A stretch of 30,338 bases of DNA from the IMG/VR virus record IMGVR_UViG_3300042294_002474, positions 1 to 30,338 of that record, one strand, 5' to 3'. This document shows, piece by piece, positions 1 to 30,338 of this stretch. The stretch is from a virus. The notes under the pieces were generated by a model that saw only the letters and a program-made list of their open reading frames with translations, had not been told where the DNA came from and searched no databases. Each line of letters starts with the position of its first letter. The stretch's first letter is position 1. The translations under genes were made by a program, and so were the position numbers.

Positions 1-47
1 ATTCACAAAGTGATTTTACTAGTTTACCATTCATTCCGCAAGTTTTA

Positions 48-266
48 TCAATTTATCAATTTATCACGTTTAATAGTTAATGTAAGATCCAATGAAGATC
101 TTATACCCCACATTAATCTAGTATCAACTTTGTTACGAGACATTTGTTTACCAAAATTAACTATTAACATTTTAGCTGCTAATGTTTGTTGATATGTCTC
201 ACAAGAATCAATTACCTTTTCAATCCATTTTACAACGTCTCCGTAATGTCTACTTCTATTTTCCAT
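48..266 (-). CDS. Small hypothetical phage protein (72 aa)
   Basis: A short, charged, probably cytoplasmic protein that I do not recognise. It has no signal peptide or membrane segment. The frame stays open back to a TTG at 272, but the first ATG is at 266, two bases after the TGA stop of the HD-domain gene, so I take the ATG. It is the last gene visible in the HD operon, and 3 nt of spacing or less implies co-transcription. The middle is helical (WIEKVIDSCETYQQTLAAK) and the C-terminus is basic. Real-gene status rests on tight packing and strand agreement with its neighbour. Function unknown. Confidence 0.6.
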   Translation of the reverse strand: MENRSRHYGDVVKWIEKVIDSCETYQQTLAAKMLIVNFGKQMSRNKVDTRLMWGIRSSLDLTLTIKRDKLIN

Positions 267-268
267 AA

Positions 269-802
269 TCAATCATTAAATAAGTTTTCTAAATAATTAC
301 ACATTTCACCAAGGGGATGTGCTTGCCCTTCAACAAAACCTAAGCTAGTCAAGAAGTTATCACTTTCTTTCTTATACATCTCAAACATACGACTACCTGT
401 CATCTTTGAGTATTGTACGTTCGCAATACGATCACACAACTTAACGAACACCGCACCTGGCGTATTTCTAATACCTTCGTAGTATTTGTCGTTTGCTCGT
501 TCTTTACGGTTCTTACCTTTCTCGTTGGTAACTGCGTAAATGATGTCGGCAGCATCTTGACCCAAATGATTCTTCACATCATTGTATGAAACACGAGTGT
601 CCTCAATTAGGTCGTGACCCCAAGTTGCAATAAGTACTGATCCTCTAAATGAAGTTTCCCCATCATTTCTATCCGGCACAAAATTAATAAATTCCTGTGC
701 AACATTTGAAACCATTCTCAAGTGAAATTCATACGGAAGATACGTATCATATTGATGATTCGTACTTTTGTGTTGTTCTAAAATCCAATCTATCTTACTC
801 AT
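269..802 (-). CDS. HD-domain phosphohydrolase, SpoT/MESH1-like (p)ppGpp hydrolase family
   Basis: The protein (177 aa from the chosen start) carries the metal-binding set of the RelA/SpoT HD hydrolase family. These are His27 in the FHLRMV helix, the His63-Asp64 pair followed by Glu67-Asp68 (GHDLIEDT), and Asp124 in VKLCDRIANV. In this family the domain removes the 3'-pyrophosphate of (p)ppGpp using Mn2+. There is no synthetase, TGS or ACT domain, so it resembles a small stand-alone alarmone hydrolase. An upstream in-frame ATG at 823 exists, but a TATATTTG box ends 4 nt before the ATG at 802, so a transcript would probably start at 802. The gene follows a minus-strand terminator and so heads its own unit. 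Inference: it could lower ppGpp during infection. A related nucleotide substrate is possible. Confidence 0.8.
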   Translation of the reverse strand: MSKIDWILEQHKSTNHQYDTYLPYEFHLRMVSNVAQEFINFVPDRNDGETSFRGSVLIATWGHDLIEDTRVSYNDVKNHLGQDAADIIYAVTNEKGKNRKERANDKYYEGIRNTPGAVFVKLCDRIANVQYSKMTGSRMFEMYKKESDNFLTSLGFVEGQAHPLGEMCNYLENLFND

Positions 803-806
803 ATCA

Positions 807-814
807 CAAATATA
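807..814 (-). promoter_or_regulatory. Host-type -7 box TATATTTG before HD gene
   Basis: Exact match to the Bacteroidota TAnnTTTG box, read on the minus strand, 4 nt before the ATG at 802. No good -33 TTG was seen. It lies just downstream of the terminator at 837-857. Confidence 0.5.
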
Positions 815-836
815 ATAAAACATTTTTAAATAAAAA

Positions 837-857
837 ACCCACCTTATTGGGGTGGGT
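837..857 (-). terminator. Intrinsic terminator after the tagged mini-ORF
   Basis: Seven-bp stem ACCCACC/GGTGGGT with a 7-nt loop, followed on the minus strand by a T-run. It ends the transcript of the tagged genes above it. Stem and loop are nearly identical to the terminator at 1311-1331. Confidence 0.85.
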
Positions 858-864
858 ATTAATA

Positions 865-912
865 TTATATAATATTGGTTAAATCAGATTCGGTTAGTTT
901 GATAATTTTCAT
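865..912 (-). CDS. 15-aa mini-ORF consisting only of the virion-tag leader
   Basis: The minus strand reads MKIIKLTESDLTNII then TAA. This is nearly the same as the first 15 residues of the next gene upstream (MKKIVKLTESDLIRI), with different codons. The ATG overlaps that gene's TAA stop as TAATG, giving translational coupling. A terminator follows 8 nt after the stop. It is either the decayed remnant of a duplicated tagged gene that kept only its leader, or a functional free leader peptide. No function can be assigned, and expression is unproven. Confidence 0.5.
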   Translation of the reverse strand: MKIIKLTESDLTNII

Positions 913-1247
913 TAGATCAATCCTTTTATTTCACTTTTTACTTTACCAAGTTCATTAAATTTAAATTCTTTACCAAATTTACTACCAACCTTTTTAACGG
1001 TTATTCCATCTTTTCGGAACATAACTTGTCCAACGTGTTTTCCATCACAATGAATTTCAAAATCGTTACCAACTTGTTTTACTTTACAATCGTGTGATTT
1101 AATAAAGTTTTTAATTGTTTCTTGAAATCTATCGAGTTTAACGTCAACATCCTTTTCCTTAACTCCTTTATCTGTTTTACCTTCTTGGATAACTCTTTGT
1201 ACGATTCTAATTAAATCGGATTCTGTAAGTTTTACAATCTTTTTCAT
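912..1247 (-). CDS. Tagged putative internal virion protein (111 aa)
   Basis: The N-terminus, MKKIVKLTESDLIRIVQRVIQE followed by Gly, is the clearest copy of a leader shared by several genes in this window. The IQE at residues 20-22 fits the (I/L/V)xE cleavage rule of T4-type prohead proteases. I infer that the leader targets the protein to the capsid and is removed, leaving a basic body of about 89 residues (pI looks high, many Lys). The body alternates short beta-like stretches (FEIHCDGKHVGQVMF, GITVKKVG); I do not recognise the fold. It begins a transcription unit, with an ATATTTAT octamer 4 nt before the ATG and a terminator just upstream. It is coupled to the mini-ORF downstream. Confidence 0.7.
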   Translation of the reverse strand: MKKIVKLTESDLIRIVQRVIQEGKTDKGVKEKDVDVKLDRFQETIKNFIKSHDCKVKQVGNDFEIHCDGKHVGQVMFRKDGITVKKVGSKFGKEFKFNELGKVKSEIKGLI

Positions 1248-1251
1248 AATG

Positions 1252-1259
1252 ATAAATAT
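1252..1259 (-). promoter_or_regulatory. ATATTTAT motif before tagged gene
   Basis: Minus-strand ATATTTAT ends 4 nt before the ATG at 1247. The same octamer stands at the same distance before other tagged genes (20956, 24739, 29709). It overlaps one arm of the hairpin at 1254-1302. Confidence 0.5.
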
Positions 1260-1302
1260 ATGTTAACTACCATATATTCTCCATTATATGAGAATTAACA
1301 TA
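1254..1302 (-). other. Nested inverted repeat in leader of tagged gene
   Basis: On the minus strand an outer 9-bp pair TATATGTTA/TAACATATA encloses an inner ATTCTC/GAGAAT hairpin that abuts the outer 5' arm, leaving a 10-nt linker on the 3' side. It sits between the upstream terminator and the gene start and overlaps the ATATTTAT box. It may be an operator or an RNA structure. Confidence 0.4.
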
Positions 1303-1331
1303 TAAAAAAACCCCACCTTATTGGGGTGGGG
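1303..1331 (-). terminator. Intrinsic terminator after the SPFH operon
   Basis: Stem CCCCACC/GGTGGGG with a 7-nt loop, then seven Ts on the minus strand. It lies 10 nt after the stop of the gene at 1341-1562. Near-duplicate of the terminator at 837-857. Confidence 0.9.
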
Positions 1332-1340
1332 TTGGTTTAA

Positions 1341-1562
1341 TTATTTAACAATAATCATATTTGTATTTGAGATTGGTAATCTCATCACGGGGATTACACC
1401 TAAGGATTCTGTATCCATTTTCTGCATTACCTCGTAAAAACCTAACTCAGAACATTTAACGGTTGGGACATTATCAAAAGATTCCACAACATCTCCTGTG
1501 TGTCTATAATTACTTAGTACTTTAACCGTTTTTAAGGTTGTATTAAAAATTAATGTTTGCAT
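1341..1562 (-). CDS. Small hypothetical protein (73 aa)
   Basis: Unrecognised small soluble protein, predicted mostly beta (MQTLIFNTTLKTVKVLSNYR..., ending in ISNTNMIIVK). The start lies 1 nt after the SPFH stop codon and the gene is followed directly by a strong terminator, so it is the last gene of the SPFH operon. No signal peptide, membrane segment or Cys/His cluster is present. Position and spacing make it a real gene; function unknown. Confidence 0.65.
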   Translation of the reverse strand: MQTLIFNTTLKTVKVLSNYRHTGDVVESFDNVPTVKCSELGFYEVMQKMDTESLGVIPVMRLPISNTNMIIVK

Positions 1563-1563
1563 A

Positions 1564-2517
1564 TTATTTTTTATTTAAGTTTAAAAACATTCCACTATTA
1601 CCTGCCATTGTTGTTGGCAATTTCCCGTCCCAAGCTTGTGCTTTCAAATACTCAATATACATTGGTGTAATTTGATTTTGTTTAATCTTAATTGCTTGTG
1701 CCGCGGCGTAAGCGTTAATGATTAATTCCGCAGAGTCAGCTCTAGCTACAGCAACTTTACGTTTACCTTCAGCAATCGCAGTTAATGCTTGTTGTTCCGA
1801 TGCTTCCGCTTGTTGGATCGCCTTTGTTTTAGCGATAATTGATTCTTGTAATGCTTCAGGTGGTGTGATGTTTGTACGTAATTGTGATACGTTGAACCAT
1901 TTAGATAATCGAACGTTACATTCAGCGACGATAGATGCTTCAAATGCTTGTCTGTGTCCAAAGATACTATCAACCTCCCAAGTGTTTGCCACGTCATTCA
2001 CCGCTCCGATAATTGCGTTTTTCAACCATCCTTGCTCTACTTGTTTCACATCCAATCGTAAATTCACGAACATATCCCCAATATTTGCCTCTTTCAAAGA
2101 GTAGTTAAATGTTGGTTTAATGGTTGCAGGGAATCCACCTTTTGTGATTACTTGTTGGTCATCATACTCAATGTGTTGTTGGAACGTTGGGAACTCTAAC
2201 ATCTGTTCTGTCCAAGTATTATAAACTACCCACCCTGTTTTGTATTGGTAATTTGTAACACCACGTTGAGATCCTACCAAACTAACTTTTAAACCTTTGT
2301 ATCCACTATCTACTTTTTCAAGGGCAAATGGTTGAACCATCGATAAAATTAAACCTAAAACGAAAACACCAATAGGCTTGATTAACCAACTCGCTTGAAA
2401 TGTCTCTCTGGTATCATTCCATCGATCTGTTTCAACTTTAAACATACTTCCTCGTGTTTTTAATGCGATGAGGATTGCCGCAATTAAACCTGTAATAAAA
2501 ATTAATGTACTAATCAT
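1564..2517 (-). CDS. SPFH/Band 7 (prohibitin-like) membrane protein
   Basis: The 317-residue protein has two N-terminal hydrophobic segments (about residues 2-19 and 44-63), then an SPFH domain (about 66-225), then an Ala/Glu-rich helix typical of SPFH coiled coils (about 220-270, QQAEASEQQALTAIAEGKRKVAVARADS). SPFH proteins oligomerise into membrane-bound rings or scaffolds that organise membrane proteases and lipid domains; homologues occur in large phages. The TYIEYLKAQAW-like stretch near the C-terminus is typical of prohibitin relatives. The first 8 nt overlap the small membrane protein gene 2510-2728, so the two are probably co-translated and may interact. The phage role is unknown; protecting membranes or restraining a host protease such as FtsH are inferences. 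Confidence 0.85.
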   Translation of the reverse strand: MISTLIFITGLIAAILIALKTRGSMFKVETDRWNDTRETFQASWLIKPIGVFVLGLILSMVQPFALEKVDSGYKGLKVSLVGSQRGVTNYQYKTGWVVYNTWTEQMLEFPTFQQHIEYDDQQVITKGGFPATIKPTFNYSLKEANIGDMFVNLRLDVKQVEQGWLKNAIIGAVNDVANTWEVDSIFGHRQAFEASIVAECNVRLSKWFNVSQLRTNITPPEALQESIIAKTKAIQQAEASEQQALTAIAEGKRKVAVARADSAELIINAYAAAQAIKIKQNQITPMYIEYLKAQAWDGKLPTTMAGNSGMFLNLNKK

Positions 2518-2728
2518 CTTTTTTTTCTTTTAAATTGTTATAAATAAATTTGTAAATGAGTTTAAACATATAATATGTGCTAACCAAAACTCCTAATGTC
2601 GACACAATTTGTAATTCGATCGATACTTCCCTACTTAAGATAAACTCAGTGTATAAGTTTACAACGTAAAGATGTATTATAACTAGTATGGTGACTCCCC
2701 ACCCTCCTAATTTAATTTTATTAAACAT
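2510..2728 (-). CDS. Small two-pass membrane protein
   Basis: The 72-residue protein has two hydrophobic segments (about residues 9-28 and 42-62) around a short loop, and a charged tail (NNLKEKKDD). It overlaps the SPFH gene by 8 nt, a spacing that usually means a shared job; a partner or anchor of the SPFH ring is the simplest inference. It is not clearly a holin, because no lysis gene is adjacent. Family not recognised. Confidence 0.65.
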   Translation of the reverse strand: MFNKIKLGGWGVTILVIIHLYVVNLYTEFILSREVSIELQIVSTLGVLVSTYYMFKLIYKFIYNNLKEKKDD

Positions 2729-2818
2729 ACTACTTCATATTTTATTTATTGGTTATTACTTGTGAGATACAAATTTAATCATTTTTTCAATTACTATCAA
2801 ATGGAATTTGTTCTAATT

Positions 2819-3400
2819 TTAATCCCACCATTGAGCCAGCCTTTCCTCCAAAACTCGGAAAAGAAGTTTATTTGCTTTATTATGGTTATGGTAAGACACC
2901 AATAAACATAAACGTTTTTTATCAACTTGTTCTCCATTCTTTTTGATAACATCACGAACTGAAGAAGGATACTTATTTAAGTATTCATCAAATCTTTCAC
3001 CCGTTATTTCAATCTCAATAGATTTTAGATCTGGTTTATTTGGTACATCTTCAAAACTAATATTAGTGTCCCAATAATCCATACATTCTAATTGATAATG
3101 TTCTTCCATAACTCTTTCAAGTAAGTTAAGAGCCAAAGTCATATAACGATTATCTCTATCAATATCCATATGTCTATTGGCATTGACAAGTTCCTTTCTT
3201 TGGAACTCGATTTTCTTTTGTAATATTTTTAGGATAAAGTTACCGTCCCAATCTCTATCGTGGTAAATAGTTGGCATCCATTTAAAAATGTTTTTTACAC
3301 CGGTAAGAAAGTATTTTATTCTCCAATGTAATCTACTAAATAAAGTATTTCTACTCCAAGCAGAATCTTCAGGTATCGGTAATTGTTTATATGTTTTCAT
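2819..3400 (-). CDS. Conserved phage protein with IYHDRDWD motif (193 aa)
   Basis: This soluble protein resembles a phage family of unknown function marked by W(M/F)xTIYxDRDWDxxFxxxIL near the N-terminus (here about residues 41-62). A long helix with charged residues follows (KKIEFQRKELVNANRHMDIDRDNRYMTLALNLLERV), and the C-terminus is LLFRVLEERLAQWWD. The role is unknown; the family resemblance is from memory of phage genomes and would need a profile search. Its ATG overlaps the lipoprotein stop by 4 nt, so it belongs to the PcfJ operon. About 90 nt without a gene separates it from 2728. Confidence 0.7.
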   Translation of the reverse strand: MKTYKQLPIPEDSAWSRNTLFSRLHWRIKYFLTGVKNIFKWMPTIYHDRDWDGNFILKILQKKIEFQRKELVNANRHMDIDRDNRYMTLALNLLERVMEEHYQLECMDYWDTNISFEDVPNKPDLKSIEIEITGERFDEYLNKYPSSVRDVIKKNGEQVDKKRLCLLVSYHNHNKANKLLFRVLEERLAQWWD

Positions 3401-3630
3401 TTATTTAATTTAAAAATTTTAAATGGAGGTTTAATTCTTACTTCACTCCCATCACTATTAAAATAATATGCAGTGTCCCCATCAAACGATATGGTATCGG
3501 TATACCAAATGGCATCGTGCATTGGGTTTATACCTGAGGTTGGGACATAGACCTTTCCTCTGATTTCGTATTTGTATTTTTTACCAGCACAAGATACCAA
3601 TAAAAGAGAAATAAAAAGTAATTTTTTCAT
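3397..3630 (-). CDS. Small lipoprotein (77 aa)
   Basis: An N-terminal Lys-Lys, a hydrophobic stretch and a lipobox ending in Cys14 (LLLVSC) indicate a signal peptidase II lipoprotein. The mature part is about 64 residues, with beta-rich repeats of Tyr, Asp and Gly (YKYEIRGKVYVPTSGI, ISFDGDTAYYF). It has the look of a small periplasmic or outer-membrane-associated lipoprotein; in phages these can act in superinfection exclusion, but nothing here proves that. It overlaps the next gene by 4 nt and follows the PcfJ-like gene by 14 nt. Confidence 0.7.
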   Translation of the reverse strand: MKKLLFISLLLVSCAGKKYKYEIRGKVYVPTSGINPMHDAIWYTDTISFDGDTAYYFNSDGSEVRIKPPFKIFKLNK

Positions 3631-3644
3631 ATTATGTTTTTTTA

Positions 3645-5492
3645 TTATGGTAATAGATCGTCACCGGCTAACCAATCATCGTATCTTACAGGTTCAATTT
3701 CATTATATTCCGGCAACGGATATTCAAAAAGGGGGTCATAATAGGGTGAAAATTCAGTAGTGGTAACGTCCCAACTTGGTGTCATTCTAATCAGTCTACC
3801 CCTTTCACCAACTAAATTGGCTTCATTAAACACCGCCTGTTGTTCAATCTCTTTACCATTACGATATTTTTTAATCATTTTTGGTAATTTAAGAGTTCCC
3901 AATTTATACAATAAATTAATATTCACCAATTGGATTCTTGCGACGTGTGAGAATGTTAAAGAAGGTTCATTATTAAATCTTGCTCGTTCTTGGACGTTTA
4001 TTAATTCATTATTTCTGTATTGATATTCCACCGTAATTCTATCATCACCATCGACGGATCCCTTTCTTATTGAGAATATTAAACATTCAGGTCTTTCAGT
4101 GTAAGTTCTCACGCAGTTTCTTTGGTGTTGGGACTCTTTTTCGTAATCATTTGTTTTACGGAGTAACACCGGATAATATGTTTCATTTTCATACTCAATT
4201 GGGGTTTCTAACGAATCAACATCACCATAGAATCTTTCAACCTCACCTTTTTTATATGAATCAATTAATCGACTGAATTCCTCGTGTTCCTCATTAAATT
4301 CCGCTTCAGAGTTAAATTTAAATCTTACTTTTTCACCCAATTTCTCAAGTTCACTCTTAAATGCTATGTGTTCATATAGGGTATCAAAATGTCTATCATC
4401 CCACAGAAAACCTATTTTAACAATTCTCTCTTTTTCTTTTTTTGTTAAAACATTTCCCAATACATTAATAAGATTTTTTTGTTGTTCCTTTGAGGTTGAG
4501 TACCAATATCTACCACATCTTTCTTCATCATAGTGAACAGAAACCGGCACCTCTTCATCGTAATTAGGAACCGGAATTAGATCTTCTATGTTTTGATTTG
4601 GGTATGATCTACCCACTCTATATCGTTCATCAAATAATTCATCCGGAAGTTGGTTAAAACTATCGATCCCTAACATAGTATACATCATAAACATTCTATC
4701 GAAAGCAACCCATTCAATCTCGTTGAGGATCTTTTTAACTTTGGATCCTTTGAGATTCATCTTACTCATCATCGCATCAACAAGATTCATATTGTGTTTA
4801 CGCAATTCAACCCTTGAGAAAAATGTTCCTCCGAACTTCTTCCAATTATTAGGTACTTTAACACCATTTACCAAATAGGTGGTTAGGGTATAGAAATTTC
4901 TAATATTATCAGTTTTAAAGTCTTGGGCATTAGTTATACCCAATCTATCCCAAATTTTTTCAAAAAAACTAAAGAAGTAAAAGTCAGGTTTAATATCTTT
5001 ATCAATACCTAAACTACTATACAATCCATAAATTGCCTCATTAGTAGGGTTTATTTTCATAGTTCTACTAATAATTTTTTTCTGTTTGGTAGAAAAGACC
5101 CCCGAATAAAATAATTTTGTTTTGAAGTTGAATGTGAGGTACCTTGTTGTTTTTCTTACCCTAAAGTATTTTTTCCCAACTCTTCTGTCTCTAGTTTGGT
5201 ATTGATACTTAATAGAGATTTTATTTTCACACTCCTCAATAAAAACTCTTTGTCTTTCAAAATGAACCGCAGAAAGTACATTACCATAATGTTTAATAAA
5301 GTCCTCCTCAGTTAACAATAATGAGTCAGAATAAAACCTTTCTTTATTATCAGATAAGGCGTAATCGTCAGTGTTATATGTTCTAACGCCCGATAAATTT
5401 TTATTAACAGGACAATAGTTGAGGAAAGTCTTTATTCTATACGACTTCTTCTCAACAAACTTACTGAATGTTTTACCTTCAACTACTAACAT
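3645..5492 (-). CDS. PcfJ-like protein (615 aa)
   Basis: The C-terminal third has the PcfJ-like signature: a charged segment leading to HQRNCVRTY (about residues 456-464), then IFSIRKG, then RITVEYQYRNNELINVQERARFNNEP. In the family this reads HxxHCVxxY, SLR, TVE, QxxGxxN. PcfJ is named from conjugative plasmids, and homologues are widespread in phages and mobile elements; the biochemical function is not established. The N-terminal 430 residues are basic and helical and not recognised. The gene starts immediately after a terminator, and the TATTTTTG box ends 4 nt before its ATG, so the mRNA is probably leaderless. It leads the operon running to 1341. Confidence 0.75.
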   Translation of the reverse strand: MLVVEGKTFSKFVEKKSYRIKTFLNYCPVNKNLSGVRTYNTDDYALSDNKERFYSDSLLLTEEDFIKHYGNVLSAVHFERQRVFIEECENKISIKYQYQTRDRRVGKKYFRVRKTTRYLTFNFKTKLFYSGVFSTKQKKIISRTMKINPTNEAIYGLYSSLGIDKDIKPDFYFFSFFEKIWDRLGITNAQDFKTDNIRNFYTLTTYLVNGVKVPNNWKKFGGTFFSRVELRKHNMNLVDAMMSKMNLKGSKVKKILNEIEWVAFDRMFMMYTMLGIDSFNQLPDELFDERYRVGRSYPNQNIEDLIPVPNYDEEVPVSVHYDEERCGRYWYSTSKEQQKNLINVLGNVLTKKEKERIVKIGFLWDDRHFDTLYEHIAFKSELEKLGEKVRFKFNSEAEFNEEHEEFSRLIDSYKKGEVERFYGDVDSLETPIEYENETYYPVLLRKTNDYEKESQHQRNCVRTYTERPECLIFSIRKGSVDGDDRITVEYQYRNNELINVQERARFNNEPSLTFSHVARIQLVNINLLYKLGTLKLPKMIKKYRNGKEIEQQAVFNEANLVGERGRLIRMTPSWDVTTTEFSPYYDPLFEYPLPEYNEIEPVRYDDWLAGDDLLP

Positions 5493-5496
5493 ACCA

Positions 5497-5528
5497 CAAA
5501 AATAAAAAAATCCCCCAACTTAATCAAA
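5497..5528 (-). promoter_or_regulatory. Promoter TTTG-N20-TATTTTTG for PcfJ-like gene
   Basis: On the minus strand a TTTG (5525-5528) is followed after 20 nt by TATTTTTG (5497-5504), matching the Bacteroidota -33/-7 layout, and the ATG follows 4 nt later. The -33 part lies inside the loop of the terminator at 5510-5537. Confidence 0.6.
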
Positions 5529-5537
5529 TCGGGGGAT
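5510..5537 (-). terminator. Intrinsic terminator after the 5.6-8.6 kb operon
   Basis: Stem ATCCCCC/GGGGGAT with a 14-nt loop, followed by seven Ts on the minus strand. Overlaps the promoter of the next gene. Confidence 0.85.
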
Positions 5538-5572
5538 ACATTTTTTCTAAAATCTTATTCATTTTGTTTTAA

Positions 5573-5607
5573 TACTAAGACACCTTGTCTATGTAAGTGT
5601 CCTAGTA
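5573..5607 (-). other. Strong 3'-UTR hairpin without a T-run
   Basis: On the minus-strand RNA an 11-bp stem (UACUAGGACAC with GUGUCUUAGUA, one G-U pair, 13-nt loop) lies 17 nt after the stop at 5624. No U-run follows, so it is not a terminator by itself. A true terminator lies about 36 nt further on. It may stabilise the mRNA 3' end. No gene was seen in the remainder of 5493-5623. Confidence 0.5.
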
Positions 5608-5623
5608 TAATCCAATAAATTAT

Positions 5624-5917
5624 TTAAAGTGGTAAATCTTTGTCTTCCTTATTCTTATCTCTGAGATCTTGGATGTATTGGATCGTTATCCCATTTGCAA
5701 TTAATTCTTGTCTGTTATTCCAAATCTTGAATAACGCAAACATCAAAGGACCATAAACCATAAACACAAATGAAATGTAATCTAACATTAATAAAATAAC
5801 CTCAACAATAACAAACAAACTCATTATTAAGTTTAGATTTAGAAGGACAATATTCTTTTCCAATATTTCAATAATCATTTGATTATATTCGTATTCGGTT
5901 ATATTTTCATCATTCAT
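5624..5917 (-). CDS. Small membrane protein (97 aa)
   Basis: I chose the ATG at 5917 because it overlaps the stop of the preceding gene by 8 nt; the frame is open further upstream (to 5977) but only inside that gene. The protein has an acidic N-terminus (MNDENITEYEYNQM), two hydrophobic segments (about residues 26-44 and 47-64) and a charged cytoplasmic-looking tail ending DKNKEDKDLPL. The family is not recognised. It is the last gene of the operon that begins near 8575. Confidence 0.65.
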   Translation of the reverse strand: MNDENITEYEYNQMIIEILEKNIVLLNLNLIMSLFVIVEVILLMLDYISFVFMVYGPLMFALFKIWNNRQELIANGITIQYIQDLRDKNKEDKDLPL

Positions 5918-6548
5918 TTTCTGTATCATAGAACATCCTATCGCTATCCTCAGTATGCCACTTATCAAACCCCTCACAATTATAATAATCCTTGTTTACC
6001 AAATAGTCAGGTTTTTCGGGGAATGGTTTGGTTACAAAACTTGGTTCAGACCATTTTATTCTATTATTTGGTTGTAACGCAATTTGTCCGTTATCAAGTA
6101 AAATAATATGATGACTCTTATGTTCTAATGGATCTTCAGCCAATGATAGGTCCGTATTCATATCGTTTGAACCCCAGTTGATTGTACCATAATAACTTCC
6201 TGAATAAAACTTCTTATCTTTCATAAAGACCTCAACTTTTGTATCGTATAGGTACGATAAATGTAACAAGGTGAAGTTATATGAGAAACAATTCCAAATC
6301 TGTAAGTAGTGGAATGGTAAATCATCTTTAGGGATCTCAGGTTCGTGTAATAGAGCGTGACTTGGTAATTTATCCCTTAGTACCCCATTTTCTAACAACA
6401 CTTGGAATAAAGCCGCTTGACCTGGCATACACCTAACAGATATAATAACACCTGGTGTTAGATCACCCTGACCTTTCTTATGTTGATACATATATTCGTT
6501 TCGAACCCACACCTTAAGTGGGAAAAAATTGTGCTCTATATAAGCCAT
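5910..6548 (-). CDS. Conserved hypothetical phage protein (212 aa)
   Basis: Soluble, aromatic-rich protein with no signal peptide. A distinctive central block, SHHIILLDNGQIALQPNNRIKWSEPSFVTKPF (about residues 142-173, written here only as landmarks: LDNGQ, QPNNRI, PSFVTKPF), looks like a family seen in large T4-like phages, but I cannot name a function. The N-terminal half contains a beta-rich region with VWVRNEYMY and GVIISVRC. Its start overlaps the stop of the 101-aa gene by one base (TAATG), and its end overlaps the small membrane protein gene, showing an operon. Confidence 0.7.
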   Translation of the reverse strand: MAYIEHNFFPLKVWVRNEYMYQHKKGQGDLTPGVIISVRCMPGQAALFQVLLENGVLRDKLPSHALLHEPEIPKDDLPFHYLQIWNCFSYNFTLLHLSYLYDTKVEVFMKDKKFYSGSYYGTINWGSNDMNTDLSLAEDPLEHKSHHIILLDNGQIALQPNNRIKWSEPSFVTKPFPEKPDYLVNKDYYNCEGFDKWHTEDSDRMFYDTENE

Positions 6549-6853
6549 TATAAACTATATTTATAAACTCCATCTTCTAAAGTCACATCCATCAAACCTT
6601 CGTTTTCAAGAATTTTTTCAATTTGTTCTGAAGTAAATTTTATGTGTTCAGGTTCCATAAAGATCTTAAACGATTTTGTTGAAGATAATTTAGACTGCGT
6701 TAATAAATTTAAGACCGTCTCATTCTCGCATTCAACAATTGATGGGTATTGCCCATTTACCGTAACAATTGCTTTATCCCCTATCTCAATATCATTTAAT
6801 GATACGACATATGGTTTTTCTTCAATCATTATTAATTTAACTTTCTGTGTCAT
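6548..6853 (-). CDS. Hypothetical protein (101 aa)
   Basis: Unrecognised soluble acidic protein. The first half is beta-like (KVKLIMIEEKPYVVSL, GDKAIVTVNGQYPSIVECEN); the second half begins with FKIFMEP and holds a helix that looks like a small winged or TPR-like element (FTSEQIEKILENEG). No catalytic or metal-binding motif is visible. It overlaps the gene before it by 17 nt and the gene after it by 1 nt, so translation is coupled along the operon. Confidence 0.6.
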   Translation of the reverse strand: MTQKVKLIMIEEKPYVVSLNDIEIGDKAIVTVNGQYPSIVECENETVLNLLTQSKLSSTKSFKIFMEPEHIKFTSEQIEKILENEGLMDVTLEDGVYKYSL

Positions 6854-7157
6854 TTTCTTTTTTTATATAAGTATGATTATGATTCCAATTTCCGCACTGA
6901 TCACAAGGTTCGTAGTCCCTTGAATTTTCAGTATCGTATTCGAACTCATCCCCTTTATCGATAATTATGTTGGCAATATCAGTCCAATCATTCATACCTA
7001 GTTTATGTTTTAAGGATTTTAATTTATCCAATAATTTGTCTTGTAGGTCACTAATCATTTCAGGATTTCTATTGTCATATTCGTGGATGAATAAAGATTC
7101 ATCATCCACATATACATCAACACCAAAACAATTTTCACTTAATGTTATTTTTTTCAC
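6837..7157 (-). CDS. Small protein with C-terminal zinc-ribbon half-site (106 aa)
   Basis: The start codon is GTG, overlapping the previous stop as GTGA. The C-terminal part has CDQCGNWNHNH (about residues 85-95), giving two Cys and two His able to bind one zinc. The N-terminal part is beta-like (KKITLSENCFGVDVYVDDESLF) and a central helix runs DLQDKLLDKLKSLKHKL. Function unknown; the knuckle suggests nucleic acid or protein binding. It lies in the 5.6-8.6 kb operon next to another zinc-ribbon gene. Confidence 0.6.
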   Translation of the reverse strand: MKKITLSENCFGVDVYVDDESLFIHEYDNRNPEMISDLQDKLLDKLKSLKHKLGMNDWTDIANIIIDKGDEFEYDTENSRDYEPCDQCGNWNHNHTYIKKENDTES

Positions 7158-7465
7158 AACCCAAATTTATACGTTACATTTATATCTTCGATATACCTCT
7201 TAAGGTTAACTATAGATTTCTCAAAATCAACTCTTGGTGTCTCACCAAATCTTACGGATTCTTCTTCATCTTTAATTAACTGACGACAACTAGAATATAT
7301 TTCTTTTACAATATTATGTAAGATCTCTTCCTTATCGTATTGTTTATTTATTTTAACATCCAAAACATCACCTTCCAATTCTCGACAATACTCTATTAAC
7401 TCCATTACTTCTGGTTCGTCCATCAGATGTTTATTATTCTTGAATATTTGATTTATGTTCTTCAT
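7154..7465 (-). CDS. Hypothetical helical protein (103 aa)
   Basis: I take the ATG at 7465 rather than the in-frame GTG at 7477, both of which lie inside the end of the previous gene (stop at 7434). The protein is all-helical and acidic, ending in ESVRFGETPRVDFEKSIVNLKRYIEDI, a block I have the impression of seeing in other Bacteroidota phage proteins. It has no membrane segment or motif that gives a function. It overlaps neighbours on both sides. Confidence 0.6.
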   Translation of the reverse strand: MKNINQIFKNNKHLMDEPEVMELIEYCRELEGDVLDVKINKQYDKEEILHNIVKEIYSSCRQLIKDEEESVRFGETPRVDFEKSIVNLKRYIEDINVTYKFGL

Positions 7466-7820
7466 AGTGTTTATCACATAATGTTGTATGCCAACCTATA
7501 TTTGTTCTTAATTCTCCCTTTTCTCCACAGGTCTCACAAGTTTCATAACTTAGTTTCTCCGCAACCCATATTCTTTTATGAACATCATTTGATGCCGAAT
7601 TAATATAAAATCTTAATCCACCAAACTTTTCCTTCACCTGACAAGTTTGTTTATCCCACCCTAATTCTATTAGATCGGTTATAAGGTCCTTAATTAAAGG
7701 ATACCATCCATCACCAACACTAAAGAATCTGGAGTCCTTAATTGGTTCCCTATCAGTATAATATCCGTTTTCCAACCCCCCAATGGATTCCAAAAACTCA
7801 TTCATTTCTTTATCTGTCAT
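7434..7820 (-). CDS. Phage protein with C-terminal zinc ribbon (128 aa)
   Basis: The N-terminal and central region contains GDGWYPLIKDLITDLIELGW (about residues 36-55) and VKEKFGGLRFYI (about 62-73), a combination found in a recurring phage family of unknown function. The C-terminus has CETCGEKGELRTN...TTLCDKH (about 94-118), a CxxC...CxxH zinc ribbon. The fold suggests nucleic-acid or protein binding. The next gene overlaps it by 32 nt (ATG at 7465). It belongs to the operon running from about 8575 to 5624. Confidence 0.7.
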   Translation of the reverse strand: MTDKEMNEFLESIGGLENGYYTDREPIKDSRFFSVGDGWYPLIKDLITDLIELGWDKQTCQVKEKFGGLRFYINSASNDVHKRIWVAEKLSYETCETCGEKGELRTNIGWHTTLCDKHYEEHKSNIQE

Positions 7821-7831
7821 ATAATTTTAAT

Positions 7832-7906
7832 TTAAAGCTCCCAAATTGATTTTCGTTTCTTCTTTGGGAACTTAAGTGATAACCATAAAGTGACCTTTTG
7901 GATCAT
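7832..7906 (-). CDS. Possible 24-aa amphipathic peptide gene
   Basis: The minus strand encodes MIQKVTLWLSLKFPKKKRKS then IWEL. It starts 5 nt after the stop of the HAD gene, with an AAAAGA just before the ATG, and ends 12 nt before the ATG of the next gene. A hydrophobic start and a very basic middle suggest a membrane-surface peptide. Evidence is only spacing and composition. An alternative is a non-coding spacer carrying a TCCCAAA/TTTGGGA inverted repeat (7840-7871). Confidence 0.35.
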   Translation of the reverse strand: MIQKVTLWLSLKFPKKKRKSIWEL

Positions 7907-7910
7907 TCTT

Positions 7911-8498
7911 TTAATCCCCATTAGTTAAAAAATTAATAATCTTTTCTTTAACGCCACATTGTTTAATACCTTCACTTGATTTTGGGGTTAAAACGAAATT
8001 ACTAATTGCCCAAGCATCTTTCCAAGGTTCACCATTCTTACCCATATTAAGATCGTCAACTGAAACCCAGTGTGTAACCTTAGGATGATCGTGTAGGTAT
8101 TGTTGAATCTCAACGGTTCGTGTTTGTTCTAACTCCCATTGTGGTGACCATATAAATAAATCACTATGAACAGTACAATTCTGAATGTTTGGAGTTAATG
8201 CGATTGGTCGTTTGATGATACCTTGACTTTCGTAGTAGTCACCAAGTTCTTCAAGTGTTGCGTGTAGTTTCCAATCTGAACTTACAACAATTTCACATCC
8301 TGTTTCTTCGATAATCTCATTCAATAACTTAATTGCCTTCTTATCGAAATCATCAAAACGATACTCAACAGGAGCTTCCTTTAAATTTGGTGATGAATCA
8401 GGATTCGCTGAACGATATTTCGCCCATTTTTTCTTTCGTCCACCCCAATTATTAGAGAGACAAATTACACCATCGTTATCTAAGAAGAGTACTTTCAT
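7911..8498 (-). CDS. HAD-family phosphatase of the RNA-repair (Swiss Army Knife) type
   Basis: The 195-residue protein has HAD motif I as DNDGV (Asp7, Asp9), motif II as VVSSDWK (Ser73, Ser74) and a late acidic motif VDDLNM (Asp148, Asp149). The downstream pattern (NEIIEETGCEIVVSSDW, WVSVDDLNMG) matches my memory of the HAD_SAK domain seen in phage and bacterial RNA-repair proteins. Such domains are predicted to remove terminal phosphates from RNA. The RNA-ligase, cREC and kinase genes elsewhere in this window support that role. Its ATG overlaps the stop of the 26-aa membrane peptide gene as ATGA. Cytoplasmic; substrate unproven. Confidence 0.8.
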   Translation of the reverse strand: MKVLFLDNDGVICLSNNWGGRKKKWAKYRSANPDSSPNLKEAPVEYRFDDFDKKAIKLLNEIIEETGCEIVVSSDWKLHATLEELGDYYESQGIIKRPIALTPNIQNCTVHSDLFIWSPQWELEQTRTVEIQQYLHDHPKVTHWVSVDDLNMGKNGEPWKDAWAISNFVLTPKSSEGIKQCGVKEKIINFLTNGD

Positions 8499-8575
8499 TT
8501 TCTTATGTGTTTGCCGTGTTTTCCAATTAATCCTATTACCATTATAAGTAATATGAATCCTACAAAATTAATCAT
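8495..8575 (-). CDS. 26-aa single-pass membrane peptide gene
   Basis: The minus strand reads MINFVGFILLIMVIGLIGKH then GKHIRK. It has one hydrophobic helix (residues 3-18) and a basic tail. The TGA stop overlaps the ATG of the HAD gene as ATGA, and TACATTTA (a one-base variant of the TAnnTTTG box) ends 4 nt before its own ATG. It follows the terminator at 8608-8632, so it would be the first gene of the operon. Function unknown. Confidence 0.55.
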   Translation of the reverse strand: MINFVGFILLIMVIGLIGKHGKHIRK

Positions 8576-8607
8576 AATTTAAATGTATTCAAAATTTTAT
8601 TAATAAA

Positions 8608-8632
8608 AAAGGGGAAGTAGCGAATTTCCCCT
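8608..8632 (-). terminator. Intrinsic terminator after the SprB-repeat gene
   Basis: Stem AAGGGGAA/TTCCCCTT closing a short loop, followed by a T-run on the minus strand. It separates the outer-membrane module from the 8.6-5.6 kb operon. Confidence 0.8.
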
Positions 8633-8665
8633 TTAATTGTTGCCATAACGACAACGGTCCTAAAA

Positions 8666-8686
8666 GCCCACCCTCAAGGAGTGGGG
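8666..8686 (-). other. Second hairpin in the 3'-UTR of the SprB-repeat gene
   Basis: CCCAC/GTGGG plus an inner CC/GG pair with a TCAA loop. It lies just after the stop of the SprB-repeat gene and before the true terminator. On the minus strand CTTTT follows, so it may act as a weak tandem terminator. Confidence 0.4.
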
Positions 8687-8691
8687 TATTT

Positions 8692-9687
8692 TTAGTTTCT
8701 TATAACTTTTTCAGTTGATCCGTCACTATATCGGATGATATGTAATTCACCTGATTCAGGTTTACATTCTCTACCTAACATATCTGTGATTTTAACGATT
8801 GTCTTCCCATATTGAGTTAACTCTTCAATTTCTGCAAATCCTATACTCTCAGTTTGATTGATAACAATAGTTTTATAATCCATTGATTTAGTATAACAAT
8901 ACACAACTAATTGGAAGTTATAACATCCTGTTGAGTCGATCATTGGGTAGTTCACCATATATGTTTGGTATGTACCTGTTGTATCAATAACATACCACAC
9001 ACATAAAATACTGTCTAAACCACTATTAATAAGACCATTTATTGTCATATATGCTGTGTCGATTGTGTTAAAATTTATATTACAATCTTCTATGGTTGTG
9101 GTGAAATTACCAATTGGACTATTACAAGTACCTGTTGAATTTAACACTAAAGTATCTCCGAAATTGGTTGATTGTGTTACGATTGAATCACATAATGTTG
9201 TATTACATCCGTTAGCATCCATTACATAACAACAATACCCCCCTACAGATAAATTATTGATCGTCTGAAGCATATTACCATTACTCCACTGATATGTGTA
9301 TGGTGCCGTTCCGTTAATAACATTTGCTGTCATTGATCCATCATTAATTGTAGAATCAATTGTTGTGATATATCCACCGAAGTTAAAACACGGATTGAAT
9401 GTACCTGATGTTATGTTGAACGTAAGTGTTGTTGGGGTATTATTAACAACGAATGAAACTGTGTAAGTTCCAGGACAAAGACTATCAACATAGTATCCTC
9501 CTGATTGGATCACCGCGCCAAATCCATTCCAATTAATCACCGATAAGTTAACACTCGTATCTAATACTGCAGTACCATCACAGATGTTAGGACCACTAGT
9601 AGGTGAGGTATAAACCATTGTTTGGGACATTACCCCAAAAGAAATAACACTAATAAGTGTCAGTAATAATAATTTTAATTTTTTCAT
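8692..9687 (-). CDS. Secreted SprB-repeat protein with T9SS-like C-terminus
   Basis: The 331-residue protein has a classic signal peptide (about residues 1-21, ending VMSQ). It contains at least one SprB-type repeat: NGTAPYTYQWSNG, then TINNLSVGGYCCYVMDANGC (about residues 123-160). SprB repeats are the hallmark of flavobacterial T9SS-exported surface adhesins. The C-terminus, KITDMLGREC...GELHIIRYSDGSTEKVIRN, resembles a degenerate type A sorting domain. Many Cys residues suggest disulfides in the extracytoplasmic space. It is transcribed from its own TATATTTG box after the TonB-receptor terminator. Inference: a surface protein sent out through the host T9SS. Such genes are rarely reported in phages. 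Confidence 0.75.
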   Translation of the reverse strand: MKKLKLLLLTLISVISFGVMSQTMVYTSPTSGPNICDGTAVLDTSVNLSVINWNGFGAVIQSGGYYVDSLCPGTYTVSFVVNNTPTTLTFNITSGTFNPCFNFGGYITTIDSTINDGSMTANVINGTAPYTYQWSNGNMLQTINNLSVGGYCCYVMDANGCNTTLCDSIVTQSTNFGDTLVLNSTGTCNSPIGNFTTTIEDCNINFNTIDTAYMTINGLINSGLDSILCVWYVIDTTGTYQTYMVNYPMIDSTGCYNFQLVVYCYTKSMDYKTIVINQTESIGFAEIEELTQYGKTIVKITDMLGRECKPESGELHIIRYSDGSTEKVIRN

Positions 9688-9713
9688 AAATTTGTTTTTT
9701 AGTTAACTATAAA

Positions 9714-9721
9714 CAAATATA
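9714..9721 (-). promoter_or_regulatory. Host-type -7 box TATATTTG before SprB-repeat gene
   Basis: Exact TAnnTTTG match 26 nt before the ATG at 9687. It lies between that ATG and the preceding terminator. No clear -33 TTG was seen. Confidence 0.5.
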
Positions 9722-9734
9722 AATAATATATCAA

Positions 9735-9759
9735 TAAAAAACCCTCCTTTTGGGAGGGT
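9735..9759 (-). terminator. Intrinsic terminator after TonB-receptor gene
   Basis: Stem ACCCTCC/GGAGGGT with a 5-nt loop and a T-run on the minus strand, 6 nt after the TonB-receptor stop codon. Confidence 0.9.
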
Positions 9760-9765
9760 AACTAA

Positions 9766-12327
9766 TTAAAACTTATATTTAACCGATAGTGAAACCGTTT
9801 GACCAAAAGTAATCTCTTGCCACCTATTATCTTCTGTGTCATATCTATGATTACCATTTAGGTCTTGGAAATATATAAGTTTTTGTGCTAATATATCTTT
9901 TAAGTTTAATTTTAATTCAACCTTTTTAAATGTTTTTGACAATTGGAAATCGATCACATTTCTTCCGTTTTCCCAAACGCTAGGTTCCTGTTGATTACCA
10001 ACAATATAGATTCTAGGTCCGATAACATTATAGGATAATGTAACATTAAAATCTTCTTTTTTGTTCGTGTAAAATAACCCTGAATTAATGATGTATGGTG
10101 ATTGTCCTTGTAGTGGTCTGTTACCACCAGCACCTATAACCTCATCCATATTTACCACTGACTTAATAATTGAAATATTACTATAGATTGTAAGTTGGTT
10201 CCATAATTTATGGTTTTCAACTTTAGATAAAAACCCTAATTTAAATCTGAATTCTAACTCACCACCAAAACTTTGTGATCTTTCAATGTTTGAGAAGTAT
10301 AACTCAGGTGCTCCTGACGTTCCGGTCCTATTTATAGTTTCAATAGGGTTATTAAAGTTTTTGTAAAACCCTGACAAACTTATAATCTGACCACTACCAG
10401 GGTAAATCTCATATCTAATATCACAATTAGTTATCTTAGTTCTTTTTAAATATGGATTACCTGATGTGATATTATCCAATACGAAGTTATAGAAGTTAAA
10501 TGGCGCTAATTCTCTAAACTCAGGTCTAGATACCGTTTGACTAATACTTCCTCTTAACTTCATTTTTTTATTGAAGTTATAAATTACATTAACAGAAGGT
10601 AATAAATCAATTACCGTTGTGTCAATGTTTCTATTTAAGTTACTCCCAAACTCAATGTAGTTAAAGTTTTGATTGTAAGATTCTAATCTAACTCCACCCG
10701 CAAATCTCCACTTGTTCAATTTGTAATCAACCATAGTGTAGAAAGAATTTAAGAATGAATTTGCATCATAACTATCATCAACTTTGGTTGCCTCATCTAA
10801 TTTAAAACCACCCTGACCATTACTTAAAAGACCCATATTCTCAGTGGAGAATATTTGATCCATAGGTAATAAAAGTAAGTCACTATTAAAGGTACTACCG
10901 TTTGGTTTATATTGTGAAAACCCAAAATTTCTTGATTGAAAGTCTTTCATTCTAAATTGATTCCACCCACCGATCTTGACTGAATTAACATCTTTAAATG
11001 GAATTGTTAGATCATATCTTGCACTTATAATTTTTTCATCTGATTCAGACCAAAACATATTACCAGCAGCAGTTGGTATTGTACCGTTCTGTTGAATAAC
11101 TGCAACATATTGTTCTGTTGGGTCATCCTCATTTAAAGAGTATTTTCTATACACTACTCTCCTTAGGTTCGGAATGTCTCTTTTAACATTACTATAACCA
11201 ACACTCCAATTAAATTTATTTTCTTTTATCGTGTGAATCCCAAGTAATTGATTAGTTAAAAAGTTATTTTGAGTATACCAAAAATTCGTAGATTTCTCCC
11301 ATTGTCTTGGATCACTATCTAACTCTCTAACACCCTTTCTAACATTAACCTTATCTTCAGAATTTACAGAATAAATATTCTTAAACTTGATGGTGTTGTT
11401 TTCATTAATCTTATAAACCAAATTTAACATACCACTATTTAAAACACTCTGAGTAAATACAGAATCATTTAGTTCCATTTTCTTAACCACACCCGTTGCT
11501 TGTTCCTCAAACTCTCTTCTAACAATATTATTATAGTTGAAGTTGTTTTGGTAGTTATACGTTAAAATGAAACTTAACGTTTGTTTCTTTTTAAATTTAA
11601 TGTTTCTACTTAAGGTATATTGAATAGATGGGTTAGGTAACGCGAGCCTATCTTTAGTTGACCAAGTAAAGTCCATTAGTTTTGCAACCTCAGACCTTTC
11701 TTGTTTTGATAAGTTTTGGAAATCAATAGTTCCATTAATATTTGGTAACCCTCTAGATTCAACACTATATGTTTTAAAATCCCTAAATGTTGCAATTGTA
11801 TTATGTGATCCACCAATCTGTATTGTATGAGTATTCTCATTTTTAGGTTCGGAAGTGTTAATATCAATTACGCCTCCAGCAAACTCACCAGGTAAATCAG
11901 GACTAGCAGTCTTCATCACCATTAGATTGTCAATCATATTTGATGGGAATATATCAAACGAAAAAGATCGCTTATCGGATTCCGAACTTGGTAAAGGTAG
12001 CCCGTTCAATAATGCGAAGTTGTATCTATCATTAAGACCCCTCACAACCACGAACTTATTATCCACAACACTTATCCCACTAACACGTTTAAAAACATCA
12101 GAGACCTTAGAGTCTGGTGTTCTCTTAAAGGTCTCTGCGTTAATTCCGTCTACAGATGTAATACTATTTCTTTGTAGTTTTACAAGTTCTGTTGTTGATT
12201 CTTTATTAATTTTAAAGGTAACCGTAACCCCCTCAACATTTCTAATTGTATCTTTTTTAAATGTCTCAGATGGTTGAGCCAATAATTGTATTGGTAGTAC
12301 CAATAATAACGTCAATAAAAATTTCAT
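9766..12327 (-). CDS. TonB-dependent outer-membrane receptor
   Basis: The 853-residue protein has a signal peptide (about 1-17, cut after LLAQ), a plug domain (about 45-165) and a 22-strand-type barrel ending in Phe (VSLSVKYKF). Plug landmarks are SVDGINAETFKRTPDSKVSD, ISVVDNKFVVVRGLNDRYN and GEFAGGVIDINT. TonB receptors import scarce ligands across the outer membrane using ExbBD/TonB energy. Bacteroidota relatives usually carry an N-terminal CarboxypepD_reg-like domain, which is absent here: the plug starts about 30 residues after the signal peptide. No SusD partner is adjacent. The start is 5 nt after the stop of the T9SS cargo gene, so the two are co-transcribed. Ligand unknown. In a phage it could feed the infected cell or replace the receptor surface. 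Confidence 0.9.
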   Translation of the reverse strand: MKFLLTLLLVLPIQLLAQPSETFKKDTIRNVEGVTVTFKINKESTTELVKLQRNSITSVDGINAETFKRTPDSKVSDVFKRVSGISVVDNKFVVVRGLNDRYNFALLNGLPLPSSESDKRSFSFDIFPSNMIDNLMVMKTASPDLPGEFAGGVIDINTSEPKNENTHTIQIGGSHNTIATFRDFKTYSVESRGLPNINGTIDFQNLSKQERSEVAKLMDFTWSTKDRLALPNPSIQYTLSRNIKFKKKQTLSFILTYNYQNNFNYNNIVRREFEEQATGVVKKMELNDSVFTQSVLNSGMLNLVYKINENNTIKFKNIYSVNSEDKVNVRKGVRELDSDPRQWEKSTNFWYTQNNFLTNQLLGIHTIKENKFNWSVGYSNVKRDIPNLRRVVYRKYSLNEDDPTEQYVAVIQQNGTIPTAAGNMFWSESDEKIISARYDLTIPFKDVNSVKIGGWNQFRMKDFQSRNFGFSQYKPNGSTFNSDLLLLPMDQIFSTENMGLLSNGQGGFKLDEATKVDDSYDANSFLNSFYTMVDYKLNKWRFAGGVRLESYNQNFNYIEFGSNLNRNIDTTVIDLLPSVNVIYNFNKKMKLRGSISQTVSRPEFRELAPFNFYNFVLDNITSGNPYLKRTKITNCDIRYEIYPGSGQIISLSGFYKNFNNPIETINRTGTSGAPELYFSNIERSQSFGGELEFRFKLGFLSKVENHKLWNQLTIYSNISIIKSVVNMDEVIGAGGNRPLQGQSPYIINSGLFYTNKKEDFNVTLSYNVIGPRIYIVGNQQEPSVWENGRNVIDFQLSKTFKKVELKLNLKDILAQKLIYFQDLNGNHRYDTEDNRWQEITFGQTVSLSVKYKF

Positions 12328-12332
12328 TCCTA

Positions 12333-13895
12333 TTATTTTTTAACTATAACTTTTTCTGTATGACCTTCAGCGTTGATAATATAAATACCATTTTCCAAAT
12401 CTGATAAGTCCGTATTGTTTTGTTTTACAACTTTACCCAATGAATTGTAGATTACAAAATTTAAAGATTTTTTATCAGAATCAATACTGATTAAACCTTC
12501 TGTTGGGTTAGGAAATACTTTAAACGATGTTTTGATTGTTTCAGTAATACTATTAGTTAAATCACCAAATTTAGAATTTGTAAAGTCAGCACCTGTTGCA
12601 ACAACTGATGTGCTATCTAATCTACAATCAGGTACAACACCACTTGGTACAAATATGTTTACCCAATTGATTTGATTGATTGTTGTTAACGTATCGTTAT
12701 TGTGACTCGAAAAGTATGTTGTTAAAATTCCTGGTGTTGTAACTAAACAATTTGTTGGTATTTCACAAAGAACATTACTTTCGAAAGCCAATGTGTCCCC
12801 TAACAAATTATCCTCAACTGATGTACCTTCTAATGATAATCCCTTTTCCCATCCAACAACAAGAGTATTGAACACTGATGTTGCGGAGTTTCTTCTAATT
12901 CTAAAAGCTTTCTCAAACTTCTCACCTGTTGGTAGAGTAACCGTACCATTACCTTTCGCACCTACAATAGTGAAATTAGAGAATATCGGAGCGGTTTGTG
13001 GTAAAGACGAACTACCTTGTGCGTCATTATCTGATTCGAAACAATTTGAGTCACCTGCGGCGTCTGATAAATTTTCATTTCTAATTGATAACCCAAACTG
13101 AACGTTACCTCTGTATCCAAAATCAGTGTCGAAATCATCGTCTGTTGTTGAATAAGCTATTAAATGTTTACAATTAACCGTTCCTCCAAACCATTCAAAA
13201 GCATCGTCACCTGAATAACTTACCTGAATAAAATCAACTTGAGTTCCCGAACCAACTGATCCAAAAGTAATACCATTTATTTCTTTATTTGGTGCTAATG
13301 GTATTCCCGCGAATTCAATTCTAATATATTTTAATATTCCTGAATTATCATTATCGTTATTACCACCAAATTCGGTATCAGATGTTGGAGCAATACCCTC
13401 AATGTTTGCAACACCACCAGGTTGGTTATTAACACCGTTACCTAAAAGTACAACTCCACCCCAATCACCTTCAGATCTATTTCCAATAGAATTGTTTGAT
13501 GTAAAAACAATTGGTAATTGTTGTGTTCCTTCAGCGATTAATTTAGAACCTCTTGTTATAATCAAAGTCCCTTGTGTTGCATTATCACCTCTGATGATTG
13601 TTCCTGGTTGAATCGTTAGTGTTGATCCGTTTTTAACATAAATTTTGTTTTCTAACAAGATAACACCTGACCAAATTGTATTTGTTGTGATGTCCGAACT
13701 AACGGTTGTTTGTGTCGATGGGTAATTTGTATTTTCGGGATTAAAATTAGACCACCCATAAGTCCAATCTGTTTGTGGTGTATTGTCCGTCACAGGAAAA
13801 GCTCCCTTATAATTGGTAACGGTCCAAAACTGACTTTGTGCGCTTGTTAAGAAAACAAACATTAACATTACGATACTTGCGTAAATCTTTTTCAT
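12333..13895 (-). CDS. T9SS type A sorting-domain secreted protein (beta-helix-like)
   Basis: The 520-residue protein has a signal peptide (about 1-20, ending LTSAQS). The body (about 60-400) is a beta-helix-like series rich in Asn, Gly and Asp: ILLENKIYVKNGSTLTIQPGTIIRG, GVVLLGNGVNN, GDDAFEWFGGTVNCKHLIAY. It ends with a T9SS type A sorting domain (about 450-520): FKVFPNPTEGLISI, LNFVIYNSLGKVV, LENGIYIINAEG and a basic tail. T9SS cargo is exported through the outer membrane and usually attached to the surface or released. In Bacteroidota, proteins of this type often sit next to a TonB receptor like the one downstream; I recall that pairing without a specific reference. It is the first gene of the module, and a structured leader precedes it. 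Confidence 0.85.
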   Translation of the reverse strand: MKKIYASIVMLMFVFLTSAQSQFWTVTNYKGAFPVTDNTPQTDWTYGWSNFNPENTNYPSTQTTVSSDITTNTIWSGVILLENKIYVKNGSTLTIQPGTIIRGDNATQGTLIITRGSKLIAEGTQQLPIVFTSNNSIGNRSEGDWGGVVLLGNGVNNQPGGVANIEGIAPTSDTEFGGNNDNDNSGILKYIRIEFAGIPLAPNKEINGITFGSVGSGTQVDFIQVSYSGDDAFEWFGGTVNCKHLIAYSTTDDDFDTDFGYRGNVQFGLSIRNENLSDAAGDSNCFESDNDAQGSSSLPQTAPIFSNFTIVGAKGNGTVTLPTGEKFEKAFRIRRNSATSVFNTLVVGWEKGLSLEGTSVEDNLLGDTLAFESNVLCEIPTNCLVTTPGILTTYFSSHNNDTLTTINQINWVNIFVPSGVVPDCRLDSTSVVATGADFTNSKFGDLTNSITETIKTSFKVFPNPTEGLISIDSDKKSLNFVIYNSLGKVVKQNNTDLSDLENGIYIINAEGHTEKVIVKK

Positions 13896-13940
13896 ACTCT
13901 ATTTTTATAATTTTATTACACCAATAGATAGTCCAACAAA

Positions 13941-13982
13941 TAGGTTAAATCAACTTGGTCGCTATGATTTAGCGATAACCTA
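13941..13982 (-). promoter_or_regulatory. Structured leader or operator before the outer-membrane module
   Basis: On the minus strand the order is TAGGTTA, TCGCTA, loop AATCA, TAGCGA, linker CCAAGTTGATT, TAACCTA. Outer (7 bp) and inner (6 bp) stems are perfect. The TGATT of the linker can pair with the AATCA loop as a pseudoknot, or TAAATCA can pair with TGATTTA in an alternative fold. The element ends 46 nt before the ATG at 13895. It may be a cis-acting RNA or a repressor site. Confidence 0.45.
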
Positions 13983-14003
13983 ATACTCTTAACGTTTAGG
14001 TAG

Positions 14004-14036
14004 CACAAAAAAACCCCCACATTTCTGTGAGGGTTT
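14004..14036 (-). terminator. Intrinsic terminator after the 144-aa coiled-coil gene
   Basis: Stem AAACCC/GGGTTT extended by CACA/TGTG across one C-A mismatch, followed by a T-run on the minus strand. Confidence 0.8.
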
Positions 14037-14040
14037 CATA

Positions 14041-14218
14041 TGATTTGTCTCAAAGAGTCAAAAATAGGTCAAAAAGAGAGTTTTAAGTTTTAATCAAATG
14101 ACTTTTGAGTATTTGAAATTTCGTTTTAATGTCAGTTCGTTACCTTTATCAATTATCTATCCAATCGGATCCATAATGTAGAACAACCATCACTTTTTAA
14201 CCCTATCCACAAACCATA
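14041..14218. other. Intergenic stretch without a convincing gene
   Basis: Part of the gap 13896-14218, which also holds the structured leader (13941-13982) and a terminator (14004-14036). The remaining 178 nt are AT-rich. The longest minus-strand ORF I see is about 13 codons (beginning MVVLHYG), which I do not call a gene. No promoter or repeat was recognised here. Confidence 0.5.
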
Positions 14219-14653
14219 TTAAATTTCTGTGGTTGCGTTGAAGGTATCCAACTTATCTTGAATTTCTTCAATTTTTGATTCCAACAATTTAATCTCTTGA
14301 TTTCTATTTACCAAAGAGATTTCAGAAGTTAAAACCACTTCGTGTTCCATTCGGTAACGATCACGATTTGATTTCCCTTCAGTACAGTCCATTTTCTTTA
14401 GGGCTGCAATTGTTGATTTCATTTCTGACATCCAAAAAATGGATTGCATCACCGGTGTGTTTGCGATGTGGATTTTCGCCTTTAAAGACGCCAACTCCTG
14501 TGTGTCTTTTTGGATTTCTTCATACAACATCTGTGTGCTGTATGGTCTTTGGTTTCCAACCTCAACCGAGTTGTGTTGTTGCATCAACTTCGTGTTCTCC
14601 GAAATGTTTTTAACCAACTTATTTTTTTGTTTAAGAGCTTGTTTAATTGTCAT
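14219..14653 (-). CDS. Coiled-coil protein resembling the DIP1984/septicolysin family (144 aa)
   Basis: The sequence starts with a helical block (IKQALKQKNKLVKNISENTKL), continues with NSVEVGNQRPYSTQMLYEEI (about residues 28-47) and a long charged coiled coil from about 48 onwards, ending ESKIEEIQDKLDTFNAT. The pattern of an N-terminal LxxALxxKxxLxxxI helix, a GN/RPY turn and a second coiled coil is similar to small DIP1984-like proteins of unknown function; this is a tentative resemblance. It has its own promoter upstream (14675-14703) and is followed by the terminator at 14004-14036, so it is monocistronic. Confidence 0.65.
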   Translation of the reverse strand: MTIKQALKQKNKLVKNISENTKLMQQHNSVEVGNQRPYSTQMLYEEIQKDTQELASLKAKIHIANTPVMQSIFWMSEMKSTIAALKKMDCTEGKSNRDRYRMEHEVVLTSEISLVNRNQEIKLLESKIEEIQDKLDTFNATTEI

Positions 14654-14674
14654 AATAAATGTTTTGTGTATGAA

Positions 14675-14703
14675 AGTATAATTAATCTTTATTTATTTGT
14701 CAA
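14675..14703 (-). promoter_or_regulatory. Sigma70-like promoter TTGACA-N17-TATACT
   Basis: The minus strand has TTGACA (14698-14703), 17 nt, then TATACT (14675-14680), 21 nt before the ATG at 14653. Box sequence and spacing are textbook sigma70, unlike the TAnnTTTG boxes elsewhere in the window. Confidence 0.55.
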
Positions 14704-14711
14704 GTTCGTTT

Positions 14712-15002
14712 TTACCATTTATCAACATCAGTAAGATCTATGGTGGTTTTAGTTAATTGACTATAAACCTCAACCATTTGACCTATACCTGAACTTGAAA
14801 ATCTGTATTCGTATTGACCATAACTTCCATAAATAGCCTTTATGTGTTCTTGCCATTCCTCCAACTTCTTTACCTGATCTTCATCAAGCGTAAATGTTTT
14901 AGTTTTACCTTTTTTTGGTGGAGGAGGTGGTATTTCACGGTCAGTCATCTCACCATTGATTCTCAAATACATTTTTTTAATAGGTTCTTGATACTCATCC
15001 AT
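14712..15002 (-). CDS. Hypothetical protein (96 aa)
   Basis: Small soluble protein with a proline-rich linker (PPPPPKKGKTK, about residues 25-35) after a short N-terminal segment, then an alpha/beta part (FTLDEDQVKKLEEWQEHIKAIYGSYGQYEYRFSSSG) and a C-terminal strand. No motif names a function. It starts 6 nt after the 50-aa membrane protein gene, so it is in the same operon as the AAA+ ATPase. Confidence 0.6.
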   Translation of the reverse strand: MDEYQEPIKKMYLRINGEMTDREIPPPPPKKGKTKTFTLDEDQVKKLEEWQEHIKAIYGSYGQYEYRFSSSGIGQMVEVYSQLTKTTIDLTDVDKW

Positions 15003-15008
15003 AATTCA

Positions 15009-15161
15009 TTATTTTAAAAATCTTAAGTAATAAACTTCTGAAAGTAATAATAATGATGTTGCCCACCCTAAACCTCCAAGTGCATTACCAATGTAAAAAC
15101 TTAATATAGTGTTAGATATCACTATTAAAAACAACGGTATATAATATCTTCCTTTTTTCAT
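15009..15161 (-). CDS. 50-aa small membrane protein
   Basis: The minus strand encodes MKKGRYYIPLFLIVISNTIL then SFYIGNALGGLGWATSLLLLSEVYYLRFLK. It has two hydrophobic segments (about residues 8-24 and 28-44) flanked by Lys/Arg. It fits tightly, 3 nt after the stop of the AAA+ ATPase gene and 6 nt before the next ATG, which strongly supports coding. Family unknown. It could be a membrane anchor or a small inhibitor of the ATPase's partners. Confidence 0.7.
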   Translation of the reverse strand: MKKGRYYIPLFLIVISNTILSFYIGNALGGLGWATSLLLLSEVYYLRFLK

Positions 15162-15164
15162 AAT

Positions 15165-16136
15165 CTATCTTCCAAACCCTACGGTTCCTGACCCTTTTAT
15201 ATTCGGAGCTTTTTTCATTCCCTCCAAATTATCCATTGTTTCTTCAAATGTTCTTCCCATAACTATAACGGAAATAACAACTTCTTTCAAGTGTGAAAGA
15301 GACATTCCTTTAGTTCTTTCGACCCACATATTAACATCAACACCTTTAAGATCCTCATCATTTAATTTGTGGTTAATATACGCCTCTCTAATTTCATCGT
15401 TAGGTAATTCAACTTTATATCGTCTATCAAAACGAGATGGTCTGTTGGTAATACGATCTTGTAACTTCTCAGGGTAGTTTGTTGTTGCAATATATACCAC
15501 ACCTTCAATTTGTTTTACACCGTCCAAAATATTCAACAACTTACTAGTTGAGTGATTATTCTCTCCCGCAATAGAATCAATATCTTCCAATAACACAATT
15601 AAAGGTCTGTTTGGTTCGATCTTTCTAAAAGTTGTGATGAAATCAATGAAGTATTCAACATCTTCACCATCTTTAATATTTAAGATAATACCATCCTGTT
15701 CTATTAAGTCTTTCGCAATTAGTTGAATAATACCTGACTTACCACATCCTGGTTCACCGTACATTAATATCCCTCGTTTATGGATAAAATTATACTCCTT
15801 ATACTTTTCTTTACGATCCCAAAAGTTTTTAATGTCTCTTAGAATGTCCATTATCTCATATGATGGTAACTGGTACAATTCATCAGTTTTAAATGGTTGT
15901 TTTTTCAACGTATGTTTTTGAGCGTCTCTATTCCAAGTCATCTCATAAACCCCTGATGGTACCTTTTCAATTGATTGGAATGATGGTACAAACTCTTCAT
16001 CAGGTAATGATCCCCAACAAGTTGGCGATGGTGATGTTTTATTTTCAACATATTCATTTTTTAAAGTCGTCAAAGTTTCCATTGCTTCAATTTCTTTTAA
16101 CTCTTCAATGTAATCATCTATTTGATATTCTCTCAT
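15165..16136 (-). CDS. AAA+ ATPase (323 aa)
   Basis: A clear AAA module occupies residues about 95-265. It has Walker A GEPGCGKS (127-134), Walker B LIVLLEDID (179-187), sensor 1 at Asn220 (ATTN) and Arg residues in RPSRFDRRY (231-240) that fit arginine finger positions. It looks like a Cdc48/proteasome/BCS1-type family member with one AAA domain. The N-terminal 95 residues (acidic, no clear domain) may bind substrate or an adapter. ATP-driven remodelling or unfolding is likely, but the substrate is unknown. The start overlaps the preceding gene by 4 nt. No protease gene is adjacent. Confidence 0.85.
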   Translation of the reverse strand: MREYQIDDYIEELKEIEAMETLTTLKNEYVENKTSPSPTCWGSLPDEEFVPSFQSIEKVPSGVYEMTWNRDAQKHTLKKQPFKTDELYQLPSYEIMDILRDIKNFWDRKEKYKEYNFIHKRGILMYGEPGCGKSGIIQLIAKDLIEQDGIILNIKDGEDVEYFIDFITTFRKIEPNRPLIVLLEDIDSIAGENNHSTSKLLNILDGVKQIEGVVYIATTNYPEKLQDRITNRPSRFDRRYKVELPNDEIREAYINHKLNDEDLKGVDVNMWVERTKGMSLSHLKEVVISVIVMGRTFEETMDNLEGMKKAPNIKGSGTVGFGR

Positions 16137-16378
16137 CTTACTAATATTGGGTGTATAATTATTAATATTTCTTCTGTTTTATCTTTTATTCTCACAACTC
16201 TATCTTTGTGAATTTTTAAAGTTTCTTTTGAGTTTTTTGTTTTCAAGTGTTCGAACTGAGTTTTCATTTCTGTTCTCGCATCTGATTCTTTTTTGAAGTA
16301 TCCGAAGTAGTCATCACAACCACCAACTCCTCTTGTTCTATCGTAAACCCCATATATCAGGTCGTTGTCTTTTGCCAT
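16133..16378 (-). CDS. Small paralogous protein, copy A (81 aa)
   Basis: Opens with LIYGVYDRTRGVGGCDDYFGYFKKESDA and closes with LIIIHPILVR. The same framework is seen in the 73-aa protein at 18892-19113 (IIYGVCDKTGDCDSYFGFF, ending VIHSYVLR), so the two are paralogues. Predicted fold is a short beta-alpha-beta unit. Function unknown. It overlaps the AAA+ gene by 4 nt and the gene before it by 1 nt (TAATG). Confidence 0.65.
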   Translation of the reverse strand: MAKDNDLIYGVYDRTRGVGGCDDYFGYFKKESDARTEMKTQFEHLKTKNSKETLKIHKDRVVRIKDKTEEILIIIHPILVR

Positions 16379-16644
16379 TATAATTTATTAGCAATTTGTT
16401 TAATAATCTCTTGATCTTCTATTGTTAATTGGTAATGACCGTTCCAAAGTTTTGTTAAGTCGTTTCTAAAGTCATATTCACCCAGTGATTCATCATCTCC
16501 TCTTACAAGTTTCCTAATTTCAGAATTTGGGTGTGATTGTAAAATACCATCCTCGTATAACCATTCCGCTATAGTTCTTTTGTCCCCACGATCCATTTCA
16601 TTATAGATATTATCTAAATCAACATCAATTCTAATCCAACTCAT
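16378..16644 (-). CDS. Hypothetical phage protein (88 aa)
   Basis: Small acidic soluble protein containing ERxxKRTIAEWLYEDGIL-like and EYDFRNDLTKLWNGHYQLT segments (about residues 22-72). Similar small proteins occur in other phages by my recollection, but no function is known. It is the first gene after the terminator at 16676-16707. I found no TAnnTTTG or ATATTTAT box before it, so its promoter is unclear. Confidence 0.6.
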   Translation of the reverse strand: MSWIRIDVDLDNIYNEMDRGDKRTIAEWLYEDGILQSHPNSEIRKLVRGDDESLGEYDFRNDLTKLWNGHYQLTIEDQEIIKQIANKL

Positions 16645-16675
16645 TTGTTATTTTTTTTAATGTTAAGTAAAAAAA

Positions 16676-16707
16676 GTGACCCCATCAAGTTAATGGGAGT
16701 CACCTAC
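16676..16707 (-). terminator. Intrinsic terminator overlapping the RNA-ligase stop
   Basis: Stem GTGACcCCAT/ATGGGaGTCAC-type pairing (GTGAC/GTCAC outer, CCCAT/ATGGG inner), followed by seven Ts on the minus strand. It spans the TAA stop of the RNA-ligase gene at 16690. Confidence 0.85.
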
Positions 16708-17811
16708 GTTATTTTTTTCACCATAGATCAAATAATCCGGATTAATAATCTTAGCAATTTTGTGTCTACTACCATCCAAAGATTTAACAACAACACCTTC
16801 GTGAGGAACTTTAGTTCCGTGAATGTTGTTATTGAACACGTATTTATCTTGTTCTTCTTTTGACCAAAGTCCTGAATACAATGTTTCAACTTCTTCCAAC
16901 CCCATACATTTGAAGTGAGTTGATTGATAAATGTTATCCTCATATACACCGTCAACCTCAACATCAAATCCGGCAAAACGAATATCAGTCAAACCATAGT
17001 CGTAATTCTTTTGTATTCCGTGTCCGTAGATCTCACCATAGATGATAAAACCAGACCCTATACCATCAGGTAAATATGTGTCTTTAACGTGATCCCAAAG
17101 TTTTTTACGAATATTGTATTTTTCCTCAATCGTTTTCCACACATCACTATTGTAGAACCCTTGAGAGTCAGATCCTTTCTCTACGTTATGTGATCCGTAC
17201 ACATATTCATAACCAACCCATTGATTACCAAACCATCCACGGATTTTATCCAAGAATGAAAGTTTTTTCTTTTTTACAATCCCGTAACGAGCATTTGTCC
17301 CGTGTAATTTACGAGTGATCACAACGTCATCGTCCTCGTTAAACATATCAGGCACGTTCTTCATATTTGGGAATTTGTAGTAAACGTGGAAGTTAGGGTT
17401 TTGGTGGTACTTGAATTTTCTACCCCCAACACTCATCTCAACCATCTTAACTGGTGGTTCGTACTTAAAGATTTCCAACAACTCCATACAATCAGATCCT
17501 TCGTAACGCCATTTTTCAGGAATAAATGAAATTGGGATAATTAAACATTCCGAATAAACACCTCTCAACTTAACAGTACGAACACGACCACCTTTACGCA
17601 AGTAATTGGTTACGTTCATTGCATCTGATAATTTAACAGGGATAACTGCATCCGTAGTTGCTACAACTACCGAATCACCCGTTTTATATTCGCCTTTTTT
17701 GATGATAGCATTCCATCCACCGATAACACCTAATTCTATGTTGTCTGCTCCTTCTATTGGTTTAACCTCTCCGATTACACCAACATAACATACGCTATTA
17801 TTATTTTCCAT
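16690..17811 (-). CDS. RNA ligase, Rnl5/DRB0094-type
   Basis: The 373-residue protein has an N-terminal OB-like domain (about 1-120) and a C-terminal nucleotidyltransferase domain. Motif I is KLHGT with the predicted AMP-accepting Lys168; FIIYGEIYG is motif III-like (about 260-268); EGVVVKS is motif IV (about 340-346); and a Lys-containing motif V (KIAKIINP) follows. An N-terminal OB domain ahead of the ligase core is the layout of DraRnl (Rnl5), which seals 3'-OH/5'-PO4 nicks with a ribonucleotide at the 3'-OH side, usually on a template strand. Adjacent genes carry a cREC domain, so repair of RNA damaged by host nucleases is a good inference. Confidence 0.9.
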   Translation of the reverse strand: MENNNSVCYVGVIGEVKPIEGADNIELGVIGGWNAIIKKGEYKTGDSVVVATTDAVIPVKLSDAMNVTNYLRKGGRVRTVKLRGVYSECLIIPISFIPEKWRYEGSDCMELLEIFKYEPPVKMVEMSVGGRKFKYHQNPNFHVYYKFPNMKNVPDMFNEDDDVVITRKLHGTNARYGIVKKKKLSFLDKIRGWFGNQWVGYEYVYGSHNVEKGSDSQGFYNSDVWKTIEEKYNIRKKLWDHVKDTYLPDGIGSGFIIYGEIYGHGIQKNYDYGLTDIRFAGFDVEVDGVYEDNIYQSTHFKCMGLEEVETLYSGLWSKEEQDKYVFNNNIHGTKVPHEGVVVKSLDGSRHKIAKIINPDYLIYGEKNNVGDSH

Positions 17812-17813
17812 TT

Positions 17814-18074
17814 TTATACGTTTTTAAATTCTTCTTTCACTAACTCTATTTCTTCTTCCAACCTTCTGAGTTCTCTAGCAATCATTTCTTTAATAACCTC
17901 TTTGTTATAGAAACTCACCTCACTTGGTGTTCGAAAATGTCCTCCCGATGTATAGTTAATTGTTACGTTCAAACCACAACTTTTAAGTGCGGTTTCTAGT
18001 TTGTATTTTTGTCTTTCCAACTTTTCAAGGTTTTCTTTAACTTTTTTTGCCTGTTCAAATTTTTCTAATTCCAT
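17814..18074 (-). CDS. Small coiled-coil protein (86 aa)
   Basis: Two charged helices, the first about residues 1-32 (LEKFEQAKKVKENLEKLERQKYKLET) and the second about 58-86 (EVIKEMIARELRRLEEEIELVKEEF), flank a short beta hairpin (NVTINYTSGGHFRTP). This is the shape of a dimerisation or adapter protein. It sits 2 nt before the RNA-ligase start and 9 nt after the cREC gene, so it is in the same operon and may be an accessory to either. Confidence 0.65.
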   Translation of the reverse strand: MELEKFEQAKKVKENLEKLERQKYKLETALKSCGLNVTINYTSGGHFRTPSEVSFYNKEVIKEMIARELRRLEEEIELVKEEFKNV

Positions 18075-18083
18075 ATCTTAATT

Positions 18084-18506
18084 TTATACGGTATGTTCAA
18101 TTTGTACTCTTACACAATTTTGTGGCATTCTATTTAAGTGTCGATAATTGTTGATGTATCCCATCATATTACCACTTCCAACAGCGTTTGCCGAATGAAC
18201 CACAACCTCAACTACAGGTTTACCGTCTAGCCATTGATTAACCAACCACTTTGTACAGTCCATACCAGTTTTTTCTGTAATATTATCATAATTGATTGTA
18301 TAATTTTTCACAACACCATAGTGCCATTCTGCCATCGCACTATCACCTAAGTCGTGATCCAATGATATTAATTCAATGTTCTCCATTCCGATTGAGTTTA
18401 CCTTTTGAACGAACTCATCATAAGAACGTACAACGATCCAACTTGGATCTACCGGTGTACGAACATCATCTAGGTAAATGCGATAACCTTTTAAATTTTC
18501 TCCCAT
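18084..18506 (-). CDS. Cyclic-phosphate-processing receiver (cREC) domain protein
   Basis: The 140-residue protein has YLDDVRTP (about residues 11-18), ISLDHDLG (about 47-54) and VVVHSANAVGSGNM (about 106-119), the cREC signature. This receiver-like fold is predicted from comparative genomics to process 2',3'-cyclic phosphates at RNA ends. Asp13/14 and Asp50/His51/Asp52 are plausible active-site residues. The gene lies two genes upstream of an Rnl5-type ligase, an arrangement that suits RNA repair. An alternative is a receiver-like scaffold without catalysis. Confidence 0.85.
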   Translation of the reverse strand: MGENLKGYRIYLDDVRTPVDPSWIVVRSYDEFVQKVNSIGMENIELISLDHDLGDSAMAEWHYGVVKNYTINYDNITEKTGMDCTKWLVNQWLDGKPVVEVVVHSANAVGSGNMMGYINNYRHLNRMPQNCVRVQIEHTV

Positions 18507-18532
18507 ATTAAATTTTTATAATTTTTTAATTG

Positions 18533-18895
18533 TTATTCAACATCATATAAACCATCTTTTTGATCTTCCTCCATCATTTTCACCAAAAGAGCTTTCCTAC
18601 TATACTTTCTTATTAATTTGAATGTCTCACCGATATCTGTGAAATTGGATGGTGGGGAATCGTTTCTCACAGGAAGAAATATTAATGTAAACCCGTGATT
18701 ACCTGCCAACTTTTCTTTTACTCTGATACCACATATTTCATCGATATAAACCCAAGGGTAATTCCCGACAAGTTTAACTTCAATTCCAATTTTTTTCAAT
18801 CTTTCTACAAATACTTTGATCTTATCGCCAGTCAATTTTGTGGGATCATTTTCTCTTTCCATATAGGTTCCAAATTTTGTTTCTATTTTTTTCAT
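18533..18895 (-). CDS. Conserved hypothetical phage protein (120 aa)
   Basis: Alpha/beta protein with GIEVKLVGNYPWVYIDEICGIRV (about residues 36-58), GFTLIFLPV (about 68-76) and FKLIRKYSRKALL (about 92-104). The PWVYIDxxCG and GFTIxF blocks resemble a recurring phage family of unknown function. Its ATG overlaps the previous gene's stop by 4 nt. It may act in the RNA-repair operon by position only. Confidence 0.65.
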   Translation of the reverse strand: MKKIETKFGTYMERENDPTKLTGDKIKVFVERLKKIGIEVKLVGNYPWVYIDEICGIRVKEKLAGNHGFTLIFLPVRNDSPPSNFTDIGETFKLIRKYSRKALLVKMMEEDQKDGLYDVE

Positions 18896-19113
18896 CTTAA
18901 TACGTATGAATGAATTACTATTACCAATTCACCATTAACTATTGACCTATCCTTTTGAATATCGATGTGAGTCATACCGAAATCCTCCTTTAATCGGTTT
19001 GATTGGATTTCAACCTCGTGTTCTGCATCTTCTATGTTTTCAAAAAACCCAAAATAGGAGTCACAATCCCCTGTCTTATCACACACTCCGTAAATTATCT
19101 CTCTTTGACCCAT
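18892..19113 (-). CDS. Small paralogous protein, copy B (73 aa)
   Basis: Paralogue of the 81-aa protein at 16133-16378: IIYGVCDKTGDCDSYFGFFENIEDAEHEVE matches LIYGVYDRTRGVGGCDDYFGYF-type order, and both end with an IIH/VIH..(V/I)LR tail. It overlaps the upstream Cys-rich gene by 35 nt, more than usual, but there is no other in-frame ATG for the conserved N-terminus. Function unknown. Confidence 0.65.
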   Translation of the reverse strand: MGQREIIYGVCDKTGDCDSYFGFFENIEDAEHEVEIQSNRLKEDFGMTHIDIQKDRSIVNGELVIVIHSYVLR

Positions 19114-19270
19114 AACATTCTAATTTTTTATCTGTAACATTCCACAAATCTTTTTTACCGTCAGTCATATGGCAATTGTGTTTCTTACCGGTTTTTTCAG
19201 CAAAATTAACAATCATATCGTTATGATGATTTTTAATAAAGTGTGGACATTCTTTGCAAGGTTTTTTCAT
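19079..19270 (-). CDS. Cys-rich small zinc-binding protein (DUF6283-like)
   Basis: The 63-residue protein begins KPCKECPHF (CxxC at residues 5-8) and has later Cys33 and Cys52 with several His, enough for one zinc. It resembles small DUF6283-type proteins of phages and bacteria; function not known. It heads the RNA-repair operon, with the cleanest promoter in the window just before it: TTTTG, 20 nt, TATCTTTG, then 4 nt to the ATG. Confidence 0.65.
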   Translation of the reverse strand: MKKPCKECPHFIKNHHNDMIVNFAEKTGKKHNCHMTDGKKDLWNVTDKKLECYGSKRDNLRSV

Positions 19271-19274
19271 AATA

Positions 19275-19307
19275 CAAAGATATGAAAACTATTTTAATAA
19301 AACAAAA
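19275..19307 (-). promoter_or_regulatory. Promoter TTTTG-N20-TATCTTTG for the RNA-repair operon
   Basis: TTTTG at 19303-19307 and TATCTTTG at 19275-19282, 20 nt apart, fit the Bacteroidota -33/-7 layout. The ATG at 19270 begins 4 nt later, implying a nearly leaderless mRNA. Confidence 0.7.
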
Positions 19308-19673
19308 TTATTTTTTAATCGGAGAAGTTCCAACAATTTCAATGGATACCGGAGCAATCCCTCTTTTAATGAAGTCCAATTGTTTTGCGGTGCCGTAAGA
19401 TAAATCGATTATGTGTTTGGATGACTTTGGTAATCTATCATTAATTTTAACAAACCTAACCGAATCATTGAGGAGATTGGTAACTTTCACTAAGGTTCCA
19501 AACTTAAGAGTTTTATGAGCCCCAAATAAACTATCCTTATGAAACTTTTCTCCCGACGCGGTTAACCTTCCTGTGTAGTTTTGACCGTAGTAAGAAGCGG
19601 TACCTTTGCGTACGTCATTAGGTGTTGTGAACGATAAAGTTATAAGTAATATGGGTATCAAAAATTTTCTCAT
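19308..19673 (-). CDS. RlpA-like double-psi beta-barrel secreted protein
   Basis: The protein (121 aa) has a signal peptide (about residues 1-18) and a double-psi beta-barrel domain with RKGTASYYG (about 22-30), TGRLTASGEKF (about 34-44), GAHKTLKFGTLVKVTN (about 51-66) and a later VKINDRLP...HIIDLS (about 75-92). RlpA is a lytic transglycosylase acting on naked glycan strands in the cell wall. The SPOR domain that usually follows is absent, so this is a short form. It could soften the peptidoglycan during lysis or entry, or be a non-catalytic DPBB protein. A TACTTTTA box ends 4 nt before its ATG. Confidence 0.8.
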   Translation of the reverse strand: MRKFLIPILLITLSFTTPNDVRKGTASYYGQNYTGRLTASGEKFHKDSLFGAHKTLKFGTLVKVTNLLNDSVRFVKINDRLPKSSKHIIDLSYGTAKQLDFIKRGIAPVSIEIVGTSPIKK

Positions 19674-19717
19674 AGTGTAAAAGTATGAAAAAATTGTCGA
19701 TAAATAAAGGTTTTAGG

Positions 19718-20956
19718 TTATCTCTTAAACTTAAACTCAGTTTCTAATTTTGACTTACCGTGTTTTTTATCCATAAGTTTTTGATGTAATTCCCAATTAA
19801 TTATAGATTCACTAACAGGTTGATCATCTTTAGCCATTGCATAAAGTTTACCTATTTTCTTCAACATTTTTGTTGCAATATAATTGAAGTTTTCAATTTC
19901 ATCTTTGAAAAATTGTGTTGTATTACCTTTGTATTTTGAAATGTGGTTTGCAAACTTGTTTTTCAATTTGTCCATCTTTTTTTCTTCTTCATCGTCAACT
20001 AATGATGACCCCATTAAACCCCTAAATAACGATCTAAGTTCGTCTCTAGAATTACTAGTCATATCAATAAATGTTGACATTTTAGTATTAACTAAATTAA
20101 TATACACTATTTCCAAAATTCTACGGATTTTTTGTTCCTCAGTAAGTTCAGACGGGTCCTCATCTATGTGAATAAGAACTTTATCCACCTTATCCATATC
20201 GTTACGTAAACCTTCAATAAGTTTCTCAAAAGTGAAATTCTTAATTTCAAGTAATTCTCTATACACCCTGTTATTACTTAGAAAGTCTTTAAACTGTGAT
20301 TTTGTAATATTATCAGATTTAAGTTGTGATGCAACTTCAGTTGTTCTAACTAAATTTTCCGCAATAGTTGTATAATACAAATACCTCATAAAAGTACCGT
20401 CAATTATTGGAATACCAAAGCTACCGTAATTATGGGTTGCTCTGTATTCAGCGTCTCTACCAATCAAATCAAGTTCTTTTGACTGTTTGTCATATTTGTG
20501 TTTTAATTCGTGAGCGATTGATCCCAAATGTTCTGATCTGTCCTCAACATACACATCGTAAAGATCACTAGGTTCCCAATTTTCACCAACACCATATGTA
20601 ATTTCAATTTCCGCGGTCTCTGATTTCTGAATTCTTTTCATCATTACTTTTCTATCAAAATGAAAAGATTGACCCATACCCATAGATATAATAACAGGTT
20701 TACCTTTTATTTGTTTTGGGTATTCCTCAATATTAACAACAAGTTCAAAATCTTCGATATTTATTTTCTTTTTATCACCTAATTCAATATCAACCTCATT
20801 AGAAAATTCATATTTTTCGTCCTTAGTTGTGATACTTTTTAGATCTTGTCCGATTAAATCGTATATCTTTTCTGCAGCATCTAAAATAGAATCAGGAACC
20901 CCCAAGGCTTCCGTTATAAGTCGTAATTGATTTTCGGTAATGATAATGTTTTTCAT
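19718..20956 (-). CDS. Tagged predicted virion zinc metalloprotease
   Basis: The first 18 residues, MKNIIITENQLRLITEAL, match the leader of other tagged genes, with a possible cleavage after ITE. The body contains GSIAHELKHKYD, an HExxH zinc motif (about residues 148-152). Further on, GRDAEYRATHNYG supplies a candidate third ligand Glu about 19 residues later. This is the arrangement of small zinc metalloproteases. The long C-terminal part is helical (LKNKFANHISKYKG...NYIATKMLKKIGKLYAMA) and unrecognised. Inference: a protease packaged in the head and delivered with DNA, possibly against host proteins. An ATATTTAT box is 4 nt upstream. A purely structural role cannot be excluded. Confidence 0.75.
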   Translation of the reverse strand: MKNIIITENQLRLITEALGVPDSILDAAEKIYDLIGQDLKSITTKDEKYEFSNEVDIELGDKKKINIEDFELVVNIEEYPKQIKGKPVIISMGMGQSFHFDRKVMMKRIQKSETAEIEITYGVGENWEPSDLYDVYVEDRSEHLGSIAHELKHKYDKQSKELDLIGRDAEYRATHNYGSFGIPIIDGTFMRYLYYTTIAENLVRTTEVASQLKSDNITKSQFKDFLSNNRVYRELLEIKNFTFEKLIEGLRNDMDKVDKVLIHIDEDPSELTEEQKIRRILEIVYINLVNTKMSTFIDMTSNSRDELRSLFRGLMGSSLVDDEEEKKMDKLKNKFANHISKYKGNTTQFFKDEIENFNYIATKMLKKIGKLYAMAKDDQPVSESIINWELHQKLMDKKHGKSKLETEFKFKR

Positions 20957-20960
20957 ACTA

Positions 20961-20968
20961 ATAAATAT
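20961..20968 (-). promoter_or_regulatory. ATATTTAT motif before tagged metalloprotease gene
   Basis: Minus-strand ATATTTAT ends 4 nt before the ATG at 20956. It directly abuts the 13-bp hairpin at 20969-21000. Confidence 0.5.
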
Positions 20969-21000
20969 ATTGGAGTTGTAGTTTATCCTACAACCCCAAT
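20969..21000 (-). other. 13-bp hairpin at the end of the phosphoesterase gene
   Basis: On minus-strand RNA, AUUGGGGUUGUAG pairs with CUACAACUCCAAU (one G-U pair, 6-nt loop). It spans the stop of the phosphoesterase gene and is followed by AT-rich DNA rather than a pure T-run, so it may be a terminator or a 5' structure for the next gene. Confidence 0.55.
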
Positions 21001-21639
21001 GATATCATCTAGGTGGTGATCATTCTCTATTTCAGACACTATAGTTCTTTTGTCCATCATATGAACAATCTCAGTAAGACTATATGGTTGGAGGTTATTT
21101 CCGTCCACCCCAACATCTAATCTTTTACCGTTACCCCATTTTCTACTTGCCGGTAAGTGTACGTGTCCGTGAAGGTGAATAACACCTTTATTTAAACCAT
21201 TCCAACTCGCAAATGGATAGTGAGTCATCACAAAATTTGCACCATTTATACTTACCTGAAGGTAGTCACTAACAGATAAGAACATATCTTTTATGTTCTC
21301 TCTGTTATTTCTAATGTGGTGATCGTGATTTCCCAATACTAAGTGGATATTTTTACATATCAATCGGTCCAAGAATATTTTAATAAATTCAAACCCACCA
21401 AATGCAATATCACCTAACATTATTAATGTATCATCCTGACCTACATTGGAGTTAATGTTGTCAACTAACGTGTTGTTCATCTGATCCAGAGTGTTGAAGT
21501 CTCTCGTACTATCCACAGGAACTTTCCCGTCCGTCGTTCTCCATTCCGTCACACCTCTACAGATATTTTTATGGTTATAGTGGGGATCTGATGTAATCCA
21601 TACTCTACCTGTTGTTAATATTTTATCAAATTTCATCAT
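20983..21639 (-). CDS. Calcineurin-like metallophosphoesterase
   Basis: The 218-residue protein has the metal-binding motifs of the family: SDPHYNH (Asp18, His20), LGDIAFGG (Asp77), LGNHDH (Asn104, His105), VMTHYPF and LHGHVH near the C-terminus. The fold hydrolyses phosphomono- or diesters using two metals. The substrate is unknown; small phage enzymes of this type act on nucleotides or nucleic acid ends. Its start overlaps the kinase stop as ATGA, so the two form an operon and could act together on RNA or DNA ends. Cytoplasmic. Confidence 0.85.
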   Translation of the reverse strand: MMKFDKILTTGRVWITSDPHYNHKNICRGVTEWRTTDGKVPVDSTRDFNTLDQMNNTLVDNINSNVGQDDTLIMLGDIAFGGFEFIKIFLDRLICKNIHLVLGNHDHHIRNNRENIKDMFLSVSDYLQVSINGANFVMTHYPFASWNGLNKGVIHLHGHVHLPASRKWGNGKRLDVGVDGNNLQPYSLTEIVHMMDKRTIVSEIENDHHLDDIIGVVG

Positions 21640-22034
21640 ATCTTAATTTCAAAACGATCTCTCATTTTAGTTAATACTTCTTCAGGAACATCGTGTTGAT
21701 TAATTCCTCCGTGTCTGTTTTCAACGACTATTGAGAATACTTTATACCCGTATGTCTTCGCTAATTCAAAATAAGGTTCCATCTCCCACTCTTGTGTAAA
21801 TGTGTTAGAAACTACAACAGGAGAATGTTCCAATCTCATTAAGAAATCCATTTCTTCTTGACACCATTGATGAGCATCCTTTATTTTTGATGGTTCAAAA
21901 TTGTAATTACCATCACTATCAACAAAAAACATATCCGCCTCTTTATGACAATAATCTTTCTTCACTAATGATTTTGCAAATGTTGATTTACCTGAACCAG
22001 GAATTCCACGAACGATGTATAATATTTTTTCCAT
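21636..22034 (-). CDS. P-loop kinase, polynucleotide-kinase-like
   Basis: The protein (132 aa from the ATG at 22034) has a P-loop GIPGSGKST (about residues 10-18) and a later segment FFVDSDGNYNFEPSKIKDAHQWCQEEM (about 36-62). Phage and bacterial kinases of this small size often phosphorylate RNA 5'-OH ends or nucleosides. The phosphatase partner domain of T4 Pnkp is absent, but the phosphoesterase and HAD genes could supply that activity. The open frame continues upstream to 22079, but a TATCTTTG box ends 4 nt before the ATG at 22034, which I take as the start. Confidence 0.75.
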   Translation of the reverse strand: MEKILYIVRGIPGSGKSTFAKSLVKKDYCHKEADMFFVDSDGNYNFEPSKIKDAHQWCQEEMDFLMRLEHSPVVVSNTFTQEWEMEPYFELAKTYGYKVFSIVVENRHGGINQHDVPEEVLTKMRDRFEIKI

Positions 22035-22038
22035 AGGA

Positions 22039-22046
22039 CAAAGATA
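22039..22046 (-). promoter_or_regulatory. Host-type -7 box TATCTTTG before kinase gene
   Basis: Exact TAnnTTTG match, 4 nt before the ATG at 22034 and downstream of the terminator at 22063-22088. No clear -33 TTG was seen. Confidence 0.55.
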
Positions 22047-22062
22047 ATAAAAAAAATTGCAT

Positions 22063-22088
22063 AAAAAAAGGGAGATCACTCTCCCTTT
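22063..22088 (-). terminator. Intrinsic terminator after the tagged peptidoglycan-binding gene
   Basis: Nine-bp stem AAAGGGAGA/TCTCCCTTT with a TCAC loop and a T-run on the minus strand. Confidence 0.9.
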
Positions 22089-22105
22089 GTAAATTACTTT
22101 TAAAG

Positions 22106-22324
22106 TTATATTCTAAATGTTCTAATACCTAAGTGTTTTTCAATAGCATTTTTAGTATTATTACCACATATACCATCTTCGGATAAACCAGCATTAAAAC
22201 ATTTATTTAATGATGCTTGAATAGCCCTAACCTCATCATTTGTTTGTTCCATAATAAGTGCTGATTCAACAAGATTTTGTCTTAATTTACTATATTGTTC
22301 TTTAGTTAATTTAATTTTGCTCAT
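22106..22324 (-). CDS. Tagged peptidoglycan-binding protein (72 aa)
   Basis: Starts MSKIKLTKEQYSKLRQNLVE, a divergent copy of the tag with LVE as a candidate cleavage point. The body has VRAIQASLNKCFNAGLSEDG (about residues 33-52), GNNTKNAIEKHLGI (about 54-67), the PG_binding_1 helical repeat used by cell-wall hydrolases to hold peptidoglycan. There is no catalytic domain, so it is a binder alone. Inference: a virion component that contacts the cell wall. It is 24 nt after the glycine-rich tagged gene and shares its operon. Confidence 0.75.
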   Translation of the reverse strand: MSKIKLTKEQYSKLRQNLVESALIMEQTNDEVRAIQASLNKCFNAGLSEDGICGNNTKNAIEKHLGIRTFRI

Positions 22325-22348
22325 TTTATATTTTTTTTAAATGTTTTA

Positions 22349-23284
22349 TTAGTTAGCCCAATTTTTAATATTGTCTTGAGATATTTTTGTATCAACTTTT
22401 TGATCTTGAGTGGCTCTCCAATCATCCGCAAATTGTTCTTCATCTTGTGATCCACCACCACCAACAACTGAACAACCTTTAGATTTTAACGCTTTTAATG
22501 CCTCTTGGTAGTCAAATCCATATCTATCACCTCTTCCACCTCCTCCACCAGGAATAACAGGTGGGTTTGTATTGTCAACAGGTGGTTTTGTACCATCAGA
22601 TGTCTTTTTATTACATTTCCATCCGGATTTTTTCCATGCCTCAACACTACTAAAACCACATTTTTTAGCTTTATCTAAGTAAAAATTTTTATTTGCCTTT
22701 TTAGTGTTACTTATAAGGGTAGTGATTGGTAACCAAACGTGACTTCTCCAATCGTCATCACCATCAATGTCACCGTCTAAAGCGTCATATAATGTTTCTC
22801 CACGTCTCCTATAATATAATGAAGCCATCTTACATAAATCAGGTATTGTCAATAATTTATTTAAATTTCTTTCTATCCCTTCAAGATTTGTATTTCCAAG
22901 TCCAGCAACCGCAGAATATATATTATCAGCAATGTCCGTTAATGCCCCGTCAGAATTTTTTGTTTTCCCCAAATTACCTTTTTGAGTTCTACATTTTTTT
23001 AGAACTCCAAGTACGTTATCCGCAGCACCTCCACCAGTTGTGAACCAACCAGCAACACCACCAACAACGGTACCTACTACAGCACCAATAGCCGTTCCAA
23101 CAACAGGAACAATACTACCTACCGCAGCACCTGTTGCGGCTCCAGCTCCCGCACCAGCAGCAACTCTACCAATATCTTGGCCGGTATCTTCACTTATATT
23201 TTCTCTTTCTTCTTGAATTTTTTTCTTATGTAGAGTAAGAATACGTTTAGATTCTTCCTCCGTTAATACAAATTTCTTCTCCAT
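22349..23284 (-). CDS. Tagged glycine-zipper virion protein (311 aa)
   Basis: The leader is MEKKFVLTEEESKRILTLHK with KIQE at residues 21-24 as a cleavage candidate. Residues about 40-85 are a long Gly/Ala/Val run (GAGAGAATGAAVGSIVPVVG, GTVVGGVAGWF), a glycine zipper like those of membrane-inserting toxins and phage ejection proteins. A soluble Lys/Cys-rich region with KKCRTQKG, KKCGFSSVEAWKKSGWKC and a Gly-rich tail (GGGGGRGDRYGF) follows. Inference: a head-delivered protein that helps DNA or effector entry across the membrane. Its promoter motif ATATTTAT is 19 nt upstream, after a terminator. Confidence 0.7.
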   Translation of the reverse strand: MEKKFVLTEEESKRILTLHKKKIQEERENISEDTGQDIGRVAAGAGAGAATGAAVGSIVPVVGTAIGAVVGTVVGGVAGWFTTGGGAADNVLGVLKKCRTQKGNLGKTKNSDGALTDIADNIYSAVAGLGNTNLEGIERNLNKLLTIPDLCKMASLYYRRRGETLYDALDGDIDGDDDWRSHVWLPITTLISNTKKANKNFYLDKAKKCGFSSVEAWKKSGWKCNKKTSDGTKPPVDNTNPPVIPGGGGGRGDRYGFDYQEALKALKSKGCSVVGGGGSQDEEQFADDWRATQDQKVDTKISQDNIKNWAN

Positions 23285-23303
23285 AGTGTATTTTTTTTAT
23301 TAT

Positions 23304-23311
23304 ATAAATAT
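23304..23311 (-). promoter_or_regulatory. ATATTTAT motif before glycine-zipper gene
   Basis: Minus-strand ATATTTAT, 19 nt before the ATG at 23284 and 14 nt from the terminator at 23326-23347. The spacing is longer than at other tagged genes. Confidence 0.4.
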
Positions 23312-23320
23312 ACGGCAAAT

Positions 23321-23347
23321 AAAAAAAGGTGAGATTTCTCTCACCTT
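23321..23347 (-). terminator. Intrinsic terminator after the 145-aa lipoprotein gene
   Basis: Nine-bp stem AAGGTGAGA/TCTCACCTT with a TTTC loop and a T-run on the minus strand. A second 8-bp hairpin, GTCAACAA/TTGTTGAC (23356-23375), lies just before it. Confidence 0.9.
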
Positions 23348-23409
23348 AATTTTGGGTCAACAAGGATTTGTTGACGACTCCACCACCTTATTTTTATAGT
23401 ATAAGGAAA

Positions 23410-23847
23410 CTATTGTTTGTACATCCAAATTTTAATAACAGATTCACTTGTAAAAATATCATTAAATTGTTTATTCAAAATATTACCACTTGTTAAGTTA
23501 TACTCAACCAAATTACAACTTATATGTCCCCAAGGTGTGTTATTTAAATTCAACTTATATCCTGTTGGTGTTGAATAAATCCCGTATGTTGACTGAACCC
23601 CGTTGAACGAGTACGTTGTGTTAGTAATAAACTTTAATGTATCAGATCTCATTTCTTCACTAAGGTCTGTGTTTAACACTTTACCAATCACCCAAGTTGT
23701 ATTCTTTATAGTTACCGTAGAATCGACCAAAGTTGGGTTCGTAATAATTGGTTGTGGTGCAATTGGTTGTTGAGGTCTTATTTCTTGTTTGACACAAGAA
23801 CTCATCACCAACATAATACCGATAAAATAAATCAAACTCTTCATCAT
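23410..23847 (-). CDS. Lipoprotein (145 aa)
   Basis: Signal peptide II type: MMKSLIYFIGIMLVMSSC with Cys18 as the lipidated residue, followed by a Pro/Gln linker (RPQQPIAPQPI). The mature domain is beta-rich (WVIGKVLNTDL, DTLKFITNTTYSFNGVQSTYGIY, GYKLNLNNTPWG), suggesting a lipocalin-like or small beta-barrel fold. The two Met codons at the start overlap the previous stop (ATGATG), so it is coupled to 23844-24119. Sublocalisation is probably periplasm or outer membrane. Role unknown; receptor blocking of rival phages is only a possibility. Confidence 0.7.
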   Translation of the reverse strand: MMKSLIYFIGIMLVMSSCVKQEIRPQQPIAPQPIITNPTLVDSTVTIKNTTWVIGKVLNTDLSEEMRSDTLKFITNTTYSFNGVQSTYGIYSTPTGYKLNLNNTPWGHISCNLVEYNLTSGNILNKQFNDIFTSESVIKIWMYKQ

Positions 23848-24119
23848 ACTAAACTTTCAATTTTGTTTCTAACTTGCTCACTCAAACTTATTTCAGACAC
23901 ATTTGTGATTACCACAGAATCTTTTAAAATCTTATGTGGTATGTGAACCAAAAATGTGTTACCATCAAAGTAAGATAAATCTTCTTTTAAGTTCAACGCC
24001 CCATCCACCATCTTTAAGAAGATCTTAAACTGAATTGGGTCAACAAAAGATTCAGAAAGTAATGTTCCGAATTTTTCGTTCATAATTCTAATGTTGTGAT
24101 TGAATGTTAATTTTACCAT
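23844..24119 (-). CDS. Hypothetical protein (91 aa)
   Basis: Soluble alpha/beta protein beginning MVKLTFNHNIRIMNEKFGTLL; a central LNLKEDLSYFDGNTFLVHIPH segment is the most structured part. No signal peptide or recognised motif. It starts 16 nt after a TATATTTG box (24136-24143) in the divergent region shared with the plus-strand DUF192 gene and overlaps the lipoprotein start. Its operon partner is exported while this protein is not, so it may be regulatory or have an unrelated role. Confidence 0.6.
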   Translation of the reverse strand: MVKLTFNHNIRIMNEKFGTLLSESFVDPIQFKIFLKMVDGALNLKEDLSYFDGNTFLVHIPHKILKDSVVITNVSEISLSEQVRNKIESLV

Positions 24120-24135
24120 CTGTGATTTATTTCTA

Positions 24136-24143
24136 CAAATATA
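24136..24143 (-). promoter_or_regulatory. Host-type -7 box TATATTTG before 91-aa gene
   Basis: Exact TAnnTTTG match on the minus strand, 16 nt before the ATG at 24119. Confidence 0.5.
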
Positions 24144-24187
24144 GTGAATCTTTTCTAATGAAAAAAATATTTAGAACTTTTTTTATG

Positions 24188-24195
24188 ATATTTAT
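24188..24195 (+). promoter_or_regulatory. ATATTTAT motif before DUF192 gene
   Basis: Plus-strand ATATTTAT ends 4 nt before the ATG at 24200. It fixes the start over the upstream in-frame ATG at 24104. Confidence 0.5.
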
Positions 24196-24199
24196 CAAT

Positions 24200-24544
24200 A
24201 TGAAAGTTAAAATAAATGATAATCTTTTTAATGTTAAAACCGTAATAACGTCAAAGGACACTCAGAATGGTATGATGAATCGTAAATTTAATGATTCCTA
24301 TGATGGTATGTTATTCTTTATGGAAAACGGACCACACTCTTTCTGGATGAAAAATTGTGTGGTTCATTTAGATATCATTTTTATTAACGATGATGTTATC
24401 ACAAAAATACATCACAACTGCAAACCTTGCCTATCTGACGATTGTAACCACTACGAAGGTAATGGTGAAATGGTTTTAGAGTTACAAGGAGGTGATTGTA
24501 AAAAATATGGTATTAAAGAAGGTGATACAATATCGTTACTTTAA
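24200..24544 (+). CDS. DUF192 family protein
   Basis: The 114-residue protein has the family's landmarks: NGMMNRKFNDSYDGMLFFME (about residues 23-43), HSFWMKNCVVHLDIIFI (about 47-63), and a C-terminal VLELQGGDCKKYGIKEGDTI. DUF192 proteins are compact beta domains of unknown function found in bacteria, archaea and phages. The open frame starts at 24104, but the family's usual length (about 110-120), the ATATTTAT box and the poor fit of the extra 32 residues favour the ATG at 24200. It is one of only two genes on the plus strand. It overlaps the convergent gene at 24536 by 9 nt. Confidence 0.85.
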   Translation: MKVKINDNLFNVKTVITSKDTQNGMMNRKFNDSYDGMLFFMENGPHSFWMKNCVVHLDIIFINDDVITKIHHNCKPCLSDDCNHYEGNGEMVLELQGGDCKKYGIKEGDTISLL

Positions 24545-24739
24545 CGAATCAAAGAATTGTTGTACCGGATCACCACCAGATAATTCATCATCTTCCGAAT
24601 CCATTTCTACTTCTTTACCACCTAACAAATTACCAAAAATGCTTGACGAATCTTTAGTTGGTTTTTTAGTGTCTTCGCCATCCTCAACCTGTTCTACAAT
24701 CTTTTTAAATTGTTTTTCTGTTATTAAATAATTTTTCAT
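24536..24739 (-). CDS. Tagged small acidic protein (67 aa)
   Basis: Starts MKNYLITEKQFKKIVEQVED: the tag with VEQVE as a candidate cleavage region. The remainder is acidic and low in complexity (EVEMDSEDDELSGGDPVQQFFDSLK). It may be an internal head or scaffold-like protein; the function is unknown. ATATTTAT ends 5 nt before the ATG. It lies directly after the DNA methyltransferase and overlaps the convergent DUF192 gene by 9 nt. Confidence 0.65.
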   Translation of the reverse strand: MKNYLITEKQFKKIVEQVEDGEDTKKPTKDSSSIFGNLLGGKEVEMDSEDDELSGGDPVQQFFDSLK

Positions 24740-24744
24740 CTACT

Positions 24745-24752
24745 ATAAATAT
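24745..24752 (-). promoter_or_regulatory. ATATTTAT motif before tagged small protein gene
   Basis: Minus-strand ATATTTAT ends 5 nt before the ATG at 24739. It touches the stop codon of the methyltransferase gene. Confidence 0.5.
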
Positions 24753-25603
24753 CACTCACTTTCGATTTTAACTTTTGTTTTTTCATCAACAAAAACCTGA
24801 ACCCTTCCTCGAGCAACTTCGGCATAGTTTGGACTTAACTCTATACCCAACCATCTACGATCTAAAATTTCAGCCGCCACCAAACTTGTACCTGACCCAG
24901 CAAATGGATCCAAAACTACATCGTTCTTGTATGATAATATCTTGATCGCTTTTGTTGGGATGTCCATTGAGAAGGTTGCCTTGGTGAGTGACTTTGTATC
25001 TGCAAAGTAATTCCACTGGCCAAAAACAAGCTCCATAAACTCTTTCTTATCAGTTTCTTCATAGACCTTTTTATTCCTTTTTGTTCCATCTTCATTTTCA
25101 ATTTCAGTTAATTCACCCATCCATTGTGGTTGACCTTTAATCTTTTTAATGTGTTGTTTCTTATATGCCAATATCACACACTCCTTAGGGTTATAAATAT
25201 ACGGACTTGATGGACTCATCCAAGATCCCCAAGCTGTTGTCTTGCTTCTATGTGGAGATTGTTCCTCAAGGTCAACGATCCCAAAGAACCCATAACCAAT
25301 CTCTTTCATAATTTGCCACATTTCAGAAACAAAGAAAATTCTTCCACCCTTTTTCTGTCTATTAATCTCGTAAGGGATGTTCAACGCAATACGACCATCA
25401 TCTTTTAACAATCTATACGCTTCACTTAACCAATTTTTGGCAAACTTTACATACTCTTCAAACTCAACATCATCTTCGTGTACGTCGTAAGCAATCCCCA
25501 CACCATAAGGTGGTGATGTTACGATTAGATCCACAGATCCTTCCGGTAATGTTTTCATTACTTCGGTACAATCTCCATTTATTATTTTTCCTGTTTCTAT
25601 CAT
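24752..25603 (-). CDS. Beta-class DNA methyltransferase (orphan)
   Basis: The 283-residue protein has the catalytic motif IV TSPPY (residues 29-33) near the N-terminus and the SAM-binding motif I DPFAGSGT (232-239) near the C-terminus, with the recognition region between. Motif order IV-TRD-I defines the beta group of N4-cytosine/N6-adenine methyltransferases. No restriction endonuclease is adjacent. Phages use such solitary enzymes to resist host restriction or to mark DNA. The SPPY form (rather than DPPY) leans toward N4-cytosine, but this is weak. It lies 11 nt downstream of the acidic 68-aa gene in the operon from 28451. Confidence 0.9.
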   Translation of the reverse strand: MIETGKIINGDCTEVMKTLPEGSVDLIVTSPPYGVGIAYDVHEDDVEFEEYVKFAKNWLSEAYRLLKDDGRIALNIPYEINRQKKGGRIFFVSEMWQIMKEIGYGFFGIVDLEEQSPHRSKTTAWGSWMSPSSPYIYNPKECVILAYKKQHIKKIKGQPQWMGELTEIENEDGTKRNKKVYEETDKKEFMELVFGQWNYFADTKSLTKATFSMDIPTKAIKILSYKNDVVLDPFAGSGTSLVAAEILDRRWLGIELSPNYAEVARGRVQVFVDEKTKVKIESE

Positions 25604-25614
25604 TCCCTAATTAA

Positions 25615-25821
25615 TTACGCTATTGTTTCTAAATAATCCCACACTTCATTTGAGAACTCCTCAAAAAGGTCTCCATCCTCATCATTTGATAAATCAACAA
25701 TGAATTCATCGACACAAAAGTCTACAATTATTTCGTGAACTTCTCCTAATGTTTGTTCGTCATTTTTTAATCCCTCATATTGATTAAGGATCTGATTTTT
25801 TTGTTCTTCCGTTAATTTCAT
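25615..25821 (-). CDS. Small acidic protein with tag-like start (68 aa)
   Basis: Starts MKLTEEQKNQILNQYEGLKN, which resembles the tag (LTEE..NQIL) but lacks an obvious (I/L/V)xE cleavage point and the usual ATATTTAT box, so it is probably a cytoplasmic protein rather than a packaged one. It is helical and acidic (VDEFIVDLSNDEDGDLFEEF). Function unknown. It lies 5 nt after the membrane protein gene and 11 nt before the methyltransferase. Confidence 0.6.
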   Translation of the reverse strand: MKLTEEQKNQILNQYEGLKNDEQTLGEVHEIIVDFCVDEFIVDLSNDEDGDLFEEFSNEVWDYLETIA

Positions 25822-25826
25822 TTTAC

Positions 25827-26219
25827 TTAAATTATTGATGTTATTGCTTGAGCTAATTTATAACCTGTGAATGCACCTATTGCTGCCGATCCCGGTAAAA
25901 CAATAAACTTACCCAACATAGTTTCATATTTCTTCCTATTAACAATATAAGAAATTAATATGTAATAGACAATGTAGTTAATTAAAACCAAAAAGTCCAG
26001 TTCTTTCGCCACAAACACAACGATTGAGTTTCCAAGGAATCCCCACATAAAATTAATGAGAGTTTCACGGATTAACTCACCCGGAGTTGTGATGGCGTCT
26101 AATATACTAATCTCTCTATCAAGACCTGTCTTTTTCGAGTGTCTCGATGTGGTGTTGAAGGTACCATTGGGCTTTCCTGAGGTCCTCGAGTTCTTTATCT
26201 TTTCCTTTTTTTCCTGCAC
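25827..26219 (-). CDS. Membrane protein with unclear start (up to 130 aa)
   Basis: The C-terminal two-thirds carries three hydrophobic segments (about residues 55-72, 76-93, 105-128 of the longest frame), in a phage membrane-protein style. The frame begins with a GTG at 26219, but that start lies 101 nt inside the DUF3310 gene, and there is no ATG, GTG or TTG in the next 30 codons. Translation could begin at the distant GTG, at a weak ATT codon, or by a +1 shift from DUF3310. A family-like core is DAITTPGELIRETLINFMWGFLGN (about residues 41-64). Possibly holin-like or a host membrane modifier; function unknown. Confidence 0.55.
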   Translation of the reverse strand: MQEKKEKIKNSRTSGKPNGTFNTTSRHSKKTGLDREISILDAITTPGELIRETLINFMWGFLGNSIVVFVAKELDFLVLINYIVYYILISYIVNRKKYETMLGKFIVLPGSAAIGAFTGYKLAQAITSII

Positions 26220-26352
26220 GTGATATATATTTTACCGTATTTCCTAATGAGAATCCTAATTCCCAAGCATCAATAACTTTGATTGACTCATAAGGGTTAT
26301 TTTCACCACCATAATGATTTGGGTGATTTACTTGTTCGTTATTATTTTCCAT
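26119..26352 (-). CDS. DUF3310 family protein (77 aa)
   Basis: Landmarks are VNHPNHYG (about residues 8-15), SIKVIDAWELGFSLGNTVKYI (about 23-43) and AGKKGKDKELEDLRKAQWYLQHHI (about 46-69), the DUF3310 pattern found in many tailed phages. Some phage genes in this family are labelled nucleotide kinase-like, but the activity is not settled. It begins 5 nt after the glutamine synthetase stop and its last 101 nt overlap the membrane protein frame. Confidence 0.85.
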   Translation of the reverse strand: MENNNEQVNHPNHYGGENNPYESIKVIDAWELGFSLGNTVKYISRAGKKGKDKELEDLRKAQWYLQHHIETLEKDRS

Positions 26353-26357
26353 TTTAA

Positions 26358-27503
26358 TTAATTATTTTTTTCAGTTGTAAGTTCGTGATCGTCATCATTT
26401 TGATATTCACTTAATAATTCGTCATTAGACATAGTTCCATATTTCTCACTAAGACCATTCATATCAACATTATTGTTCATTATAGATTTCATCTCGTAAA
26501 TTTGTTCCGCTAAACTAAGTGATGTAACGATCTCTTGGATGATTTTATATGGGTCGGCGTTTGATCCTGGTCTACGATCTTCAACATATCCCCTCCATTC
26601 CTTTGCGGTATCTTGGGGAACTCTAATTGACGCTCCACGATCAGATACCCCCCAACTGAATTTGTCAATTGACTGAGTTTCAAAATTACCCGTTAAACGT
26701 AACTCATTATCAGACCCATACGCCTTGATGTGATCATTATGTCTTGTTTCAAAAGCCCCAAATAATGACATAAAATATTTTTCATTACTTTCGTTTCTCA
26801 TCATATCAGTTGAGAAATTTGTATGTAATCCAGATCCATTCCATTCACCAGATCTTAATGGTTTTGGGTGTATGGTAATCTCATACCCGTATTTTTCCGA
26901 AATCTTTTCCAAAAAATATCTACTCATCCATAGATCATCCCCACCTTTTAACTTACCTTTTGATAGGACCTGATATTCCCATTGACCTAACGCCACTTCA
27001 GCATTTGTGCCAGTAATGTCGATACCATATTCTAAACACATATTGGTATGTTCTTCAACAAAGTCACGACCAACTACGTTTGATCCAACACCACAATAGT
27101 ATTTACCTTGTCCTTCTAGGGATCTTCTGTCGTGACCCAAAATTGGCCCATTAGGTTCTTTCATAATGAAGTATTCTTGTTCAAAACCAAACCATAAATC
27201 AGAAAATTGATTTCCAATTTTTGATCTCTCATTTGTTTTATGTGGTGTACCATCAGGATTTAAAACCTCACATAGAACATATATGGTGGAAATTTCTTCC
27301 GGTACATACCATCTAACTGGTTTTAATAGACAATCTGAATTATCAGTTTCTGCCTGATTTGTTGACGATCCATCGAAGTTCCACATTGGGAGGTTTTCTA
27401 TTGATCCTGTTATAGTATCCTCATCAACAATCTTAACCTTACTTCTAAGGTTTGGTTCTGGGTTATATCCATCAACCCATACATATTCTAACTTAATTTT
27501 CAT
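26358..27503 (-). CDS. Glutamine synthetase, type II
   Basis: The 381-residue protein matches GSII enzymes of eukaryotes and Bacteroidota: beta-grasp N-terminal domain (NFDGSSTNQAETDNSDCLL, about residues 42-60), catalytic residues in WFGFEQEY (Glu108, Glu110), NAEVALGQWEYQ (Glu169), WNGSGLHTNF (His227), SDRGASIRVP and VEDRRPGSNADPY (about 307-319). It makes glutamine from glutamate, ammonium and ATP. A C-terminal tail of about 40 residues (ending DHELTTEKNN) exceeds the typical core and may be phage-specific. It is an unusual metabolic gene for a phage and may supply nitrogen for nucleotide and protein synthesis. It shares its operon with DUF3310 and a small gene. Confidence 0.9.
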   Translation of the reverse strand: MKIKLEYVWVDGYNPEPNLRSKVKIVDEDTITGSIENLPMWNFDGSSTNQAETDNSDCLLKPVRWYVPEEISTIYVLCEVLNPDGTPHKTNERSKIGNQFSDLWFGFEQEYFIMKEPNGPILGHDRRSLEGQGKYYCGVGSNVVGRDFVEEHTNMCLEYGIDITGTNAEVALGQWEYQVLSKGKLKGGDDLWMSRYFLEKISEKYGYEITIHPKPLRSGEWNGSGLHTNFSTDMMRNESNEKYFMSLFGAFETRHNDHIKAYGSDNELRLTGNFETQSIDKFSWGVSDRGASIRVPQDTAKEWRGYVEDRRPGSNADPYKIIQEIVTSLSLAEQIYEMKSIMNNNVDMNGLSEKYGTMSNDELLSEYQNDDDHELTTEKNN

Positions 27504-27682
27504 TTATTTTCGTTTATGTAATTTATTATTTCTTCTTTTGTTTTTCCTTCATTATATAGATCACAAACTTCGCGTGAAAAATTGTCGGTGCAGAATACCG
27601 CATCGACATTTAAGTAAGTCATTATATCATTAATGTGAATTAAAATATTTTCTTTCTTTAATACTCTCTTATTAAAACCCAT
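27500..27682 (-). CDS. Small hypothetical protein (60 aa)
   Basis: Small helical protein with a basic N-terminus (MGFNKRVLKKENIL) and an acidic C-terminus (YNEGKTKEEIINYINENK). It overlaps the 259-aa gene by 11 nt and the glutamine synthetase start by 4 nt, so translation is coupled along the operon. It has one Cys pair region (VFCTDNFSREVC). Function unknown; could be a regulator of the following genes but nothing shows it. Confidence 0.6.
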   Translation of the reverse strand: MGFNKRVLKKENILIHINDIMTYLNVDAVFCTDNFSREVCDLYNEGKTKEEIINYINENK

Positions 27683-28451
27683 CTTGTTCCGTTTCTTGAT
27701 TTCTTTGAATCACTTTTGTTTGAGAGATCAGTCCAGCGATTCTTCGTTTAAACAACGGAAGTAAGGTTTCATTTACAGGAAATATACCACTTGACATCAT
27801 ATGGAACACCGGACTCATTCTTTTATCTTTTGATTCGAATGAAGAAAAAGTAGTGATAATTTTTGGGATCGTCAATTCGCCCATCTCATCAAAATAGATT
27901 AAATTGATGTTTGTCATACTCTGTGGGTTATTTTTTGTTTCTTTTTTGATTGTATATTCCCAAACGTATGTCTTTTTGGATTCATTTTCAGTATAAAAGA
28001 AGTACCCCTTTGGGTGTAGTATATTCTTTTTATTTCTTTTGATTTTCATATCTAACGAATCAAACACGATAGACCACACCGATTTTGCAATACTAAAGTA
28101 TTCCATTATTCGTGGTGCCGAAAATGTAAGGATATCTCTAAACTCAATCATCTCGTCTTGCGAAAGTTCAGGTAGAGCTCTTACTTTTAGATCTTTAACT
28201 AAGATCTCGTCATCAATATTATTTAATTTTTTGTCCGTATAAACGATTTTCTTATCTTTAATAAGTGCTTGGACATTCATTAGATGTAACGACAATTCAA
28301 TAAACCCAGGATATAGTTCCAATCTATCTAATTTTTCGCCCATTTTTTGAAAATACGAAAGGAGTTTGTATTCCTTATATTCTCTATCTATTGGTTTTTC
28401 GAACATCCAATCGGTGTTCATTAAAAACTCTATTTTCTTTTTCTTTGCCAT
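27672..28451 (-). CDS. Conserved hypothetical protein (259 aa)
   Basis: Soluble protein with a basic start (MAKKKKIEF), then two helical blocks (about residues 20-75, with KMGEKLDRLELYPGFIELSLHL), a stretch with SAPRIMEYFSIAKSVWSIVFDSLDMKIKRNKKNI (about 110-145) and a beta-rich C-terminus. I recall similar proteins only from other Bacteroidota phages and have no function for it. A TATCTTTG box 20 nt upstream (28472-28479) marks it as the first gene of the operon that runs to the methyltransferase. Confidence 0.6.
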   Translation of the reverse strand: MAKKKKIEFLMNTDWMFEKPIDREYKEYKLLSYFQKMGEKLDRLELYPGFIELSLHLMNVQALIKDKKIVYTDKKLNNIDDEILVKDLKVRALPELSQDEMIEFRDILTFSAPRIMEYFSIAKSVWSIVFDSLDMKIKRNKKNILHPKGYFFYTENESKKTYVWEYTIKKETKNNPQSMTNINLIYFDEMGELTIPKIITTFSSFESKDKRMSPVFHMMSSGIFPVNETLLPLFKRRIAGLISQTKVIQRNQETEQDGF

Positions 28452-28471
28452 CCTATAATAAAAAAATAACG

Positions 28472-28479
28472 CAAAGATA
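28472..28479 (-). promoter_or_regulatory. Host-type -7 box TATCTTTG before 259-aa gene
   Basis: Exact TAnnTTTG match 20 nt before the ATG at 28451, leaving a short leader. It starts the operon of small gene, glutamine synthetase, DUF3310, membrane protein, small acidic protein and methyltransferase. Confidence 0.55.
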
Positions 28480-28494
28480 TAAACAAATAAATAC

Positions 28495-29709
28495 CTAATC
28501 TGTTGGTATCACATAATACCAAGTACCATTTATTCTGTCTTCATAAATATCACTTCCATTATTTGATAGTATTCCATAACCATCGGAACTAACTATTGTG
28601 TTAGTAAGTTCACTAATGTCAATAAAATCCATAATAAATTTTTTATCAAACCCATAATCATCAATAAATGATTTAATATCGTCCGCATAATCATCAACCC
28701 TACTATTAATCTCCTGAACTATCTGATCTTCATCGTAGTCACCTTCAGGGTCTTCCATAATATTGTTAATTGTGTTCTGAAGTCCTTCAATCTTTTTTTG
28801 AATTGTTTTATTTTCTTCGTCGGTTAAACCCCCACTAATAAATTTATTATTTAATTTCTTAATGGTATTTTCCAACGTACTTACCTGAGATTTTTGATAA
28901 TCCGATAAAGCTAAACCTATATCGTAAGTTCCACCCGGGCTAGATCTTATATCGTCCTCATAGAATTCATATAACCATCTACGCCAATGTTGGACATCAA
29001 TTGCGTCATTCCATACCCATTCTCTAAAAGCATCATATCCAACGTCATCAACCAAATTTTCAATATATGCTTCTGCAGCCTTATCCATTTCATCCTGAGT
29101 ATAAACGTCGTATGTGTTTGGAACTAGCGCCGATCCTCCTACCCATTCATATTTTTTTCCGTAACCATAACTACCCACCCCATCAGGGTAAATAAAGTAT
29201 TTGTCTTCAGTAACTTCATTTCCTTCTTCATCTTCAACTTCCTCAGGAATTCCCTCTTCAATTAAAAAGTTGTATAACGCCTCCGTTCTTTCCGCATCAT
29301 CATCACCACCAGTTGCAATATTCCATTCGTTGTCAGATCTTAACTCTTCTAACTCATCAAGTTTTTTTGCCAATTCTTGTTGTTTTATTATACTCCACAT
29401 TGTGGATCCATAATTGTTAACATAACCATCAACCTCAATTCCGTTAATATTTGGGACGTTTGAATCACTTATGTCCAATCTACCCATTACTCTAACAATA
29501 CCTGTTAATTGTCCGATTTTTTTATTATTACTAACATCTAAAGGTCCAGTAATAACAATCCCTTTACCTCTATACGGTTTTAGTTTTGCAACTCTATCGG
29601 CAACACCACCAACATCCTCTAACACTTCTTTATATTGTTCGGGGGTGAGTTGAATAAGATTTTCATCTTGTTCTATAATAAAGTTCTTTATGAATTTTTT
29701 AATTGACAT
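28495..29709 (-). CDS. Tagged probable internal virion protein (404 aa)
   Basis: The start, MSIKKFIKNFIIEQ, is a short variant of the tag and resembles the T4 internal-protein leader MKTYQEFIAEA more than the longer versions here; IIE is the cleavage candidate. A second LTPEQYKEVLE block follows at about residues 21-31. Residues about 45-100 form a repeated beta-like region (GIVITGPLDVSNNKKIGQLTG, GIVRVMGRLDISDSNVPNINGI), like a polymer-forming or solenoid domain. The remainder is acidic and helical and includes EWNIATGGDD and RRWLYEFYEDD. Inference: packaged scaffold-like protein. ATATTTAT ends 5 nt before the ATG. Confidence 0.65.
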   Translation of the reverse strand: MSIKKFIKNFIIEQDENLIQLTPEQYKEVLEDVGGVADRVAKLKPYRGKGIVITGPLDVSNNKKIGQLTGIVRVMGRLDISDSNVPNINGIEVDGYVNNYGSTMWSIIKQQELAKKLDELEELRSDNEWNIATGGDDDAERTEALYNFLIEEGIPEEVEDEEGNEVTEDKYFIYPDGVGSYGYGKKYEWVGGSALVPNTYDVYTQDEMDKAAEAYIENLVDDVGYDAFREWVWNDAIDVQHWRRWLYEFYEDDIRSSPGGTYDIGLALSDYQKSQVSTLENTIKKLNNKFISGGLTDEENKTIQKKIEGLQNTINNIMEDPEGDYDEDQIVQEINSRVDDYADDIKSFIDDYGFDKKFIMDFIDISELTNTIVSSDGYGILSNNGSDIYEDRINGTWYYVIPTD

Positions 29710-29714
29710 ATATT

Positions 29715-29722
29715 ATAAATAT
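29715..29722 (-). promoter_or_regulatory. ATATTTAT motif before the 404-aa tagged gene
   Basis: Minus-strand ATATTTAT ends 5 nt before the ATG at 29709, in the divergent region shared with the GIY-YIG gene. Confidence 0.5.
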
Positions 29723-29774
29723 CAAATAATTTTAATTTATTACATCACATCCATTACGATTCGCATGACTTGTA

Positions 29775-29782
29775 ATATTTAT
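29775..29782 (+). promoter_or_regulatory. ATATTTAT motif before GIY-YIG gene
   Basis: Plus-strand ATATTTAT lies 14 nt before the ATG at 29797, a longer spacing than at the tagged genes. Confidence 0.35.
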
Positions 29783-29796
29783 AGAATATAGTTATT

Positions 29797-30338
29797 ATGA
29801 CTTCAGGAATATATAAAATTACAAATTTAAACGATAATAAGGTATATATAGGTAGCTCTATAAATGTCACTAAAAGGCAATATAAACATTTTTGGATGTT
29901 ACGGAACAACAAACACGACAATCTCCATCTACAAAATTCATTTAATAAATTTGGCGAAAGTTCTTTTTTATTTGAGGTCATTCAATTTTGTGGTGTTAAT
30001 AATTTAGTTTCATTAGAAAATAATTATATTATAGAATATAAGTCGAACGATTCTAATTATGGATATAATTTGGCGAAAGTTAATGAATTTAGAAGAAATA
30101 CCTATAACGACGAAGTTAAACTAAAGTTGTCGTTATATAATAAAAACAAAAACGGTAATATAAATAAGTTCACTTTAACTGAAATTAATGGTTGTGTTTC
30201 GAATACTTTTGATAATTTATTCGAAGCGGCAAGATATTTAATAAATGGAGGATTCACAACAGGTTCTGAAAGAAATGTTAGACAAAAACTTTCAAACGCG
30301 TTAAGAGGAAAAATAATAAAAAATGATTATAATGGTAC
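29797..30338 (+). CDS. GIY-YIG endonuclease (partial, runs off window)
   Basis: The frame is open to the window end (180 codons shown). The N-terminal catalytic domain has GIYKITN (about residues 4-10), KVYIGSS (15-21), the Arg in VTKRQYKH (about 24-31) and the metal-ligand Glu in LENNYIIEYK, matching the GIY-YIG nuclease fold. A basic C-terminal part with repeated helix-type blocks (SLYNKNKNGNI, LFEAARYLINGG) fits a DNA-binding region of phage homing endonucleases. It lies on the plus strand and is apparently free-standing, so it may be a mobile endonuclease gene. The real end is outside the window. Confidence 0.85.
   Translation, partial: MTSGIYKITNLNDNKVYIGSSINVTKRQYKHFWMLRNNKHDNLHLQNSFNKFGESSFLFEVIQFCGVNNLVSLENNYIIEYKSNDSNYGYNLAKVNEFRRNTYNDEVKLKLSLYNKNKNGNINKFTLTEINGCVSNTFDNLFEAARYLINGGFTTGSERNVRQKLSNALRGKIIKNDYNG

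Follow-up and report, generated by a model that had tools for sequence, protein, structure and literature searches.

The metallopeptidase gene and its surroundings

The window analyzed in this study is the whole stretch of 30,338 nucleotides of the IMG/VR virus record IMGVR_UViG_3300042294_002474. Its minus strand carries a gene whose product the first-pass annotation had proposed to be a tagged metalloprotease that may be injected into the host. The description of a zincin-type metallopeptidase with a tag like a capsid-targeting sequence is well supported by the analysis reported here, but the residue named as third zinc ligand was wrong. The gene, its upstream element and its direct neighbours are arranged as follows.

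19718..20956, minus strand: tagged HExxH metallopeptidase, 412 aa (ORF list, alignment)
20961..20967, minus strand: late-type element TATTTAT, starting 11 nt upstream of the protease start codon (ATG)
19308..19673, minus strand: RlpA-like DPBB protein, neighbour (PF03330, 2.8e-16)
20983..21639, minus strand: metallophosphoesterase, neighbour, without TATTTAT (PF00149, phrog_547)

The RlpA-like protein (PF03330) and the phosphoesterase (PF00149) had both been named as neighbours from the letters of the sequence, and both were confirmed. An RNA-repair set surrounds the protease gene (window positions 16690-22079 and 7911-8498); the metallophosphoesterase listed above belongs to it, together with the following.

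16690-17811: RNA ligase
18084-18506: cyclic-phosphate-processing receiver domain
21636-22079: P-loop kinase
7911-8498: HAD of the Swiss-army-knife RNA repair type

A glutamine synthetase gene at 26358-27503 is conserved in several relatives. The viral fragment also holds, at 8692-13895, genes for a SprB-repeat protein (8692-9687), a TonB-dependent receptor (9766-12327) and a protein with a secretion-system C-terminal sorting domain (12333-13895). No counterpart of these genes was found among the neighbour genes of 30 relatives, and they are either cargo or an assembly artefact.

The metallopeptidase belongs to a large family in uncultured phages. A first scan of IMG/VR found relatives at 62 loci, and a scan using C-terminal patterns only returned 244 matching stretches. 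Several members lie in contigs of 257-292 kb, with a single copy per record, and the phages that carry the gene are T4-related giant phages, probably of Bacteroidota. The window protein had no tblastn match in the phage collection, the host-genome scan found no relatives, and the protein could not be assigned to any family of Pfam, NCBIfam, PADLOC or PHROGs; weak matches to DDT, SinI and the like were at chance level and were rejected. The median dN/dS of 56 close pairs within the family was 0.13, which indicates that the ORF encodes a real protein under purifying selection. The body of the protease diverges faster than almost all neighbour genes (median identity of 54.6% versus 62-91%) and the active site is fixed. 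Such a pattern would fit an enzyme that has to keep up with a changing host, but does not prove it. One subclade has a C-terminal addition of about 170 residues without a family match (L018:7240-7743, also in L020 and L029).

Fold and predicted zinc site

Within the protein, the following regions were assigned from the alignment and from AlphaFold2 models.

20189..20908, minus strand: catalytic domain, residues 17-256, with a helix, a six-stranded sheet, the HExxH helix and downstream helices (AlphaFold2 domain model)
20498..20512, minus strand: HELKH, residues 149-153, with predicted zinc ligands H149 and H153 and general base E150
20357..20359, minus strand: E200, likely third zinc ligand
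19811..20188, minus strand: C-terminal helical region, residues 257-382 (AlphaFold2 model)
19757..19810, minus strand: C-terminal ESIINWELHQKLMDKKHG segment, with a related stretch forming the N-terminus of other small phage proteins

The HExxH zinc site originally read from the string SIAHELKHKYD holds up, as HE[IL]KH was found in all 63 aligned members, about 30 of which were obtained through C-terminal patterns alone. Because the members with HEIKH came from that C-terminal-only scan, which did not use the motif, this invariance is no search artefact. Residue 151 is Leu or Ile across the alignment, and H149, E150, K152, H153, Y155, D156, Y171, Y194, E200, R204 and E207 are invariant. The third ligand had been placed in GRDAEYRATHNYG, but the candidate there, E170, is Glu in just 28 of the 63 members and was rejected. 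Three remote homologues, from a 294-kb viral contig and from 635-kb and 636-kb uncultured phage records, all keep E200 and R204 and all have Gln in place of E207, which makes E207 less likely as a ligand. Since Glu is kept at position 200 where E207 has become Gln, and is invariant in the family, the alignment points to E200 as the likely third ligand. The homologues from the 294-kb and 635-kb phages keep HExxH as well. The copy in the 636-kb record (L275, LR756504) has lost both histidines (YELTK) and is possibly a dead enzyme.

AlphaFold2 modelled the whole protein with a pLDDT of 84.0 and the domain of residues 18-256 with a pLDDT of 86.7 and a pTM of 0.76. The body is modelled with confidence, whereas confidence is low for residues 1-16, where a helix starts at residue 8. 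The HExxH motif sits on a helix of residues 140-158, and E200 is carried by the helices downstream of it. Foldseek searches of the PDB with the whole and domain models gave no match at E <= 0.001, only helical or unrelated matches, and for this reason the protein is termed zincin-like and not a proven zincin. Against viral models, three unnamed phage proteins were found at E < 0.001. The best sequence-profile match was to peptidase M13 (E 0.03). Similarity to M76 and M13 covers only some 20-30 residues around HExxHxxD (E 0.015-0.05), with Pfam scores below the cut-offs (15.5 versus 25.2 bits for M76, 14.4 versus 24.5 for M13), and the rest of the protein is unrelated to these families.

The C-terminal SIINWELHQKL segment of the protease is found again at the N-terminal end of small proteins that are unrelated to it (L173:4998-5066 and L174:4489-4590). 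It was considered as a second targeting signal but is too rare to judge.

The N-terminal tag and the upstream element

The tag of the protease and the other tagged proteins of the window are listed below.

20909..20956, minus strand: N-terminal tag, residues 1-16 MKNIIITENQLRLITE, putative capsid-targeting propeptide with predicted gp21 cut at E16|A17
22349..23284, minus strand: tagged glycine-zipper protein, TATTTAT upstream
912..1247, minus strand: tagged protein MKKIVKLTESDLIRIVQRVIQE, TATTTAT at -11
28495..29709, minus strand: protein beginning MSIKKFIKNFIIE, a tag variant ending in IxE, TATTTAT at -12

The tag that had been described as a virion tag is real and occurs far above chance. 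Its core is N-terminal in 118 of 1918 ORFs where 7.3 would be expected (all loci, protease family included), and it heads many otherwise unrelated proteins. In a 291-kb relative, 26 ORFs have the core in their first 12 residues, compared to about 1 expected from its internal frequency. The triplet [IL]xE follows the core in 35 of the 47 distinct tagged proteins, versus 14.7 in shuffles (maximum of 23 in 500 shuffles). Among members of the protease family the tag ends in [IL]xE in 61/61 and is followed by Ala at P1' in 59/61, while the part before the junction varies in length and sequence (MKNIIITENQLRLITE, MKTFILTEKQFDKLSKKLISE and MREIIKNVLSE are examples). That [IL]xE is invariant while the preceding tag varies points to cutting by a prohead protease. 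The remote homologues have the junctions INE|ALGVP and LNE|KLGVP.

The cleavage motif of T4 gp21 has the form [IL]xE. T4 gp21 and the corresponding proteases of giant phages all cut after Glu (PMC5694885). Genes for a gp21-type protease (PF03420) and gp23 (PF07068) were found in 6 of 10 records, five of which are of 257-292 kb, whereas the 30-kb window itself shows neither. In 80 of 80 loci, LINE precedes the predicted cut of gp23 (LINE|A). The tag is likened to the T4 capsid-targeting sequence (CTS) by functional analogy, and no homology is claimed. No clear tags were found in Flavobacterium phage immuto, one of the closest cultured phages as judged by gp23 (40% identity), and a literature search for the tag string LTESDL returned no paper.

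Tagged proteins elsewhere include a 526-aa protein (L157:1094-2671, G001 20091-21671) with a sub-threshold match to DHH phosphoesterases (E 0.001), possibly a packaged nuclease or nucleotide-signal hydrolase, and a phage lysozyme with a C-terminal LysM domain (L169:10852-11772, G001 257849-258772). Additionally, a protein encoded next to gp23 (G001 150229-150948) starts with MIERTIKNILKE|A and has TATTTAT at -11; this is another tag type and resembles the short tag of homologue L059.

TATTTAT lies 11-13 nt upstream (-11 or -13) of the protease gene in 57 of 62 family members. It is the most strand-biased 7-mer in the upstream regions of the 291-kb relative, where 90 of 282 genes have it in the 50 nt upstream, versus 28 when the antisense strand of these regions is counted. 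The genes for the tail tube, the tail sheath, a 2919-aa tail fibre and gp21 have it upstream, and it precedes 16 of 25 tagged genes compared to 74 of 257 untagged ones (Fisher p = 0.0006). Within the window it is absent upstream of the genes for the phosphoesterase, the kinase, the RNA ligase, the receiver-domain protein, the methyltransferase and glutamine synthetase. Because the element is common to virion genes and not to the flanking RNA-repair genes, the protease is probably expressed together with the virion genes though it is located among RNA-repair genes. However, gp23 itself is mostly without the element (present within 100 nt upstream in 1 of 75) and may be read from upstream, and for that reason TATTTAT is treated here as a putative late promoter.

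A candidate head-delivered protease

The model proposed here, by analogy, is that the protease works like a T4 internal protein with a zincin as its cargo. It would be synthesized late in infection as a free-standing zinc metallopeptidase with the site H149-E150-x-x-H153 and E200 as third ligand. Its amphipathic N-terminal peptide, like the T4 CTS, would draw it into the prohead core, where the gp21-type protease of the phage, cutting after [IL]xE, would cleave it at E16|A17. The mature enzyme would then stay in the head, enter the next host with the DNA and cut at least one host protein, probably a target in defence or takeover. The evidence leans slightly in favor of this course of late synthesis, tag-driven prohead loading, gp21 trimming, injection and cutting of host proteins. 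Zinc binding, proteolysis, packaging, injection and the substrate of the protease are steps that we infer, as is action on host or defence proteins; the case for packaging and injection would rest on the gp21-type junction, the T4-type head genes and the shared late-type element.

In T4, gp21 trims N-terminal peptides off IPI-III and Alt, foreign proteins fused to a CTS end up in the head, and the injected IPI blocks a restriction enzyme (PMC9958956, PMC3012670). The zincin-like protein is read as injected cargo because T4 core proteins with such peptides are packed and trimmed and IPI is injected, an argument by analogy. As with IPI-III and Alt, the short N-terminal peptide ends at a gp21-type site, and, as in T4, gp21 and gp23 are encoded in the same phage, diverse cargo stands behind the tag and expression appears to be of late type. 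Unlike the T4 internal proteins, the cargo here is a metallopeptidase, the tag sequence is different, and about 25 ORFs in one genome match the tag, a few of them by chance.

Zincins packaged in phage heads have been proposed before. Zincin-like MPTase domains occur in polyvalent proteins (P1 DdrB, N4 virion RNA polymerase, ArdC) that are inferred to be packaged in the head, and in one phage clade of them an Asp is reported at the third position after HExxH (PMC5512222). That Asp is invariant here (D156). However, the protein matched none of the curated MPTase models, and no second Pfam domain was found in it, so that it lacks the multidomain architecture by which polyvalent-protein MPTases are recognized; it is free-standing, with a single catalytic domain behind a T4-style propeptide. 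Jumbo phages also encode SprT-like, ArdC-like and group-1 zincins, which are proposed to cut host or virion proteins (PMC7824862). The family described here resembles them in being a zincin-like protein of jumbo phages, but they were not matched by sequence in searches with the metallopeptidase, and the available part of that report does not mention a capsid-targeting tag. What is new is a free-standing zincin-like protease on a T4-style tag, in a family without a solved-structure match.

The main rival explanation is that the protein is a second head-maturation protease, drawn into the prohead by its tag and acting there on scaffold or internal proteins with no need for injection. The tag would indeed place it in the prohead, the late-type element is common to the protease, head and tail genes, and an uncharacterized zincin of group 1 jumbo phages has been proposed to act in maturation (PMC7824862). 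However, the same phages already encode gp21, the protease evolves faster than its neighbours, and in record G001 more than 100 kb separate the head genes from its gene, which adjoins RNA-repair genes. Moreover, the 294-kb relative with a 75% identical gp23 has merely a very remote version of the protease, and this explanation is therefore considered unlikely.

It is also rather improbable that the late, tagged protease stays in the producing cell, serving lysis or late takeover, with the tag as some other localization signal. Not all tagged proteins are obviously cargo, since one is the lysozyme-LysM protein, which could be a lysis protein, and an RlpA-like gene stands next door. Against this, the RlpA gene is missing beside several homologues, and the invariant [IL]xE junction behind a variable tag, a site that gp23 shares, argues for cutting by the prohead protease. 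The loss of both histidines in the 636-kb phage homologue, which keeps E200 and R204, would fit re-use of the zincin-like fold as a non-catalytic packaged protein, but HExxH and E200 are kept throughout the window's own family (63 of 63 members), and this explanation is very improbable.

The preferred reading, a tagged and injected protease, can be extended to the whole tagged set, namely the protease, the DHH phosphoesterase, the lysozyme-LysM protein and the glycine-zipper proteins. All of these would be loaded into the head by an exchangeable, gp21-cleavable peptide, and the injected zincin would destroy a defence or takeover target of the host within minutes of entry. This extension is put forward only tentatively, as a possibility. 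The tag rule (an amphipathic N-terminus, an [IL]xE junction and TATTTAT upstream) would predict head-carried proteins of uncultured giant phages, and with it dozens of genes without a name become candidate injected effectors that can be tested. If the model is true, the protein described here would be a rare free-standing protease delivered by the phage head, and its substrate should reveal a host process that is blocked in the first moments of infection.
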